From positions 1,715,001-1,779,000 of the forward strand of contig NZ_JANJZA010000001.1 in assembly GCF_026157035.1 (NCBI RefSeq): 64,000 nucleotides of DNA. Reading direction: 5' to 3'. Below are positions 1 through 64,000 of this stretch, one piece after another. Both the position numbers and the translations under genes were made by a program. The notes under the pieces are model-generated. The model worked only from the letters and a program-made list of their open reading frames with translations, made no database searches and was not told the origin of the DNA. Position 1 is the stretch's first letter; the number at the start of each line of letters is the position of its first letter. This stretch comes from Sphingomicrobium nitratireducens. Its GTDB lineage: Bacteria > Pseudomonadota > Alphaproteobacteria > Sphingomonadales > Sphingomonadaceae.

Positions 1-410
1 ATCTTCTCGAGATTCTCGCCCGTTACCAGTGACCTGGGTCGCGCGGTCGGCTGCGCCTGCAGTTCGGGCGCAGACTGCAGCCAGTCGTAATCGAACGTAT
101 AGGGTTCGTAGAAATCGTCGATCTCGGGCAGATGCGGGTTGGCGAAGATCTTCGAGAGGATCCGCCACTTGCCACCCTGTTTGGGGACCAATTTACCCGC
201 CTTGGTGCGAACCCAGCCGCCCTTCCAGCGCTCCTGGTTCTCCCAGTCCTTGGGATAACCGATCCCGGGCTTGGTCTCGACATTGTTGAACCAGGCGTAT
301 TCGACGCCCTCGCGGTTGGTCCAAACGTTCTTGCAGGTGATCGAGCAGGTGTGACAGCCGATACACTTGTCGAGATTGAGGACCATGCCGATTTGCGCGC
401 GGACCTTCAT
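1..410 (-). CDS. narH: Respiratory nitrate reductase beta subunit (partial, N-terminal 136 residues)
   Basis: NarH carries electrons through iron-sulfur clusters from NarI to NarG in the membrane-bound nitrate reductase. Only the N-terminus is in the window; the gene runs off the left edge. The first ferredoxin-type cluster motif is clear near residues 16-26 (CIGCHTC followed by TC), after a MKVRAQIGMVLNLDK start nearly identical to known NarH proteins. The ATG overlaps the narG stop as ATGA, so the two are translationally coupled. narJ and narI would be expected beyond the edge, which cannot be seen here. Confidence 0.96.
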   Translation of the reverse strand, partial: MKVRAQIGMVLNLDKCIGCHTCSITCKNVWTNREGVEYAWFNNVETKPGIGYPKDWENQERWKGGWVRTKAGKLVPKQGGKWRILSKIFANPHLPEIDDFYEPYTFDYDWLQSAPELQAQPTARPRSLVTGENLEK

Positions 411-3400
411 GATACGACCTCCTTCCGGGTCGCATCGCCGGCTTCGTCGGCCGCCTTGTCGAACCAGTTCACCTTGCTCATCTTGCGCACGATCACGAAT
501 TCGTCGCGATTGGCACCGACCGTCCCGTAATAGTTGAAGCCGTAGGCCAGTTGCGCATAGCCGCCGATCATGTGGGTCGGCTTCATGTTGATGCGCGTCA
601 CGCTGTTGTGGATGCCGCCGCGCTGGCCAGTCACTTCGGACCCGACCGTGTTCACCAGCTTCTCCTGCGCGTGATACATCAGCGCCGAACCCGGCATGAT
701 GCGCTGCGAGACGATTGCGCGTGCGGTCAGCGCCCCGTTGATGTTGAACACCTCGATCCAGTCATTGTCCTCGATCCCCGCCTCGCGCGCATCGTCTTCG
801 CTGATCCACACCGTCGGCCCGCCGCGATTGAGCGAGAGCATGATGAGATTCTCGGTATAGGTCGAATGGATGCCCCACTTCTGGTGCGGGGTCAGGATGT
901 TGAGCTGGATTTCCTTGTTGCCGTTGGGCAGCTGGCCCAGCACGTTCATCACCGTCTTGGTATCGATCGGCGGCCGATAGGTCACGAAGCCTTCGCCGAA
1001 GGCCCGCATCCAGTGATGATCCTGGTAAAGCTGCTGGCGCCCGGTGAGCGTGCGCCACGGGATCAGCTCGTGCACGTTGGTGTAGCCGGCATTGTAGCAG
1101 ACCTTCTCGCTTTCCAGCCCCGACCAGATCGGGGACGAGATGATCTTGCGCGGCTGCGCGGCGACGTCGCGGAAGCGGATCTTTTCCTCCTCCTTCCCCT
1201 CGGCGAGGTGAAGGTGATCGCGCCCGGTTGCTTTGCCCAGGGATTCCCAAGCCTTCACGGCGACTTCGCCATTGGTCTCGGGCGCGAGCATCAGGATCGT
1301 CTCGCAGGCATCGATATCGCTCTCGATCTTTGGACGCCCCTTGGCCGGCCCTTCGAGAACGCGACCGTTGAGGTCACCGAGCGCCTCGATCTCATGGTCG
1401 GTATTCCAAGCGAGGCCCTTCCCGCCATTGCCGAGCTTGTCCATCAACGGCCCTAGCGAGGTGAAGCGCGCATAGGTCTCGGGATAGTTGCGCTCGACCA
1501 GAGTGACCGTAGGCATGGTCTTGCCCGGTACCGGATCGCATTCACCCTTGAGCCAGTCCTTGGGTTCGTAGGGCTGCGCCATTTCCATCGGCGTGTCGTG
1601 CTGGATCGGGTTCAGAACCACATCATGCTCGACCCCCAGTACCTCCGGCGCGACCTCGCTGAACTTCTTCGCGATGGTGCGGAAGATCTGCCAGTCGCTC
1701 CGCGTCTCCCAGGCCGGATCCACTGCCGCCTGCAGCGGGTGGATGAACGGGTGCATGTCGGACGTGTTGAGGTCGTCCTTCTCGTACCAGGTCGCCGTCG
1801 GCAGGACGATGTCCGAGTAGAGCGAGGTGGTCGACATGCGAAAGTCGATATTGACCATCAGGTCGAGCTTGCCGACCGGCGCCTCCGCGTGGAACTTGAC
1901 GTCGCGCGGTCGCACGACCCCTGCCTCCTCGGCATCGGTGCCGACGACGCCGTGCATCGATCCGACGAGGTGCTTGAGGAAATATTCGTGCCCCTTGCCA
2001 CTCGCGCCGAGCAGGTTGCAGCGCCAGGTGAACAGGTTGCGCGGCCAGTTGACCGGATTGTCGGGATCGAGGCTGGCAGGCTTGAGGCTTCCCTCCTTCC
2101 AGCGCTCGGCCACCGTCTGGCCGGCATCGAGGCCAGCTTCGTGGATTTCCTTGCCCAGGTCGAGCGGGTTGGCCTGCAGTTGCGGCGCACTGGGCAACCA
2201 GCCCATCCGCTCCGCCTTGGCGTTGAAATCGATCAGGCTGCCGCCCCAGTCTCCCTTGGGCGCGAGCGGCGATATGATCTCGTCGATCTTGAGCGATTCA
2301 TAGCGCCACTGGTCGGTATGGGCATACCAGAAGCTGGTGCCGTTCATCTGGCGCGGCGGGCGCTGCCAATCGAGCGCGAAGGCCAGTGGGAGCCAGCCCG
2401 ACTGCGGACGGAGCTTCTCCTGGCCGACATAATGCGACCAGCCGCCACCCGACTGGCCGATGCAACCGCACATGATCAGGAGGGACATGATGCCCCGATA
2501 GTTCATGTCCATGTGGTACCAATGGTTCAGGCCCGCCCCGAGGATGACCATCGAGCGGCCCTTGGTCTTTTCCGCCGTGTCGGCGAATTCGCGCGCGGTC
2601 TGGATGATCGCCTGGCGCGGCACGCCGGTGACCTTCTCGGCCCATGCCGGGGTGAAGGGCGTGTCGTCGTCGAAATCTTTGGCGACATTGCCCCCCCCGA
2701 AGCCGCGATCGACGCCATAATTGGCGCAGTAGAGGTCGAAGACGGTGGCGACTTTTGCAGTCGATCCGTCAGCCAGTTTCACTTCCTTGACCGGGATATT
2801 GCGTTCGAGCACGTCGTCGTGATCTGTGGCGACGAAATCGTGCGGTGCGACCCCGCCGAAATAGGGGAAGGCGACCGAAGCGATGCCGTCATTGTCATCG
2901 GCAAGCGTGGTTTGTAGCCGGACGTCCTTGCCCTTGCCGTCTTTCTCCTCGAGGTTCCACTTGCCCTTGTCGCCCCAGCGATAGCCGACCGAGCCCAGCG
3001 GCGCGACGAGCTTGCCGCTCGTCTCGTCGATCGCGACGGCCTTCCAGTCGGGATTGGCTTCTTCGCCCAGCGCGCCTTTCAGATCGGCACAGCGCAGCAT
3101 GTGGCCCGGAACCAGCCTGCCGTCCTGTTCCTCCAGCCGAACGAGCAGCGGGAAGTCGGAATATTTGCGCGTATAGTCGGCGAAATATTCCGCCTGACGC
3201 TCGACGTAGAACTCCTTGAGCACGACATGACCGAACGCCATTGCGAGCGCGGCGTCGGTGCCCTGCTTGGGATGCAGCCACATGTCGGAGAACTTGGCCG
3301 CTTCGTTATAGTCGGGCGCGATCACCACGCTCTTGGCCCCGCGATAGCGCGCTTCGGAATAGAAGTGCGCGTCGGGTGTGCGGGTCATCGGGATGTTCGA

Positions 3401-4159
3401 GCCCCACACGAGCAGGAAGCCCGCATTGTACCAGTCCGCGCTCTCGGGGACGTCGGTCTGTTCGCCCCAGGTCTGCGGGCTCGAGGGCGGAAGGTCGCAA
3501 TACCAGTCGTAGAAGGAGAGCAAATTGCCCCCGATCAGCGACAAATAGCGCGCGCCGCCGGCATAGCTCACCATGCTCATCGCCGGGATTGGCGAGAAGC
3601 CCGCGATGCGGTCGGGGCCATATTTCCTGATCGTGTGCGCGTTGGCCGCCGCGATGATCTCGGAGACTTCCTCCCAGTCGACGCGCACGAAGCCGCCGCG
3701 CCCGCGCTTGGACACCCAGTCCTGGCGCTTGCCAGTGTCGCTGACGATCGAATCCCACGCCGCGACCGGGCTCATCGTTTTGCGCGCCTCGCGCCAGTGC
3801 CTGAGCAGCCGCTGGCGTACCAGCGGGTATTTGATCCGGGTTCCCGAATAGAGATACCAGCTGTAGCTCGCCCCGCGCGGGCAGCCGCGCGGCTCGTGGT
3901 TGGGAAGGTCGGGCCGGGTGCGCGGATAATCGGTCTGCTGGGTTTCCCAGGTGACGATCCCGCCCTTGACGTAGATCTTCCACGAGCAGCTGCCCGTACA
4001 GTTCACCCCGTGGGTCGAGCGGACGATCTTGTCCGCCGCCCAACGCTTGCGATAGGCGTCTTCCCAGTCGCGCGCTTCGTCGGTGGTGATCCCGTGCCCG
4101 TCGGAGAATTTCTCCTGCGAGCGACGGAAATAAGTCAGGCGATCGAGAAAATGGCTCAT
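407..4159 (-). CDS. narG: Respiratory nitrate reductase alpha subunit NarG
   Basis: This is the catalytic molybdenum (bis-MGD) subunit that reduces nitrate to nitrite on the cytoplasmic side of the membrane. At 1250 residues it matches the usual NarG length of about 1245. The His50/Cys54/Cys58/Cys93 ligands of the FS0 [4Fe-4S] cluster are present, as is the YDWYCDLPP stretch holding the Asp ligand to molybdenum. There is no twin-arginine signal, so this is Nar and not periplasmic Nap. The gene starts 17 bp after the narK stop and overlaps narH by 4 nt, giving an operon narK-narG-narH. Expression probably depends on the FnrL box in front of narK. Confidence 0.97.
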   Translation of the reverse strand: MSHFLDRLTYFRRSQEKFSDGHGITTDEARDWEDAYRKRWAADKIVRSTHGVNCTGSCSWKIYVKGGIVTWETQQTDYPRTRPDLPNHEPRGCPRGASYSWYLYSGTRIKYPLVRQRLLRHWREARKTMSPVAAWDSIVSDTGKRQDWVSKRGRGGFVRVDWEEVSEIIAAANAHTIRKYGPDRIAGFSPIPAMSMVSYAGGARYLSLIGGNLLSFYDWYCDLPPSSPQTWGEQTDVPESADWYNAGFLLVWGSNIPMTRTPDAHFYSEARYRGAKSVVIAPDYNEAAKFSDMWLHPKQGTDAALAMAFGHVVLKEFYVERQAEYFADYTRKYSDFPLLVRLEEQDGRLVPGHMLRCADLKGALGEEANPDWKAVAIDETSGKLVAPLGSVGYRWGDKGKWNLEEKDGKGKDVRLQTTLADDNDGIASVAFPYFGGVAPHDFVATDHDDVLERNIPVKEVKLADGSTAKVATVFDLYCANYGVDRGFGGGNVAKDFDDDTPFTPAWAEKVTGVPRQAIIQTAREFADTAEKTKGRSMVILGAGLNHWYHMDMNYRGIMSLLIMCGCIGQSGGGWSHYVGQEKLRPQSGWLPLAFALDWQRPPRQMNGTSFWYAHTDQWRYESLKIDEIISPLAPKGDWGGSLIDFNAKAERMGWLPSAPQLQANPLDLGKEIHEAGLDAGQTVAERWKEGSLKPASLDPDNPVNWPRNLFTWRCNLLGASGKGHEYFLKHLVGSMHGVVGTDAEEAGVVRPRDVKFHAEAPVGKLDLMVNIDFRMSTTSLYSDIVLPTATWYEKDDLNTSDMHPFIHPLQAAVDPAWETRSDWQIFRTIAKKFSEVAPEVLGVEHDVVLNPIQHDTPMEMAQPYEPKDWLKGECDPVPGKTMPTVTLVERNYPETYARFTSLGPLMDKLGNGGKGLAWNTDHEIEALGDLNGRVLEGPAKGRPKIESDIDACETILMLAPETNGEVAVKAWESLGKATGRDHLHLAEGKEEEKIRFRDVAAQPRKIISSPIWSGLESEKVCYNAGYTNVHELIPWRTLTGRQQLYQDHHWMRAFGEGFVTYRPPIDTKTVMNVLGQLPNGNKEIQLNILTPHQKWGIHSTYTENLIMLSLNRGGPTVWISEDDAREAGIEDNDWIEVFNINGALTARAIVSQRIMPGSALMYHAQEKLVNTVGSEVTGQRGGIHNSVTRINMKPTHMIGGYAQLAYGFNYYGTVGANRDEFVIVRKMSKVNWFDKAADEAGDATRKEVVS

Positions 4160-4176
4160 CTCTCGCTAAGCTCCTG

Positions 4177-6927
4177 TCAGGCCGGCTGTGCGGCGAGGGT
4201 GGAAGAAGGCATCGGGTCTTCGCGCCCGCGCTCGATGTCGTGGAGCATCCCGCCCTTGCGGGTGTAGACCCGCCAGGTGATCACCGCGCACAGCGCGTAG
4301 AAGGCCATGAAGCCCCATAGTGCCGCGTTGGGAGTGCCGGTCAGCTCGATCGAGGTGCCGTACGATTTCGGGATGAAGAAGGCCCCGTAGGCCGCGATCG
4401 CCGAGGTGAAGCCGATGATCGCTGCCGATTCCTTCTCCGCCTTTCGCAGCTGCACGTCGGCGGCATCGTTCGGGTAGATGCGCACCATTTCCTTGCGCAT
4501 CATGATCGGGATCATCTGGAAGGTCGACGCGTTGCCCACGCCGGTCGCGAAGAACAGCAGCATGAACATCGCGAAGAAGCCCCAGAACGCACCTTCCTGC
4601 TCCTTGATGCCAAGGAAGTAGAGCACGCCGGCAACCGCCGCGATCATCATCAGGAACACCCAGAAGGTGACGCGTCCGCCGCCCCACTTGTCCGAGATCC
4701 ACCCGGTCGCGGCGCGCGAGACCGCACCCACGAGCGGGCCGAGGAAAACATATTTGAGGCTGTCGACGTCCGGGAAGGCGATCTTCGACAAGAGCGGGAA
4801 GCCCGCCGAGTAGCCGATGAACGACCCGAAGGTCCCGGTGTAGAGCACGCACATGATCCAGTTATGCTTGCGCTGGAAGATCACCGCCTGGTCGGCGAAG
4901 CTCGCCTTGGCCGAGGCGATGTCGTTCATCCCGAACCAGGCGAAGGCCGCCGAAATCAGGATGAAGGGCACCCAGATGAAGCCCGCATTCTGGATCCACA
5001 GTGGCTCGCCGCCCGCGACCTGCTGCGGTTCGCCGCCCAGCGCGCCGAACACGCCCATGGTGATCACGATCGGGACGAGGAACTGCATCACCGACACACC
5101 GGCATTGCCGAGCCCCGCATTGAGCGCGAGCGCATTACCCTTCTGCCGCTTGGGGAAGAAGAAGCTGATATTGGCCATCGAGGAGGCGAAGTTGCCGCCG
5201 CCAAGGCCGCACAGCAGCGCCAGCACCAGGAAGATGAAGTAGGGAGTGTCGGGGTTCTGCACCGCATAGCCGATGCCGAAGGCCGGGATCAGCAGCGAGA
5301 GGGTCGACAGGGTGGTCCACAGGCGACCGCCGAAGATCGGGACCATGAAGCTGTAGAAGATGCGCAGGGTCGCGCCCGCCAGCCCCGGTAGTGCCGCCAG
5401 CCAGAAGAGCTGGTTGGTACTGTAGTCGAAGCCGATATTGGGCAGCTTTGCGACCACCACCGACCAGACCATCCAGACCGAGAAGGCGAGCAACAGGCAG
5501 GGGATCGAGATCCACAGGTTGCGTTGCGCGATCTTGGCCCCCTTGTCGGCCCAGAACTCCTCGTCCTCGGGACGCCAGTCCTCGATAACGGCGCTGGCCG
5601 ACTTGTGCTTTGCCGGTTCGTGGATGTGCTGCATCTCGGCGAACTGCGGCAGTTCGCCCAGTTCCTTGCCCATCGCCTTCTGCTCCATCTGGCGCACCGA
5701 GAAGTGCATCCATGCGAGCGACACGGCGACGATCAGGAACAGCAGCATGAAGCAACTGGTCCACACGCCAATGACGTCGTTCATCACGCCGAAGGTGATC
5801 GGCAGGATGAACCCGCCGAGCCCGCCGATCATGCCGACGAGACCGCCGACCGAGCCGACATTGCCGGGGTAGTAGACGGGGATGTGCTTGTAGACCGCGG
5901 CCTTGCCCAGCGACATAAAGAAGCCGAGGATGAACACGGTGACGACGAAGGGCACGAGGCTCATCTCGGTCGAGAAGGCGATCGGGCCGCGAATGCCGTC
6001 GATGATATAGTCGGTTTTCGGATAGCTCAGCATGAACAGGCAGATGAGCGACACGATGAAGGTCGCGTACATCACCTTGCGCGCGCCGTAGCGATCGGAC
6101 AGGTGCCCGCCATAGGCCCGGAACAGGCTGGCCGGGATCGAGTAGGCCGCCGCGAGCAGTCCCGCGGTCTTGATGTCGAGCCCGTACACTTCGATGAGAT
6201 ATTTTGGCAGCCACAGCGCCAGCGCGACGAATGCGCCGAACACGAAAAAGTAATAGAGCGAGAAGCGCCAGACCTGCTGGTTCTTGAGCGGCTCGAGCTG
6301 CAGCCAGGCCGCGCGCGGCTTCTCGCCCGAACGCTTGCGCGCGGCGTGTTCCGGGTCGTCCTGGGTGGTGAGGTAGAAGATCACCGCAGTGGCCGCGAGA
6401 ACCGCCGCCCAGAGCTGTGCGACCGCGGTCCAGCCGGCTGCGACGAGTACCAGCGGCGCGACCATCTTGGTCACCGCCGCACCCACGTTGCCCGCCCCGA
6501 AGATGCCGAGTGCGGTACCCTGCTTCTCTTTGGGGTAGAATTTGGAGACGTAGGCGATGCCGACCGCAAAACTGCCGCCCGCAAGGCCGACGCCGAGCGC
6601 GGCGAGCAGGAACATCTCGTAGGTGCTGGCATAGGAAAGGATGAAGGTCGCCGCCGCCGCTGCCAGCATGGTCAGGGCGAAGACGATCCGCCCGCCATAT
6701 TGGTCGGTCCAGATGCCGAGGAAGATGCGACTGAGAGAGCCGGTGAGGATCGGCGTGCCGACGAGCAGGCCGAACTGGGTGTCGCTAAGGCCGAGGTCGG
6801 CCTTGATCTGCACCCCGATGATCGAGAAGATCGTCCACACCGCAAAGCAGATGGTGAACGCGAAGGTGCTCATGCCGAGGATCTTCCCCGCGCCTTGCGC
6901 CTTCTGGTCTAAAAGTCCTTCAGTCAT
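4177..6927 (-). CDS. narK: NarK1-NarK2 fusion nitrate/nitrite transporter
   Basis: At 916 residues this is twice the length of a normal major-facilitator protein. Residues about 15-420 form one NarK-type 12-helix domain and about 465-905 a second, joined by a hydrophilic linker. Both halves carry a nitrate-signature region, GGSFAVGIAYVSKFYP in the first and GLGGGNFASSMANISFFFP in the second, each followed by the K-QKG-A loop. In characterised fusions of this type the first domain is a nitrate/proton symporter and the second a nitrate/nitrite antiporter; applying that here is inference. It is the first gene of the nar operon and has an Fnr-type site about 75-88 bp upstream of its ATG. Confidence 0.93.
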   Translation of the reverse strand: MTEGLLDQKAQGAGKILGMSTFAFTICFAVWTIFSIIGVQIKADLGLSDTQFGLLVGTPILTGSLSRIFLGIWTDQYGGRIVFALTMLAAAAATFILSYASTYEMFLLAALGVGLAGGSFAVGIAYVSKFYPKEKQGTALGIFGAGNVGAAVTKMVAPLVLVAAGWTAVAQLWAAVLAATAVIFYLTTQDDPEHAARKRSGEKPRAAWLQLEPLKNQQVWRFSLYYFFVFGAFVALALWLPKYLIEVYGLDIKTAGLLAAAYSIPASLFRAYGGHLSDRYGARKVMYATFIVSLICLFMLSYPKTDYIIDGIRGPIAFSTEMSLVPFVVTVFILGFFMSLGKAAVYKHIPVYYPGNVGSVGGLVGMIGGLGGFILPITFGVMNDVIGVWTSCFMLLFLIVAVSLAWMHFSVRQMEQKAMGKELGELPQFAEMQHIHEPAKHKSASAVIEDWRPEDEEFWADKGAKIAQRNLWISIPCLLLAFSVWMVWSVVVAKLPNIGFDYSTNQLFWLAALPGLAGATLRIFYSFMVPIFGGRLWTTLSTLSLLIPAFGIGYAVQNPDTPYFIFLVLALLCGLGGGNFASSMANISFFFPKRQKGNALALNAGLGNAGVSVMQFLVPIVITMGVFGALGGEPQQVAGGEPLWIQNAGFIWVPFILISAAFAWFGMNDIASAKASFADQAVIFQRKHNWIMCVLYTGTFGSFIGYSAGFPLLSKIAFPDVDSLKYVFLGPLVGAVSRAATGWISDKWGGGRVTFWVFLMMIAAVAGVLYFLGIKEQEGAFWGFFAMFMLLFFATGVGNASTFQMIPIMMRKEMVRIYPNDAADVQLRKAEKESAAIIGFTSAIAAYGAFFIPKSYGTSIELTGTPNAALWGFMAFYALCAVITWRVYTRKGGMLHDIERGREDPMPSSTLAAQPA

Positions 6928-7001
6928 CTAAGCTCCCCCGATATCTGGGTTGAGATGTTCAACTTCATTGCGCTGACTGGCACAGGCGGATGGCCAGCTC
7001 T

Positions 7002-7015
7002 TTGATCTCAATCAT
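7002..7015. promoter_or_regulatory. Fnr-type box upstream of narK
   Basis: TTGATCTCAATCAT matches the Fnr/Anr/FnrL consensus TTGAT-N4-ATCAA at 9 of 10 positions. It lies in the 103-bp gap between the moaA stop and the narK start, centred about 81 bp before the narK ATG. An FnrL gene with the matching E-S-R recognition helix lies 5.5 kb away, so anaerobic activation of the nar operon from here is likely. Confidence 0.75.
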
Positions 7016-7030
7016 TTCCGATCTTCGCCC

Positions 7031-8044
7031 TCATCCGCCAGTAGTGCTCATGTGGCGCGCGAGTGCTGGCGCTTTTTTCGAAAGGTCGAATTCATGGCCC
7101 CTGGGCTTGCCCGCGAGGAGGCGATCGAGCAGCGCGTCGACATGCGCCGCGCCGCCTTCGCGCAGCGCCTCGCGAAGCTCGACCTTCTGCTCGTGCCCTA
7201 GACAGCCGAACACGGTGCCGGTCGCCGCGACGCGGATGCGATTACAGCCGTCGCAGAAATTGCCTGACAGCGGCGTGATGAAGCCGACGCGGATATCAAG
7301 GTCTGGCGATTGCCAGTAACGCGCCGGGCCTCCGGTGCGGTGGGGGGAAGGGGTAAGGCCGAACGTGTCGACCAAACGGTCGCGGACGCGATCGAGCGGC
7401 AGGTAATATTGGGTACGATCCTGCTCGACCTCGCCAAGCGGCATAGTCTCGATCAGCGTGAGATCTTGACCTTCCGCGTCGCACCAACGGACCATGTCGG
7501 CGACCTCGCCCTCATTGACGCCCTTGAGGCCGACCATGTTGATCTTGATCGCGATGCCGGCACGCCGTGCGGCCGCAATGCCGTCGAGCACCTGCGCGAG
7601 GCTCGCGCCGCGGGTAAGATAGAAGAATCGGTCGGGGTCGCGCGTATCGAGGCTGACGTTGATCCGCTTCACCCCCGCTGCGGCCAGCCCCTCGGCATGG
7701 CGCGCGAGCTGTGACCCGTTGGTGGTCAGCGTGAGTTCGTCGAGCCCCTCGCCGACACGCTCGCCGAGCCAGCCGATGAGCTTGTCGACATCCTTGCGGA
7801 CCAGCGGCTCGCCACCGGTCAGGCGGATCCGTTTGACCCCGCGCGCGATGAAGATGTCGGCGAGCTCGACGATCTCCTCGAGCGTCATGAGGTCGCGGCG
7901 AGGCAGGAACTGCATCTTCTCCGCCATGCAATAGCGGCAGCGGAAGTCGCAGCGGTCGGTGACCGAAATGCGCACGTAATCGATGCGGCGGCCGAAGCCG
8001 TCGATCATCTCCTGGGGAGCAGCAATCTTGTCGAATCGGTTCAT
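7031..8044 (-). CDS. moaA: GTP 3',8-cyclase MoaA (molybdenum cofactor biosynthesis)
   Basis: This radical-SAM enzyme starts molybdopterin synthesis by converting GTP to 3',8-cyclo-7,8-dihydro-GTP. The CDFRCRYC motif near residue 35 binds the SAM cluster. A second cysteine set near residues 260-280 (FCDGC, then GC about 14 residues on) binds the C-terminal cluster. The length of 337 residues is typical. The gene sits between narK and nrdJ and supplies the cofactor that NarG needs. It has its own Fnr-like site 50-63 bp upstream, which fits co-induction with nitrate reductase. Confidence 0.95.
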   Translation of the reverse strand: MNRFDKIAAPQEMIDGFGRRIDYVRISVTDRCDFRCRYCMAEKMQFLPRRDLMTLEEIVELADIFIARGVKRIRLTGGEPLVRKDVDKLIGWLGERVGEGLDELTLTTNGSQLARHAEGLAAAGVKRINVSLDTRDPDRFFYLTRGASLAQVLDGIAAARRAGIAIKINMVGLKGVNEGEVADMVRWCDAEGQDLTLIETMPLGEVEQDRTQYYLPLDRVRDRLVDTFGLTPSPHRTGGPARYWQSPDLDIRVGFITPLSGNFCDGCNRIRVAATGTVFGCLGHEQKVELREALREGGAAHVDALLDRLLAGKPRGHEFDLSKKAPALARHMSTTGG

Positions 8045-8049
8045 CGAAA

Positions 8050-8090
8050 CCCCTCGCTAGGCTGTCGTTTGCCGACTGCCCGGCGAGGGG
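8050..8090. repeat. Inverted repeat in the moaA promoter or leader
   Basis: CCCCTCGC at 8050-8057 and GCGAGGGG at 8083-8090 are perfect 8-bp arms separated by 25 nt. They lie between the Fnr-like box and the moaA ATG. If the Fnr site is at -41.5 the transcript would start inside this structure. It could instead be the terminator-like end of the upstream nrdJ transcript, but no T-run follows. Function unknown. Confidence 0.4.
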
Positions 8091-8093
8091 TCT

Positions 8094-8107
8094 GTGATCT
8101 GAATCAA
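8094..8107. promoter_or_regulatory. Fnr-type box upstream of moaA
   Basis: GTGATCTGAATCAA matches TTGAT-N4-ATCAA at 9 of 10 positions and is centred about 56 bp before the moaA ATG, in the gap after the nrdJ stop. The spacing from the start codon is similar to the site in front of nrdJ. Likely FnrL target. Confidence 0.7.
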
Positions 8108-8123
8108 ACCCGCGCGGAAAAGC

Positions 8124-10331
8124 TCATCCGCACTTGGAATATCCGCAGTCGGTGCACTTGAGGCAGCCTTCGGCCTTGACCATCTGGTGTCCGCCGCATT
8201 GCGGACAGCTTGCCGCTGCGGCGCCGGTAGCAGGCACCTTGGCAGGTTCGGCGGTACCGGCGAGCGAGGCGAGATGCCGCTCGACGATGTCGCCGATCGC
8301 GGCGAGCAGCGAGGGCACGTAGCGCCCGTGCATCCACGCCCCGCCGCGCGGATCGAACACGGCCTTCAATTCCTCGGCGACGAAATCGAGATCGCCCCCG
8401 CGGCGAAACACCGCCGAGATCATCCGCGTGAGCGCGAGCGTCCAGGCGTAGTGCTCCATGTTCTTGGAATTGATGAAGATCTCGAACGGCCGCCGCGCGG
8501 CGCCCTCGCCGATATCATTGATGGTGATGTAGACCGCGTGCGCGCTCTCGGGCCATTTGAGTTTGTAGGTCGACCCGTGCAGCGTCTCCTCGCGCGGCTC
8601 GAGCGCGGGGCCATCCGGCTCGGGAACGGGGTCGGCCTTGGGCGTGATTGAGAGCACCGAGCCCGTCACCGCGTTGGGGCGGTAGGTGGTGAGCCCCTTG
8701 CAGCCCAAGTGATAGCCTTCGACATAGATGTCGGCGAAGTCGTCGAACGCGATATCCTCTGGGCAGTTGACCGTCTTGGAGATGCTGCTGTCGATCAGCG
8801 CCTGCGCCGCCGCCTGCATCGCGAGATGGTCCGAGGGCGTGAGCGTCTGCGCGCTCACGAACAGCTCTTCGGGCGGGGCCTCGTCGCCCTTCACCTGCTT
8901 CCAGACGCGAAGTGCATAGTCCTCGACCGGCTCGAACCGCTCACTCCCGTCAGCTTCGAGAATGCGTCGCTCGTAATGATAGGCGAAGACCGGCTCGATC
9001 CCCGAGGAGACATTGCCCGCCAGCAACGAGGTCGTCCCGGTCGGTGCGATCGAGGTGAGGCAGCCGTTGCGCAGCCCGTGTTTCGCGATCAAGGCGCGCG
9101 TGTCCTCGTCGAGCGAGGCAAGGTTGGGAGTCTCGAGCATCACGGGGTCCCACAGCGGGAACGCCCCCTTCTCCTTCGCCAGCAGCGCCGAGGCGCGATA
9201 GGCCTCGCGCTTGATCACGCCGAGCCAGCGCCGCGTCGCCTCAACCGCCCCCGCGCTTCCATAGGCATGGCCGGTGAAGAGCAGCGCGTCGGCAAGCCCG
9301 GTGATGCCCAGCCCGATTCGCCGCTTGGCCTTGGCCTCTTCCTCCTGTTCGCTCAGCGGGAAGCGCGAAATGTCGATCACGTTGTCGAGCATTCGAACGG
9401 CAGTTCGCACGACCTCGGCCAGTTCCTCCTCGTCGAGATCGGCTCCCTCCTCGAAGGGTCGCGCGACCAGCCGCGCGAGATTGACCGAGCCGAGCAGGCA
9501 GGCGCCGTAAGGCGGCAACATCTGCTCGCCGCACGGGTTGCTCGCGCTGATCGTCTCGCAATGGGCGAGATTGTTCGCCTGCGCCACACGATCGATGAAG
9601 ATCACGCCGGGCTCGGCGCAATCGTAGGTCGCGCGCATCAGCTTGTCCCAAAGGTCGCGCGCGCGCACCGTGCGATAGGTCTTGCCGGCGAAGACGAGCG
9701 GCCAGTCGCCGTCGCTGCCGAGCGCCTCCATGAAGGCGTCGGTGACCAGCACCGAGACATTGAAGTTGCGCAGCCGCGTCGCCTCGCGTTTGGCGCCGAT
9801 GAACACCTCGATGTCGGGATGGTCGATGCGCAGGCACCCCATCATCGCCCCGCGCCTCGCGCCCGCCGATTGCACCGTGCGGCACATCGCATCCCAGCAG
9901 TCCATGAAGGAGAGCGGGCCCGAGGCGTCCGCGCCCACGCCCTTCACCAGCGCGCCTGCCGGGCGGATAGTGGAAAAGTCCATTCCCACGCCCCCGCCCT
10001 GCTGCATCGTCAGCGCGGCCTGCTTCAAATGATCGAAGATACCCCCGAGACTGTCGGGGATCGTGCCCATCACGAAGCAATTGAACAGGGTGACCTCACG
10101 CCCGGTCCCCGCGCCTGCGAGCACGCGGCCCGCCGGGATGAAGCGAAAGTCGCGCATCGCGTCGGCGAACTGCTCGGCGCGCCGCGCAGGATCGTCCTCC
10201 CTCTCGGCCAATGCGCGCGCGACCCGCTCGATCGTCGCGGGATAGTCACCGTCGGCCTCTCCCCCGCCCCCCGGCGGATCGAAGCGATATTTTGCGGTCC
10301 AGATCTCTTGCGAAAGCGTATCGACGAACAT
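8124..10331 (-). CDS. nrdJ: Adenosylcobalamin-dependent (class II) ribonucleoside-diphosphate reductase
   Basis: This enzyme makes deoxyribonucleotides with a B12-derived radical and needs no oxygen, so it suits anaerobic growth. The catalytic-loop motif NPCGEQMLPPYGACLLGSVN (Asn-Cys-Glu triad) and the APTGTTSLLAGNVSSG segment are present. The C-terminus has paired CxxC motifs (CPQCGG, CTDCGYSKC). The start at 10331 (MFVDTLSQE) is preferred because GGGGGAGA precedes it; an upstream in-frame start would add 15 residues with no ribosome site. The protein has 735 residues. A weaker Fnr-like palindrome lies 57-70 bp upstream. No nrdA/B or nrdR is nearby. Confidence 0.93.
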   Translation of the reverse strand: MFVDTLSQEIWTAKYRFDPPGGGGEADGDYPATIERVARALAEREDDPARRAEQFADAMRDFRFIPAGRVLAGAGTGREVTLFNCFVMGTIPDSLGGIFDHLKQAALTMQQGGGVGMDFSTIRPAGALVKGVGADASGPLSFMDCWDAMCRTVQSAGARRGAMMGCLRIDHPDIEVFIGAKREATRLRNFNVSVLVTDAFMEALGSDGDWPLVFAGKTYRTVRARDLWDKLMRATYDCAEPGVIFIDRVAQANNLAHCETISASNPCGEQMLPPYGACLLGSVNLARLVARPFEEGADLDEEELAEVVRTAVRMLDNVIDISRFPLSEQEEEAKAKRRIGLGITGLADALLFTGHAYGSAGAVEATRRWLGVIKREAYRASALLAKEKGAFPLWDPVMLETPNLASLDEDTRALIAKHGLRNGCLTSIAPTGTTSLLAGNVSSGIEPVFAYHYERRILEADGSERFEPVEDYALRVWKQVKGDEAPPEELFVSAQTLTPSDHLAMQAAAQALIDSSISKTVNCPEDIAFDDFADIYVEGYHLGCKGLTTYRPNAVTGSVLSITPKADPVPEPDGPALEPREETLHGSTYKLKWPESAHAVYITINDIGEGAARRPFEIFINSKNMEHYAWTLALTRMISAVFRRGGDLDFVAEELKAVFDPRGGAWMHGRYVPSLLAAIGDIVERHLASLAGTAEPAKVPATGAAAASCPQCGGHQMVKAEGCLKCTDCGYSKCG

Positions 10332-10387
10332 CGGTCTCCCCCTCTGCATATTGTGGGCCGATGCTATCCGGCCCACGACATGTGGCG

Positions 10388-10401
10388 ATGACCTAGATCA
10401 T
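10388..10401. promoter_or_regulatory. Weak Fnr-like palindrome upstream of nrdJ
   Basis: ATGACCTAGATCAT matches the TTGAT-N4-ATCAA consensus at only 7 of 10 positions but is nearly symmetric and overlaps the nnrS stop codon. Its distance to the nrdJ start (about 63 bp from centre) resembles that of the moaA site. Possible FnrL or NnrR-type site. Confidence 0.4.
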
Positions 10402-11621
10402 TTGTCGTCGGCGCGCGGCATCAGGAGCATCGGGCCGTAGCGCCAGGCGAACAGGGTGAACGCGGCGATCCAGAGCAGCGCCGACCCGCGCATGAGAAGC
10501 ATGTACTCGCCCCAGCCGAGCGGCGCCGCGACCCGCGCGATCGCGGCCAGGGTGATCGCGACGTAGAGGGCGGTGGTGACACGGTCGGCCCTGAGCTCGC
10601 GCCCGGTATGGCCGAGCGTCGCCCGGCTCATGACGCCAAGGATCATGGTCGCCATCGCCCCGGCGGTGAGCGCGTGGACGGCTGCGCTATGCGGCACGCC
10701 CGCGCCCAGCGCTGCCAGCCCGAGAAGGCCGAGCCCCAGGGGAAGCCAGAGATAACCCACGTGGAGAATGAGGACGAGCGGATCGCGCATCGTGCGCCAC
10801 CCGCGCCAACGCCCAAGCCGCGCCAGCTGGAAGATCGCAGCGCCGATCAGTGCAGCGCCGGTCGATACCTCGAACGGCTTAATGACGAAGGCCAGGAGCG
10901 CACCTGCCGTGACAAGCAGCACCAATTGGTCAAAGCGCCCCGGCTGCACGGGCAGCCCCTCGCGGATGCCCTGCTTCATGAGCCAGTTGCGCGTGAAGGA
11001 CGGAGTGATACGCCCCCCGATCAAGGAGATCATCATCACCACCAGCGCGAGCCCCGCGCGCACCGCGATCACGGGGTCGTCGATCCAACCCATTCCCGCC
11101 GCAAGGTCTGCGGCATCGACCAATCCGAAGGCGAAGATCATCAACGCGATCGGCAAGTTGCGATTGCCCGCAAGCAAGATCTCGCGAAGGATGAGGATCG
11201 ACAGCGCGATGTAGAAACCCGCATCGAGCAACAGCCACAGCCAGGGCGCGCCGACGCCCCATAAAGGGAGCAACCGCGCCGCCAGCCAGGCCGACGCGAG
11301 CATGGCGAGGGGCCAGCCCGCGATCGGCAGCCGCCCGGTCCAGTTGGGTACGGCGGTGAGGATGAACCCCGCGACCACTGCGCCGACGAACCCGAACAGC
11401 ATTTCGTGGCGATGCCACGCCAGGGCATCGAGGTGCGGCACGGGGCTCGTCCCCTGCGCCATCGCCACCAGCCACAGGACGAGCGTGACGATCGCCCACA
11501 GAGCGCCGCCGAGGAAGAAGGGCCTGAAGCCTCCGCGCAGCAATGGCGGCGCGGCCGCCATGCGTGCCCGCCTCAGGTTGAGCATCTCCTGCCCGCTGGC
11601 GATGCGTTGGCGCTGACTCAT
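10398..11621 (-). CDS. nnrS: NnrS family heme-copper membrane protein (nitric oxide response)
   Basis: NnrS proteins are polytopic membrane proteins linked to nitric oxide stress and denitrification; their exact biochemical role is unsettled. The protein has 407 residues and about 12 hydrophobic helices. It opens with a family-typical LLRGGFRPFFLGG segment and contains WHRHEMLFGF, which includes conserved His residues. The start at 11621 (MSQRQRIAS) has a GAGAGG ribosome site. The frame stays open upstream to 11954, but that stretch is Pro/Ser/Arg-rich, unlike the family, and is probably mRNA leader. NnrS fits a cell that makes nitrite and hence NO. Confidence 0.9.
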   Translation of the reverse strand: MSQRQRIASGQEMLNLRRARMAAAPPLLRGGFRPFFLGGALWAIVTLVLWLVAMAQGTSPVPHLDALAWHRHEMLFGFVGAVVAGFILTAVPNWTGRLPIAGWPLAMLASAWLAARLLPLWGVGAPWLWLLLDAGFYIALSILILREILLAGNRNLPIALMIFAFGLVDAADLAAGMGWIDDPVIAVRAGLALVVMMISLIGGRITPSFTRNWLMKQGIREGLPVQPGRFDQLVLLVTAGALLAFVIKPFEVSTGAALIGAAIFQLARLGRWRGWRTMRDPLVLILHVGYLWLPLGLGLLGLAALGAGVPHSAAVHALTAGAMATMILGVMSRATLGHTGRELRADRVTTALYVAITLAAIARVAAPLGWGEYMLLMRGSALLWIAAFTLFAWRYGPMLLMPRADDK

Positions 11622-11653
11622 CGCGCGACCTCTCTTCTGGGTGATGGGTTGAG

Positions 11654-11709
11654 GAAAGGGGCCGGGCGACGGGGGCAATTGGGGGTCGTCCCATTGCCCG
11701 GCCCCTTTC
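11654..11709 (-). repeat. 14-bp inverted repeat in the nnrS leader, with an overlapping alternative hairpin
   Basis: GAAAGGGGCCGGGC (11654-11667) and its exact reverse complement (11696-11709) form a 14-bp stem with a 28-nt loop. Inside it, 11673-11683 can pair with 11690-11699 (10 bp, one bulge), sharing bases 11696-11699 with the outer right arm. The two stems therefore compete in part. They end about 33 nt before the nnrS ATG. This looks like a leader structure; a plain terminator is less likely because no clear U-run follows. Confidence 0.5.
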
Positions 11710-11933
11710 TTCCGGTCGCGAGCGGGAAGGAATGCCCGCGATCCGGTCCAATCGGGAGGAAGCTGACGCTTGCTGCTAGGTGCAGCATCGCTTGCCCCGA
11801 TCGGGGGAACTGGCAGGTCGGGCGGGAGGCGATCCGTCGGTTCTCTTTGGTCACTCTTGGTCAAAACCTCGCTTGGATCCGCCCTCGCGTCCGACCTTGA
11901 TGAGAGGTGTAGGCCCCCGTTCGAGTCGCCGCG

Positions 11934-11947
11934 ATGATGTAGATCAA
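11934..11947. promoter_or_regulatory. Fnr-type box, probably for nnrS
   Basis: ATGATGTAGATCAA matches TTGAT-N4-ATCAA at 9 of 10 positions. It lies 313-326 bp before the nnrS ATG, so use by nnrS implies a leader of roughly 280 nt. It could also act together with the perfect site 62 bp away. Confidence 0.6.
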
Positions 11948-11995
11948 CGGTCACGCGAAAATTCGCGCGGGACGAAGCGATCCTTTTGACGGGGG

Positions 11996-12009
11996 TTGAT
12001 ACCGATCAA
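11996..12009. promoter_or_regulatory. Perfect Fnr box
   Basis: TTGATACCGATCAA is an exact match to TTGAT-N4-ATCAA. It stands directly in front of the small plus-strand gene and also upstream of nnrS on the other strand. It is the strongest predicted FnrL site in the window. Confidence 0.8.
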
Positions 12010-12032
12010 TGCGGGCTTGGGGATGGCGCTGC

Positions 12033-12479
12033 ATGACGCGATGCATGGAGCCGTGTCCGAACCTCGCGCCGCGCGATGCGCCTGCCCCTCGCACCTGTGC
12101 GCGGATCGCGGAATATCGCCTCGACATGGAGCTTTGCGACCGGCTCGAGACGCTGGCCGACCGGCTCCCGGGGCTCCCTGACGCGCTATGGGTGCAGCAA
12201 ACGCTCGAAAGCCTCACCGCGGCAGCGGCGCGATGGGAGGAAGGAGCGACCGCCTTGCCAGGCCTCGTCGGCCACGACCCGGCCCGCCGCCTCTACGACA
12301 GCGCGCAGGCCTACGACGTTATCGAGGAGTTGCAGCGCTACTGGATGACCCCCGACCCTGCGCGGGTGGGGCAGCTTTCATACATGCTGCGCGCGCTGTT
12401 CGAGGGGCGGCTTCGCGCAATGATGATCGAGAGGCTGTGCCTCGGCTGCTCGAACTGCGCCTACTCGGCCGCGTCCTGA
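12033..12479 (+). CDS. Unrecognised small protein behind a perfect Fnr box
   Basis: I do not recognise this family. The protein has about 148 residues, is rich in Ala, Leu, Arg and Glu and mostly helical, with no signal peptide or membrane span. It ends in a cysteine cluster CLGCSNC just before the stop, which could bind metal or an iron-sulfur cluster. The start is uncertain: 12033 has GGGGA 9 nt upstream, but 12009, 12045 and 12126 are possible; 12009 overlaps the Fnr box. Its 3' end overlaps the convergent fnrL gene by 19 bp. Placement suggests an anaerobically induced accessory of nitrate respiration or the regulator (inference). Confidence 0.65.
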   Translation: MTRCMEPCPNLAPRDAPAPRTCARIAEYRLDMELCDRLETLADRLPGLPDALWVQQTLESLTAAAARWEEGATALPGLVGHDPARRLYDSAQAYDVIEELQRYWMTPDPARVGQLSYMLRALFEGRLRAMMIERLCLGCSNCAYSAAS

Positions 12480-13141
12480 AGCGCGGTCACGTCGACCACG
12501 CGCAGGCGGCGTCCGCCGCGCTCGGCATCGATTACGCCGGACGAACGCAAATCGGTGAACTGCCGACTGACCGTCTCGATCGTCAGCCCCAGATAATCGG
12601 CGATCTCCTGGCGTGCGATCGGCAGGTCGATGGTCCCATCGCACCCGCGCGGAAGCGACAGCAGGAACCAGGCAAGCCGCGCCCGGGCGCTCTTGCGTCC
12701 GAGCACCAACTGCCGTTCGCGCGCTTCACGAAGGCTCTTGAGCGTCCGCTCTAGTAATGCGCGTTCGAGCTGGGGCTGATCGTCGAGCACGCGTTCGAAG
12801 CCCGAGCGCGGGAAAATGCACAGGTCGGTGTCGGCGAGCGCCTCGGCGGTCACCGCGCTTTCTTCCTCGAATGGCTCGCCGATGAAATCGCCCGAAAAGA
12901 GCAACCCGACCGTCTGTTCACGCCCGTCGGCGGTCGAGGCCTGCAGCTTGAGCGCGCCCGTGACGATGTTCGCACAAATCGGGTTATCATCGCCTTCCCA
13001 GGTGACGACGCTTCCTTTGGGCACCACCTTGCGGCGACCGAGCAGACTGAGATCGAGCAGCTGCTTGTCGCCCAGCGAACCGCACAGCGCCTTGTCGCGC
13101 ACAAGACAGTCGAGACAGCGTTGGGGGAGACTCTCTTCCAT
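12461..13141 (-). CDS. fnrL: Crp/Fnr-family oxygen-sensing regulator (FnrL-like)
   Basis: The protein has 226 residues. Four cysteines sit where Fnr holds its oxygen-labile [4Fe-4S] cluster: Cys9, Cys12 and Cys20 at the N-terminus and Cys108 in a DTDLCIFPRSGF segment equivalent to Fnr Cys122. A cyclic-nucleotide-binding-like beta domain and dimer helix follow. The C-terminal helix-turn-helix carries E189-x2-S192-R193 in the recognition helix, the residues that read TTGAT half-sites. Several matching boxes lie in the neighbouring 6 kb. The start at 13141 follows a GGGCGGGG stretch. It is the likely local activator of narK, moaA and nnrS. Confidence 0.92.
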   Translation of the reverse strand: MEESLPQRCLDCLVRDKALCGSLGDKQLLDLSLLGRRKVVPKGSVVTWEGDDNPICANIVTGALKLQASTADGREQTVGLLFSGDFIGEPFEEESAVTAEALADTDLCIFPRSGFERVLDDQPQLERALLERTLKSLREARERQLVLGRKSARARLAWFLLSLPRGCDGTIDLPIARQEIADYLGLTIETVSRQFTDLRSSGVIDAERGGRRLRVVDVTALQDAAE

Positions 13142-13708
13142 AGCCCCGCCCACTGCCAGCAAATCGAAGGTTTGTCAGCCCATCTACATTCAAGCGGCAT
13201 CAGCTTCGAGCCGCACAGGTCGACAGTTGGGCCGGAAACAGACTGGCCGCTCTTGGCGCTGCCGACCATCAAATCAGCCGATCGGCCAAGACGAGGCCTC
13301 AACGTCCGCTAACGACCCAATTGCGGGCATCCCGAAACTTCTTGATATCTTCAGCTCCAGACGGATGATCTCGGGGGAGGTCTTGAAGTAGGGGAAGGGT
13401 GAAGTAGACTTCTTGGTGGGGGCATCTAGCGTCCTATCCTACCTACTTCTTGCAAGGCTTTTTTTCTCTGAGGAGATTCGCCAAAGCCGCTTTGATTGCG
13501 GAGGCCCGAAGCGCAGGTCGGTATTGGGCCGATCTGGCGATCAATCTCGAGGATGACGTCGCGGCCCCCAACCAACAGCAGGTTCTCGACGTCCATTGTC
13601 CAGTGTATTAACAGACTGCTACGGTCAAATCAAAAGCAGGCCACCCGATTCGAAGAAGTTCTAAGCCAGTTCAGTCTGTGTGGCGAACCACAACACAGAA
13701 AGTGTGTA
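13142..13708. other. Intergenic stretch, no supported gene
   Basis: These 567 bp upstream of fnrL and of the amidohydrolase hold no coding region I can support. GC content falls toward the right, marking the entry into the island. I see no Fnr box and no copy of the tRNA-Gln 3' end that would mark the far island boundary. Confidence 0.5.
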
Positions 13709-15226
13709 ATGCGAGCGATTGAAATTTTCCTTGCATGGGTAATGGCTGCGACGGCTTTCCCAGCCTCATGCCTTGCCCAATCTATTGCCATTGAGGATGT
13801 TACGATCGTCGATGTGCAGCGAGGCGCGCTGCAACCCGGCCGAACAGTTCTAATCGAAGACGGACGAATTTCAGTTGTCGGTCCGGCGGCACAGGTAGAG
13901 TTTCCTTCTGATGTCAAAATTGTGGACGGTACCGGTCGATTCCTCATGCCCGGTCTGTGGGACATGCACGTCCACACCATTAGTCCAGGTTTCGCTCCGG
14001 GCGCCGCAATTGACGACCTTGCGGCCCTTTATCTCGCCAACGGGATCACTGGCGTTCGTGAGATGGGGTACTACCCAGAGACGACGTTGGAGCTTCGACG
14101 GCGGATCGACGACGGGACAATACCGGGCCCACGTATGGTAATCGGCGGGATGGTGGATGGTTCACCGGCGGAATGGCCGTTCGCGATTTCCGTTAGTTCG
14201 GCCGATGATGCGCGGGCGGTGGTGAGGCGGCTCAAAGAACAAGGCTTCGACTTTGTAAAGGCTTATTCCTTTCTGTCGCGCGAAGCATACTTCGCGCTAG
14301 TCAACGAGGCGAGAGTCGTCGGCATGCCGGTCGTGGGACATATACCGATTACCGTAAGCGCGTCGGAGGCGGCCGAAGCGGGTCAAGTGGGGATTGAGCA
14401 CCTTGGCGATATGTACACGATGGCGATTGCGTGTTCCGACGCCGAAGAAGACGTCCGCTCTCTGGTTTCCGCGTCTCCTGAGACCCGTGAGGGACGCGTT
14501 GAAGCTCTTCTCGCCGGAGCGGACCTCGCCTTAAAGCGCTTCGACCGGGAGAAGTGTCGCTCAGTGATCAAGGAGATGGCAAAACGGGGAGTTTGGCAAA
14601 CTCCTACCGTCTTTGCCATGCAGGCGGTGACAGCGAGCGCGATCGAGTATTCCCCGCCACTCGATCGCAGATCTTGTTATCTCCCTAAGACCATCCTCGA
14701 CTTCTGGCGTGCGGACCCCACGGGAGCGAGGACTGAGCTGGATGTGCAGCGCCGCCTTGCTCATTTTTACATCTATCGCTCGGTCATGAAACTCATGCTG
14801 GAAGAGAATGTCCGCATGCTAGCCGGAACCGACAGCCCCGTTCCTAACGTTTACCCGGGATTTGCACTGCACGACGAACTTGAGGCCATGGTCAAGTTCG
14901 GCATGAGTCCCGTGGATGCGCTTCGCGCAGCCACTTCAGCGCCCGCCGAATTCCTGGGCCTGGCGAACGAGTTGGGCGCTGTAGAGGCCGGCAAAGCGGC
15001 TGATTTGGTGCTCCTTAGTCAAAATCCGCTGGACGACATTAACGCTATCCGGGCCATTGAAGCCGTGATTTCTAAGGGACGTATGTTTTCTCGACTGGAC
15101 CTAGACTCACTTCTTGCCGAAGCCAGAGATAATTCCACCGCGCGCTGTACCTGCTCCGAATGCGACACGGCAGACCCTGCGTCACCCCACACCATTGGGC
15201 TTTCTCGAACTGCAGGCGGTAACTAA
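13709..15226 (+). CDS. Exported amidohydrolase family protein
   Basis: The protein has 505 residues with a signal peptide ending near FPASCLAQ, so it is exported. The metal-dependent amidohydrolase fold is shown by DMHVH near residue 92 (HxH metal ligands), GHIP, a GIEHLGD His and AGTDSP (catalytic Asp). It belongs to the imidazolonepropionase/prolidase-like group, several members of which cleave dipeptides; the substrate here is unknown. The start at 13709 begins the signal peptide; the frame is open further upstream without homology-like content. Lower GC and AT-richer codons than its neighbours and the adjacent integrases suggest transfer. It overlaps the truncated integrase convergently by 4 nt. 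Confidence 0.85.
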   Translation: MRAIEIFLAWVMAATAFPASCLAQSIAIEDVTIVDVQRGALQPGRTVLIEDGRISVVGPAAQVEFPSDVKIVDGTGRFLMPGLWDMHVHTISPGFAPGAAIDDLAALYLANGITGVREMGYYPETTLELRRRIDDGTIPGPRMVIGGMVDGSPAEWPFAISVSSADDARAVVRRLKEQGFDFVKAYSFLSREAYFALVNEARVVGMPVVGHIPITVSASEAAEAGQVGIEHLGDMYTMAIACSDAEEDVRSLVSASPETREGRVEALLAGADLALKRFDREKCRSVIKEMAKRGVWQTPTVFAMQAVTASAIEYSPPLDRRSCYLPKTILDFWRADPTGARTELDVQRRLAHFYIYRSVMKLMLEENVRMLAGTDSPVPNVYPGFALHDELEAMVKFGMSPVDALRAATSAPAEFLGLANELGAVEAGKAADLVLLSQNPLDDINAIRAIEAVISKGRMFSRLDLDSLLAEARDNSTARCTCSECDTADPASPHTIGLSRTAGGN

Positions 15227-15558
15227 TTTTGGCGGTCCAGTGATGCCGAGTATATTGATAGCTCAGCCCGTCCTTCCGTAGGCTTGGACGCTTTCCGTTG
15301 GATGATCGTGGCTCGGTGTCGGATCTCCGCGCCTGCTATGAGGTCGCCGATCTTCAGCTCGACGAGATCGCAGCCTCGTAGCTTGCTGTCGATCGCGAGA
15401 TCAAACAGCGCCCTGTCACGAAAGCGTTGCTCCCTATCGAGGTGAAAACGGATCGCCCAGATCTGCTTCTGCGTCAGCGGTCGCTTTGGGCCAACCTGTG
15501 TGCCTGCGTTCCAAGGGCGCATCGAACGCGCGCGCGGATCGAATTCTGACATTCCCAT
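15223..15558 (-). pseudogene. Truncated tyrosine recombinase (integrase) fragment
   Basis: The 111 residues resemble the N-terminal half of a short (about 200 aa) phage-integrase-family protein, with GPKRPLTQKQIWAIRFHL and the first catalytic Arg in SKLRGCDLVELKIGDL. Soon after the RATIIQRKASKP segment the expected sequence stops, and the HxxR and catalytic Tyr boxes are absent. A ribosome site AAAGGAG precedes the start at 15558. The break falls at about 15.29 kb, next to the amidohydrolase, and probably marks a recombination junction. Confidence 0.75.
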
Positions 15559-15755
15559 CTGACTTCTCCTTTGGCCGGCATGGCCAGGAAAGAAACGGTC
15601 GTGCACGGGAAGGCGAATGGGACCGAGGTGGCTCGCTTGGCATCGTGACCGAAACGTTCAGTCAGCCTACGACCAAATGTCTCGAACGTGCGAACGACCG
15701 GAATGGGGCGCTGTGCAGACACAACTGACAACAGCACCCGGGACTGCCTCCGAGC

Positions 15756-17681
15756 CTATTTTCCGACAACTGGCTCGCATCTCAGGTTCGGCACATGGCC
15801 CCTGTAGACAGGCACCTCGATCGCTGCAGGCTGTAAGTCAGCGGTCAAATTCGGCAGGTGCATCATATTCTCGAGCATGATCTGCAGCTGAGTGGCTTCC
15901 GAATACCGTTCATCGGTCTCGCTTTCTCCGACGTGACCCATCAGGTCGGCGCGTTCTTCTTTCGTCACCCGGCCACGCTTGAGCGACACGTTAAAGCTGT
16001 GACGCACACCATGAATCTCGGCACCCTCGGATAACCCTCCGCGCTTCCGAATGTGCGCCCAGGCGAGATCGTAGAACTGATCGCCGAAGCTCTCGACGTC
16101 GTTGGTCGGCCGGAGTTCGGGAAACAGCGCCTTGTAACGTCGTTTCTCAATCTCCCTGACATAATCGATGAGCCCGAGACGGATCAGTTCGGGGTGGAGC
16201 GGCAGGCTTCTGGCGGACGCAGCGGTCTTGATGTCGCCGTTATGGTTCTTCCTGATCCTCACGAACGGGACAGGGGCGTTGAGGACAAAGTCACAGGCGC
16301 ACAGCTTGCAGATTTCTTCCCGACGGCAACCGAGATAGTAGACCAGCAGCGGAACCCAGTAGAAGAAGTCATGAATGATCGCCTTGCCAGCCTTGAAACG
16401 GCGATTGAGGGTCGCCTGCCCTTTGCCTCCACCATGAGGCTGGCTGCCCGTGAAGGTCGGCAGCGCGAAAACCTTCCGCATGTCTTCCTCGCTCGTGGGC
16501 GCCCGCTCGTCACGAGCGCGTCGAGAGCGACCATTTTTGCTCACGCGAAGCTTGTCGGTCGTAAAGTTGTTCATCGCGTAGCCCTGCCCCTCTGCCCAAT
16601 CGAGCAATCTATTGAGGCCAGTGACATCGCGATTGATTGTAGTAGAGGAAGGTCCGCCATCGATCTTCCCGCTCATCGCTTCGTTCTTCGCGACGAGATC
16701 CAGGATCATCTGCGCTTCCTTATCGCACAGAGGGCTGAGCTTCTGATTGATAAGCCGGCGCTTCGTCATGAACGTCGCGAGATCGCGCTGCGTGATTGAA
16801 CTGACCGGAATTTCGCCCATAAGTAGGGTAAAGAGGCGACCGAGGGACATACGCTGTCGTGCAGTTTTCGCCGACCAAACCCCATCGCCTTCCTTGGCTG
16901 CAGCTGCGCGAATGCTGATCTCATACAGGTCAGGTGACGTGTCGACCGGGGAAGCCGCCGGCTCAGCCACGGCTTCGGCAGGCATGGGTTCGGGCGACGA
17001 CTGAGCTGAGGGCGCGCTTCTCGTCGCCTCGTCGGCGGCAAATCGAGACTGGGCCGGCAAGCCGCGCATGATGAGGTCCGCATCCCAGCACGCGTCTCGG
17101 TATGGCTCATACATAGCGGCCGTCACCTGCCGGCGGATGCCGTCGTGTGGCTCGAAGCCCATTTCGCGCAAACGAGCATCGACAAAGCGTGGCTTGATGA
17201 AGACATGCCCTTTCTCAGCGAGGGCAATGACCTGCTCAAGCTCCTGAACGCGCTTCAGTCCCCACTTCCGGGCCAACACTTCGCGCTCGGCGCCTGTGAA
17301 GGGAGCGTCGCCTCCATGCTCGAAACAGCGTTGATAGTAGTCTCCGAACGCCCTGTTTGCGACGGAGTGAGTATCGCTTAGCTGCGGCGAACATCGCTGC
17401 TGCTCACAGTAACGGCCCACGAGCTCGTCATAGGCCTGGCGGGCCATGGCCCGGATCTCACTCTCGGTCGGCCGCGCGTCGGCGGCGCGGATTTTCTTCT
17501 CCAGCATACGCAACACTTCCCCCGTGGATGCGGTCAGAAATGCCCCCCGGCAGACCGCCTCCTGTTTTTGATATGTTCTCAAGGATACACGCGCCCTGAG
17601 ACCTCGAAAAGCGGAGATTGAAATTTTCTTCCGCCACCAGAAAACCTGACCGCGGCGATAGATGTTGGGAGGATTCGACAT
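15756..17681 (-). CDS. Tyrosine-type site-specific integrase beside tRNA-Gln
   Basis: The protein has 641 residues, longer than phage integrases, with a long N-terminal DNA-binding part and a catalytic domain in about the last 260 residues. Catalytic boxes are visible: GCRREEICKL (Arg), a beta-turn Lys in KTAASARSLPL, HGVRHSFN (HxxR), MGHVGES (His) and DERY (Tyr). It resembles large island integrases with DUF6538-like N-termini. The start at 17681 is preferred over an upstream GTG because the preceding residues look unrelated. The gene begins about 105 bp from the tRNA 3' end and is oriented away from it, the normal arrangement for a tRNA-integrated island. Confidence 0.9.
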   Translation of the reverse strand: MSNPPNIYRRGQVFWWRKKISISAFRGLRARVSLRTYQKQEAVCRGAFLTASTGEVLRMLEKKIRAADARPTESEIRAMARQAYDELVGRYCEQQRCSPQLSDTHSVANRAFGDYYQRCFEHGGDAPFTGAEREVLARKWGLKRVQELEQVIALAEKGHVFIKPRFVDARLREMGFEPHDGIRRQVTAAMYEPYRDACWDADLIMRGLPAQSRFAADEATRSAPSAQSSPEPMPAEAVAEPAASPVDTSPDLYEISIRAAAAKEGDGVWSAKTARQRMSLGRLFTLLMGEIPVSSITQRDLATFMTKRRLINQKLSPLCDKEAQMILDLVAKNEAMSGKIDGGPSSTTINRDVTGLNRLLDWAEGQGYAMNNFTTDKLRVSKNGRSRRARDERAPTSEEDMRKVFALPTFTGSQPHGGGKGQATLNRRFKAGKAIIHDFFYWVPLLVYYLGCRREEICKLCACDFVLNAPVPFVRIRKNHNGDIKTAASARSLPLHPELIRLGLIDYVREIEKRRYKALFPELRPTNDVESFGDQFYDLAWAHIRKRGGLSEGAEIHGVRHSFNVSLKRGRVTKEERADLMGHVGESETDERYSEATQLQIMLENMMHLPNLTADLQPAAIEVPVYRGHVPNLRCEPVVGK

Positions 17682-17786
17682 TGAACTGGCCCGAACAGGG
17701 GCCACAGCGAGGGTGCACACTGAGGGGGCACACTCGCCGCTGGCCTTGTGGAATTAGCCAGCGATTTCAATGGATTAGAAAAGTTA

Positions 17787-17861
17787 TGGCTGGGGCGGCA
17801 GGATTCGAACCTGCGCATGCCGGTACCAAAAACCGGTGCCTTACCGCTTGGCTACACCCCA
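17787..17861 (-). tRNA. tRNA-Gln(TTG)
   Basis: The minus strand folds as a full cloverleaf with acceptor TGGGGTG pairing with CGCCCCA, T-loop GGTTCGAATCC and encoded CCA. The 7-nt anticodon loop TTTTGGT reads TTG, giving glutamine. Its 3' end faces the integrase gene, so it is the probable attachment site of the neighbouring island. Confidence 0.95.
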
Positions 17862-17907
17862 GCATCCGCGGGCGCTTATAGCGCGGCGCGCGCGCATGAA
17901 AAGGGGG

Positions 17908-20274
17908 TCAGGCGCTGCGGCGCTGGTCGAAGTCGGCGACCGCGGAACGACGGATTTCGTTCGACCCCGAGGTGCGGATTTCGGGACGCCCGAAGTGATA
18001 GCCCTGAAGCTGGGTCACGCCCAGCGCGCGCATCGCGGCGGCCTGTTCCTCGGTCTCGATGCCTTCCGCGGTCGTCTCGACCTTGAGCCCTTCGGCGAGC
18101 GCGAGGATCGCCTTGACGATCGCGCGGCAGTTCTTCTCGCCCTCGGCGGCGCCGCGCGCGAACGCGCTGTCGATCTTGATCTTCGAGAAATGGGCGCGCG
18201 CCAGGTAGCCGAAGCTCGAATAGCCCTTGCCGAAATCGTCGATCACCAGCCGCACCCCGAGCGCACGCAGGCGCTCGAGCGACGACAGGGTTTCGGCATC
18301 GTCGCCCAGGAAGATGCTCTCGGTCACCTCGAGTTCGAGGCGGCCGGGCGCCAGTCCCGAGGCGGCGAGCGCGGACACGACCGTCTTGGCGAGCCCTGCC
18401 CCGGTCAACTGCGCGGCGGAGATGTTGACTGCCACGCGCGCCTTGTCGGTCCATCCGGCCGCTTCCGCACAGGCTTCGCGAATGACCCAGTCGCCGATGC
18501 GGTGGATGAGGCCCGCATCCTCGATGATCGGGATGAAGGTCTCGGGGCTGATCGGGCCCCGCAGCGGGTGGTTCCAGCGCAGCAGTGCCTCGCGTCCGAC
18601 CAGCTCGCCCGACGTCGCATCGACGATCGGCTGGTAGGCGAGCGCCAGCCCGTCCTCGGCCAGCGCCTGGCGCACGTCGTTCTCGAGCAGGCGATTGTCC
18701 TCGGCCTCTTCGAACATCCAGTGATCGTAGAAGGCGTAGCTTCCGCGCCCGTTTTCCTTGGCCTTGTAGAGCGCAAGGTCGGCCGAGCGCATCAGCCCCT
18801 CCTCGCGCTTGCCGTCGGACGGTGCCACCGCGATGCCGACGGTCGCGCCGATATGGATGTCGGCAGCGCCCACCTGCACCGTGCGCGAGAGGTCGGCGAT
18901 GATCTCGAGCGACAGCCGGGCAAGGCTCGACCGATCGGACGCGCCGGTCCAGATGACCGCGAATTCGTCGCCGCCCAGGCGTCCGACCTTGCCGCCCTCG
19001 CCGACCGCTTCCTCGAGCCGGCGCGCGACCTCGCACAGCAGCTGGTCGCCGATCGCGTGGCCCAGCGTGTCGTTGACGAGCTTGAAGCGGTCGAGGTCGA
19101 CCAACAGCAGCGCGCATTCGTTCTGGCCTTCGACCTGTCCGAGCATCGCTTCCTCGAGCAGTTCGCGAACGAGCAGGCGATTGGCGATCCCCGTCAGGGG
19201 GTCGGAGCGCGCGGCACGCACCGCGTCCTCGCCGCCCAGGCGCAGTCCGGTGATGTCCGAACCGACCCCGCGCCAGCCCAACAGCTTGCCATCGGGGCCT
19301 TCCACCGGCTTGGCCGAAAGCGACCACCAGCGCTGGCCGTCATAACCCGGGATGGCGAGATCCTTGAATGCTTCGCCCGTCTCGAGGTGATGGAACAGCG
19401 AGCGCATGCCGCTCGAGAGGTGGACGATGCGGTCGTTGGGATCGAGCAGCTTGCGCACGTGGACGCCGCGCAGGCGGTCGAGATCGACGTCGATCGCCTC
19501 GGCGATCTCGGCCGACATGTTGACGAGGCGCAGATCGGCATCGAGCTCCCACAGCCCGCCCGACCCCGACGCCTCGAATTCGCGCAGCAATTCGATGATC
19601 TCGCCCTTCTCCTCGAGCTCGAGGCGTGCCCTGGCGTGCGCGATGAACTGCCGCGCATTCATCGTCATCGCAAAAATCAGCGCGAAGGCATACATCAGGC
19701 CGAGCAGCATCATCGGCAAGTTGCCGAGCTGCCAGGTGATCGCGAACGCGCCCACGAGCATCACGCAGAGATAGGTCAGTGCCGCCGGTGGCACCGCGAG
19801 CATGGTGATGCTGCCCGCGCTCAGCAGCACGGCCATCAGCACGCTCATGAAAAGCTTGGCGTCGGGGCTTGCCCCGTCGAACCAGAAAATCGGCGGGATC
19901 AACCACAACAGCGCGAACGAACCGATCGCCTTGGTGACCTTGGCGAAGGTCGTCGGCTTGCGCGAACGGTAGTCGCGGTCGATGCGCAGCCGGGTCGAGC
20001 GCACTCCGCGCCACAGGCAGATGGTGATGGCCGTCGCCGCCCAGGCGATGAGCCAGAGATGCGGGACACTGTCGGAGAGCGCCGCGACCAGTACCATCGC
20101 GCCGACGCCCTGCGTGAACACCGTCGCCGGCACCAGCTTGACGAGGTTTTCGAGCTGGACGGAGCGGATAGAGGCGAGCAGGGGATCGGACGGCTTGCCG
20201 ACCGAATAGATGTCGCGCAGCGGGACGGGCGCCGGATCGAAGGCCTCGTCGGCCAGCGATTTCCGGACGGTCAT
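17908..20274 (-). CDS. Membrane GGDEF-EAL cyclic-di-GMP signalling protein
   Basis: About 788 residues. The N-terminal part (about 50-220) has several hydrophobic helices forming a membrane sensor. A PAS-like domain (about 240-340) follows, then GGDEF (about 350-510) with an intact GRLGGDEF site, and EAL (about 530-770) with EALLRW, DDFGKGYSS and TTAEGIET. Both catalytic signatures look intact, so cyclase, phosphodiesterase or both are possible. No RxxD inhibitory site is seen five residues before GGDEF. The start at 20274 (MTVRKSL) is a normal ATG; a TTG ten codons earlier is possible. It stands alone, between the island tRNA and ilvE. Confidence 0.93.
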   Translation of the reverse strand: MTVRKSLADEAFDPAPVPLRDIYSVGKPSDPLLASIRSVQLENLVKLVPATVFTQGVGAMVLVAALSDSVPHLWLIAWAATAITICLWRGVRSTRLRIDRDYRSRKPTTFAKVTKAIGSFALLWLIPPIFWFDGASPDAKLFMSVLMAVLLSAGSITMLAVPPAALTYLCVMLVGAFAITWQLGNLPMMLLGLMYAFALIFAMTMNARQFIAHARARLELEEKGEIIELLREFEASGSGGLWELDADLRLVNMSAEIAEAIDVDLDRLRGVHVRKLLDPNDRIVHLSSGMRSLFHHLETGEAFKDLAIPGYDGQRWWSLSAKPVEGPDGKLLGWRGVGSDITGLRLGGEDAVRAARSDPLTGIANRLLVRELLEEAMLGQVEGQNECALLLVDLDRFKLVNDTLGHAIGDQLLCEVARRLEEAVGEGGKVGRLGGDEFAVIWTGASDRSSLARLSLEIIADLSRTVQVGAADIHIGATVGIAVAPSDGKREEGLMRSADLALYKAKENGRGSYAFYDHWMFEEAEDNRLLENDVRQALAEDGLALAYQPIVDATSGELVGREALLRWNHPLRGPISPETFIPIIEDAGLIHRIGDWVIREACAEAAGWTDKARVAVNISAAQLTGAGLAKTVVSALAASGLAPGRLELEVTESIFLGDDAETLSSLERLRALGVRLVIDDFGKGYSSFGYLARAHFSKIKIDSAFARGAAEGEKNCRAIVKAILALAEGLKVETTAEGIETEEQAAAMRALGVTQLQGYHFGRPEIRTSGSNEIRRSAVADFDQRRSA

Positions 20275-20401
20275 TTCGTCACTGATGTGGTGCGACTTAC
20301 GCAACCCCCGACAACCCGCTCTTCAACAGTTTCAATTCCATCCCCGTGGATGGCACGCCATTTACCAAAAAAGCGTGAAGATGCAAGTTGTTGGTTTTTA
20401 T

Positions 20402-21289
20402 TCAGTTTTTAACGGGTCGCCCATTGACCAGATTCATGTAATCGGCCTGCAACTGGCGACTGATCTCGCCCGGGGAGAAGGTCCACGGCCCGGCTTCGGA
20501 CACGAACGTCACCTCGGCGGCCGACCCGGTCAGGAAGAACTCCTCGAAACTCGCCAGTTCCTCGGGCCAGATGCGCTTTTCGATCACCTCGATGCCGCGG
20601 TCCCGCGCGAGGTCGATGACCGTGCGACGGGTGATCCCGTTGAGGAAGATGTCCGCGATCGGCGTGTAGAGCTTGCCCTCGCGCACGAAGAAGGCGTTCG
20701 CGCCGGTAGCCTCGGCCACGCGCCCTTCCCAGTCGAACATCAGCGCGTCGTCATAGCCGCGCGATTCGGCATGGTGCTTGGAAATGGTGCAGATCATGTA
20801 CAGGCCCGACGCCTTGGCGTGGACCGGCGCCGTGTGCGGCGCGGGACGGCGGAACGGCGCGATGTCGAGGCGGATCCCCTTGCGGGCCTTTTCCTCGTCG
20901 AAATACTTGCCCCAGTTCCACGCCGCGATGGCGAGGTGCGGCAACGTCTTCTGCGCGCTCACGCCCATCTGCTCGGACCCGCGCCAGGCGACCGGGCGGA
21001 CATAGGCATCGGTCAGCCCGTTGGCCTCGAGCACCTCCATGCAGGCATTATCGATCTCCTCGACGCTCCACGGCAGATCGAAGCCGAGTATCGACGCGGA
21101 CTTGCGCAGCCGCTCGCTATGCTCCGACAGCTTGAAGATCTTGCCGCCATAGGCGCGCTGTCCCTCGAACACGCTCGAGCCGTAATGCATCGCATGGGTC
21201 AGGATATGGACGTTGGCCTCGCGCCAAGGGACGAGCGCGCCATCCTTCCAGATGAACCCGTCGCGATCGTCGTAAGGCTGAACCATCAA
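20402..21289 (-). CDS. ilvE: Branched-chain amino acid aminotransferase
   Basis: A PLP enzyme that transfers the amino group between glutamate and the keto acids of Leu, Ile and Val. The length of 295 residues is typical of fold-type IV aminotransferases. Lys159 in HAKASGLYM is the PLP-binding lysine, and HYGSSVFEGQRAY near residue 35 and VAEATGANAFF match the family. It lies upstream of the GGDEF/EAL gene with a 127-bp gap and is probably its own transcription unit. Confidence 0.94.
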   Translation of the reverse strand: MMVQPYDDRDGFIWKDGALVPWREANVHILTHAMHYGSSVFEGQRAYGGKIFKLSEHSERLRKSASILGFDLPWSVEEIDNACMEVLEANGLTDAYVRPVAWRGSEQMGVSAQKTLPHLAIAAWNWGKYFDEEKARKGIRLDIAPFRRPAPHTAPVHAKASGLYMICTISKHHAESRGYDDALMFDWEGRVAEATGANAFFVREGKLYTPIADIFLNGITRRTVIDLARDRGIEVIEKRIWPEELASFEEFFLTGSAAEVTFVSEAGPWTFSPGEISRQLQADYMNLVNGRPVKN

Positions 21290-21366
21290 ATCCCTCTGTT
21301 GATTTGTAAAACCGTCGTTGCCGCTGCGGTTAGGCGATGGAGCGGCAGGCGGTCAATGGGGGCACC

Positions 21367-22170
21367 CTAGCGCGCCGCCGCCGCCATCTCCTCGGATCGG
21401 CGCCGCCACGCCTCGACCACGTCGCGTATGAGGCCGGTCAGCCGTTCGCCCTCGTCGATCACCTTGAGGCCGGCCTCGGTGGTTCCTCCGGGGCTCGCGA
21501 CCCGCCTGGCAAGCGCGACCATCGTCTCGCCGGTGGCGCGCGCCATCAGCCCGCTCCCGGCGACCACCTGCAGCGCGATCGCATCGGCCAGTTCGCCGTC
21601 GAGCCCCTCTTCGCGTGCCGCCGTCGCCAGCGCATCGACGAACCGCGCGACATAGGCCGGACCCGATCCCGCGATCGCGCCGACCAGCCCGAAGTCCGCC
21701 TCGTCTTTGCACCAAGCCGCCAGCCCCAAGGCGCCAGCCATCGCTTCGACTTCGCCGCGCAACGCCGCGTCCGCGTCCTCGCTGTAGAGCGCAGTCACGC
21801 CCTCGCCCTCGCTGACGGGGAGGTTGGGCATCAGCCGCACGATCGCTTTGGCACGTGGGAACACGCGCCGCAGGCTCGCCGCCTCGACTCCCGCGAGGAT
21901 CGACAGCACGACCGTCTCCTCGCCGACATGCGGCTCGAGCCCCGGCGCGACATCGCCCAGCATTTGCGGCTTGAACCCGAGCCAGCACCAGCGCGGGGTG
22001 ACCGCGGGAAGCTCGGTCACGACCTTGACGCCCTCGATGCGGCGCCCCGACGGGCTCACCGCGGTCAGGCCCGACAGATCGAGTCCCGCCTTGCGCCAGC
22101 CCGCGACCATCGCGCCGCCCATCGCGCCGCAGCCGACGAACCAGCTGCCCGCGGGCAAGGTCGCAGTCAT
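21367..22170 (-). CDS. proC: Pyrroline-5-carboxylate reductase
   Basis: Final step of proline synthesis, reducing P5C with NAD(P)H. The 267 residues open with a dinucleotide-binding VGCGAMGGAMV motif. The C-terminal signature AIAGSGPAYVARFVDAL and ASPGGTTEAGL are present. The start at 22170 lies 1 nt after the stop of the YbjN gene, so it is the last member of a long cotranscribed run from dxs. Confidence 0.93.
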   Translation of the reverse strand: MTATLPAGSWFVGCGAMGGAMVAGWRKAGLDLSGLTAVSPSGRRIEGVKVVTELPAVTPRWCWLGFKPQMLGDVAPGLEPHVGEETVVLSILAGVEAASLRRVFPRAKAIVRLMPNLPVSEGEGVTALYSEDADAALRGEVEAMAGALGLAAWCKDEADFGLVGAIAGSGPAYVARFVDALATAAREEGLDGELADAIALQVVAGSGLMARATGETMVALARRVASPGGTTEAGLKVIDEGERLTGLIRDVVEAWRRRSEEMAAAAR

Positions 22171-22171
22171 G

Positions 22172-22621
22172 TCAGGCCTCGCCGTGCGTGTCGATGAGCG
22201 CTGCCGAGATTGCCTCGGCCGGCGACTTGCCGCCCCACAGCACGAACTGGAAGACAGGGTAGAAGCGCTCGCATTCTTCCAGCGCGGCTTCGGCGATCGT
22301 CTCGGCATGTTCGAGCCCGATCGACCCGTTCTCGACCAAGGTCGCGTGACGGAACACGATAAGGCCCGCGCCCGACCACAATTCGAAATGGCCGAGCCAC
22401 AATTGCTCGTTGATCAGCCCCAGTGCCTCGTAGACCGCGGCGCGCTTTCCTTCGGCGACCTTGACGTCGGGAAAGGCGAGGAACTGCAGCACCTGATCGT
22501 CGGGACGCCAAACCGCGCGCAGCTCGTATTGCGCCCAGCTGCCCCCGGCCGAACCCAGCAATTCGCCTTCCGCGACGCGTTCGGCAGGCCAGCCGCGTGC
22601 CTCGAAATATTGCTCGAACAT
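22172..22621 (-). CDS. YbjN domain-containing protein
   Basis: A small cytoplasmic protein of the YbjN family (149 residues from the ATG), related to type III secretion chaperone folds; its function is not established. MFEQYFEARGW is the typical opening of alphaproteobacterial members. Upstream the frame stays open to a stop at about 22685 and includes a CTG (22670-22672) with AGGAG six bases before it, while the ATG has no good ribosome site. The real start may be that CTG, adding 17 acidic residues. It sits between the UbiK-like gene and proC. Confidence 0.85.
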   Translation of the reverse strand: MFEQYFEARGWPAERVAEGELLGSAGGSWAQYELRAVWRPDDQVLQFLAFPDVKVAEGKRAAVYEALGLINEQLWLGHFELWSGAGLIVFRHATLVENGSIGLEHAETIAEAALEECERFYPVFQFVLWGGKSPAEAISAALIDTHGEA

Positions 22622-22681
22622 CTCGATCGGCGCATCTTCCTCGCGCGGATCGTCTTGGCCCCTGTCGGTCAGGATCGGCTC

Positions 22682-22957
22682 CTATTTCTTCTTCGCGGCC
22701 GGTTTCTTGGCGGCAGGCTTGCCAGCCTGCATCGCATCGAGACGCGCCTTCAGCGCATCGTTCTCCTCGCGCGCGGCAACGGCCATCGCCTTGACCGCCT
22801 CGAATTCCTCGCGGCTGACAAAGTCCATCCCGCCGACCCATTCGCGCACTTTTTCGCGCATCTGGCCCTCGGCCTCGCGGCCCATCCCGGCCATCGTGCC
22901 GGCGGCGCCGTTCACCATCTTGACGAGATCGTCGAAGAAGCGGTTCTGCGATTGCAT
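22682..22957 (-). CDS. UbiK/BMFP (YqiC-like) accessory factor
   Basis: The 91-residue protein has an N-terminal amphipathic segment (QNRFFDDLVKMVNGAAG), a coiled-coil middle (VSREEFEAVKAMAVAAREEN) and a Lys/Ala/Pro-rich tail. This is the layout of the UbiK/BMFP family, whose members bind lipid and aid ubiquinone synthesis; that role is inferred by family. It starts 17 bp after tspO in the dxs-proC run. Confidence 0.88.
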   Translation of the reverse strand: MQSQNRFFDDLVKMVNGAAGTMAGMGREAEGQMREKVREWVGGMDFVSREEFEAVKAMAVAAREENDALKARLDAMQAGKPAAKKPAAKKK

Positions 22958-22974
22958 CGAAACTCCTTGATGTA

Positions 22975-23505
22975 TCAGCCGAATAGCGGGCTACCCGCTC
23001 CCGGGTTGAGGCGCACGATCGCGCTGTTGAGCGTATAGGCGAAGATGAGCCACAGAAGATAGGGCAGCATCAAGGCCCCGGCTAGGGGGCGGATGCGCCA
23101 GAAGCGGCCCGCCGCGATCGCCGCCAGCACGAGGATGGCGAGGATCCACCATTTGGCCGCCTCGATCGCTTCCAGCGAGAAGAACACGAACGACCAGGCA
23201 TAGTTGAGCACCAGCTGCACGACGAAGATCGCGACCGCCGCATCGCGCTTTGCCGTGCGCGGTTCGTTGAGCACCGTCGCGAGCGCCAGCGCCATCATCG
23301 TGTAGAGCGTCGTCCATGCCGCCCCGAACGCCCAGCCCGGCGGCTGGAAACTGGGCTTTTCGAGCCCGCGATACCACTCGCCCTCGGCCGAGTTGGAAAG
23401 AATGCCCGACAGGCTGCCGAGGATCACGATCAGCGGCACCAGCCACAAAGCGCGCTTCCAGATGCCCTTGTCGTTGCGCGGAACGTCCGCCGTTCGAAGC
23501 GTCAT
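22975..23505 (-). CDS. tspO: TspO/MBR family tryptophan-rich sensory protein
   Basis: An integral membrane protein of 176 residues with five predicted helices. Family features include KPSFQPPGWAFGAAWTTLY near residue 60 and LNYAWSFVFF. TspO proteins bind porphyrins and are linked to tetrapyrrole and light/oxygen regulation in Alphaproteobacteria. The ATG is preceded by AAGGAGG and overlaps the tlyA stop by 4 nt (ATGA). Confidence 0.93.
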   Translation of the reverse strand: MTLRTADVPRNDKGIWKRALWLVPLIVILGSLSGILSNSAEGEWYRGLEKPSFQPPGWAFGAAWTTLYTMMALALATVLNEPRTAKRDAAVAIFVVQLVLNYAWSFVFFSLEAIEAAKWWILAILVLAAIAAGRFWRIRPLAGALMLPYLLWLIFAYTLNSAIVRLNPGAGSPLFG

Positions 23506-24242
23506 GTGTCCTCCTTGATCGCGCCGAGCAGGAACTCGACATTGCCTTCGGGGCCCGTGATCGGGCTCTTCTCGATCCCCAATACGCGCCAACCCTTGGT
23601 TTCGACCCATTCGGCCGCCTCGCGGCACACGCGGTCGTGGACCGCGGGATCGCGCACCACCCCGCCCTTGCCGACCTCCTCGCGTCCCGCCTCGAACTGC
23701 GGCTTGACCAGGGCGACCAGCCTCGCGCCCGGCGCGGCGAGGTCGAGCGCGGCATCGAGCACCTTGTGCAGCGCGATGAAGCTGGCATCGCACACCACGA
23801 CCTCAGGCGGCTCGGTCACGATCTCGTCGGTCAGGCTGCGCGCATTGGTCTGCTCGTGCACCACCACCCGCTCGTCGTTGCGCAACTTCCACGCCAGCTG
23901 GTTGGTCCCGACATCGACCGCGAACACCTTGGCCGCGCCCCTTGTCAGCAGCACGTCGGTAAACCCGCCCGTCGAAGACCCCACGTCGAGCGCGGTCATG
24001 CCCGTCACGTCGAATCCAAAATGCGCAAGGCCATGGTCGAGCTTCATGCCGCCGCGGCTGACCCACGGATGCTCCTTGCCGCGCACTTCGAGCGGCGCAT
24101 CGGGCTTCATCTGCTCGCCTGCCTTGTCGATCCGCCGCTCGTTCGAAAAGACGTTGCCCGACAGGATCAGCGCCTGCGCTTTCGAGCGCGTCTCGGCGAG
24201 ACCGCGTTCGACCAGCAGCACGTCGGCGCGCGTCTTGGCCAT
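23502..24242 (-). CDS. tlyA: TlyA family rRNA methyltransferase (S4 plus FtsJ-like)
   Basis: The 246 residues have an S4 RNA-binding domain at about 1-60 (RADVLLVERGLAETRSKAQ) and an FtsJ-like SAM methyltransferase domain with DVGSSTGGFTDVLL. TlyA 2'-O-methylates cytidines of 16S and 23S rRNA in characterised bacteria; older names call it hemolysin A. The ATG overlaps the preceding stop by 1 nt (TGATG), and its stop overlaps tspO. Confidence 0.92.
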   Translation of the reverse strand: MAKTRADVLLVERGLAETRSKAQALILSGNVFSNERRIDKAGEQMKPDAPLEVRGKEHPWVSRGGMKLDHGLAHFGFDVTGMTALDVGSSTGGFTDVLLTRGAAKVFAVDVGTNQLAWKLRNDERVVVHEQTNARSLTDEIVTEPPEVVVCDASFIALHKVLDAALDLAAPGARLVALVKPQFEAGREEVGKGGVVRDPAVHDRVCREAAEWVETKGWRVLGIEKSPITGPEGNVEFLLGAIKEDT

Positions 24243-25342
24243 CAGCGTTCCTCGATGCGCTCCTTGCGCCCTTCCTCGAGCTGCTCCTGCGCCTCGGCCT
24301 CGTCCTCGGGGTCGGCCTCACGCGACACCATCCGCTGGTCGGCATCCTCGACGAGGCACAGCGAGAAATAGATCGGGAAATGATCGGAGCCGATATCGCG
24401 CTCTCGGCGCAGCTCGTTGAGCTGGAAATGAGGGCTCGCGAACAGGTGGTCAAGCGGCCAGCGCATCAGCGGCCACTTGGCGTTGAAGGTGGGATAGAGG
24501 CCGCGCCCGACGCGCGGATCCTTCATGCCCGAGACATCGAGGAACAGGCGGCTCGTCTGCGACCAGGCGACGTCGTTGAGGTCGCCGAACACGACCGCCG
24601 CGCGCCCGTCGTCGCGCACCTCGCGCCCGACCATCACCAGTTCGGCGTCGCGCTCGCCCGTATCGTCGCCCGGCAGCGGCGGTTCGGGATGGACGACGTG
24701 GAGCGCGACCTTGCTGCCGTCGCCCAGCGTGATCGTCCCGTCGATCGAAGGCAGCCCTTCCGCGATGCGGTAACCGACCTCGCCGTCAAACGGCAGTTTC
24801 GACCAGAACAGCATGCCGTAACTGTTGGGGATCGCGGCGGCGAGATGGTGCGGATAGCGCATCGACAGGGTCTTCATCGCCTCCTGCCAGCTCATCCCCG
24901 CCTCGAGCAGCACGACCACGTCGGGGTCGGTCTCGCGCACGAGATCGATAACCCCGCCATAATCGTCGTTGCCGAGCAGCACGTTGGCATTGAGGATCGA
25001 CAGGCTGCGCTCTGCGGGACATTGCGCGGCCGACGCCATTTGGGTGGGAAAGACCCGCAGGTAGCGCGCCGTGTGGAGTAGCTGCCACAGCGTCGCGAGC
25101 ATCAGCAGGCCGACCGCGAACCCGAACCGCTTGCGGCGATAGTCGTCCGCCCCCGCCACCAGGAACACGATCAGCACGATGCCGATGCCGGCCAGTTGCA
25201 GGCGCGGATAGTCGAGCATCCGCACCCACCAGATGTCGGTCGACCAGAGCGGCAGGAAGGCGGCGATGGCGAGCAGCACTGCCAGCACGAGCATGATGCG
25301 GTAGAACCAGCCCCGCCAGCCGACCTTGGTTGGAATGGTCAT
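24242..25342 (-). CDS. Membrane-anchored endonuclease/exonuclease/phosphatase family protein
   Basis: The 366 residues start with three hydrophobic helices (about 14-95), followed by an EEP-fold catalytic domain with NANVL, LLEAG (metal-binding Glu), VVFGDLND and SDHFPIYF (the paired Asp-His). The last 35 residues are strongly acidic and charged. The nuclease/phosphodiesterase substrate is unknown. It lies 3 bp after dgkA in the same run. Confidence 0.88.
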   Translation of the reverse strand: MTIPTKVGWRGWFYRIMLVLAVLLAIAAFLPLWSTDIWWVRMLDYPRLQLAGIGIVLIVFLVAGADDYRRKRFGFAVGLLMLATLWQLLHTARYLRVFPTQMASAAQCPAERSLSILNANVLLGNDDYGGVIDLVRETDPDVVVLLEAGMSWQEAMKTLSMRYPHHLAAAIPNSYGMLFWSKLPFDGEVGYRIAEGLPSIDGTITLGDGSKVALHVVHPEPPLPGDDTGERDAELVMVGREVRDDGRAAVVFGDLNDVAWSQTSRLFLDVSGMKDPRVGRGLYPTFNAKWPLMRWPLDHLFASPHFQLNELRRERDIGSDHFPIYFSLCLVEDADQRMVSREADPEDEAEAQEQLEEGRKERIEER

Positions 25343-25345
25343 CGT

Positions 25346-25729
25346 CTACGCTCCTACCAGGGCCAGCACGTGCGGTCCGAAGATCACCACCGCGACGCCG
25401 AGCGCGGTCAGCGCCATGATCAGCACCGACGCGGCCGCGAGGTCCTTGGCCTTGCCGATCATCGGGTGCCGGTCGAGCGTGATCGCGTCGCACGCGCGTT
25501 CGAGCGCGCTGTTGACCGCCTCGGCAAACCACACCAGTCCGATCATGAGGATGACGAGCGCCCATTCCCAGGATGCCAGTCCGAGCGCCCAGGCGGCGAC
25601 GATCGCCAGGACGCTGCCGGCGGCGTGGAATCGCGTGGTCGGCTCGCCCGCCCACAGGAACTGGAGCCCCTTGAGGGCGAAACCGAATGCGGTCAGGCGA
25701 CCCTTGAGCGTGAAGCGGTCATCGCTCAA
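25346..25729 (-). CDS. dgkA: Diacylglycerol kinase DgkA, TTG start
   Basis: A small membrane kinase of 127 residues that phosphorylates diacylglycerol to phosphatidic acid. It has three helices and the active-site-like [14 protein letters not shown] segment followed by [11 protein letters not shown]. No ATG suits the family N-terminus. A TTG at 25729 overlaps the dxs stop as TTGA and yields the expected [20 protein letters not shown] opening. It is translationally coupled to dxs. Confidence 0.88.
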
Positions 25730-27648
25730 GCCCGCGCGCCCTCGAGCCCGACATCGTTGCGCCGCAATGCCTTGAGGACCATCTCGACGATGTGCGGCGC
25801 GGTCAGCCCGGCTTCCTCGTACTGCTTGTCGGGCGCATCCTGGTCCTGGAAACGGTCGGGCAGGCGCATGGTGCGGATCTTGGCGCCCGCATCGGTCAGC
25901 CCCTCGTCCGAGGCCATCGTCAGCACGTGCGCGCCGAACCCTCCGACCGCGGCTTCCTCGATCGTCACCGCGACCTCGTGGGTTGAAAGCAGTTTGCGGA
26001 TCAGGTCCTCGTCGAGCGGCTTGGCGAAGCGCATGTCGGCGATCGTCACCGAAAGCCCCTTGGCCTCGAGGCTCTCGGCCGCCTTGCGGCATTCCTCGAG
26101 CCGCGCGCCGAGGCTCATCAGCGCGACCGTCTTGCCTTCCTTGACGATCCGGCCCTTGCCGATCTCGAGTTTCTGGGGCGTTTCGGGCAACGGGACACCG
26201 ACGCCGCTGCCACGCGGATAGCGTACCGCGCTGGGTCCCGCGTCGTGGAGCGCCATCGTGTGCACCATGTTGACCAGCTCGGCCTCGTCGGCCGCGGCCA
26301 TCACCACCATGTTGGGCAGCGTGCACAGGTAGGCGAGATCGAAGCTGCCCGCATGGGTGCAGCCGTCGGCGCCGACCAGGCCCGCGCGGTCCATCGCGAA
26401 CCGTACCGGCAGGTTCTGGATCGCGACATCGTGGACGACCTGGTCGTAGGCGCGCTGGAGGAAGGTCGAATAGATGGTGCAGAAGGGACGATGCCCCTGG
26501 GCCGCGAGCCCCGCCGCGAACGTCACCGCGTGCTGCTCGGCGATGCCGACATCGAAGCTGCGGTTCGGGAATTCGGCGCCGAACTTGTCGAGCCCGGTGC
26601 CCGAGGGCATTGCCGCGGTGATCGCGCAGATCTTCTCGTCGCGCCTCGCCTCGTCGATCAGCGCCTTGGCATAGACGCCGGTATAGCTCGGCGGACCGCC
26701 CGCGGACTTCTTCTGCTCGCCCGACACGACGTCGAACTTGGCGACACCGTGATACTTGTCCGCTGCCTTTTCGGCGTAGCTGTAACCCTTGCCTTTCTGG
26801 GTGACGGCATGGATCAGGATCGGCCCGTCCTCGGCGTCGCGCACATTCTCGAGCACCTCGACCAGCGCCTCGACGTCGTGCCCGTCAACCGGGCCGACAT
26901 AATAGAAGCCAAGCTCCTCGAAGAGCGTGCCGCCGGTGACCATGCCGCGCGTATATTCCTCGGCCTTGCGCGCGAGGTTCTCGAAGCCCTTGGGCAGCTT
27001 CTGGATGACCTTCTTGGCGAGTCCGCGCGTCTTCAGGTAGGCCCCCGACGAGACCAGCCGCGACAGATAGTTCGACAGCCCGCCCACGGGCGGCGCGATC
27101 GACATGTCGTTGTCGTTGAGAATGACGATCAGCCGGTTGCCCGCGGCTTCGGCGTTGTTCATCGCCTCGTAGGCCATGCCCGCGCTCATCGCGCCGTCGC
27201 CGATCACCGCGATCGCGCGGCCCGGCTCGTCCGATAGCTTGCGGCTGATCGCAAAGCCCAGCGCCGCCGAGATCGAGGTCGACGAGTGCGCTGCGCCGAA
27301 CGGGTCGTATTCGCTCTCCGCACGCTTGGTGAAGCCGCTGAGCCCGCCGCCCTGGCGGATGGTGCGGATGCGATCGCGCCGCCCGGTTATGATCTTGTGC
27401 GGATAGCATTGGTGGCCGACGTCCCAGATCAGCCGGTCGTGGGGCGTGTCGAACACGTAGTGGATCGCGACCGTCAGCTCGACCACGCCGAGCCCCGCAC
27501 CGAGGTGCCCGCCGGTGACCGACACCGCGTCGATCATCTCGGCGCGCAATTCGTCGGAAAGCTGGCGCAGCTGGCTCTTGTCGAGCTGGCGGAGATCGGC
27601 GGGGTAGTGGACCGTGTCGAGAAGCGGAGTGTCGGGGCGCGTCGTCAT
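25726..27648 (-). CDS. dxs: 1-deoxy-D-xylulose-5-phosphate synthase
   Basis: First enzyme of the MEP isoprenoid pathway, condensing pyruvate and glyceraldehyde-3-phosphate with thiamine diphosphate. It has 640 residues. TPP motif [17 protein letters not shown] near residue 150, [11 protein letters not shown], and in the second half [19 protein letters not shown]. It heads an eight-gene run extending to proC with overlaps or very short gaps. Confidence 0.96.
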
Positions 27649-27719
27649 AGAGCTTCCCTAACCGCGTCTCTCCCCTCTGTCGATAAGGGCCTTTAGCCGA
27701 ACGTTTCGCAGACGGAAAT

Positions 27720-28181
27720 TCAGTCGGCGCAGTCGCCGCAGCGTCCGCGCACCTCGATCACCGGCCGCTGGGCCGAAAAGCCCGCGCCCTCGGCCGCCTT
27801 GCGTACCCCGCCCGCGAGCCCGTCATCGTCGAGATGGGTCGCCTTCCCGCAATCGTCGCAGATGAGGAAGATGCAGTCGTGGAGGCAGCCGGGATGCTCG
27901 TTGGCGACATAGCCGTTGGCGCTCTCGAGCCGCCGCGCGAGGTTCGAGGTCACGAACAGGTCGAGAATGCGATAGACGCTGTTGGCGGCGACCTTGCGCC
28001 CGCGCGCCTCGGAGACCTTGGCGGCGATGTCGTAGGCGCTGGCCGGCTGCTTGAAGGTCGAGAGCGCTGCGAACACCGCCTCGCGCATTTCGGTCCATTG
28101 TTCGCCCGATGCGACGAGCTGGTCGCGCGCGGCCTCCTTGAGGTCGGCACCATGATGCGCTTCGTGAGTGTGGCGGGTCAT
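27720..28181 (-). CDS. Fur family transcriptional regulator, Zur-like
   Basis: The 153 residues have a winged helix (about 25-90; ANSVYRILDLFVTSNLARR) and a metal-binding C-terminal half with CDDCGK and a terminal CGDC, the structural zinc pairs of Fur proteins. The N-terminus is His-rich (TRHTHEAHHG). It sits next to merC and not to iron-uptake genes, which favours a zinc (Zur) role, but iron or other metals are possible. The start at 28181 is chosen because the family N-terminus begins there. Confidence 0.85.
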   Translation of the reverse strand: MTRHTHEAHHGADLKEAARDQLVASGEQWTEMREAVFAALSTFKQPASAYDIAAKVSEARGRKVAANSVYRILDLFVTSNLARRLESANGYVANEHPGCLHDCIFLICDDCGKATHLDDDGLAGGVRKAAEGAGFSAQRPVIEVRGRCGDCAD

Positions 28182-28219
28182 GCCGGGAAGATAGGCTCCC
28201 CGCGCCCCGATTCCAAGCG

Positions 28220-28600
28220 TCAGTCGCCCGCGATGAGGTTGAGCTTGTGCGCCAGGGCGACGATCCCGACGCCGCACATGGTGGCGATCACTTCCTCGCC
28301 ATTGTGAGGCAGAGCGAGCGCGCCGCCCATCACGCCGATCCCGAGCCCGCCGATCGCGCCGGGCATCATGAACCCATGCTGGCGCGCGCCCATCACCAGC
28401 GACAGGCCGCCGAGCAGCATCGCGACGAGCAGGCCGCCTTCGTGGATCATCTCGTTGCCGAGCAGCGCGCCGCCACTCGCCAGCACCGCCACGATCACGC
28501 TCGAGGCGAGGCAATGGACGAGGCACAGCCCCGAAAGGCCGATCGCCATCCGGTCGAGCCGGTGAGTCGAAAGGGACGCTGCGAACATGATGGCACGCAT
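28220..28600 (-). CDS. MerC domain membrane protein
   Basis: About 126 residues with four hydrophobic helices and the paired cysteines of MerC in SGLCLVHCLA. MerC proteins move mercury or other soft metals; in Sphingomonads chromosomal MerC-like genes often lie beside a Fur-family gene. Starts at 28600 or 28588 are both possible; GGTGGG precedes the first. An imperfect palindrome lies just upstream. Confidence 0.82.
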   Translation of the reverse strand: MRAIMFAASLSTHRLDRMAIGLSGLCLVHCLASSVIVAVLASGGALLGNEMIHEGGLLVAMLLGGLSLVMGARQHGFMMPGAIGGLGIGVMGGALALPHNGEEVIATMCGVGIVALAHKLNLIAGD

Positions 28601-28614
28601 ATAGGCCCACCCAT

Positions 28615-28632
28615 GTGACGTGACAACATCAC
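28615..28632. promoter_or_regulatory. Imperfect palindrome between merC and ctaA
   Basis: GTGACGT-GACA-ACATCAC has 7-bp arms matching at 6 of 7 positions and lies 15 bp upstream of merC. Size and location suit a Fur/Zur-family operator, and a Zur-like gene is next door. The match to published Zur motifs cannot be checked here. Confidence 0.35.
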
Positions 28633-28719
28633 ATCGCGCATTTTTTATCGATTTCGGTGAAGGTGTGGCCCATCGGACAGGCTTTCCTTTCGCGCGCCAA
28701 GGCGGCAATAGCGCGCTCC

Positions 28720-29757
28720 ATGACGACACGCCCTGCCCTGATGCCCGAAACCGCCCGCCCGATCGCCCTGGCCAACTGGCTGCTGGCAGTCGCCGCTTTG
28801 GTCTTCACCATGGTCGTCGTGGGCGGGATAACGCGGCTGACCGAAAGCGGCCTGTCGATCACCCGCTGGGACCTCGTCACGGGCGCGCTGCCGCCGATGA
28901 GCGAGGCGGCCTGGCAGGAGCAGTTCGACCTCTACCGCCAGACCCCGGAATATCTCGAGATCAACGGCCCGGCGGGGATGGACCTTGCCCAATACAAGTT
29001 CATCTTCTTCTGGGAGTGGTTCCACCGCCTGCTCGGCCGCCTCGTCGGGCTCGCTTTCGCCCTCCCGCTCCTGTGGTTCTGGATCAGGAAGCAGGTGCCC
29101 CAAGGCTACAAGCCGCGCCTCCTCGCCCTCCTCGCATTGGGCGCCAGCCAGGGCGCGCTCGGCTGGTTCATGGTCCAGTCGGGCCTCGTCGAGCGCACCG
29201 ACGTGTCGCACTTCCGCCTCTCGGCGCACCTGCTCACCGCGCTCTTCATCCTCGCCGGCTTGCTGTGGACCGCGTTCGACCTGCGCGCGCTCGCGAAGGG
29301 CGTGGCACGCAGCCGCCTCACCCCGCTCTCGATCAAGGTCTCCCTAGTCCTGTTCGTCCAGCTGCTGCTCGGCGCGTGGGTCGCGGGGCTCGATGCGGGC
29401 TACGTCGCCTCCGACTGGCCGCTGATGCAGGGCGACGTCGTCCCGCGTGGGATCGACTGGGAGATGGGCGCACTGCACGCCTTTACCCACGACCCTTTCC
29501 TGATCCACTGGCTGCACCGCTGGTGGGCATGGCTCGCGGTCGCCGCGCTCGTCCTCCTCGCGCGCGCTGTCAAACCGGCCGAGCGTCGTGCCTCGATCGC
29601 GATCCACAGCGCGTTCGGCGTCCAGATCCTCCTCGGCATCGCCACCGTGATGAGCGGCATGAACATCGTGCTGGCCGTGCTCCACCAGGCGGTCGGCGCA
29701 TTGGTGGTTGCGGCCACCGCCTACGGGGCGCATGTCAACGGCAGGCCCCGGGAGTAG
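28720..29757 (+). CDS. ctaA: Heme A synthase (COX15/CtaA)
   Basis: Converts heme O to heme A for aa3-type cytochrome oxidase in the inner membrane. The 345 residues have eight predicted helices. Family motifs: VVVGGITRLTESGLSITRW at the first helix, and His in EWFHRLLGR, HFRLSAHLL, HRWWAW and VLHQAVGALV. The start at 28720 (MTTRPALMPETA) fits the family; the upstream in-frame extension is not conserved in character. It is divergent from merC and followed 4 bp later by cutA. Confidence 0.94.
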   Translation: MTTRPALMPETARPIALANWLLAVAALVFTMVVVGGITRLTESGLSITRWDLVTGALPPMSEAAWQEQFDLYRQTPEYLEINGPAGMDLAQYKFIFFWEWFHRLLGRLVGLAFALPLLWFWIRKQVPQGYKPRLLALLALGASQGALGWFMVQSGLVERTDVSHFRLSAHLLTALFILAGLLWTAFDLRALAKGVARSRLTPLSIKVSLVLFVQLLLGAWVAGLDAGYVASDWPLMQGDVVPRGIDWEMGALHAFTHDPFLIHWLHRWWAWLAVAALVLLARAVKPAERRASIAIHSAFGVQILLGIATVMSGMNIVLAVLHQAVGALVVAATAYGAHVNGRPRE

Positions 29758-29761
29758 CTTC

Positions 29762-30097
29762 ATGACGCAGACCGCCGCATCCGCCTTCATCCTGTGCACC
29801 GACCTTGCCGAGGCGCAGGCGATCGGGCGCGCGCTGGTCGAGGAGCGGCTTGCCGCCTGCGTCAACATCCTCCAGCCGGCCCGCTCCATCTACCGCTGGG
29901 AAGGCGCGATCGAGACCGCCAGCGAAGTGCCGATCATCGCCAAGACCACGCTCGAGGCGGCCGATGCACTGATCGCGCGCGTCAAGGAACTGCACGGCTA
30001 TTCGGTGCCGGCCATCACGCTCTGGCCGATCGCCAAATTGCCCGACGACTATGCCCGCTGGATCGAGGAAAATACCGGCCCGCAGGCGACCGCCTGA
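29762..30097 (+). CDS. cutA: Divalent-cation tolerance protein CutA
   Basis: A small trimeric cytoplasmic protein (111 residues) with ferredoxin-like fold. Family motifs are EERLAACVNI, SIYRWEGAIE, KTTLEAADALIARVKELHGYSVPAI. Its molecular role is uncertain, though linked to copper tolerance in E. coli. It directly follows ctaA. Confidence 0.93.
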   Translation: MTQTAASAFILCTDLAEAQAIGRALVEERLAACVNILQPARSIYRWEGAIETASEVPIIAKTTLEAADALIARVKELHGYSVPAITLWPIAKLPDDYARWIEENTGPQATA

Positions 30098-30142
30098 CCC
30101 GTTCTGGTATTTAAATACCCGTCAGCAACCCCGCTGAAATGC

Positions 30143-30171
30143 TTGACTTATTCGCGTCCCGGCGCCAATAG
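30143..30171 (+). promoter_or_regulatory. Probable promoter of rplM-rpsI
   Basis: TTGACT followed after 17 bp by CAATAG lies about 70 bp before the rplM ATG. The -35 matches the consensus at 5 of 6 positions; the -10 is weak. A 14-bp palindrome GGTATTTAAATACC at 30106-30119 lies just upstream. Confidence 0.4.
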
Positions 30172-30241
30172 CGCGCCCAACGGCGCTTCCCGGTGGGAGG
30201 CGCTATGTTTCGTTTCACCAAAATTCCACGAAGGAATTGCC

Positions 30242-30721
30242 ATGAAGGCCCTCATGAAGACCACCAAGCCGGCGAAACCGGCCGAGGTCGAAAAGAAGTG
30301 GCATCTGATCGATGCCGAGGGGCTGGTCGTCGGCCGCGTTGCCGTGATCATCGCCAACCTCATCCGCGGCAAGCACAAAGCCAGCTTCACGCCGCACGTC
30401 GACAATGGCGACCATGTCGTCGTCATCAATGCCGACAAGGTCCGCTTCACCTCGAACAAGGCGCAGACCAAGAAGTATTACAAGCACACCGGCTATGCCG
30501 GCGGCATCAAGGAAACCACGCCTGCCAAGATCATGGAGGGCAAGTTCCCCGAGCGCGTGCTTGAGGCGGCGGTCAAGAACATGGTTCCCCGCGGTCCCCT
30601 CGGCCGTGCGGTCATGAAGAACCTGCACCTCTACAACGGGACCGAGCATCCGCATGCCGGTCAGAACCCCGAAGTCCTCGACGTCGCGTCGATGAACCGC
30701 AAGAACAAGGTGGGCGCATAA
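30242..30721 (+). CDS. rplM: 50S ribosomal protein L13
   Basis: The 159 residues carry L13 signatures: [48 protein letters not shown] and [18 protein letters not shown] precedes the ATG. It forms the usual two-gene ribosomal operon with rpsI, 1 bp downstream. Confidence 0.97.
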
Positions 30722-30722
30722 C

Positions 30723-31316
30723 ATGGCCGACAAGAAGTCTCTCGCTGACCTGGGCGACCTGACCAAGGATCAGGAAGCCGAAAAGAAGGCGACCAAGAAG
30801 GCCGACACCAAGGCCGAAACCCAGACCGAAGAGCAGGCGGCAGACGCCCCGGCCGAGACCGCGGCGGAAGAAACCGTCGTCGAGACCCCGGTCGTCGAAG
30901 CCCCCCTGCGCGAGCAGGAGCTTGACGAGCATGGCCGCGCCTATGCGACCGGCCGCCGCAAGGACGCCGTTGCGCGCGTCTGGCTCAAGCGGGGCTCGGG
31001 CAAGATTACCGTCAACGGCCGCGACCAGGCGGTCTACTTCGCGCGTCCGACGCAGCGTCTCGTCATCAACCAGCCGTTCGGTATCACCGATCGCGTTGGC
31101 CAGTATGACGTCGTCGCCACCGTCAAGGGCGGCGGCCTGTCGGGTCAGGCCGGCGCGGTGCTGCACGGCATCGCCCAGGCGCTGAGCCGCTACGAGCCGG
31201 CGCTGCGCACCACCGTCAAGCGCGCCGGGTTCCTCACCCGCGACAGCCGCGTGGTCGAGCGTAAGAAATACGGCAAGGCCAAGGCCCGCCGTTCGTTCCA
31301 GTTCTCGAAGCGCTAA
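30723..31316 (+). CDS. rpsI: 30S ribosomal protein S9 with N-terminal extension
   Basis: The C-terminal 130 residues are a standard S9 ([37 protein letters not shown], and the FSKR end). Ahead of them is an extension of about 65 residues rich in Ala, Glu, Lys and Thr, predicted disordered. Similar extensions occur in related alphaproteobacteria. ATG at 30723 immediately follows the rplM stop. Confidence 0.96.
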
Positions 31317-31341
31317 GCGCTTCGCCACTGGCGACAAGATC

Positions 31342-31375
31342 GGGGCGTCCCTTCGCGGGGGCGCCCTTTTCTTTT
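31342..31375 (+). terminator. Rho-independent terminator after rpsI
   Basis: GGGCGTCCC pairs with GGGGCGCCC (one G-T wobble) around a short TTCGC-type loop and is followed by TTTTCTTTT. It closes the rplM-rpsI operon. Confidence 0.85.
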
Positions 31376-31421
31376 GTCCTGAGCTGGCGCAATCTCCCGA
31401 CCAACCACGGGAGGCGCATCG

Positions 31422-32630
31422 ATGGCATCACACGACATTCTCATTATCGGCGGCGGCGCGGCAGGGATCGCGACCGCGGCCTCGCTGCTCCAGCGCCGCG
31501 CGGGCCTCGACATCGCCATCGTCGAACCGTCCGAGGATCATTACTACCAGCCCGGCTGGACGATGGTCGGCGGGGGAATTTTCAACAAGGAAGACACGCA
31601 CCGCCGCGAAGCCGACGTGATGCCCGCAGGCGTCACCTGGATCAAAGCCCGCTGCGCCTCCTTCCAGCCCGACGCCCACCAGGTCACGCTCGAGGATGGC
31701 TCGACCGTCTCCTACAAGCTCTTGATCGTGGCGGCGGGCCTGACCCTCGACTGGGGCCGCATCGACGGGCTCGAAGCGACGCTCGGCCAGAACGGCGTCA
31801 CCTCCAACTATCGCTACGACCTTGCCCCCTACACGTGGGAGCTGGTCAACCGGCTCGAGCGCGGCACCGCGCTGTTCACCCAGCCGCCGATGCCGATCAA
31901 GTGCGCCGGCGCGCCGCAAAAGGCGATGTATCTCTCGTGCAGCCGCTTCGAACAGCGCGGCGTCCTCAAGGACATGAAGGTTGAATTCCACAATGCCGGC
32001 CCGGTCCTGTTCGGGGTCGAGGCCTACGTCCCCGCGCTGATGGAATATGTCGAGCGCTACGGCATCGGCCTCAAGTTCGGCTCGACCCTCGTGGCGGTCG
32101 ACGGGCCGGCGCAAAAGGCGACCTTCAAGACCGAAGCGGGCGAGGTCGTGCGCGACTTCGACATGCTCCACGTCACGCCCTTCCAGAAGGCCCCCGACTT
32201 CATCGCGCAGAGCCCGCTCGCGGCGGAAAGCGGCTATGTCGAGGTCGACGACGCGACGCTGCGCCACAAGCGCTATCTCGACATCTTCGCGCTGGGCGAT
32301 TGCGGCTCGATGCCCAACGCCAAGACCGCTGCCGCCGCGCGCAAGCAGGCGCCGATCGCCGCCGTCAACGCGCTCGCCGTGCTCGACGGCAAGGAGCCGT
32401 CGGCCAAGTATGACGGCTATGGCAGCTGCCCGCTCACGGTCGAACACGGCAAGATCGTCCTCGCCGAGTTCGGCTATGGCGGTAAGCTCTTGCCGACCTT
32501 CCCGTCCTGGCTGATCGAGGGCACGAAACCGAGCAGCCTGTCGTGGAAGCTGAAGGCGGACGTGCTGCCGTGGGTCTATTGGAACGCGATGCTGAAGGGG
32601 CGCGAATGGCTGGTCCATCCGGGGGCGTGA
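31422..32630 (+). CDS. sqr: Sulfide:quinone oxidoreductase, type II-like
   Basis: A flavoprotein of 402 residues expected to oxidise sulfide and pass electrons to quinone at the membrane surface. The FAD motif IIGGGAAGIATAA is at the N-terminus and ALGDCGSMPNAKTAAAARKQ near 290-310 binds FAD. Two cysteines, Cys161 (IKCAGAPQK) and Cys336 (GYGSCPLTV), match the redox-active pair of mitochondrial-type (type II) SQR; the third cysteine of type I enzymes is not seen. It overlaps the following regulator gene by 25 nt, suggesting the two are expressed together. Confidence 0.88.
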   Translation: MASHDILIIGGGAAGIATAASLLQRRAGLDIAIVEPSEDHYYQPGWTMVGGGIFNKEDTHRREADVMPAGVTWIKARCASFQPDAHQVTLEDGSTVSYKLLIVAAGLTLDWGRIDGLEATLGQNGVTSNYRYDLAPYTWELVNRLERGTALFTQPPMPIKCAGAPQKAMYLSCSRFEQRGVLKDMKVEFHNAGPVLFGVEAYVPALMEYVERYGIGLKFGSTLVAVDGPAQKATFKTEAGEVVRDFDMLHVTPFQKAPDFIAQSPLAAESGYVEVDDATLRHKRYLDIFALGDCGSMPNAKTAAAARKQAPIAAVNALAVLDGKEPSAKYDGYGSCPLTVEHGKIVLAEFGYGGKLLPTFPSWLIEGTKPSSLSWKLKADVLPWVYWNAMLKGREWLVHPGA

Positions 32631-33667
32631 GCCCCTTGCGCTTCGGCGACTTCACCCTCGACATCGCCAACCGCCGCCTGCTCGACAAGGGCGCGCCGGT
32701 CGACTTGAACGCTCGCTATCTCGACGCGCTCGCGCTGATGGCGCAGCGCCCGGGCGATCTCGTCACCAAGGACGAATTTCTCGACACCGCCTGGAACGGC
32801 GTTCCCGTCACCGACGAGGCGCTCACCCAAGCCATCCGCAAGCTGCGCCAGGCCTTGGGCGACGACGCCAATGCCCCGCGCTACATCGAGACCGTCCCCA
32901 AGCACGGCTACCGCTTCATCGCCCCCGTTGAGAGCGCCGACACGCCCGCGCCAGCTGCTTCCCGCCCGGCGACCGACTGGCTCGGCCTCGCCGCCTCGGG
33001 CACGATCGGCGGCGGCATGGCGGGCCTTCTGGGCGGTCTTCTCTACGGCCTCGGCGGGACTAGCCAGCCGCTCGCCCCCGGCATGGGCGCCGCCTCGGTG
33101 CTCGTCGTGCTCGTCTCGCTCAACATCCTCGTCGGCCTTGCGGGCGGCGCAGGGGTTTCGGCGGGCATCGCGCTGGCCCATCGCCTCAAGGGCGCCGCGC
33201 TTCCCTTCCTGATGGCGGGCGGCGCGATCGGCGGGCTGCTCGTCGGCACCTTCGCCCGCCTGCTCGGCATCGACGCCTTCACACTTCTCTTCGGCCAGGC
33301 GCCCGCGCGCATGACGGGCGGGTTCGAGGGCTCGCTCCTCGGCCTTGCCGTCGGGGTCGGCGCGTGGGCCGCGCTGCGCCCGGACGGCCTCGCTTCTCCG
33401 CGCCGCGCGATCGGCCTCGGCGCGGCCAGCGGCGCCTTCGCAGGACTTGCCATCGCCTTGTTCGGCGGCACGTTGATGGCCGGCAGCCTCGCCGCCTTGT
33501 CGCGCAATTTCGACGGTTCGCGCCTCGACCTTGACCGGCTCGCGCACCTCGTCGGCGAAGCGCAGTTCGGCCCGCTTTCGACCGCGCTGACCGCGGCGCT
33601 CGAAGGCCTGTTGTTCGGCGGCTGCATCGCCGCCGCGCTGCTCTTTGCCTTGCGGCAGCGCGCCTAG
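32606..33667 (+). CDS. Winged-helix (OmpR/ToxR-type) protein with polytopic membrane domain
   Basis: Residues about 8-105 form an OmpR/PhoB-type winged helix (LRFGDFTLDIANRRLLDKG, ALTQAIRKLRQALGD, YIETVPKHGYRF), as in CadC/ToxR one-component regulators. Residues about 120-350 are Gly/Ala/Leu-rich with about six or seven hydrophobic helices in place of the single helix and periplasmic domain of CadC. There is no receiver domain. The ATG at 32606 has GAAGGGG ahead and lies inside the SQR reading frame; a GTG at 32627 forming GTGA with the SQR stop is the alternative. It may regulate or sense sulfide or quinone status (inference). Confidence 0.82.
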   Translation: MAGPSGGVSPLRFGDFTLDIANRRLLDKGAPVDLNARYLDALALMAQRPGDLVTKDEFLDTAWNGVPVTDEALTQAIRKLRQALGDDANAPRYIETVPKHGYRFIAPVESADTPAPAASRPATDWLGLAASGTIGGGMAGLLGGLLYGLGGTSQPLAPGMGAASVLVVLVSLNILVGLAGGAGVSAGIALAHRLKGAALPFLMAGGAIGGLLVGTFARLLGIDAFTLLFGQAPARMTGGFEGSLLGLAVGVGAWAALRPDGLASPRRAIGLGAASGAFAGLAIALFGGTLMAGSLAALSRNFDGSRLDLDRLAHLVGEAQFGPLSTALTAALEGLLFGGCIAAALLFALRQRA

Positions 33668-33942
33668 CCCAGCCGCATGTGGATCTCGTCGGTCGCCAGC
33701 GGCACCGACACGCGCTTCAACCGGCTCGTCTCGCCCGAGACGATGTCGATCGCCGACTTGGGCACGCTCAGCGCCTTGGCGAGCAGTTTCACCAGTTCCG
33801 CATTGGCCGCCCCGTCGGCGGGCGCGGCGGCGACGCGCACCTCGAGCGCCTCGCGCCCGTCCGCGGTCGGACGCCAGCCGCCCACCCCGGGCCTGGCGCT
33901 GCGCGGCGTCACCCGCACGGCGATGATCGATGACGCTTCCAT
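33664..33942 (-). CDS. DUF167 (YggU) family protein
   Basis: A small conserved protein of 92 residues with the YggU signature (VRVTPRSARPGV, then EVRVAAAPADGAANAELVKLL). Function unknown despite wide distribution. It ends 4 nt into the convergent regulator gene and begins near the divergent amn gene. Confidence 0.9.
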   Translation of the reverse strand: MEASSIIAVRVTPRSARPGVGGWRPTADGREALEVRVAAAPADGAANAELVKLLAKALSVPKSAIDIVSGETSRLKRVSVPLATDEIHMRLG

Positions 33943-33990
33943 GACTGGAGGGCTTGCCAGATTTTGGCTTTTGGCCCAAGCGGGCGCCTC

Positions 33991-35442
33991 ATGAAGAACG
34001 AAAAGAAGATCGAAGGCTTCCTCGACGAACTGGAAGCCATTTACGCCAGGTCCGTTTCCAACCTCCGCGACGCGCTTGAGGCCTACGCGAAAGACGGAAC
34101 CCGCCCCTCCCTGAAGGACCGCGACGCCGGCGCCTTCTCCTATCCCGAGCTGCGGATCGAATACGACCCCGCGATGCCGCCGCCGACCCCGGCCCGCGCC
34201 TTTGCGCGCCTCAACACGCCCGGCATCTATACCGCCTCGATCGCGCGCCCCGCCCTGTTCCGCGCCTATCTCAAGGAACAGCTCGACCACCTGATGCGCG
34301 ACTATCCGGTCAAGGTCAGCGTCGGGAAGTCGGCAAGCGAGATCCCCTACCCCTACGTGCTCGACGGCTCGAACCTCGACCTCGAAGGCATCTCGACCGC
34401 CGAACTGTCGCGCTGGCTGCCCTCGACCGACCTGTTCCACATCGGCGACGAGGTGGCCGACGGCGACTGGGACTTCACCCTCGCCCCCACGCGCCCGCTC
34501 GCCCTGTTCGACGGCCCGCGCACCGACTTCAGCCTCGCGCGTCTCAAGCATTATACCGGCACCCCGGCCGAGCATTTCCAGCATTATGTGCTGTTCACCA
34601 ACTATGTCCGCTACGTCGACGAGTTCGTGCGCTTCGCGGTCGAGGAATTGCGCTCGGACGACAGCCGCTTCACCGGTTTTTCGGTCCCGGGCGGCTATTA
34701 CGAACCCGGCCAGCTCGAAAATGCCGAGGCCGAGATCGCCGCGGGCGTCTGGCGCCGCCACCAGATGCCGGCCTACCATCTGATGGCCGCGAACGGCACC
34801 GGCGTGACCCTCGTCAACATCGGCGTCGGCCCGTCCAACGCCAAGACGATCTGCGATCATATCGCGGTGCTCCGCCCCGAGGCGTGGCTGATGATCGGCC
34901 ATTGCGGCGGCCTGCGCCCCAGCCAGACGATCGGCGACTATGTCCTCGCCCACGCTTACTTGCGCGACGATCATGTGCTCGACGAGGTGCTGCCGGTCGA
35001 AATCCCGATCCCCGCCATCGCCGAGGTCCAGACCGCCCTGTTCGACGCCGCGCGCGAAGTCACCGGGGAGAGCGAGGACGACCTCAAGAAGCGGCTGCGC
35101 ACCGGCACCGTGGTCACCACCGACGACCGCAACTGGGAGCTGCGCTACACGCTGTCCGCCTTGCGCTTCAACCAGAGCCGCGCGGTCGGGATCGACATGG
35201 AATCGGCGACCATCGCCGCGCAGGGCTACCGCTTCCGCGTCCCCTACGGCACGCTGCTATGCGTCTCGGACAAGCCGCTCCACGGCGAATTGAAGCTGCC
35301 GGGCCAGGCCAACGCCTTCTACGAAAAGGCGATCGGCCAGCACCTTCGCACCGGCATCAAGGCGCTCGACATCCTGCGCCACGAGGGCGACGGGCTACAC
35401 AGCCGCAAGCTCAGGAGCTTCGACGAACCTCCGCTGCGCTAG
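33991..35442 (+). CDS. amn: AMP nucleosidase
   Basis: Splits AMP to adenine and ribose-5-phosphate in purine salvage. The 483 residues have an N-terminal AMP-nucleosidase domain and a C-terminal phosphorylase-type domain with NIGVGPSNAKTICDHIAVLRP, MIGHCGGLRP and GIDMESATIAAQGY. The start at 33991 (MKNEKKIEG) is preferred over an in-frame ATG 27 bp upstream. Its stop overlaps that of the convergent 5'-nucleotidase. Confidence 0.94.
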   Translation: MKNEKKIEGFLDELEAIYARSVSNLRDALEAYAKDGTRPSLKDRDAGAFSYPELRIEYDPAMPPPTPARAFARLNTPGIYTASIARPALFRAYLKEQLDHLMRDYPVKVSVGKSASEIPYPYVLDGSNLDLEGISTAELSRWLPSTDLFHIGDEVADGDWDFTLAPTRPLALFDGPRTDFSLARLKHYTGTPAEHFQHYVLFTNYVRYVDEFVRFAVEELRSDDSRFTGFSVPGGYYEPGQLENAEAEIAAGVWRRHQMPAYHLMAANGTGVTLVNIGVGPSNAKTICDHIAVLRPEAWLMIGHCGGLRPSQTIGDYVLAHAYLRDDHVLDEVLPVEIPIPAIAEVQTALFDAAREVTGESEDDLKKRLRTGTVVTTDDRNWELRYTLSALRFNQSRAVGIDMESATIAAQGYRFRVPYGTLLCVSDKPLHGELKLPGQANAFYEKAIGQHLRTGIKALDILRHEGDGLHSRKLRSFDEPPLR

Positions 35443-37169
35443 TTGGCGGGCGTCACGTCGCGCACGCGTCCGGCCTCGGGCGCGGCGCGTCCGTCCGCGA
35501 GCCACGCCGCCAAAGCCTCGACGTCGGTGCCCGCACCGGTCGCATCGGTGCCTTCGCGCAGCACCGTGTAGCCATCGCCGCCATAGGCGATGAAATTGTT
35601 GGCGGTAACGCGGTAGGTCGCCGCCGGGTCGACCGGCGCACCTTCGAACGTCAGCTCGACGATGCGCGCGCCTTCCGGGCGAGAACGGTCGAAACTGTAG
35701 GCGAGTTGGCGGCTCGGGCGGATGAAGCGCGGCATTCCCTCGCCCGCAACGCCCTGTTCGAGCACGGCTTTCAGCTGCGCGCCCGTCAGGCTCAACGTCA
35801 TCAGCGAGTTCTGGAAGGGTTGTAGCGCGAAAATCTGGCCGTAGGTCACCGTCCCGGCGGCGAGGTCGGTGCGCACCCCGCCCGCGTTCATCAGCGCCAG
35901 CTGTGCCCCGCCATTGGCCGGATCGGCGGTCGCAGCCCACTGCGCATCGGCGATCAGGTAGCCCGCGGTCGCATCGTCCTTCGAGACCGAGCCTTCGAGG
36001 CTCCCGACCACCCGCTCGGCGAGCGGGCGCGCTTTCTCGACGACGCGCGCCACCAGCGCGGCCACCTCGGGATCGGGCGCAAAGCGTGCATAACCGTCAT
36101 TGGGCAGCACCAGCGCCCCGTCGCGATCGCGAAAGGCATCGCCCTGCACCGCGACATTCTGGCCGGTCGCGCCGACGAACTGGCCGCCGTCCTTGGCGAA
36201 GTGCAAGCGGATGTCGGTCACCAGCGCGCCATAGGCCCCCGCGCTCGTCAGAAGGCGCGTTCCCGGCATCCCGTTAGGCATCGGCACCTGGCAGCTATAG
36301 GCGTTGTGCGTGTGGCCCGACGCGATCACGCCAATCGCGGGGTCGAGCCCATCCAGCATGTCGACCACTGCGCCCGACAACTCGGGACAGGCGGGATCGT
36401 CCCATTCCCCGCCGACCTGCCCGCCTTCGTGGATCAGGAGGACGATCGTCTCGGCGCCCATTTCCTTCAGGTGCGGCACCAGCGCGTTGGCGGTCTCGAC
36501 CTCGTCGGCAAAGCGAAGCCCGTCGACGAGATTGGGCGCGACCAGCCCCGGCACGCCGGCGAGCGGCAGCCCGATGATCCCGATCGTGTGCCCGCCGACC
36601 TGTTCGACCGCCGCGTCGGGGAACAGCGTATTTCCATCCTCGAGGAACACGTTGGCCGCGAGATAGGTGAAATCGGCCCCGTCATAGCTTCCGTCGAGCG
36701 CGCACGGCGTCACCTTGGTGAACATCTCGCACCCGCCCTTGGTCAGCCGCAGCAGTTCGGCGATGCCCTTGTCGAACTCGTGATTGCCGAGCGCGCTGTA
36801 ATCGAGCTCCATCATCTCGAGCACGTCGATGGTCGGCTCGTCGAGGAACAATGCGCTCGCCAGCGGGCTCGCCCCGATCATGTCGCCCGCCGCCACGCGC
36901 AGCGCCTCGCCCGGCACCTTGGCGTCGAGCGCATCGAGCGCGCCCGCGAGATAGGCCGCGCCTCCGCTGGGCACCAGCGCGCGCGTGCCGTCGGCCAGTC
37001 GCACCGGGATCGCGCGGCCCGGCGCTTCGAGCCGGCCGTGGAAGTCGTTGATCGCCAGCACCTGCACTTCCTCGAGCATCGGCGGCGGCGTCTGGGCCGT
37101 GCGCACGTCGGGCGTCGGCGCGCAGGCGGCGAGCAGGGAGGCGGCAAGCAGGGTCGGAACGAGGCGCAT
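35439..37169 (-). CDS. Exported 5'-nucleotidase / metallophosphatase lipoprotein
   Basis: The 576-residue protein has a lipoprotein signal (LLAASLLAACAP, lipobox LAAC at about residue 16). A calcineurin-like phosphatase domain (NDFHGRLE, GNHEFDKG, ASGHTHNAY) and a C-terminal nucleotidase domain (NAGGVRTDL, YRVTANNFIAYGGDGY) follow. It should release nucleosides from extracellular nucleotides in the periplasm or at the membrane. Position next to amn and cdd points to nucleotide scavenging. Confidence 0.92.
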   Translation of the reverse strand: MRLVPTLLAASLLAACAPTPDVRTAQTPPPMLEEVQVLAINDFHGRLEAPGRAIPVRLADGTRALVPSGGAAYLAGALDALDAKVPGEALRVAAGDMIGASPLASALFLDEPTIDVLEMMELDYSALGNHEFDKGIAELLRLTKGGCEMFTKVTPCALDGSYDGADFTYLAANVFLEDGNTLFPDAAVEQVGGHTIGIIGLPLAGVPGLVAPNLVDGLRFADEVETANALVPHLKEMGAETIVLLIHEGGQVGGEWDDPACPELSGAVVDMLDGLDPAIGVIASGHTHNAYSCQVPMPNGMPGTRLLTSAGAYGALVTDIRLHFAKDGGQFVGATGQNVAVQGDAFRDRDGALVLPNDGYARFAPDPEVAALVARVVEKARPLAERVVGSLEGSVSKDDATAGYLIADAQWAATADPANGGAQLALMNAGGVRTDLAAGTVTYGQIFALQPFQNSLMTLSLTGAQLKAVLEQGVAGEGMPRFIRPSRQLAYSFDRSRPEGARIVELTFEGAPVDPAATYRVTANNFIAYGGDGYTVLREGTDATGAGTDVEALAAWLADGRAAPEAGRVRDVTPAN

Positions 37170-37215
37170 GATTTCTCCTTTGCGGGACGCGCTAGCGCCC
37201 CCTAAAGCTCCTGTC

Positions 37216-37662
37216 ATGACCGAAAAAGAGCTGATCGCCCTCGCCCGTTCCGCCGCGCTCAAGGCCTATGCGCCCTATTCGGGCTTTTCGGTCGGCTGCG
37301 CGATCGAGAGCGTGGATGGCGAAATCGTCACCGGCGCCAACATGGAAAATGCCTGCTACCGCCTCGGCCTGTGCGCCGAGCAGAGCGCGCTGACCACCGC
37401 CCAGCATGCTTTCGGGCTCGCGCGTGTCGCACGCATCGCGGTCGCGGGCGGCGACGGGTCGGGTGAGGAATTGCAGGGCGAACAGTCGGTCACGCCGTGC
37501 GGCGGCTGCCGCCAGGCGATCCTCGAGGCCTCGCATCTGTCGGGCCGCGATATCGAGATCTACGCGGCGAGCGGCGACGGCAGCGTCCACGAGACGTTGC
37601 GCATCCGGTCGCTTATCCCGCACGGCTTTGGGCCGGAAAACCTCAAGGACGCGGACCGCTAA
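37216..37662 (+). CDS. cdd: Cytidine deaminase
   Basis: Deaminates cytidine and deoxycytidine to the uridine forms. The 148 residues contain the zinc site: Cys53-Ala-Glu55 (CAEQSALTTA) and Cys95-GG-Cys98 (PCGGCRQ). Nucleoside contact NMENACY is present. It is divergent from the 5'-nucleotidase. A second, 5'-truncated copy lies 1.28 kb downstream beyond a CPBP protease gene. Confidence 0.95.
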   Translation: MTEKELIALARSAALKAYAPYSGFSVGCAIESVDGEIVTGANMENACYRLGLCAEQSALTTAQHAFGLARVARIAVAGGDGSGEELQGEQSVTPCGGCRQAILEASHLSGRDIEIYAASGDGSVHETLRIRSLIPHGFGPENLKDADR

Positions 37663-37715
37663 CGGCCTTCCGCCTCCTACTTCATAGACTATCGACCCCT
37701 GGAGTGTTGCGTTCC

Positions 37716-38534
37716 ATGTCTACTGCCGTCCCTCGTCCTCGCGCGCTTGGTGCATTCTTCGCGATCTCCTTCGGTTTCTCTTGGCTGGTCTGGAGCCTGC
37801 TGTTGTTCGCTCCTCTAGACGACGCGCTCTTCGTCCCGGTGCTGTTCGCGGGATCGTTCGGTCCGGCCATCGCTGCGCTCGTTCTTATCGTGGCGCGCGA
37901 GGGGGGGCGCGGGCTGGCCGACTTCCTCCTCCGTTTCGTGCGGGTCGACGGGGCGTTACTACGCTGGCTTCCGTTCATCCTGCTGGTGTTTCCCGCGCTC
38001 CTCGTCACGGGCCTTTGGGTCCACGCAGCGCTGGGCGGTGATCCGGCGAAAGCGAGCGACTATCTCGGCGGTTTCGCCACATTATCGGGCGGCGCGGGAC
38101 TGCTCGGGCTGATGCTGATTGGCGGACCACTGAGCGAAGAACCCGGCTGGCGTGGATACGCACTCGACGGGCTAATTGCGAAAGGCAGTGCTGTTCGCGC
38201 CAGCGTTATGCTCGGGCTCGTATGGGCCGCGTGGCACTTTCCCCTCTTCCTCGTCGAAGGCACTTCGCAGCACGCCAAGGGCATGAGCTTCGCAACCCTG
38301 TCGTGGATCGTCCAAATCCTGTCCCTTTCGCTCGTCATGACGCTGGTCCACCGGCGCACCGGCGGCAGTATCCTGGCCGCGATCCTGCTGCACCTGATGG
38401 CGAACATGGCCTACCCGCTCGGCCTCGACGTGCAAGGCGAGCTGGTGTTTAGCGCTCTACGGATCGCGCTCGCGCTTGGCGTCGTGACAATGCTGGCCCG
38501 CCCGCGCGACGCTCGACCGCAGACGCACGCGTAA
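37716..38534 (+). CDS. CPBP family intramembrane metalloprotease
   Basis: A 272-residue membrane protein with seven or eight helices. The CPBP (Abi/CAAX-protease-like) motifs are EEPGWRGYAL near residue 140, AWHFPLF and HLMANMAY, which supply the Glu and His catalytic residues. Its substrate is unknown; relatives cleave prenylated proteins or act in immunity to bacteriocins. It lies between the intact cdd and the truncated copy, and its base composition is more mixed than that of its neighbours, suggesting arrival with a duplication or recombination event. Confidence 0.88.
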   Translation: MSTAVPRPRALGAFFAISFGFSWLVWSLLLFAPLDDALFVPVLFAGSFGPAIAALVLIVAREGGRGLADFLLRFVRVDGALLRWLPFILLVFPALLVTGLWVHAALGGDPAKASDYLGGFATLSGGAGLLGLMLIGGPLSEEPGWRGYALDGLIAKGSAVRASVMLGLVWAAWHFPLFLVEGTSQHAKGMSFATLSWIVQILSLSLVMTLVHRRTGGSILAAILLHLMANMAYPLGLDVQGELVFSALRIALALGVVTMLARPRDARPQTHA

Positions 38535-38538
38535 CGCG

Positions 38539-38943
38539 GCGCTCAAGGCCTATGCGCCCTATTCGGGCTTTTCGGTCGGCTGCGCGATCGAGAGCGTGGA
38601 TGGCGAGGTCGTCACCGGCGCCAACATGGAAAACGCCTGCTATCGCCTCGGCCTGTGCGCCGAGCAGAGCGCGCTCACCACCGCCCAGCACGCTTTCGGA
38701 TTGGACAGGGTCGCGCGCATCGCGGTCGCAGGCGGCGACGGGTCGGGCGGAGCGCTCAAGGGCGGCGCGCCCGTCACCCCGTGCGGCGGCTGTCGGCAGG
38801 CGATCCTCGAGGCCGCGCATCTGTCGAACCGCGACATCGAGATCCTCGCCTCCAACGGCGACGGCACCGCGCTAGAGCGGCTGAAAATTTCCGAATTCAT
38901 CCCCAACGGCTTCGGCCCCGCAAACCTCAAGGACGCGGAATAA
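38539..38943 (+). pseudogene. cdd: 5'-truncated second copy of cytidine deaminase
   Basis: From 38539 the sequence repeats the intact cdd from its codon 14 onward; the first 68 nt are identical and the rest is very similar to the end of the gene. The zinc and catalytic residues are retained (CAEQSA, PCGGCRQ). The first 13 codons, start and ribosome site are missing, and no usable start lies upstream in frame after a TGA at 38485-38487. The first internal ATG at 38596 would remove the N-terminal strand and helix. Probably a fossil, though the 3' reading frame is undamaged. Confidence 0.85.
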
Positions 38944-38959
38944 TCGCAACGTCCGGAAG

Positions 38960-38976
38960 GGGGTGGAAAGCGGACA
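38960..38976. repeat. 17-bp repeat, copy 1
   Basis: GGGGTGGAAAGCGGACA occurs here, just after the cdd fragment, and again exactly at 40680-40696. Both copies are intergenic in the accessory small-gene region. Confidence 0.7.
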
Positions 38977-39147
38977 TTGGTGGTTTCATTGTTTCATGCC
39001 TTACGAGCGCCCCAATGCTCCTTTATCAAGATCGAGCTACCAGTTGCCGACCACGGACTATTTGGCCTTAGGGCCCTCTCTTCCTCACATCGCTGCTTAT
39101 AGCCTGAAGCCGGATCGTATTGGTCCGGTCCATGAGGAAGATATCCC

Positions 39148-39354
39148 ATGACCGAAGGTACCGTTAAATTTTTCAACGCCCAGAAGGGCTTTGGCTTCAT
39201 CACCCCCGATAATGGCGGTGGCGACGCATTCGTCCACATCACTGCCGTGGAAGCTGCCGGCCTTGGTGTGCTGAACGAGGGGCAGCGTATCGGCTACGAG
39301 CTTCAGGACGATAACAAGGGCAAGCAGAGCGCTTGCAATCTCGTCGCGCTCTAA
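39148..39354 (+). CDS. cspA: Cold-shock protein (CspA family)
   Basis: A single cold-shock domain of 68 residues that binds single-stranded RNA/DNA. RNP1 (KGFGFI) and RNP2 (DAFVHI) are intact, with the usual GTVKFFN opening. A well-formed terminator follows 26 bp after the stop, so it is a monocistronic unit. The 200-bp 5' region would suit the leader control typical of such genes, but no specific element is recognised. Confidence 0.95.
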   Translation: MTEGTVKFFNAQKGFGFITPDNGGGDAFVHITAVEAAGLGVLNEGQRIGYELQDDNKGKQSACNLVAL

Positions 39355-39379
39355 GCGTCGATTGACGATTAAACGAAAA

Positions 39380-39410
39380 GGGCCTGCCGGTGACGGAAGG
39401 CCCTTTTTTT
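39380..39410 (+). terminator. Rho-independent terminator after cspA
   Basis: GGGCCT-G-CCG pairs with CGG-A-AGGCCC around a GTGA loop, followed by seven T residues. Confidence 0.9.
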
Positions 39411-39538
39411 CATGCGATGGCCAGTTGCCAATGTTTGCTCTAAGGTGAGGGTGCTATCGGTCGCTCGTGGTCACGCGCCCTCAGGGTGCGACCGGCCCAT
39501 TGGTCTCTTCTAGCATCATGCAATCGAGGAGATTGATT

Positions 39539-39778
39539 ATGTCCATTCAAACCGACTTCTTTCTGGAACGCGCTGCTCATGAAGCGACGCGAGCAAAAGC
39601 GGAAAGCCTTGCGAACGTGCGCAATGGGCATTTGCGGGCGGAGGCCGCGTGGCTGCAATTGGCTGAGCGATCGGCGCGCGGCGATGAACTTCGGGCGAAG
39701 GATGCTCAGCGCAAGGCCGACCTTGCCGTTGAGCAGGCACGGCAAGCTGCCGACGCCATGCCAGGCGGACGCGACTAA
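39539..39778 (+). CDS. Small helical hypothetical protein
   Basis: The 79 residues are almost wholly helical and charged, with a segment HLRAEAAWLQLAERSARGDELR that resembles the repeat-like helices of neighbouring small genes. GAGGAG lies 8 nt before the ATG. No signal or membrane span. The end overlaps the convergent small gene by 4 nt. Not recognised by family name. Confidence 0.6.
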   Translation: MSIQTDFFLERAAHEATRAKAESLANVRNGHLRAEAAWLQLAERSARGDELRAKDAQRKADLAVEQARQAADAMPGGRD

Positions 39779-39945
39779 GCTTTTTTCGGCTCAGTCTCGT
39801 CCACGGCGCCGTCGATTGGCTTGGCAAATTGGGAATGGCGTTTCGCAATTCTGCGATAAATTGCACGGAGGTATGATGAACTCGCTGCCCGGGAGCGATC
39901 GGTGGCCTCACGTTCGAGTTTATCGTGATCTATTTCTCTAGTCAT
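39775..39945 (-). CDS. Small hypothetical protein, coupled to the upstream small gene
   Basis: From ATG 39945 (MTREIDHDKLERE) it encodes 56 charged, helical residues with YLRAIYRRIAKRHSQFA. The start overlaps the stop of the next minus-strand small gene as ATGA, which supports translation of both. Function unknown. Confidence 0.5.
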   Translation of the reverse strand: MTREIDHDKLEREATDRSRAASSSYLRAIYRRIAKRHSQFAKPIDGAVDETEPKKA

Positions 39946-40109
39946 CGCGAGCTCACGCGCACATTGGCGTCGTACGCACCAAATTCGATCAGTTTGCGAT
40001 AGTGGCGCGCCGTCTCCAAGTAGAGCCATTTGAGATCTGGGTTCTGGGTGGTGCGCGACAGGACGCGACAACGTCTCTCACGCGCTTTGAAAATGTCGAT
40101 GTCGGCCAT
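39942..40109 (-). CDS. Small helical hypothetical protein
   Basis: From 40109 (MADIDIFKARERR, with AGGA 8 nt upstream) it gives 55 residues; ATG at 40118 or a start at 40130 are alternatives. The pattern RxLxxxxxxPxxxxxYLExARHYRxLI resembles small proteins common in Sphingomonads and the other minus-strand genes in this cluster. Function unknown. Confidence 0.55.
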   Translation of the reverse strand: MADIDIFKARERRCRVLSRTTQNPDLKWLYLETARHYRKLIEFGAYDANVRVSSR

Positions 40110-40300
40110 GTTACTCATCCTGGCAATCAAGCGTCGATGCTTAGTCCTCGACGGTCACAGGATGCTTGGGTGACAAATTTCGTGTGATGGGCTCTTGTAG
40201 CAGATATTCCGAGCATTGACCAAAGAGGCATGCCGCATCGGGTCATTAAGAGCAAAGGATGTGGTCGAAACCGTCGTCCAGCTTAAGCTCTGACTATTCT

Positions 40301-40513
40301 CTAGGGACGCTGGGCGCCCACCTTCACAGTCGACCTGACTCCAATCAAGTGCGCAAGCTCACGAGGCCGTTCGCTTGGCAGGATTGTCGACAGTTGATTG
40401 AGCAGCCTTCTATTATACCGAGCGGCCAATGCCCGATGAATGTTTGCGACTACTGGGTTTGTTGCCCTCTCAGCCAATCGACGGTGTTCGATGGACCGCT
40501 TTCGAAGTCTCAA
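40301..40513 (-). CDS. Small helical hypothetical protein, TTG start
   Basis: 70 residues if TTG at 40513 is used (no ATG fits). EHRRLAERATNPVVANIHRA followed by LAARYNRRL shows the same helix pattern as the gene at 39942-40109. A GAG lies 8 nt before the TTG. Low-GC surroundings and the unusual start leave the call tentative. Confidence 0.45.
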   Translation of the reverse strand: MRLRKRSIEHRRLAERATNPVVANIHRALAARYNRRLLNQLSTILPSERPRELAHLIGVRSTVKVGAQRP

Positions 40514-40679
40514 AAGTTGCTCGTGAGGGATAACGCTTCCTCGCTATTCGACGGGAGCGCGACGGTCGTCTCTCAGTCGTAGATTGGCCGACTGCAGGAC
40601 CTACGATATTCAACTCATAAGCCTTTTTGGAGCTCTTGTCATTGTCGGCTTTTGGGTCGATCGCGGCATGGTCGGTTTC

Positions 40680-40696
40680 GGGGTGGAAAGCGGACA
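40680..40696. repeat. 17-bp repeat, copy 2
   Basis: Exact second copy of GGGGTGGAAAGCGGACA, 1.72 kb from the first and in the same orientation. Confidence 0.7.
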
Positions 40697-40738
40697 CGAC
40701 ACCATCTCCGTATGCTTATTGCTTCGCTACAACCAGGG

Positions 40739-40975
40739 TCATTTTCGACGACTTTCTGCAATGGCGTCGCTCAAATTGTCATACGTGTAGGGCCCCACCC
40801 GATATCGCGTGACAACAATGCGTTCGATGCCTTTAGGGAGCGCTGTGCGGGCTTCAGGCACAATTGTGCCACCTTCATTTTCCCACGCGTTGACTCGCTT
40901 CTTTTGCTCGCTCGATTTTTGAATAGACTTCACGCTGAAGCAGCTTCTTTTTCGATAGCGCCAAGGCTTGGCCAA
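40739..40975 (-). CDS. Small hypothetical protein
   Basis: Up to 78 residues. The C-terminal third (RIVVTRYRVGPYTYDNLSDA) looks like a short folded beta motif; the N-terminus is Lys/Ser-rich and its start (TTG at 40975) is uncertain. It overlaps the next small gene by 46 nt. Tentative. Confidence 0.4.
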   Translation of the reverse strand: MAKPWRYRKRSCFSVKSIQKSSEQKKRVNAWENEGGTIVPEARTALPKGIERIVVTRYRVGPYTYDNLSDAIAESRRK

Positions 40976-41133
40976 CCGCGTTCAACTAGTCCTTTCGCGT
41001 GCCGCCAAGCGGCAATGCGGCCAGCATAGAGGTCGACGAGATCGAGATACAATTCTCGGTCGCTGTGTGAACGAGCCACTTGCGCATTCAACTTCGCAAG
41101 CTGGTGATTATAGAGAAGGCGATTTACATCCAT
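40930..41133 (-). CDS. Small helical hypothetical protein
   Basis: 67 residues from ATG 41133 with AAGG 9 nt upstream. YNHQLAKLNAQVARSHSDRE followed by LYLDLVDLYAGRI follows the same two-helix pattern as the genes at 39942 and 40301. Function unknown. Confidence 0.5.
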   Translation of the reverse strand: MDVNRLLYNHQLAKLNAQVARSHSDRELYLDLVDLYAGRIAAWRHAKGLVERGWPSLGAIEKEAASA

Positions 41134-41227
41134 CTCGTGGACCTTTCTGGAGGAAGCAGCGACCCGTCCGGCAAGGCCATGCCGCCGAACGGTTCGCTAC
41201 TGAAGCCGGGCTCTTGGCCGCGAAAGT

Positions 41228-41464
41228 TTAGTGACCGCGACTCTGGTCGTTGCCTGGCTGGCTCATCTGCAGGTTCACCGCTTGGCGTTTGCCGCCGTCG
41301 ACCGTCTTGGTTTCATAACCGAAACGCTGGTCGACGCGGGGTTCCTTGTCGGACTGCTTGAGGTCGGCCTTGGCGAACATCAGCGCATCGCCGCCCTTTT
41401 CGGGGGTAATCGTGCCGGTGCCCTTGGTAGCGTCATAGGAGGCGATCTTGCCATAATTGGTCAT
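41228..41464 (-). CDS. Divergent cold-shock-domain-like protein
   Basis: 78 residues. GKIASYDATKGTGTITPEKGG and DALMFAKADL align with the RNP regions of cold-shock proteins, but the aromatic residues of RNP1 (KGFGFI) are replaced by KGTGTI and RNP2 FVH by LMF, so nucleic-acid binding may be altered. A similar degenerate CSD group is known in Sphingomonads. It lies 1.9 kb from the canonical cspA in the opposite orientation. Confidence 0.75.
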   Translation of the reverse strand: MTNYGKIASYDATKGTGTITPEKGGDALMFAKADLKQSDKEPRVDQRFGYETKTVDGGKRQAVNLQMSQPGNDQSRGH

Positions 41465-41731
41465 AACATGCGTCTTTCTTTTCGGCGCGTGCGGCCGAAA
41501 TCGACCGCCTATGCGCGGGCTAAGAAAACGAAAAAGAAAGAGAGGAGAGCAATAAAGCCGCTCTCAGGACGTTCGATCGCGCTTGGTAGCTTAACTTATA
41601 AATAGTCACTATTTGCAATTATTCAATGGTGAATCCGAAACGATTTCACTCCACTGGTCTCATTTTTATCGCTTTATTTTGTGATTAGGCGCAAGACGAT
41701 GTGGGACATCCTGTTCCGTTAGGAATACATC

Positions 41732-41866
41732 ATGGTGAAGCGTCGCAACAAAAGGGGGCGCGAGGCGCGCAAACCTAAGACCGACAAGGGACCGAAGACC
41801 AATGCCAGTCAGCCCAGCCAGAAGCCCGGGATAATCCCTGGCCTCGAAAACATGCGAAACAAATAA
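41732..41866 (+). CDS. Very small basic protein (44 aa)
   Basis: AGGA precedes the ATG by 8 nt. The product is strongly basic (MVKRRNKRGREARKPKTDKG at the start) and ends in GLENMRNK. Similar Arg/Lys-rich microproteins with the GREARKPK motif occur in related bacteria, from memory. Its frame runs opposite to a longer minus-strand frame (41666-41998) that has no recognisable features. Confidence 0.5.
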   Translation: MVKRRNKRGREARKPKTDKGPKTNASQPSQKPGIIPGLENMRNK

Positions 41867-42003
41867 GACAGCCAAAGGGCGGCAGAAATACCCCCCATCG
41901 GCATAAGGACTGAAGACCTCGTAAGGCCGGCCGTCAGTTTTTTTTTGAACCCAACGAAATCGCTCGCTTTCGTCCGCAATTGGGTCGTTAATGGACATTG
42001 CGC

Positions 42004-42315
42004 CTAGCGCTTGCGGACGAACTCCGCGCGCAGGACGAGGCCCTTGATGCCGTCGAACTTGCAGTCGATTTCCTGCGCATCGCCGGTCAGCCGGATGGAC
42101 TTGATCAGCGTGCCGCGCTTGAGCGTCTGCCCCGCGCCCTTGACGTCGAGATCCTTGATCAGCGTAACCTGGTCGCCATCGGCAAGAAGGTTTCCCACCG
42201 CATCGCGCACCTCGACCTGGTCCGCGGACGCACGTTCCGCCTGCTTTTCGGCGAGTTCGGACGCTGGCATCCAGTCGCCCGAGACCTCGTCATAGACCCA
42301 TTCTTCCTCGCTCAC
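42004..42315 (-). CDS. PhnA/YjdM-like domain protein
   Basis: The 103 residues contain the PhnA C-terminal domain (VRDAVGNLLADGDQVTLIKDLDVKG, GTLIKSIRLT, DCKFDGIKGLVLRAEFVRK). The usual N-terminal zinc ribbon is replaced by a short acidic segment (SEEEWVYDEVSGDW). Despite the old name, PhnA-like proteins are not firmly tied to phosphonate use. The start overlaps the stop of the oxygenase gene by 4 nt. Confidence 0.85.
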   Translation of the reverse strand: MSEEEWVYDEVSGDWMPASELAEKQAERASADQVEVRDAVGNLLADGDQVTLIKDLDVKGAGQTLKRGTLIKSIRLTGDAQEIDCKFDGIKGLVLRAEFVRKR

Positions 42316-43265
42316 TTGAGCTTGATCTCGCGAAGGCGCTGCTGGAGGAATTCGTCCGCCGTGATCGGCGGCATCTTGGGCTCTTCGCCCTCGGGCACGC
42401 AGCCGGGCAGCGCCTCGATCAGGAAGTCGCTGCGGAAGTGCAGGAAGAAGGGCATCGAGTAGCGCGACGACGAGGCGCGCTCGGGCGCCGGGTTGATCAC
42501 GCGGTGCTGGGTCGAGGGCAGATAGCCGTTGGTCAGCCGGTCGAGCATATCGCCGATATTGATCGCCAGTTCGCCCGGCCCGGGCTTCACGTCCATCCAG
42601 CCGCCATCCTTGGTCAGCAGCTGGAGGCCCGCCTCTTCCGCGCCCAGCAGCAACGTGATCGCGTTGATGTCGCCATGCGCGCCCGCGCGGATATGCTCGC
42701 CCGGCTGCGCGGGGATCGGCGGGTAATGCAGCATGCGCATCACCGAGTTGCCGTCGCGGATCGCGTCGTCGAAAAATTCCTCGTCGATGCCGAGGAAGCG
42801 CGCGACCGCACGCAGCAGCTTGGCGCCGGCCTTGTCGAATTCGGCGTAGAGCGCCTTGAAGGTCTCCTCGAATTCGGCGACTTCCTTGGGCCAGACATTG
42901 TCGCCCATGTGGTCGCGAAAGCGATGGCCTTCGGGCAGGTCGCGCCCGACATGGTAGAATTCCTTCAGATCGTAGGCCTTGTGGCCCTTGGCGGTCTCGA
43001 CCCCGAACGGCGTATAGCCGCGCGCGCCGCCCCCGCCCTCGATGTGATAGCGACGCTTGACGTCCTCGGGCAGCGCGAAGAAGGCCGCGGCCTTTTCGTA
43101 GGCGCGGTCGATGAGTTCCTGCGGGACGCCGTGGTCCTTCACGATGGCAAAGCCGTAATTGACGAAGCTGTTGCCGAGGTCCTGGGCGAGCTTGTCCGGA
43201 TTGCTCTCGGCATCGGCAAGCGAAACGGTGGCGACCTTGTCGCTGGTAATCACATCGGTGCTCAT
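42312..43265 (-). CDS. Isopenicillin N synthase-like 2OG-Fe(II) oxygenase
   Basis: The 317 residues have the double-stranded beta-helix iron site: His-Gly-Asp in GAHGDINAITLL, the distal His in STQHRVINP and the RYSMPFF Arg-Ser that binds 2-oxoglutarate. The N-terminal DIOX_N region (VNYGFAIVKDHGVP) is typical. The substrate is unknown; this group is common in Proteobacteria and not a sign of antibiotic synthesis. Upstream of and coupled to the PhnA-like gene. Confidence 0.9.
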   Translation of the reverse strand: MSTDVITSDKVATVSLADAESNPDKLAQDLGNSFVNYGFAIVKDHGVPQELIDRAYEKAAAFFALPEDVKRRYHIEGGGGARGYTPFGVETAKGHKAYDLKEFYHVGRDLPEGHRFRDHMGDNVWPKEVAEFEETFKALYAEFDKAGAKLLRAVARFLGIDEEFFDDAIRDGNSVMRMLHYPPIPAQPGEHIRAGAHGDINAITLLLGAEEAGLQLLTKDGGWMDVKPGPGELAINIGDMLDRLTNGYLPSTQHRVINPAPERASSSRYSMPFFLHFRSDFLIEALPGCVPEGEEPKMPPITADEFLQQRLREIKLK

Positions 43266-43322
43266 GGAGCGCGCTCTAGCGCCCCATTCCCTTCCAAGCA
43301 ATTGATTGTCGTCAAACGATAA

Positions 43323-45224
43323 TCAGCCGATCAGCAGAGCGCCCTCGAGTTTCTTCAAGCGGCGGGCGAGCCAGCCATGCGCGAACGCTTCCTCGATCGC
43401 CACGACATCACCGAACCGCTCGAGCGCATCCACCAGGAATGCGGCCATCTGCATCCCGTCATAGCCTTTCCGACACTTGAACAGTACGACCAGCTGCGGC
43501 GAGACCGAAAATGAGCGCATGCGATGCGCGACGCGCACGCGCTCGAGCCCGGCAACGTCGCCGATCCACTCCAGAATTTCCTCGCGCAGCTCGGGATCGA
43601 TGGCGCGAAAGTCGCACTTGCCGTCAAGTCGAGCGCTTTCGTCCTGCGCATCCGCCGCACGCTGAGCGGCGAGATCGACCTTCGCCCCTACGCGCTCCGA
43701 CCCGGCCTCGTCGCCGAGCCGCTCGAGCAGGTCGAGTGCCATCGCGAGCGCGTTTGGCCCCATTTCGTGGTCGAGCTCGGCAGCATGTTCGAACAGGACG
43801 ACGGCCGCGCGGTCGTCCGTCGCGGCTAACGCCAGCCCCGCTTCCATGCACACGATCGGATCGTCGGGGAACCGCGTCACCACGCCGGAATAGGCTTGGG
43901 CCCGCGCCTCGTCGCCGCGGATCTCGCCAGTCAATTCGGCAAGGCGCCGATGCTGCGTTTTCGACAATGCGTCCACGCCTTTCGCCTCGAGCGCCTCCAT
44001 CTCGTCAAGCAGCGCCTCGCGAATGTCCTTCTGTGCCAGCCAGTTCTCGCCGCACCGCTCGCGCCAGCGCGCGTCGAACTCCGCCTCCAACCGGACCAGC
44101 GCTGCCGGAGCGATGAGGTCGCGTGCGCCGCTCCGCTCGTAAGGCGGCGGAGGGGTAGCGGGCTCGCCGAGCGCCGCAAGGCGCTGCGTCAGGGTCGGAT
44201 GCGTGTCGTCGAGTCCCGGGTGCTCGGCGAGCGAGGCCTCGAGCGCCTTGCGCGCAACGTCCTCGCAGGCCGTGTCGCCCGGCTCGAGGAAATGGCGTGC
44301 CGACAGCGACGAGGCGCTTTCGGGCATGGGCTCTCCGAGCGGCGCTCCATTCCATACTTCTGCCCAGCGGAACCCGGCGCGCGCGCCCTGCATGTCGAGC
44401 CGCTTGAGGGCATTGGCGACTTCGCTCGGCCCGACCAACCGCGCCGCGACCGCGTCCGCCTCATATTCCTGACGCCGCGCAAGCGTGAAGCTGTAGGCGG
44501 CGAACCACGGCGAATACCAGTTGAAGAACTTGCGCAGGCCGGCCGCGACGATCCCGTCCGGCAGTTCCTGCGACAGGCGGAACCAGCGCATCCGTACCCG
44601 GTAGACGAAGCTCGCGCTGCGCCCGTGATCGCCGGCGAAATGACCGAATTCGTGCGCGATCACGGCTTGCACCTCGCGTGGCGGAAGTGCGTGAAGCAGG
44701 TCGAGGCCCAAGTAGAGGCGGCTGACATTTCCGAACGGCCCGAAGCGCGGCTGCTGCGACACGGCCGCGTTGAGTTCGTCGTTGAGGATGACTTCGTCGA
44801 GCCTCGGTCCGCCCGTTTCGCGCTCCAGCGTATCGAGAAAATCGAACAGGCGCGGCGCATCGGCACGCTCGAGCCTGACCCCGTCAACGGGCAATTTCGG
44901 CAGGTTGAGTGCCCTGATCACCCCAAAGGCGGCCAGCCCGACGACGATCAGCAGCTTGATCAAGGCTGCACCACCGCGCGACCCGCCGCTCATCAGGGTC
45001 ATCACGATCGCTATGCCCGTCCCGATCAGCAGGACGAGGATCGCCCCGATGAAGACGTAGCCGAGCAGCCCCGCGGCCAGCACGCGCCTCGCGTGCGAGC
45101 GACTTCCGGTTTCGGCCTGCCGCTCCATCCGCTCGACGAGGGGCTGGTAGCGAGGCAGAATCCCAAGCGTTTCGCCCCACGCGCCCGCGCGATCGAGCCT
45201 GATAGACGCCATCTCGATACTCAC
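43323..45224 (-). CDS. M48 family membrane metallopeptidase with C-terminal helical domain
   Basis: 633 residues. Two hydrophobic helices (about 50-80 and 87-106) precede an M48 zinc-protease domain with HEFGH at residues 191-195 and a downstream EYEADAVAA Glu ligand. The last about 200 residues form a helical, TPR-like region (AGLALAATDDRAAVVLFEHAAELD). It resembles the HtpX/YfgC-related group that degrades misfolded envelope proteins; the exact substrate is unknown. It follows nupC by 48 bp. Confidence 0.88.
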   Translation of the reverse strand: MSIEMASIRLDRAGAWGETLGILPRYQPLVERMERQAETGSRSHARRVLAAGLLGYVFIGAILVLLIGTGIAIVMTLMSGGSRGGAALIKLLIVVGLAAFGVIRALNLPKLPVDGVRLERADAPRLFDFLDTLERETGGPRLDEVILNDELNAAVSQQPRFGPFGNVSRLYLGLDLLHALPPREVQAVIAHEFGHFAGDHGRSASFVYRVRMRWFRLSQELPDGIVAAGLRKFFNWYSPWFAAYSFTLARRQEYEADAVAARLVGPSEVANALKRLDMQGARAGFRWAEVWNGAPLGEPMPESASSLSARHFLEPGDTACEDVARKALEASLAEHPGLDDTHPTLTQRLAALGEPATPPPPYERSGARDLIAPAALVRLEAEFDARWRERCGENWLAQKDIREALLDEMEALEAKGVDALSKTQHRRLAELTGEIRGDEARAQAYSGVVTRFPDDPIVCMEAGLALAATDDRAAVVLFEHAAELDHEMGPNALAMALDLLERLGDEAGSERVGAKVDLAAQRAADAQDESARLDGKCDFRAIDPELREEILEWIGDVAGLERVRVAHRMRSFSVSPQLVVLFKCRKGYDGMQMAAFLVDALERFGDVVAIEEAFAHGWLARRLKKLEGALLIG

Positions 45225-45272
45225 TCCGGTTCGAACTCGCGCGAGTGTCGCCCCGAAACTTTCAAGAAAATG

Positions 45273-46598
45273 CTAAAAGCTCAGCAGCAGTCCCGCGAGC
45301 GCCGCCGACATGAGGTTGGCGAGCGAACCTGCGGCCAGCGCGCGCAGCCCCAGCTTCGCAATCACCGGGCGCTGGTTTGGCGCGAGCCCGCCCGTCACCG
45401 CCATCTGAATCGCGATCGAGGAGAAGTTGGCGAAGCCGCACAGCGCGAAGGTGACGATCGCCACCGTGCGCGTCGACAGGCCGTCCATCGCGCCGAGGTC
45501 GATGAAGGCGACGAATTCGTTCAGCACCACCTTGGTCCCGAACAGGCCGCCCGCGACCTGCGCCTCGTTCCACGGCACGCCGATCAGCCACATGATCGGC
45601 TGGAAGATCAGGCCGACGATCTTCTGGAAGGTGAGGTCTTCCATCCCGAACCAGCCGCCGATCCCGCCGAGGATGCCGTTGGCGAGCGCGACGAGCGCGA
45701 CGAACGCCAGCACCATCGCCGCCACCGCGACCGCCAGCTTGACGCCGGTCTGCGCGCCCTGGGCCGCAGCCATGATGATGTTTGCCGGTTTTTCCTCGTC
45801 GCCATGGTCGGACAGGTCGACTTCCTCGACGTCGCGCACGCCCGGCAGACTGTTGACGTCCTGGCGGTTGTAGGCTGCCGCGGCCGCACCTGCTGGTTCC
45901 TTGGCGACCGCCGCGGCGCTGCCTTCCTCAATCGGCACGGACTTGGGATCGGGCATGATGATCTTGGCCATCACGATGCCGCCCGGCGCCGACATGAAGG
46001 CGGCCGCGAGCAGGAACTCGATGTCGATCCCCATCGCCGCATAGGCCGCGAGGATCGTCCCCGCGACTCCCGCCATGCCGACGCTCATGATGGTGAACAG
46101 CTGGCTCGGCGCAAGGCTTGCGAGATAGGGCTTGATGACTAGCGGGCTTTCCGACTGGCCGACGAAGATGTTGGCCGCCGCGGCCAGGCTCTCGACCTTG
46201 GTGATGCCCGTGATCTTCTGGAGGCCGCCGCCGATCCATTTGATGATCAGCTGCATGATGCCGAGATAATAGAGGATCGAGATGAGCGCGGCGAAGAAGA
46301 CGATTACCGGCAGCGCGGCGATCGCGAAGCTGTTGGCGCCATGTTCGGGGGTCGCGATCGGGCCGAAGATGAAGGCGGTACCCGCGGCGGCATAGCCGAG
46401 CAGGTTCGAAACGCCCCCTGCCGCCCATTGCAGCGCGTCCTTGCCCCACGGCACGTAGAGCACCAGCGCCGCGATCGACGCCTGCAGCGCGAACGCCGCG
46501 CCGACCACGCGCAGGCGGATCGCCCGGCGGTCGGTGGAAAGCAGGAATGCGAGAAGAAGGATGAGGGCGATGCCCGCAAGGCTCATCAGGATATTCAT
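45273..46598 (-). CDS. nupC: Concentrative nucleoside transporter (NupC/CNT family)
   Basis: Imports nucleosides using an ion gradient across the inner membrane. 441 residues, about ten helices. The family motifs are GQSESPLVIKPYL (first half) and KVVLNEFVAF with ALCGFANFSSIAIQ (second half). A cytoplasmic loop near 225-280 is unusually long and Ala/Asp-rich. It lies 31 bp after the LOG gene, in an operon with adenosine kinase. Confidence 0.94.
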   Translation of the reverse strand: MNILMSLAGIALILLLAFLLSTDRRAIRLRVVGAAFALQASIAALVLYVPWGKDALQWAAGGVSNLLGYAAAGTAFIFGPIATPEHGANSFAIAALPVIVFFAALISILYYLGIMQLIIKWIGGGLQKITGITKVESLAAAANIFVGQSESPLVIKPYLASLAPSQLFTIMSVGMAGVAGTILAAYAAMGIDIEFLLAAAFMSAPGGIVMAKIIMPDPKSVPIEEGSAAAVAKEPAGAAAAAYNRQDVNSLPGVRDVEEVDLSDHGDEEKPANIIMAAAQGAQTGVKLAVAVAAMVLAFVALVALANGILGGIGGWFGMEDLTFQKIVGLIFQPIMWLIGVPWNEAQVAGGLFGTKVVLNEFVAFIDLGAMDGLSTRTVAIVTFALCGFANFSSIAIQMAVTGGLAPNQRPVIAKLGLRALAAGSLANLMSAALAGLLLSF

Positions 46599-46629
46599 GC
46601 GATTTGCGTCCCCTCCCCGGTGGCGCTTC

Positions 46630-47205
46630 TTACCAGACCATGCCTTCTGACGCGTTGGCCGCGGCTTCGTCCAGCTTTTTCAACGCTTCCTCCGGACTGG
46701 CCGCCAGCATCAGCTGCTTGCGCCGGTCTTCGGAGAGGAAACCCTGCCGCATGACCGTGTCCATGAACCCGTCGAGCCCGTCCCAGAACGCACCGACGTT
46801 CAACAGGCAGAACGGCTTGGAATGATAGCCGAGCGCGTTCCAGGTCCACGCCTCGAACAGCTCGTCGAGCGTCCCGATCCCGCCCGGCAGGCAGACGAAG
46901 GCGTCGGCCAGTTCGGTCATCTTGGCCTTGCGCTCGTGCATGTCGGCGACCGGATAGAGCTCGGTGCAGCCGGTATGCGCGACCTCGACATCGACCAGCG
47001 CCTGCGGGATCACCCCGAACACCTTGCCGCCCTTCTCGAGCATGCGATCGGCAACGATCCCCATGAGCCCGAGCTTGCCGCCCCCGTAGACGAGGTCGAT
47101 GCCGCGTTCGACCATCAGGTCGGCGAGCCGCACCGCGGCGTCGGCGTAGGCGGGATCGACCCCGGGCTTGGAGCCGCAATAGACGGCCAGCTTGGCAATG
47201 CTCAT
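46630..47205 (-). CDS. LOG family (TIGR00730) nucleotide phosphoribohydrolase
   Basis: 191 residues with a Rossmann-like fold and the signature PGGIGTLDELFE near residue 110, plus YGGGKLGLMG. Family members cleave AMP or N6-modified AMP to the base and ribose-5-phosphate; older annotation calls them lysine decarboxylase. ATGA overlap with adenosine kinase upstream and nupC downstream place it in purine nucleoside salvage. Confidence 0.9.
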   Translation of the reverse strand: MSIAKLAVYCGSKPGVDPAYADAAVRLADLMVERGIDLVYGGGKLGLMGIVADRMLEKGGKVFGVIPQALVDVEVAHTGCTELYPVADMHERKAKMTELADAFVCLPGGIGTLDELFEAWTWNALGYHSKPFCLLNVGAFWDGLDGFMDTVMRQGFLSEDRRKQLMLAASPEEALKKLDEAAANASEGMVW

Positions 47206-48188
47206 AGCGCGACCAGCTCCTTCATGTTCGCTTCGGGACGCGCGCCGAAATGCGAGATGACCTCGGCCGCCGCCTTCGCGCCCGTCTCTAGGCACTGGCG
47301 CACCGGCTTGCCCTTGGCGCGCGCGGCGAGGAAGCCGGCGGCGAACATGTCGCCCGCGCCCGTCGTGTCGACGACCTTCTCGACCGGCGCGGCGGAAATC
47401 TCGGTGCGATGTCCGTCCTGGAGCGCCATCGCGCCTTGTGCGCCCTTAGTGATGACCAGCGTCGGCACCTTGCCCGCCATCAGCGCCAGCGCGACGTCGA
47501 GATCGTCGTGGCCGGTCAGCTGGCGAAGCTCGTCCTCGTTGGCGAACAGCAGGTCGACGCCCTTGTTGTCGATCATGTCCTGGAACGCGCCGCGGCGCCC
47601 GGCGATGCACACGCTTTCAGACAGGGTGAACGCGACCTCGCGGCTCGCCTCGTGCGCGTAGTCGATCGCCTTCATCATCGCCGCGCGCGGCTTCTCGGGG
47701 CCGAACAGATAGCCTTCGAGATAGAGGATCGCGCTGTCGCGGATGAGCGCGGGCGAGATCGCGTCGGCGGTCAGCTCGTGGCTCGCGCCGGGCGCGGTAT
47801 TCATCGTGCGCTGGCCGTCGGGGGTGACGAGGATCAGGCAGCGCCCGGTCGGCGGCCCATCCACCAGCGGCGGCGTGTCGAAATGGACGCCGAGCGCGTG
47901 CATGTCATGCTCGAAGATCATGCCCAGCTGGTCCTCGGCCACTTGCCCGATGAAGGCGCTCCTGCCGCCCATCGCGGCTATGCCCGCCATAGAGTTGGCG
48001 GCCGACCCGCCCGACATCTCGCGCGCCATGCCCATCGCGTCGTACAGCCGGTCCGCCGCCTCGGGCGTCATCAGCTGCATCGAGCCGCGCGGCAGGCCGT
48101 GCGTGTCGAGGAATGCATCGTCGCACGACGCGATCACATCGACGATGGCGTCGCCCATCGCGACGATATCAAAACGGGTCTCGGCCAT
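47202..48188 (-). CDS. Adenosine kinase (PfkB family)
   Basis: Phosphorylates adenosine to AMP. 328 residues with the ribokinase-family N-terminal glycine motif (SGGSAANSMAGIAAMGGRSAF) and C-terminal DTTGAGDMFAAGFL containing the catalytic Asp. It is the first gene of the salvage operon ado kinase-LOG-nupC. Confidence 0.9.
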   Translation of the reverse strand: MAETRFDIVAMGDAIVDVIASCDDAFLDTHGLPRGSMQLMTPEAADRLYDAMGMAREMSGGSAANSMAGIAAMGGRSAFIGQVAEDQLGMIFEHDMHALGVHFDTPPLVDGPPTGRCLILVTPDGQRTMNTAPGASHELTADAISPALIRDSAILYLEGYLFGPEKPRAAMMKAIDYAHEASREVAFTLSESVCIAGRRGAFQDMIDNKGVDLLFANEDELRQLTGHDDLDVALALMAGKVPTLVITKGAQGAMALQDGHRTEISAAPVEKVVDTTGAGDMFAAGFLAARAKGKPVRQCLETGAKAAAEVISHFGARPEANMKELVAL

Positions 48189-48301
48189 GGCCCCTGTCGG
48201 TCAAACTCACTGGATTGGCTGGATAAAGTCGCGGTGCCCTATCCACTGCTCGCCATGCGGTCAATCAAAAGCCTTGGCTTTTCGTTCCCAATCGCTAGGC
48301 C

Positions 48302-48952
48302 ATGCGCATGGCAGAGGACACTTCGCGCGCCATCCCGCGCTCGCTTTTCGCTTTTTCGGTTTTCTATGGCGGCATGGTCTGCATCGCGGGCGTGCTCGCC
48401 AACAAGCAGGTCGCGCTCGGCCCGCTCGCGGTCGAAGCCGGCATCTTCGCCTTCCTGATGCTGGTCGTCACCTCGTCGGCGGTGACCGAACTGTTCGGTG
48501 CCGCCACCGGTCGTCGCCTCGTCCTCTACGGCTTCGTGCCGCTCGTCATCTCCTCGCTGCTGACGCTCTTCATCCTCCAGCTGCCCGCCGCGGCCGAGAT
48601 GGATCCCGCGCGCCTGTCGGCCTACGAGCTGATCCTCTCCTCGACCCCGCGCATCTGGATCGGCGGCATCATCGCCTACGGCATTTCGACGATGCTCAAC
48701 GTGTGGATTTTCGACAAGATGAAGCGCGGGGAAGGCAAGCTCGTGTGGCTGCGCGCCGCGGTCGCCGGCATGATCAGTCAGGCGCTCGACACCCTCATCT
48801 TCATCTCGATCGCCTTCTACGGCGTGTTCCCGATCATGGAGCTCATGCTCGGCCAGATGCTCGCCAAGGTGGTGCTGTCCGCGATCGCCTTCCCTCCGCT
48901 CATCACGCTGATGGTCGCGCTGGCGAAGAAACTCGACGCACCCGCCGCCTAA
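48302..48952 (+). CDS. Queuosine precursor transporter (QPTR/YhhQ family)
   Basis: 216 residues, six hydrophobic helices, with the DUF165 features GVLANKQV and VTSSAVTELFG, a middle SSTPRIWIGGIIAYGIS segment and QALDTLIFISIAFYG. YhhQ takes up preQ0/preQ1 for tRNA queuosine. ATG at 48302 or 48308. No preQ1 riboswitch is recognised in the short upstream gap. Its stop overlaps the convergent SIMPL gene. Confidence 0.88.
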   Translation: MRMAEDTSRAIPRSLFAFSVFYGGMVCIAGVLANKQVALGPLAVEAGIFAFLMLVVTSSAVTELFGAATGRRLVLYGFVPLVISSLLTLFILQLPAAAEMDPARLSAYELILSSTPRIWIGGIIAYGISTMLNVWIFDKMKRGEGKLVWLRAAVAGMISQALDTLIFISIAFYGVFPIMELMLGQMLAKVVLSAIAFPPLITLMVALAKKLDAPAA

Positions 48953-49698
48953 CGTTCGAGCGTGTAGAGCACGCGCACGGTCACCTGTTCGCCGATTTCC
49001 GCGCCCAGCAGCGCGCCGCCACCCCGTTCGGGCACCGGCGGCGGCGGGGGCGGCGGTGCACCGTTCATCACGCGCGAGCCGGTGACGATGATCGCCTCGC
49101 CGCTGTGGAACGACTGGCCTTCCTCAATGCTGACCAGCCGCGCGCGCGCAAATCCGCGAAGCTGCGCATATTCGGCCGCCTCGGCATCGGCCCGCTCGAG
49201 CGCGCGCTTCCTCGCCACCGCGCGCAGCGACAGACGGTCCTCGAGGTCGAAACTCGGCCCGTTGACCGACGACACGTTGGCCTCGCCCAGCCGGTCGAGC
49301 AGCGCGGGAATGTCCGCGTCGAGGGTCGTCTCGAAGCTCATGCTGGCCGAGCCCGTGTAGCCGACGAAGACCGGACGACGCCCGCCATAGTCGTAACGCT
49401 GGCCCAGCGAGATGTTGCTGGTGGTGAGGTCGTCCTTCTCGATCCCCGCCGCCTCGAGCGTCGCGACCAGTTCCGACAGGCGCTGCGTCGCCGCGTTGAG
49501 CGCCTCGCGCGCGGTCGACTTCTCCTCGCTGATCCCGACCTGGAAGCGCACGATATCGGGTTCGCGCGTCACTTCCTCGGACACCTGGAGCGTCAGGACA
49601 GGCGTCTCGCGCGCCTCGGCTAGACTGGCTTCTACCTGCGCGAAGGCGGGTGAAGACACCGCAAGCGCGGCAAGGACGGCAAGGCTGCGGGAAATCAT
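48949..49698 (-). CDS. Exported SIMPL domain (DUF541) protein
   Basis: 249 residues with a signal peptide ending VSSPAFAQ. The SIMPL domain shows VSEEVTREPDIVRFQVGIS and LGQRYDYGGRRPVFVGY. A poly-proline stretch (about eight Pro) near residue 215 precedes the last strand. E. coli YggE, a family member, lessens oxidative stress; the role here is unknown. Confidence 0.9.
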   Translation of the reverse strand: MISRSLAVLAALAVSSPAFAQVEASLAEARETPVLTLQVSEEVTREPDIVRFQVGISEEKSTAREALNAATQRLSELVATLEAAGIEKDDLTTSNISLGQRYDYGGRRPVFVGYTGSASMSFETTLDADIPALLDRLGEANVSSVNGPSFDLEDRLSLRAVARKRALERADAEAAEYAQLRGFARARLVSIEEGQSFHSGEAIIVTGSRVMNGAPPPPPPPVPERGGGALLGAEIGEQVTVRVLYTLER

Positions 49699-49786
49699 GG
49701 CGAACTCCTACTCACGTGAACTGCATGAACCCGCCGAAAATGCGCCGGTTCCGGCACCAACGCGCCGCCCATGCATTGTCGAGGCC

Positions 49787-50074
49787 ATGGATATACGGTT
49801 CGAAGAGCGCGGCGATCGCGGCCGCTGGTACGCCAATGTCGAGGGCAGCGAGCGCGAAGCCGAGATGACCTATTCGCGCTCGGGCGAGAACACGATCATG
49901 ATCGATCATACCTTCGTCCCCGACGAGGCGCGCGGTCACGGCGTCGGTGCCGAACTCGCCGAAAATGCCATCGCCCATGCGCGCCGGGAAGGATGGAAGG
50001 TCATTCCGGTCTGCCCGTTCGTCAAGGCGCTCGCGGACAGTCACGAGGCGTGGAGCGACGTGATCGCCGACTAG
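49787..50074 (+). CDS. Mini-GNAT N-acetyltransferase (YjdJ/Gtn10-like)
   Basis: 95 residues covering only the core GNAT motif: AEMTYSR, HTFVPDEARGHGVGAELAENA and WKVIPVCPFVKAL. Members are small acetyltransferases lacking the N-terminal strand-helix of full GNATs. ATG at 49787 fits the family; the frame upstream is open but overlaps the divergent SIMPL start. Confidence 0.88.
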   Translation: MDIRFEERGDRGRWYANVEGSEREAEMTYSRSGENTIMIDHTFVPDEARGHGVGAELAENAIAHARREGWKVIPVCPFVKALADSHEAWSDVIAD

Positions 50075-50376
50075 GTTGTTGCGCCCCCGCAAGCGTGATG
50101 CGCATCCGCAACGTGCGCGAAAAATTGACATCGGTGTCAGCGGATTTCCTAGGCCCGTCAGCCACTTTGGTCCCGCGCGGCCTTGTCTTTGCCACATTTC
50201 CCTTTAAAGGGCCCCGCGTGGTCGCCAGTTAGCGATCGGGTGGGTGGGAATTTTCTCACAGTCGAGCAGCGTGATGGCAGGCCGCCACGGCCCTGTCATG
50301 GCCTTGTCTCAAACCCCCGATAGCTGGCCCGGTGCCTGAATGAGAGCGGGTTACCTTTCACCAATTGGGGTTTACA
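50075..50376. other. Promoter region of the TonB-dependent receptor
   Basis: 302 bp without a gene. It contains a LacI-like palindrome (50126-50139) overlapping a TTGACA hexamer and a separate perfect 12-bp palindrome CCCTTTAAAGGG at 50200-50211. Confidence 0.5.
50126..50139. promoter_or_regulatory. LacI-family-like operator overlapping a -35 element
   Basis: TGACATCGGTGTCA is symmetric at 12 of 14 positions with a central CG, the form of LacI-family operators described for sugar regulons in Caulobacter and Xanthomonas. TTGACA at 50125-50130 overlaps it. It lies about 240 bp upstream of the receptor GTG. Confidence 0.5.
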
Positions 50377-52827
50377 GTGAAGAAAATCATCCTTCTGGCT
50401 TCGACGGCCGTCATCATGCCGTCCGCCGCCTTCGCCCAGTCGACCGGTTCGGTCGACTTCGAAGAAACCATCGTCGTCACCGGCGCGCGTTCGCAGGACG
50501 TCGACGGTTTCAAGATTCCCGACACCACCAAGCCGAAGCAGGTCCTCGAGCAGGAAGTCCTCGCCCGTCAGCAGCCGGGCCAGACCCCGCTCGACGCCGC
50601 GAACCTCGTCCCGGGCGTCAGCTTCACCTCGAACGACGCCTATGGCGGTTCGGGTGGTGAAGTCATCATCCGCGGCTTCTCGGACAGCCGCGTCTCGGTG
50701 ACCTTCGACGGTATCCCGACCAACGACAGCGGCAACTACGAGGTGTACACCTCGCAGCAGCTCGACGGCGAACTGATCGAGCAGGTCAACGTCAACCTCG
50801 GCACCACCGACGTCGACAGCCCGACCGCCTCGGCCGTCGGCGGCACCGTCAACTACCGTTCGCGCGATCCGTTCAAGGAATTCTCGCTGCGCACCGTCCA
50901 GTCGGTCGGCGAGGACAACTTCTACCGCGGTTTCGTGGTCGTCGATTCGGGCGAGTTCACCTCGTTCGGCACCCGCGCCTACGCGGCGGCTTCGATGACC
51001 AACTACGACAACCCGTACAACAATTACGGCAAGGTCGATCGCGAGCAGTACAACGCCAAGATCTTCCAGCCGATCGGCATGAACGGCGATTTCGTTTCGG
51101 TGTCGGGTAACTACAACTCGATCCGCAACAACTTCTTCGGTTCGGTCGGCCTGCGTTACGATCGTGACGTCACGGGCGGTTTCCCGAAGACCCGCGACGA
51201 GCGCGAGTACGACATTAACTATCCGTGCCTCACCGACTTCGCCGAAGCCGGCGTTGCCGACAAGTCGAACAGCTGCGGCACCGAGTTCGATCGTCGTTAC
51301 AACCCGGCCGACACCGGCAACATCCGTGGCGCCATGCGCTTCACCCTGGCGGAAGGCCTCGTCCTCACGGTCGACCCGTCCTACCAGTTCGTGAAGGCCA
51401 ATGGCGGCGGCACGCGTCGCGCCTACGAGTATCTCAACTCGGACGGTCTCACCGGCAGCTTCGACGAAACCGCCTACTTCGGCGTCGACCTCAACGGTGA
51501 CGGCGACACGCTCGACGAAGTCAACCTGCTGACCCCGTCGCAGACCCGCACCAACCGCTACGCGGTCATCTCGGGCCTGCGCTACGACGTCAACGACTTC
51601 CACACCGTGCGCGTCAGCTTCACCTACGACCATGCCGACCACCGCCAGACCGGCGAATTCGGCACGCTCGAGGCGAACGGCGAGCCGACCAACGTCTTCC
51701 CGGTCGACCTCGGCGGCGGCCTGACCGACGTCTATGGCAACGCGCTGCGCAAGCGCGACCGCCAGAGCTACTCGGTCCTCACCCAGATCGCGGCGGAATG
51801 GCGCGGCGAGTTCGGCGACCTGACGGTCAACGTCGGCGCCCGCGCTCCCTTCTTCAAGCGCGATCTCGAGAACTACTGCTTCGCGGAATCGGCCAGCGGT
51901 GACGTTGACTGCTTCTCGGGCGACACGGCTCTCGAGGCGGAATATGCCGCCCTCAACCCGGACACGCAGGGCCCGCAGCGTCGCGTCCTGAAGTATGACG
52001 ACATCCTGCCGAACGTCGGTGCGGTCTACGACTTCACCAACAATCTGTCGGGCTTCGTCAGCTACGCGCGTTCGATCTCGGTTCCGAGCACGGACAGCCT
52101 CTACTCGGCCTTCTACTTCCCGGCCGACACCGCGGAAGCCAAGCCGGATCCGGAAATCACCGACACGTTCGACCTCGGCATGCGTTACCGCTCGTCGAAG
52201 GTGCAGGCGCAGCTCGCGGGCTGGTACACCAAGTTCTCGAACCGCTTCGCCGTGTCGTACGATCCGGAGCTGGACGAGCGTATCTTCCGTAACCTCGGCC
52301 GCGTCGACAAGTGGGGCGTCGATGCCTCGGTCGCCTACGCGCCGATCAAGGAGCTGACCTTCTACGCCTTCGGTTCGCTGTACGAATCGGAGATCAAGGA
52401 CGACGTGCAGACCGGTGAGGACAAGCTCGGCAACCCGATCTTCGCCCCGACCGCGGGCAAGACCGAGGGTGGCGCGCCGACCCACATGGTCGGTGGTTCG
52501 GTCGTCACCAAGTTCGGTGACTGGCAGGCCGGCATCACCGGCAAGCGCACGGGTGGTCGTTACCTCTACGACACCAACGAGCCGTACCCCGGCCGTCACC
52601 CGGCGAAGACCCAGGCCTACACCACGGTCGACGCCCACGTGCGTTACAACCTCGACAACGTCGTCGACGGCATGAAGGACAGCTTCCTTCAGCTGAACGT
52701 CGTCAACATGTTCGACAAGCTGTACGTCGGCAGCTTCGGCGCGCGTCTGTCGCCGGCCGACAGTTCGCCGTTCGCACAGATCGGTACCCCGCGTACCGTC
52801 TCGCTGACGCTGAGCATGGGTATCTAA
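50377..52827 (+). CDS. TonB-dependent outer-membrane receptor
   Basis: 816 residues. A signal peptide (KKIILLASTAVIMPSAAFAQ) is followed by a TonB-box-like EETIVVTGAR, a plug domain (about 45-160; VPGVSFTSNDAY, EVIIRGFSDSRVSVTFDGIP) and a 22-strand barrel ending in a terminal aromatic/aliphatic strand. GTG at 50377 follows TTGGGG and gives a clean signal peptide; a TTG four codons earlier is possible. Codon use (many CGT, GGT, TCG) suggests high expression. Substrate unknown; the upstream LacI-like site hints at a carbohydrate. Confidence 0.93.
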   Translation: MKKIILLASTAVIMPSAAFAQSTGSVDFEETIVVTGARSQDVDGFKIPDTTKPKQVLEQEVLARQQPGQTPLDAANLVPGVSFTSNDAYGGSGGEVIIRGFSDSRVSVTFDGIPTNDSGNYEVYTSQQLDGELIEQVNVNLGTTDVDSPTASAVGGTVNYRSRDPFKEFSLRTVQSVGEDNFYRGFVVVDSGEFTSFGTRAYAAASMTNYDNPYNNYGKVDREQYNAKIFQPIGMNGDFVSVSGNYNSIRNNFFGSVGLRYDRDVTGGFPKTRDEREYDINYPCLTDFAEAGVADKSNSCGTEFDRRYNPADTGNIRGAMRFTLAEGLVLTVDPSYQFVKANGGGTRRAYEYLNSDGLTGSFDETAYFGVDLNGDGDTLDEVNLLTPSQTRTNRYAVISGLRYDVNDFHTVRVSFTYDHADHRQTGEFGTLEANGEPTNVFPVDLGGGLTDVYGNALRKRDRQSYSVLTQIAAEWRGEFGDLTVNVGARAPFFKRDLENYCFAESASGDVDCFSGDTALEAEYAALNPDTQGPQRRVLKYDDILPNVGAVYDFTNNLSGFVSYARSISVPSTDSLYSAFYFPADTAEAKPDPEITDTFDLGMRYRSSKVQAQLAGWYTKFSNRFAVSYDPELDERIFRNLGRVDKWGVDASVAYAPIKELTFYAFGSLYESEIKDDVQTGEDKLGNPIFAPTAGKTEGGAPTHMVGGSVVTKFGDWQAGITGKRTGGRYLYDTNEPYPGRHPAKTQAYTTVDAHVRYNLDNVVDGMKDSFLQLNVVNMFDKLYVGSFGARLSPADSSPFAQIGTPRTVSLTLSMGI

Positions 52828-52848
52828 CCCACAGGTCACAGACCAACA

Positions 52849-52887
52849 GGAAGGGCGTCGCGCGAGAGCGCGGCGCCCTTTCCTTTT
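52849..52887 (+). terminator. Rho-independent terminator after the TonB receptor
   Basis: GGAAGGGCGTCGCGC pairs with GCGCGGCGCCCTTTCC (one wobble, one extra T) around a GAGA loop and is followed by TTTT. It also overlaps the end of the convergent ABC permease gene. Confidence 0.85.
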
Positions 52888-53962
52888 AGCTGCGCCTGGG
52901 TGCCGCCAGCAGCACCGCTCCGCCCGCGAGCAGCGCCAGCGCGCCGAGCGGCCGCGACATCTCCACGAGGCTCGCCCCCATCTGGTTCAATCCCAGGAAT
53001 AGCGGCACGCCATGGCTCGCAGGCGAGACGAAGGCGACCGCGCGCACCCAGGCCGGCATCATCTCGACCGGCCACGCCGCTCCGCTCAGGAAGAAGACGA
53101 GGAGCGAGGTCGGCACCAGCAATTCCATCGCCCGGTCGCCCTCGTCGAGCCAGCCGCCGATTGCCAGCCCCAGCGCCGCCACGCACAACGAGAAGAGCGG
53201 CACCGCGACGAGGAGCGCGGGAATATTGCCCCCGCGCGGCATGTCGAGCAGCCAGAAGACCGGTCCGAAGTAGAACAGGGCGCCGACGATCCCGATCAGC
53301 GTCAGCGCCGCCAGCGTCCCCGCGAACGCGGCGGGATCGCGGTCCTCGCGCCCGCCCGCGCGCCGCCGCGCCGCCAGCATCGCCGCCCCGAACAGCAGCG
53401 TCTGCTGGAGGATGACGACCGACACTGCAGGAAAGATATAATCGGCATAGCCGCGCGTCGTGTTGAACAGCGGACGCACCGCGATCTCGAGGTCGAAATC
53501 ACCGCCCAGCCGCCCGGCCGCCTCGCGCGCTTCGGCGCGGATCACGGCCTCCAGCGCGCCCGCCACCGCCTGCGCGCGCAGGAGATAGGCCCCGTTGACC
53601 TGGAGCGAGATGCCCCCCTGCCCGCTGCCGGTGACGATCCGGTCGGTCAGCCCGCTCGACAGGCGCAGCACCCCGTCGACCTCGCGCTCGCGCACCAGCC
53701 GCAGCCCTTCCGCCTCGTTGGCGACCCGCGCCACCACCGCCAGCTCGCGCGTGTCGTCGAGCCGCGCAACGATCCGCCGGGTCGCCTCGCTGCCTTCCTC
53801 GTCGACCACCGCGACCGGAAGGTCGGTCACCGCCTGGTGGCGGTAGGGCGCCGGGTAGTAGAATGCGTAGAACAAGACCGCGACCAGCATGGTCGACCAC
53901 AAGGCGCGTGTTCCCGCGATCTCGCGCAGCGTATCCGCCATCGCCGCGATCGCCCGCTTCAT
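52886..53962 (-). CDS. ABC-2 type permease (second permease of the efflux operon)
   Basis: 358 residues with the YhhJ/YbhR layout: one N-terminal helix, a large extracytoplasmic domain (VVDEEGSEATRRIVARLDD), then five C-terminal helices. The start at 53962 (MKRAIAAMADTLREIAGTR) overlaps the upstream permease stop as ATGA. Last gene of a TolC-HlyD-permease-permease operon; no ATP-binding protein is encoded with it. Confidence 0.88.
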   Translation of the reverse strand: MKRAIAAMADTLREIAGTRALWSTMLVAVLFYAFYYPAPYRHQAVTDLPVAVVDEEGSEATRRIVARLDDTRELAVVARVANEAEGLRLVREREVDGVLRLSSGLTDRIVTGSGQGGISLQVNGAYLLRAQAVAGALEAVIRAEAREAAGRLGGDFDLEIAVRPLFNTTRGYADYIFPAVSVVILQQTLLFGAAMLAARRRAGGREDRDPAAFAGTLAALTLIGIVGALFYFGPVFWLLDMPRGGNIPALLVAVPLFSLCVAALGLAIGGWLDEGDRAMELLVPTSLLVFFLSGAAWPVEMMPAWVRAVAFVSPASHGVPLFLGLNQMGASLVEMSRPLGALALLAGGAVLLAAPRRS

Positions 53963-55062
53963 GCTGCGCGCTTTCGCTTGAGGAGCACCACCGCGAGCGC
54001 GCCCGGCACCAGCACGTAAAGGCCCAGCAGTCCGAGTTGCCCCATCGCCAACGAGGCCGGCGCCCCGAGCCACTGATCCATCTGGAGGTCGAGATAATGG
54101 GTGAAGGGCAGGGCCGCGCTCCACCCGCGCGCGAGCAGAGACGCGCCGCCGACCGGCAGGCTGCCGCCCGAATAAGCGAGCGCGGACCCTGCATAGACCG
54201 CGCTCGCGGCCAGCGCGGTGCTGGTCTCGCGCGTCGCGGCGACCAGCAGCGCCGAGATCGCCGCGGTCGCCGCGTAGAGCAGCACCTGACCCGCGAACAC
54301 GAGCATGAGGCTTCCCGCCGGTGCCCAGCCGCGCACGCCCGAAATCCAGATCATCCACGCCGCTCCCCACGCGCTGACGATCAGCACGTAGGGCAGCAGC
54401 TTGCCGGTCAGGGTGGCCGCCGGATGCCCCGAGCCGCGCGCCCACTCGCCCAGCCGCCCGTTTTTCAGCTCGCGCCCCATCGCCATCGCGGTGGCGCAGG
54501 CGACGAGCAGGTGGAGGATCGCCGGGTCGACCAGCGCCTGGAGATACCATTCGAAGCTCGCGCCCGGATTACCGAGCAGCGCGACCGACACGCGCGGCGG
54601 GTTGGCGCGCAGCGCGCCCAGCCCCTCGACCCCGCCGCCCTCGAGCGCGCGTTCCAGCGCGACCTGCGACACCGCCGACGCGATCCCACGCTCGGCGATG
54701 CCCCCGGCAGAGAGATAGGACGCGTTGTAGCTGATCCGCGGCGGCGAGCCCGCACGCGCCGGCCATTCGAGGAAGGCGACGATCCGTCCCTCGCGCACCA
54801 GCGCCAGTGCCTCCGCCTCGCTGGCGGGACGCGCGACGACGCGCACCGCGTCGGTCTCGTCGATCGCCCGCACCATCGCGCGCGCTGCCGGTTCGTCGGG
54901 GGCAACCACTGCCACCGGCAATTCGCGCGGCGACCCTGCCAGCAGCATCGCCGCCATCAGCCCCAAGAGCACGAGCGGCATCACGAGCAGCAACGCGCGG
55001 TCCCACCGGTCGCGCGCAATATGCGCGACCTCACGATCAAACGCGGTGGAGAAGGCGCTCAT
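53959..55062 (-). CDS. ABC-2 type permease (first permease of the efflux operon)
   Basis: 367 residues, homologous in layout to the next gene: N-terminal helix, extracytoplasmic domain (VVAPDEPAARAMVRAIDE) and a C-terminal six-helix block with FEWYLQALVDPAILHLL. MSAFSTAFDREVAHIARDRWD is a typical start. ATGA overlaps on both sides bind it to the HlyD gene and the second permease. Confidence 0.88.
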   Translation of the reverse strand: MSAFSTAFDREVAHIARDRWDRALLLVMPLVLLGLMAAMLLAGSPRELPVAVVAPDEPAARAMVRAIDETDAVRVVARPASEAEALALVREGRIVAFLEWPARAGSPPRISYNASYLSAGGIAERGIASAVSQVALERALEGGGVEGLGALRANPPRVSVALLGNPGASFEWYLQALVDPAILHLLVACATAMAMGRELKNGRLGEWARGSGHPAATLTGKLLPYVLIVSAWGAAWMIWISGVRGWAPAGSLMLVFAGQVLLYAATAAISALLVAATRETSTALAASAVYAGSALAYSGGSLPVGGASLLARGWSAALPFTHYLDLQMDQWLGAPASLAMGQLGLLGLYVLVPGALAVVLLKRKRAA

Positions 55063-56060
55063 CCCTCGGGGTCGAACAACACGCTCATCCCGGGCCGCAG
55101 CCCCTTGATCGGCTTGCCCGGTTCGAGATGCACCTCGAAGCTGCGCTCGTCGAAGCCCGATGACTGGCGCGTTGCGCGGCTCGTCGCGAACTCGCCCAGC
55201 GCCGACACGCTCTTGATCCTGAACGGCACGCCCTCGAGCCCGAGCGCGGGAATGTCTCCGCGAAGCACCGACCCCGCCTCCAGCGCCGGCAAGCGGCTCT
55301 CGCGTACCGACAGGCGCACCCACGGATGGTCGAGGTCGACGATCTGGAACAGCGGGATGGCGGGCGCTACGACCTCGCCGTCCTCGACCAGTCGCCGCGC
55401 GACCTGCCCGTCGATCGGCGAGGCGATCTCGCGGTCCCGCGCGAGGGCGTCGGTCGCCTGCTCGCCCCCGCCCGCCAGCGCGACCTGCGCATCGGCGGCG
55501 CGGCGAGTCTCCTCGCGTGCGCCCTGGAGGGCCTTGCGATACTGGAGATTGGCGGCGCGCGCGTTGGCGCTCGTGCTGGTGGCGAAGGCGCGCGCCTCGT
55601 CGCGGCGCTGCGCGGCGATCACCCCTTGCGCATAAAGCGTTTCGGCACGCCGCGCCGACACGCGCGCCAGTTCCGCCTGCGCGTCCGCCGCCTCGGCCAC
55701 CGCGCGCAACGAGGCGATGTCCTCGGGCCGCAGCCCCTCGCGCGCCATCGCCTGGAGCGCTTCGGCCGTCTCGAGCAGCGCCGCGCTCTGCTGTTGCGCC
55801 GCGCCCACCAGCGGGGCCTCGATCACCAGCAGCAGCTGGCCCTTCTTCACCGCGTCGCCTTCCTCGACTTGCGGCGCGCCCGCAGTGCCCGCGATCTTGG
55901 CGGCGACATTGACCTCGCGCACCTCGACTTCGCCCTGGAGCGGCGGGTCGGACGGTCGCCCGGCGAGCCACAGACCGACCGCCAGCACAAGCGCGACCAG
56001 CCCGAACGCGATCAGCGCGAGGCGCCGTTTCTCGGGCGATAGGGAAATCTCTTCGCTCAC
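55059..56060 (-). CDS. HlyD/EmrA-type periplasmic adaptor
   Basis: 333 residues with one N-terminal membrane helix (about 13-33), a barrel/lipoyl half (VAAKIAGTAGAPQVEEGDAV), an Ala/Arg/Glu-rich coiled coil (about 90-200) and the matching lipoyl half (ASPIDGQVARRLVEDGEVV). It links inner-membrane permeases to the TolC channel. Coupled by ATGA to its neighbours. Confidence 0.9.
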   Translation of the reverse strand: MSEEISLSPEKRRLALIAFGLVALVLAVGLWLAGRPSDPPLQGEVEVREVNVAAKIAGTAGAPQVEEGDAVKKGQLLLVIEAPLVGAAQQQSAALLETAEALQAMAREGLRPEDIASLRAVAEAADAQAELARVSARRAETLYAQGVIAAQRRDEARAFATSTSANARAANLQYRKALQGAREETRRAADAQVALAGGGEQATDALARDREIASPIDGQVARRLVEDGEVVAPAIPLFQIVDLDHPWVRLSVRESRLPALEAGSVLRGDIPALGLEGVPFRIKSVSALGEFATSRATRQSSGFDERSFEVHLEPGKPIKGLRPGMSVLFDPEG

Positions 56061-57532
56061 GGTGCGATCCTCTTGTCGGCGCGCGCGATCGCGTCGCCAT
56101 ATTGGTCCATCGTTCCACTCGCGGCCATCAGCACGGCGAGCGCGACGTCATATTCGTAGGCCGCCGCGAGCCGCTGCGTGCGCGCGGTGGTCAGCGCGGC
56201 GCGCGCATCGAGCAGGTCGCTCGCGGTCCCCTCGCCCTCGCGGTAGGCGATCGCGGCGACGCGCGCATTCTCCTCGGCAGCGGCGAGCGAGCTCTCGAGC
56301 GACAGGAAGCTGCGCCGCGCCGCCTCGGCCAGTGCCCAGGCATCCGCGATTTCGGTCTCGATCGCGCGCCTTGCGGCCTCTTCGCCCGCGATCGCCGCCG
56401 CCTCGCGCTCGCGCGCTGCCGCCTCGGTCTTGGAGCGCGACACGGGGGAGAGCAGCGACCAGCGCACGCCCACGCCCGCGATCCAATCCGGCTCGGTCGG
56501 ACCGCTGTCGGTCCCGTCGATCCCGTAATTGCCGAACGCATAGGCCTGCGGGAGAGATCGCGCGCGCGCCAGCCGGACGCCCGCCTCCGCCACGCCGCGC
56601 AGCGCCTCGGCTTCGCGCACGCGCGGATGGTGTGCAGTCGCGGCACTCGCATAGGTCTCGGCGCTCGCCAGCGGACTGCTGTGGACGAACAGGGGCGTGC
56701 TCGCCTCGATCCCGCCCTCGGTGCCGAGCACCCGCGCGAGCGCTGCCTCGGCCCGCGTGCGGTCGAGGCTGGCGCGCTCTAGATTGCGCGCGGCGGCATC
56801 GCGCACGACCGTCACCTCGAGCACCCGGCGGCGCGGCAGCACGCCCGCGCGATAGAAAGCCTCGGTGTCGGAGAGGTGTTTTTCCATCGCCTCGAGCTGG
56901 TCGCGCGCCGCCGCTTCGAGCCCTTCGGCGAGGCTCTGCCCGAAATAGATACGTGCGAGATCAACCCTCCCGAGGTTGCGCGCGGCATCGGCGCGGGCCC
57001 GCGCGGCACGCGCGGCGGCCCCTGCCCCGTCCTGCAGCGCCGGGATTGCGCCGCCCATGTAGAGCGGCATGAACGCGCTTACCGAGGGACGAAAGAGCGT
57101 GCCATTCGCCTCGTAGTCGAGCGTGTCGGGGATGGCCCCCAGGAGGCCGGGCAGCGCCGCGTCGATGCGGCTTGCGACCTGCGCTGCGATTCCCTGGAGG
57201 TCGCTCGGAAACTGGCCCGGCAGTCCGTCGAGATAGGGGCCGAAGCGGTCGGCCGTCCGCTCGCGAACGCCGGAAAGGTCGACCGACAACGTCTTCTCGT
57301 ACGCGACCGCCTGCGCCGAAAGCGTCACGCTGGGACGGCGCAGCGTGTCGAGCGAGCGCGCGGTCAGCTCGGCGGCATTGGCCTCGTGGTCGGCGGCGGC
57401 GGCGAGCGGCGCCGATGCCGCCTGGAGCCGCTCGGCCTGCGCCCAGCTGATTGCCTCCTGCGCACCTGCGGGGGCCGCGAGCATGACCGCGGTGCAAAAG
57501 GCGATGCATTTCAATGGCAATGACGTCGTCAT
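56057..57532 (-). CDS. TolC family outer-membrane efflux channel
   Basis: 491 residues with a signal peptide ending AAPAGAQ and two outer-membrane-efflux repeats (long Ala-rich helices around 170-270 and 380-470). It is the first gene of the operon with HlyD and two ABC-2 permeases. Exported substrate unknown. Confidence 0.9.
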   Translation of the reverse strand: MTTSLPLKCIAFCTAVMLAAPAGAQEAISWAQAERLQAASAPLAAAADHEANAAELTARSLDTLRRPSVTLSAQAVAYEKTLSVDLSGVRERTADRFGPYLDGLPGQFPSDLQGIAAQVASRIDAALPGLLGAIPDTLDYEANGTLFRPSVSAFMPLYMGGAIPALQDGAGAAARAARARADAARNLGRVDLARIYFGQSLAEGLEAAARDQLEAMEKHLSDTEAFYRAGVLPRRRVLEVTVVRDAAARNLERASLDRTRAEAALARVLGTEGGIEASTPLFVHSSPLASAETYASAATAHHPRVREAEALRGVAEAGVRLARARSLPQAYAFGNYGIDGTDSGPTEPDWIAGVGVRWSLLSPVSRSKTEAAAREREAAAIAGEEAARRAIETEIADAWALAEAARRSFLSLESSLAAAEENARVAAIAYREGEGTASDLLDARAALTTARTQRLAAAYEYDVALAVLMAASGTMDQYGDAIARADKRIAP

Positions 57533-57696
57533 CGAGCCCGTCGGGTCCTTCTCAGTGGCGGCAGGAACCGTCAGCCTGGCGATACGATCACGGGGCTCCC
57601 CGCGCCTTCAACACGCATGCGCGTGAAGCGTTCCGCCGAAAAATGGCGCGAATGACGAGTTTTTCGAGGGCTTTCCGGATCGATCGTGCGCGGGCG

Positions 57697-58377
57697 CTAC
57701 CGCTTCGCCGCGAACCAGATCGTGTGCTGCGCGCCCTTGTTGTTGGGGCGGGCCCGGACGGTCCGGGTGTCGACCGCCATGCCGGCATCGCGCAGTCGGC
57801 GCGTGAAGGCGGGGTCGGGGGCAGCGGACCAGACGGCGAGGATGCCGCCGGGATTGAGCGCCCGCTTCGCCCTGTCGAGGCCGTCGCGCGAATAGAGGCG
57901 GTCATTCTCGTCGCGCACGATGCCGTCGGGGCCGTTGTCGACGTCGAGGAGGATCGCGTCCCAGCGCGGGCCGGCGCCGCACGCCGCCTCGTCGATCGGC
58001 GCCGCGACATCGGCGATGACCACCTCGCCGCGCGGATCCTCAAGGCTGTCGCCGGTGAGATGCGCCATCGGGCCGCGTGCCCAGTCGAGGATTTCCGGCA
58101 CGAGCTCGGCCACCGTCACGTGCCCGCCCTCGGGCAGCCGGTCCAGGGCGGCGCGATAGGTGAACCCGAGGCCGTAGCCGCCGATGAGGAGACGCGGGCG
58201 CGGGGCGTCGAGACGCTCGATCGTCAGGACGGCGAGCTGCTCTTCGGAGAACTGCTTGCGGGTGCCCATCAACTCGTCGGCCCCGAGCATGACGCTGAAA
58301 TCCTGCCCGTGACGAACAAGCGTCAGCTCGTCTCCGCCGGGGATCCGGGCGATGGCGAGGATTTCGCGGGGCACCAT
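57697..58377 (-). CDS. Spermidine synthase-like methyltransferase-fold protein
   Basis: 226 residues with a Rossmann fold (LLIGGYGLGFTYRAAL, VTVAELVPEILDWA, DAILLDVDNGPD). It resembles the SpeE-like group that lacks the full N-terminal domain of spermidine synthase; the conserved D-x-x-D active-site pattern of true SpeE is not obvious, so a different transferase role is possible. Stand-alone gene. Confidence 0.8.
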   Translation of the reverse strand: MVPREILAIARIPGGDELTLVRHGQDFSVMLGADELMGTRKQFSEEQLAVLTIERLDAPRPRLLIGGYGLGFTYRAALDRLPEGGHVTVAELVPEILDWARGPMAHLTGDSLEDPRGEVVIADVAAPIDEAACGAGPRWDAILLDVDNGPDGIVRDENDRLYSRDGLDRAKRALNPGGILAVWSAAPDPAFTRRLRDAGMAVDTRTVRARPNNKGAQHTIWFAAKR

Positions 58378-58523
58378 GGCGCCCTCCTAACCCCGCCGAC
58401 GGATTTGTCGAGCGTGCAGGAAGCGCGCGAGATTAGGAGGGTGGCACGCGACGGCCCGATCACGAGCGCATCGAATAGTCCGGCGGCACCCTGAGCCGGG
58501 TACCGCCGGAGATCGGTCGAATT

Positions 58524-59423
58524 TTAAAACGCGCTCTGGCCCATCTCGTCGAGGGCCTTGCTGACCAGGACATTGACCGTGACGCGGCGGTTCTCTGCCC
58601 TGCCCTGCGCGGTCGAATTGTCCGCCGCCGGGTCGGACTCGGCCATCCCGGTGGGGGTCAGCATGCGGTACGGCGCCCAGCCGCACTTCTGCTGCAGGGT
58701 GTTGACGACCTTGCCTGCGCGACGCTCGCTCAGCACCTGGTTGTAGTCCTCGTCGCCGACGGAATCGGTGTATCCGACGACGAGCAACAGTGCGTTGTCC
58801 ATCGCGTTGGCCTCGTCCGCCGCGGCGCACAGCCGGGACACGTCCTGGCTCGAGACGGACCACTTGCCCGTGTCGAAATAGATGTTGGTCGTGCTCTTGA
58901 CGTTGTACTGGTCGATGTCGCCGAAGCGGCTGCGCAGGGCCTCGGTCGCCGCCGCGTTCTCGGCAATGGCGGCTTCATTCTCGCCGAAGCGCTGCGCCGT
59001 CCCGTTGCGGATCATCAGCGCGGTCTCGAGGTCCTTGTCCGAGAGCTTGACGTTCGTCGCGATGAGGCCACCGCCCCACTGCACCGTCTTGACCTTGACC
59101 GGAAGCCCGTTGAGCAGCGAGTCCGCCGTCAGCTTGTCACCGCCCAGCCCGAGGAAACCGCCGCTGGAGCGGATCTCGGTGGTCGGCGCGACGAGGACCG
59201 ACGTGCTGGTACCATCTTCGCCGGTGATCTTCATCTGCCCGGCGCGGCGCGCGGCGATGAAGCCCTTGACCTCGGGTCCTGCGGGCAGGCCTTCCAGCGT
59301 TGCCGGAAGCTGGCCTTCCACGGTGACCGAATCTATTTCCGCAGCCTGTTGCGCAAGCGCACTGGCCGGAATGGCCGCTGCAGCCAACATCAAGGATGCC
59401 GTAAATCGATTGAAACTGTTCAC
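58524..59423 (-). CDS. OmpA family outer-membrane protein
   Basis: 299 residues from GTG 59423, which has AAGGAG 8 nt upstream and begins the signal peptide (FNRFTASLMLAAAAIPASALAQ). The middle is a DUF5666-like beta domain; residues about 180-295 form an OmpA/MotB peptidoglycan-binding domain (TNIYFDTGKWSVSSQD, GYTDSVGDEDYNQVLSERRA, ENRRVTVNV). An ATG further upstream in the same frame adds 27 residues unlike a signal peptide and is rejected. Confidence 0.88.
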   Translation of the reverse strand: MNSFNRFTASLMLAAAAIPASALAQQAAEIDSVTVEGQLPATLEGLPAGPEVKGFIAARRAGQMKITGEDGTSTSVLVAPTTEIRSSGGFLGLGGDKLTADSLLNGLPVKVKTVQWGGGLIATNVKLSDKDLETALMIRNGTAQRFGENEAAIAENAAATEALRSRFGDIDQYNVKSTTNIYFDTGKWSVSSQDVSRLCAAADEANAMDNALLLVVGYTDSVGDEDYNQVLSERRAGKVVNTLQQKCGWAPYRMLTPTGMAESDPAADNSTAQGRAENRRVTVNVLVSKALDEMGQSAF

Positions 59424-59667
59424 TAACTTCGCTCCTTCGAATGCCTGTCGTGCCGCGTGGGCGACACGGATACAACCCCGTTTGGTCGCCCGACTGTTTA
59501 CCAAAACCTTGCTGCCAGATGAACGATCCCATGACCGGTTTAGCCGCCGTTAAATTTACAGGTGGCGCGGGCGCCTGATGCGGCGAGTTGTTTCGATGCC
59601 CGTTTTCGCCTGGCGTCACGAACACGCTTGACCCTTCATCCCGGCAAACTATGAGCCTCTCCGTGAT

Positions 59668-59709
59668 GCGGGTGTAGCTCAATGGTAGAGCAGGAGCTTC
59701 CCAAGCTCC
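59668..59709 (+). pseudogene. tRNA-Gly(CCC) 5' fragment, cut after the anticodon stem
   Basis: GCGGGTGTAGCTCAATGGTA begins a normal acceptor strand and D-arm, then GGAGC-TTCCCAA-GCTCC forms the anticodon arm with anticodon CCC. After 59709 the expected variable loop, T-arm and CACCCGC acceptor strand are absent and unrelated sequence follows. The gene cannot make a tRNA from here. The break coincides with the fall in GC that begins the terminal island. Confidence 0.85.
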
Positions 59710-60261
59710 ATGAAATGGCAGTTTCCCGCCATTCCTGCTGTAAACTGCGCAAAAATCGGTCGTTTTAGATCAATAGTTTACAGCTGGCCTGTAAACCGGA
59801 TCGCGCAGATCCCTGCCCTCACCTTAAGCATCATTTAGCGTCGGCTTCGCGCCCCATTTCGGTCAGAGGCGCTTCACTGCAGATTTCCCGATAGCGGTCG
59901 TCGGAATGATGAGCTTGAAAGTCGGACCATAGCAACTGAACGGAGTCTATGGTGCGATCACGTTAGTTTACCGTTTGGTGAGCGGATTCCCGCAGACCGG
60001 TTTGTCGAACCATATTACTTTTGTCGGCCGGTCCACTATGACCTAAAGTTGGTTGAGGGTAGAATTGCCGGAGGTATGCCAAGTAACGGCGCCCCGACAT
60101 AGATGCGAAAAGCAGTGAGATCGTAAATTGAGTCTTGGCTTTCTCATCAAAAGAAGGGCAGTTGGCCGTCTGGGTACAAGGGGCAGCGCGTCATCAAACA
60201 AAATGGTGATACAAGTTGGAACTCACTGACCGCGGCGGCCTGCCATGCCGGTGCAGATTGT
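59710..60261. other. Island-boundary non-coding region with CTGTAAAC sites
   Basis: This 552-bp stretch has no supported gene. It contains CTGTAAAC at 59738-59745, its reverse complement at 59776-59783 and CTGTAAAC again at 59789-59796, the last two forming an 8-bp inverted repeat with a 5-nt spacer; AGTTTAC recurs near 59965. Such repeated short sites next to a tRNA boundary look like recombinase/excisionase arm sites. Confidence 0.5.
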
Positions 60262-61050
60262 GTGGGTGAGCGCTGGACGGTTGCGAACGAAGCGCAATTG
60301 GCACGCCTGATAGCGATCATCGCGATGGGGCAGGTTAGTCAAGCCGCGCACATCGTCTCGAGCCTGACGCCGGCTGCCCCGGCCTTTGCCTTCGCGGAAT
60401 TGCGGTCCGAAGCAATCATCCGACTGACGGTGCAGGACGAGCCGCGGACACCGCGTATCGGCTATCCGCGCTGGCAGCGTGACGGATTCATGTTCGAGGC
60501 CATTTCATGGATTGCCGCCCGCCAGTCTCATGGTCCTGCTGTGCTTATGAAAGACCCGCATGTCAGTGCGACGAGCCAAGGCTTGGATGGTCTCATGCTC
60601 GAGTTGTCTCCAGATAGGTCGGCGGTCGAGATTACGACGATCTTCGAAGATAAATGCACCGACGATCCGAAGTCGATTTTTGCCGGTAAAGTGATGCCGG
60701 GATTCCAGGAGCGTCACGACAATCGGCGGAGTGCGGAAATCATCGCGACGGCGAGCGCGCTACTGACCAGAACGGGTATCAGCGACGAGTTCGCAGCGAG
60801 GATGTCTGCCGCAGTTACCGACCGTAACCGTCGCCGTTACCGCGCCGCCGTAACCACCGTCACGGAACTGGACAATGACGCTGCTCGCGCCAGCATCTTC
60901 TCCACTTATGGAGATTTGGCTGGACTAACGACCGACCAGCGCCAAGCGGCCTGCTTTGTCGTTCCCGCTGAACTGCGGCCGTGGTTCGACCAACTCGGCC
61001 TTCAGGCCGTGGCCTATCTCAACTCCCTAGAGGACGACATCAATGTTTGA
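60262..61050 (+). CDS. HamA-like (DUF1837-like) putative PD-(D/E)xK nuclease
   Basis: 262 residues from a GTG at 60262; no ribosome site is clear, the frame is open back to a stop at 60124-60126, and the first ATG is codon 22. A PD-(D/E)xK-like core is visible: Glu79 in a helix (FEAISWIAA), Asp109 in SQGLDGLMLEL, and Glu129-x-Lys131 in TTIFEDKCTDDP at the end of the next strand. This matches the layout of HamA, the effector of Hachiman defence. Its last 8 nt overlap the helicase gene (ATGTTTGA). AT-richer than the flanking chromosome. Confidence 0.7.
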   Translation: MGERWTVANEAQLARLIAIIAMGQVSQAAHIVSSLTPAAPAFAFAELRSEAIIRLTVQDEPRTPRIGYPRWQRDGFMFEAISWIAARQSHGPAVLMKDPHVSATSQGLDGLMLELSPDRSAVEITTIFEDKCTDDPKSIFAGKVMPGFQERHDNRRSAEIIATASALLTRTGISDEFAARMSAAVTDRNRRRYRAAVTTVTELDNDAARASIFSTYGDLAGLTTDQRQAACFVVPAELRPWFDQLGLQAVAYLNSLEDDINV

Positions 61051-64000
61051 CGCTGAGACGTCACGCTTCCTGCGTTCGGCCCCACCGGTGCCGGATCTCG
61101 ACCCCGACATGATCCCGGCGCTCCTTACTCAGCATTATGCTGAACTAGCCTCGTCCCGGCTGAGAGGAAGCGAAGCATCGCCGCCAAATACGAACTGGCC
61201 GCTCGAGCGCATCGCTGACACCTATGAGCTTGTCGCGTCGACGCAGCGCGAGTCTCCGTCAAGAGCCGCAGCGGCGTTCGTAGCTGGGACAGCGCAGCAA
61301 ATCCTCGCCCGCCGGCAACTATTGCAGTCCCCCGACCAACCAATCTCCAACATTGACCGCGACCGGGTCGATCCCTCGCTCTCGGCCGCAATCCTATTCC
61401 TGATGGCTGAACAGTATGGCGACGCCAACGAGGCCGCCTTGCAAATCAGGCTCGCGCCCGGGGCCGAAACCTTCGAAGCTGCGATCGTGAGCGAGCATGT
61501 CGCCGACTTGGCGCGTGGCAGGCTGGTCCGTATCATGGATCGCTCAGCCCGCTGGCGGCGGCCAGCGCATCCCAGCGGAATGGAAGAGCGGGCGCTTGCT
61601 GCGCTGCTAGAAACCATAGCGACGGGCATCGAACTCTTGGCAGCGCATATTCTCCGCGCCCCCCCTCCGGAATCGATCGTCGGTCGCTTCGCCAGCTCGC
61701 GCGATGCGTTCGATGCCGTTGTCGGGCTGGCAGTCGAACGCCGCGACTTTGGCGCCGCCACTTTCGACGTTGGTGCGCTCTATCCCGGCCCCTTCCACCT
61801 CGCATCGTTGCTGTCCGCCGCCGACGGCGTTCTCAAGGCGGCGAGCTTGCACAATACCCCGATGCCAAGCGGCGCCGACGCGGCGACCTGGGAACGTTGG
61901 CTTCGATTTCGAGCGGATAAGTTTCCCTTCGTTTGGCCGAACCATCGCAAGGCGATTGCCGAGGAATTTCACCAGACGGGGGTTTCCTCGGTCGTCGTGC
62001 TTCCGACAGGTGCCGGTAAGACCACAGTCTCCTCGCTCAAGATCGCTGGCGTTCTTGCGCGGGGAAAGAAGGTTGCCTTCCTTGCCCCCACGCATGCCTT
62101 GGTCGATCAGCTAACTGACGACCTCCAAGAAATGTTTCCGAGCGAGATTATCGAATCGGTCATTTCCAACGACTTCGATCTTCTCCTCGGCGATGATGCC
62201 GCGTTCCACGATATTGAGGTCATGACCCCCGAGCGTTGCTTGGCGATGCTCTCCTTCGCGCCCGAAGCATTTGCCGACGTCGGATTGCTCGTCTTCGACG
62301 AGTGCCATCTATTGAGCCCGCAGACGGGTAAGATCCGCCGCGCACTCGACGCGATGCTGTGTGTATTGGCCTTTGCGGAGGCTGCTCCCGAAGCCGATCT
62401 GCTCCTGCTGTCCGCGATGGTGCGCAATGGCGCCGAACTCGCAGACTGGATTGGAACGCTGACCAACCGGCGGAGTGTTGCGGTCGACCTCCTGTGGAAG
62501 CCGAGTCGTCAAGCCAGAGGCGTAGTCATATATGATGAGACGGAACTCGACGCCTCGCGCACGCGCGCCTGGGAGCAACAGAATGCCGCGGACGCTGCCG
62601 CTCCCAAGCCTGCAAAGGATTTGCGCACAGTGGCGCAAAGGGAGCTGAGTGCGCGGCCCTACGGAATCTGGGGCCTCCAGCATAACTGGCATTCTATTTC
62701 TGAAGGCAAGGCCTGGGTCGTCACAACCGCGCTGCTGGACGCGCCCGTATTGCTTGCTGGGTCGATCAAGACCGGCCCACTGAGGCTCAAGCCGAACGTC
62801 AACGAGGTTGCCGCGCGGCTTGCGGCCACTGCCAGTCTTCGTGAATTGAAGACCATCGTGTTCGTGAACACGAAGCGTGATGCGGTTTCTGTCGCGCGTG
62901 AGATCGCGACGGAACTGGGAACTCGTATTCCAGCAACAGAATCGGAAAGCGAGCGGTGGGCAGCACTCGAAATCGAACTCGGCGGTCTCAAACATTCCCT
63001 CATCACGCCCGAGCATTGCGCCGTCCCGCACAACTCGTCGATGCTTCGGCTTGAGCGGGAGCTCGCCGAGCGAATGTTCAAACGAAACAACGGCGCCAAT
63101 GTCATCGTGGCGACGCCCACTCTAGCGCAGGGCTTGAACTTGCCTGCGCAGCTCGCAATCCTTGCCGGCGACAAGCGCGCCGATCGCGCCGGTGGTCGCG
63201 AGAATCTCGAGGCGCACGAAATATTGAATGCCGCGGCGCGCGCCGGCCGCGCAGGTCACCTAGCGAACGGGCTGGTCCTGCTGATCCCTGAGCCCATCAT
63301 TACGTTCCGCAGCGGACAGCCACTAAACGCGAACCTCATAGACAAGCTCAAAGGCGTTCTCCCGGAGGACGACCACTGCGTGACCATCACGGATCCGCTG
63401 GAAACCGTTCTGGACCGCCTCATGGAAGGTCAGACGCTGAATTCCGACGTTCAGTATACGATCAACCGCATGGCTGTCCTAGCCAGCGGGGAGAATGCGG
63501 ATGATGCTGCTCACCTTTTCAATCTTCAAAAGTCGTTCGGTTACTATAAGGCGGCGAGCCGAGCCGCCGCCGACGAGTTCGAAGCCAAGATAGATCAGCT
63601 TCGCGCGTCGATCGCAGCTCAGCGCGATCCGGATATCGATCACAACGTCGCAATCCTATCTTCCCAAAGCGGCCTTTCCGCAAACTTGCTTGTTGCGCTC
63701 AAGGTCCGTGTCCATGCCGATCTGGCCAAGCTTCCGAACTCGGTCGCTGATTGGTTGGCCTGGACATTCAGGTGGCTTTCCGAGGATTCCGAGGCACGCT
63801 CCGCTCTGCTGTCGGACGTGTCGGACAGCATCTTGGCAGCATGCGGTGAACCGAAGGGCGGCGCCCTTGGCCCCCAGCATCTCGACCATTTACTTCGCGG
63901 CCTTATGGCGTGGATCAATGGCGACAATCTGCGTTCGATTGAAGTTATACTCGGTGGTGAGCCCGACCATCACACTCCGACGAAGCGTGTCTGCCCGCGA
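61043..64000 (+). CDS. Ski2-like superfamily 2 helicase (HamB-like), partial
   Basis: 986 residues are visible and the frame is open at the window edge. An N-terminal helical region of about 290 residues precedes the helicase core: Walker A PTGAGKT at 321-327, motif Ia APTHALVDQ near 348, DECH at 419-422, SAM in place of SAT at 457-459, motif IV IVFVNTKRD near 605, motif V ATPTLAQGLNLP near 690 and motif VI NAAARAGRAG near 729. The order after a small ExK nuclease with overlapping ORFs is that of hamA-hamB. The missing C-terminus prevents a firm family call. Confidence 0.8.
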   Translation, partial: MFDAETSRFLRSAPPVPDLDPDMIPALLTQHYAELASSRLRGSEASPPNTNWPLERIADTYELVASTQRESPSRAAAAFVAGTAQQILARRQLLQSPDQPISNIDRDRVDPSLSAAILFLMAEQYGDANEAALQIRLAPGAETFEAAIVSEHVADLARGRLVRIMDRSARWRRPAHPSGMEERALAALLETIATGIELLAAHILRAPPPESIVGRFASSRDAFDAVVGLAVERRDFGAATFDVGALYPGPFHLASLLSAADGVLKAASLHNTPMPSGADAATWERWLRFRADKFPFVWPNHRKAIAEEFHQTGVSSVVVLPTGAGKTTVSSLKIAGVLARGKKVAFLAPTHALVDQLTDDLQEMFPSEIIESVISNDFDLLLGDDAAFHDIEVMTPERCLAMLSFAPEAFADVGLLVFDECHLLSPQTGKIRRALDAMLCVLAFAEAAPEADLLLLSAMVRNGAELADWIGTLTNRRSVAVDLLWKPSRQARGVVIYDETELDASRTRAWEQQNAADAAAPKPAKDLRTVAQRELSARPYGIWGLQHNWHSISEGKAWVVTTALLDAPVLLAGSIKTGPLRLKPNVNEVAARLAATASLRELKTIVFVNTKRDAVSVAREIATELGTRIPATESESERWAALEIELGGLKHSLITPEHCAVPHNSSMLRLERELAERMFKRNNGANVIVATPTLAQGLNLPAQLAILAGDKRADRAGGRENLEAHEILNAAARAGRAGHLANGLVLLIPEPIITFRSGQPLNANLIDKLKGVLPEDDHCVTITDPLETVLDRLMEGQTLNSDVQYTINRMAVLASGENADDAAHLFNLQKSFGYYKAASRAAADEFEAKIDQLRASIAAQRDPDIDHNVAILSSQSGLSANLLVALKVRVHADLAKLPNSVADWLAWTFRWLSEDSEARSALLSDVSDSILAACGEPKGGALGPQHLDHLLRGLMAWINGDNLRSIEVILGGEPDHHTPTKRVCPR

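What the first reader, a model, noticed from the sequence alone, without database searches (positions are those of the whole stretch)
60262..64000. Candidate antiphage module: D...ExK nuclease plus Ski2-like helicase (Hachiman-like)
Two overlapping genes open an AT-richer island at a broken tRNA. The first has Glu79/Asp109/Glu129-x-Lys131 in a PD-(D/E)xK-like arrangement. The second has a complete Ski2-type helicase motif set with a SAM variant of motif III and an N-terminal extension of about 290 residues. Established knowledge: Hachiman is HamA (DUF1837 nuclease) followed by HamB (helicase), which senses DNA damage or phage DNA and degrades DNA. Inference: this is Hachiman or a divergent relative. 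The low apparent similarity outside the motifs leaves room for a new subtype.
Basis: partly seen in the sequence, partly recalled or inferred. Interest (0 to 1): 0.75.

Follow-up and report, generated by a model that had tools for sequence, protein, structure and literature searches.

The report
Divergent Hachiman-like nuclease–helicase defence pair
Two overlapping bacterial genes encode a probable DNA-cutting enzyme and a helicase that look like a remote, so far unnamed relative of the Hachiman anti-phage system, carried on a mobile defence island and found in many bacteria.

Summary
At 60262-61050 and 61043-64276 (276 bases past the window) lie a 262-aa protein and a 1077-aa Ski2-type helicase, overlapping by 8 bases. 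The first matches no Pfam, PADLOC or NCBIfam model at E<=1, PF08878 (HamA) included. Yet among 350,542 PDB chains its AlphaFold2 model (pLDDT 94) matches HamA best (8vx9_A, E 2.3e-3, probability 0.99, but TM only 0.41). The helicase model matches HamB best, end to end (8vxa_A, E 1.2e-28, TM 0.65). The pair recurs in 79 of 83 distinct loci, mostly Pseudomonadota, also Bacillota isolates. D109, E129 and K131 are invariant in 76 of 76 aligned nucleases. The helicases form their own clade (100/100) with DECH and SAM motifs, apart from HamB and PDC-M23B; the sister group is unresolved. The pair opens a 34-kb integrase-bearing island at tRNA-Gly with McrBC-like, Hhe/PDC-S37-like and type IIG genes. 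Best reading: a divergent Hachiman-like system in which the helicase senses aberrant or phage DNA and unleashes the nuclease. Function is inferred; nothing was assayed. By the PF08878 test the nuclease is not a HamA, so I file the pair as a new variant of the Hachiman kind.

The parts
59668..59707 (+). 5' 40 nt of tRNA-Gly(CCC): left attachment remnant of the island; identical to the start of an intact tRNA-Gly at C1:1808753, beyond the window
60262..61050 (+). gene 1: HamA-like PD-(D/E)xK-type nuclease, 262 aa from GTG (start codon unsure; most relatives have a longer N-terminus)
60496..60498 (+). codon of Glu79: E in 36 and Q in 40 of 76 aligned relatives; profile alignment pairs it with an invariant HamA Glu
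60586..60588 (+). codon of Asp109 (invariant; within GLDG)
60646..60654 (+). codons of Glu129-Asp130-Lys131: the ExK motif (E and K invariant)
61043..64000 (+). gene 2: HamB-like Ski2-type helicase; 1077 aa, the gene goes on to position 64276 in window numbering
61043..61942 (+). N-terminal, mostly alpha-helical extension (residues 1 to about 300), in the place of the HamA-binding NAH domain of HamB
   Evidence: sequence profile comparison inconclusive
62003..62023 (+). Walker A, PTGAGKT (residues 321-327)
62297..62308 (+). motif II, DECH (residues 419-422)
62411..62419 (+). motif III, SAM (residues 457-459)

Best explanation
The two genes are a nuclease-helicase defence system of the Hachiman kind, of a divergent subtype whose nuclease lies outside the HamA (DUF1837, PF08878) family by sequence. 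Most likely mechanism: the two proteins form a complex through the helicase's N-terminal helical domain, which holds the nuclease inactive. The Ski2-type motor scans DNA, loads on damaged, single-stranded or phage replication DNA, and its ATP-driven movement releases or unlocks the D109/E129/K131 nuclease, which then cuts phage and host DNA and stops the infection in that cell. Shown here: fold similarity of both parts, invariant catalytic and motor residues, fixed pairing and overlap, defence-island setting. Inferred from HamAB (PMC12278908, passages): complex formation, the trigger, release and DNA clearance.
For: Nuclease model pLDDT 94: HamA chains 8vx9_A and 8vxy_A rank 1 and 2 among 350,542 PDB chains, Foldseek probability 0.99 and 0.93; the other 48 listed rows have 0.23 or less. 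Helicase model pLDDT 86.7: HamB chains hold ranks 1-3, E 1.2e-28 to 6.1e-25, TM by query 0.62-0.65, over 1164-1229 columns; Hel308 holds ranks 4-9 with 811-848 columns. The two proteins were searched apart and landed on the two halves of one complex. Profile comparison with 13 HamA proteins aligns E79, D109, E129 and K131 with HamA's E, D, E, K, P 0.0049; with a 17-protein HamA alignment the score 28.1 was reached by 0 of 100 column shuffles, reversed control P 0.45. Helicase core against long HamB: hhalign 4.5e-39. Pair present in 83 of 87 loci examined, 79 of 83 after leaving out four records fetched twice; 3 of the 4 misses are contig ends, the fourth keeps only a short helicase start. The commonest junctions are overlaps of 8 or 1 bases: 59 of the 77 pairs counted. 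The island also holds an McrC (PF10117) with an AAA ATPase beside it, a PDC-S37/Hhe-like protein, an MmeI-type IIG enzyme, MobA/MobL and an integrase. Among 110 of 291 neighbour ORFs, from 42 loci, PADLOC at 1e-20 lists Gabija, Septu, Qat, DRT3 and Olokun proteins (25 of 78 matching families shown); 0 of 35 ORFs from the rest of the window.
Against: The HamA fold match is modest: TM 0.41/0.42, rmsd 9.7, no match at E <= 0.001. Profile support depends on the HamA sample: P 0.069, 0.06, 0.0049, 0.2, 0.025, 0.0048 and 0.37 in seven comparisons, and against the HamA proteins of the long-HamB class alone it is not significant and out of register. The glycine before the ExK of HamA's D-GExK is missing. 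By sequence the N-terminal domain is not shown to be HamB's NAH (P 0.032, reversed control 0.79), and the fold search does not list which residues it aligned. The helicase trees do not join this family to HamB: with Lhr rows included, Lhr and PDC-M23B lie among the same unresolved branches; without Lhr the best tree puts it with short HamB, unsupported (52/26). A PDB profile search ranks SLH1, ASCC3 and Brr2 helicases above HamB. Sampled neighbours also include many ordinary metabolic genes. No activity, complex or phage assay exists.
Confidence: 0.75

Rival explanations
1. An independent nuclease-helicase defence family: a PD-(D/E)xK nuclease from another branch joined a Ski2-like helicase on its own and resembles HamAB by convergence. 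The trigger and the target could differ, for example RNA or a particular replication intermediate.
For: No HamA profile match at E<=10 in any of 7 members. Foldseek TM only 0.41. Helicase clade with its own motifs DECH and SAM, on a long stem, sister unresolved. N-terminal domain not alignable by profile.
Against: HamA is the top PDB hit, well ahead of other PD-(D/E)xK folds such as EcoO109I; the helicase matches HamB end to end, with TM by query 0.62-0.65 against 0.42-0.47 for the Hel308 and Pol theta rows listed; catalytic residues align in register in the better profile comparison.
Confidence: 0.16
2. It is PADLOC's candidate system PDC-M23 (M23A plus M23B), already listed.
For: PDC-M23B is the best PADLOC hit of the helicase, 1.9e-30; sizes are alike (265 and 1090 aa).
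Against: No PDC-M23A match in 7 members at E<=10; hhalign against one M23A protein P 0.13; the one M23B examined has DEAQ and MPY where this family has DECH and SAM, core identity 23.7%. The best stretch of the PADLOC match lies in the motor core, as do those of the HamB matches, which are as strong (1.3e-29).
Confidence: 0.04
3. A DNA-repair or housekeeping nuclease-helicase pair, not a defence system.
For: Ski2-like DNA helicases such as Hel308 and Pol theta (repair roles recalled) match the motor well.
Against: Sparse distribution: 4 of 199 family genomes and 5 of 398 phylum genomes, the own genome and one doubtful hit included; a mobile island with three further defence-type loci; on plasmids.
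Confidence: 0.05

Closest known systems
Hachiman HamAB, long-HamB class (E. coli ECOR31, PDB 8VX9, 8VXA, 8VXY)
   Same: Two genes, nuclease first then helicase; nuclease about 260 aa; helicase of 1112-1179 aa in my nine examples, with an N-terminal extension before the motor; best structural match of both proteins; catalytic E/D/E/K aligned in register in the better profile comparison.
   Different: Nuclease not found by PF08878 or PADLOC HamA models; ExK without the preceding Gly; DECH and SAM instead of DEGH and SAI/SAV; core identity about 25%.
Short-HamB Hachiman (helicase of about 710-880 aa)
   Same: HamA-type nuclease and Ski2-like helicase.
   Different: Shorter N-terminus; motif III begins GP in 6 of 9; core identity 21%; separate side of the tree (100/100).
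PADLOC candidate PDC-M23
   Same: Similar gene sizes and order; top PADLOC hit of the helicase.
   Different: Nuclease does not match M23A; the one M23B examined has DEAQ and MPY.
AbpAB and HamMAB (Hachiman variants; passages of PMC12278908 and PMC12799240)
   Same: Ski2-like helicase paired with a HamA-fold protein; DNA-damage sensing.
   Different: Their HamA part is fused to another domain and has lost its catalytic residues (AbpA, virtually all protease-HamA fusions); here the active site is invariant in 76 of 76.
Hel308 and DNA polymerase theta helicase domain
   Same: Next best structural matches of the helicase, over fewer columns.
   Different: No nuclease partner of this kind (recalled); the NAH domain is stated to be absent from Ski2 relatives of HamB (PMC12278908, passage).

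Membership tests
Hachiman | HamA of the DUF1837 family (PF08878 or PADLOC HamA models) | tested here: not met
   No match at E<=1 for the window protein and no HamA match at E<=10 for it and 6 relatives; PF08878 search of G000: no match
Hachiman | HamA fold of the nuclease | tested here: met
   Top two PDB hits are HamA, Foldseek probability 0.99 and 0.93; weak in degree: TM 0.41, E 2.3e-3
Hachiman | D-GExK active site | tested here: inconclusive
   D109, E129, K131 invariant in 76 of 76; the residue before E is F (61), C (12) or Y (3), not G
Hachiman | Ski2-like SF2 helicase HamB | tested here: met
   PADLOC HamB 1.3e-29, best stretch 297-500; HamB is PDB ranks 1-3 by structure
Hachiman | N-terminal alpha-helical (NAH) domain of HamB that binds HamA | tested here: inconclusive
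   The structure match spans 1164-1229 columns, so it should take in the N-terminus, but the aligned range is not listed and the profile test gives P 0.032
Hachiman | hamA directly upstream of hamB | tested here: met
   83 of 87 loci, 79 of 83 distinct
Hachiman | Helicase clade shared with HamB | tested here: inconclusive
   Own clade 100/100; long plus short HamB as one side not rejected (p-AU 0.166), nor this family plus long HamB (0.495); the best tree has it with short HamB at 52/26
Hachiman | DNA-damage-triggered DNA degradation and phage defence | not testable with these tools
   needs the bench
PDC-M23 | M23A nuclease | tested here: not met
   no PADLOC match in 7 members; hhalign with one M23A protein P 0.13

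The most novel reading that the evidence does not exclude
A widespread nuclease-helicase immune system, sister to and not part of Hachiman, whose nuclease family has no model in the libraries searched and is annotated 'hypothetical protein'; its helicase may read a different DNA (or RNA) signal and its nuclease may be gated in another way than HamA.
Probability: 0.3. Interest if true: 0.65.

Novelty: new variant of a known kind. Interest (0 to 1): 0.52.

Why it matters
The three profile libraries used here name only the helicase and miss the effector, so these loci would not be called as complete Hachiman systems. They are not rare: 4 plausible genomes of 398 sampled in the phylum, the own genome included, by a single-sequence search, against 15 of 398 for PF08878 HamA by a profile search; the two search methods differ in reach. 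If the pair works like HamAB, the features shared by two remote families (D...ExK site, helical N-terminus of the motor, fixed overlap) show what the mechanism truly needs, and the differing ones (DECH/SAM, no Gly before ExK) show what is free to vary.

Tried and rejected
Straight profile scans of the nuclease found no usable match: none in Pfam, PADLOC and NCBIfam at E<=1 for the window protein; two weak Pfam names of no bearing, each in 2 of 7 members (best E 0.014); none in PADLOC; against PDB sequences one insignificant hit, the restriction enzyme R.Ecl18kI at E 1.3, with the 7-sequence profile and none with the 57-sequence profile. Search of viral contigs and of phage records with the nuclease: no relative. 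Structure search against viral proteins: no match at E<=0.001, best probability 0.54. The fifth hit of the phylum search (L010/L017) was dropped as doubtful: E 2.6e-4 and no helicase match in its locus. Helicase tree with Lhr rows as outgroup: one Lhr row (L153) has a branch of 10 and was probably read from a wrong frame, and the Lhr rows did not form one group, so I rebuilt without Lhr. Left out of the trees: the HamB of G333 (L126, a 548-aa piece), L106 (no full HamB frame found) and most members of this family (20 used). PDC-M23 as the identity: rejected on M23A and on motifs. The neighbourhood control is small and from one genome (35 ORFs of the window), and ORFs were chosen by length, so some are not genes; the answers list 25 of 78 PADLOC and 25 of 74 Pfam families and give counts per family, not the number of neighbours with any hit. 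Literature: full-text searches for Hachiman with HamA and HamB, PDC-M23, Hachiman with DUF1837, 'Hachiman-like', 'Hachiman type' or HamA from 2024, and Ski2-like helicase with Hachiman listed no paper that by title or abstract start describes such a family; one search was swamped by unrelated 'hama' words (98,151 papers, 10 listed). I read passages only of PMC12278908, PMC12799240 and PMC12839542, and only the listing of the others; the library lacks bioRxiv proper and most subscription journals, and PMC11914072 (another HamAB paper) is not held.
Full report
What is there. The window is G000:C1:1715001-1779000 of a 2.27-Mb genome. G178, of the same family, has a contig of the same length (57,041) as the Croceicoccus gelatinilyticus record NZ_JAHCBF010000012.1, so the host is a sphingomonad in the wide sense (inference). 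Gene 1 (60262-61050, 262 aa) and gene 2 (61043-64276, 1077 aa) overlap by 8 bases: the ATG of the helicase lies inside the last codons of gene 1. Gene 1 may start further upstream: its aligned relatives have about 20-30 or more extra residues in most cases, while the window frame has no ATG, GTG or TTG between the upstream stop and 60262.

The family. The nuclease finds 3 further genomes among 199 of its family (4 with its own) and 5 of 398 in the phylum sample, its own included and one hit doubtful. One pattern scan of the 84,980-species collection gave 90 relatives from 112 pattern matches, the best 80 kept, a lower bound. Most are Pseudomonadota; Bacillota include isolates (L046, L047, L050). 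One or two contigs each of Bacteroidota, Planctomycetota, Cyanobacteriota and Acidobacteriota are all from MAGs and so open to binning error. With seven loci fetched otherwise (the own one among them), 87 loci were read and 83 have the helicase beside the nuclease. The misses are L025, L094 and L096 at contig ends, and L042, where only a short start of a helicase frame follows. Some helicases are in two pieces or truncated; they were left as they are. In the 76 nucleases aligned, R73, D74, P99, G107, D109, E129 and K131 are invariant, and position 79 is E in 36 and Q in 40.

No family model names the nuclease. Public plasmid records annotate it as 'hypothetical protein' in 8 of 10 hits, the other two records having no annotation, whereas with a HamA of the long-HamB class 37 of the 40 listed hits (of 60) carry the name HamA or DUF1837.

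Structure. The nuclease model (57-sequence alignment, pLDDT 94, pTM 0.92) has a helix (70-90), a strand at 110-115 right behind D109, a strand at 122-131 carrying E129 and K131, and a following helix: the PD-(D/E)xK arrangement (recalled). Among 350,542 PDB chains the first two matches are HamA; EcoO109I, a type II restriction enzyme, comes fourth with probability 0.23. TM 0.41 and E 2.3e-3 alone would be a lead only. The helicase model (pLDDT 86.7) has HamB in ranks 1-3 over 1164-1229 columns, then Hel308 and Pol theta over about 800-915 columns; several Brr2 chains align over as many columns as HamB but with TM by query about 0.4 and rmsd near 30. That two separate searches land on the two subunits of one complex is the strongest single argument.

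Sequence profiles. Against 13 HamA proteins hhalign gives P 0.0049 and pairs E79, D109, E129 and K131 with HamA's E, D, E, K. Other HamA samples give 0.069, 0.06, 0.2, 0.025, 0.0048 and 0.37, so the signal is weak and depends on the sample; for comparison the two HamA classes find each other at 7.8e-7. With the 17-protein HamA alignment 0 of 100 column shuffles reached the observed score. The helicase core matches long HamB at 4.5e-39 (reversed 0.78), the N-terminal part at 0.032 (reversed 0.79) and the C-terminal part at 0.0027 (reversed 0.43).

Place among helicases. HamB comes in two kinds in my sample: long (1112-1179 aa, DEGH) and short (about 710-880 aa). In 20 of 20 members examined this family has DECH and SAM; 9 of 9 long HamB have DEGH and SAI or SAV; the one PDC-M23B has DEAQ and MPY. 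The tree without Lhr gives this family, long HamB and short HamB each as one side of a branch (100/100, 99/98, 100/100); which are sisters is not settled: the best tree has this family with short HamB at 52/26, and the alternatives tested are not rejected (p-AU 0.166 and 0.495). With Lhr rows, this family, long HamB, PDC-M23B and four Lhr rows fall on one side of a supported branch (97/97), unresolved among themselves. Mean core identity is highest to long HamB, 24.9%, and 20.2% to Lhr.

Surroundings. A 34-kb stretch of lower G+C lies between the 40-nt tRNA-Gly remnant and an intact tRNA-Gly preceded by a phage-type integrase. Besides this pair it carries an McrC (PF10117, 2e-67) next to an AAA ATPase (McrBC-like; PADLOC itself names only weak REase matches for the ATPase), a 1959-aa protein matching PDC-S37 and Hhe, an MmeI-type IIG restriction-methylation enzyme, a MobA/MobL relaxase, and DUF932, PP2C and metallo-beta-lactamase genes. 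It is a mobile defence island. Neighbours of relatives include Gabija, Septu, Qat, DRT3 and Olokun proteins and integrases, resolvases, Tn7-type TnsD/TniQ and conjugation genes, beside ordinary metabolic genes (110 of 291 neighbour ORFs scanned); 35 ORFs from the rest of the window gave no PADLOC hit at the same cut-off.

Mechanism. HamAB is a heterodimer in which HamB's N-terminal helical domain contributes to holding HamA; DNA loading and ATP use by HamB activate HamA, which then degrades DNA without distinction (PMC12278908, passages). The same parts appear to be in place here. I therefore commit to DNA-state sensing by the helicase and unleashing of the nuclease, at 0.75 for the Hachiman-like reading (lowered from 0.76 on re-reading the trees). 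The trigger and the complex are inferred.

Verdict. A real, widespread, unannotated relative of Hachiman: new variant of a known kind. It is not a HamA by the family's own profile test, and it probably works like Hachiman.

Noticed in passing
L149 1394-7273 (C1:1792393-1798272, beyond the window): 1959-aa protein with DUF4011, helicase parts and an MTES_1575 nuclease domain; matches PADLOC PDC-S37 and Hhe strongly.
   Followed up: partly
L002 5321-12573 (window numbering 64320 on, beyond the window): Island genes directly after the pair: a 248-aa orphan, DUF932, a PP2C phosphatase, a 355-aa orphan, a metallo-beta-lactamase with an RMMBL motif, then ORFs that were not scanned; no PADLOC match in the four scanned there. 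They could be a further unnamed module.
   Followed up: partly
C1 about 1813.7-1817.7 kb (beyond the island): Two neighbouring ORFs of about 650 aa that begin with a TIR-like motif (FLSYARAD; motif recalled, not searched).
   Followed up: no
window 39001-42000 and 13001-17700: Two AT-richer patches (53-61% G+C), the second ending near tRNA-Gln at 17787-17861; possible further islands.
   Followed up: no
L134 4137-4982; plasmid hits H20-H23 and H25: On some rhizobial plasmids a gene annotated 'restriction endonuclease' lies beside or overlaps the HamA match of the long class.
   Followed up: no
L113, L114: HamA proteins with extra N-terminal domains: L113 looks like the protease-HamA fusion of PMC12799240, L114 has another long N-terminus; both lack the ExK site by eye.
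   Followed up: no
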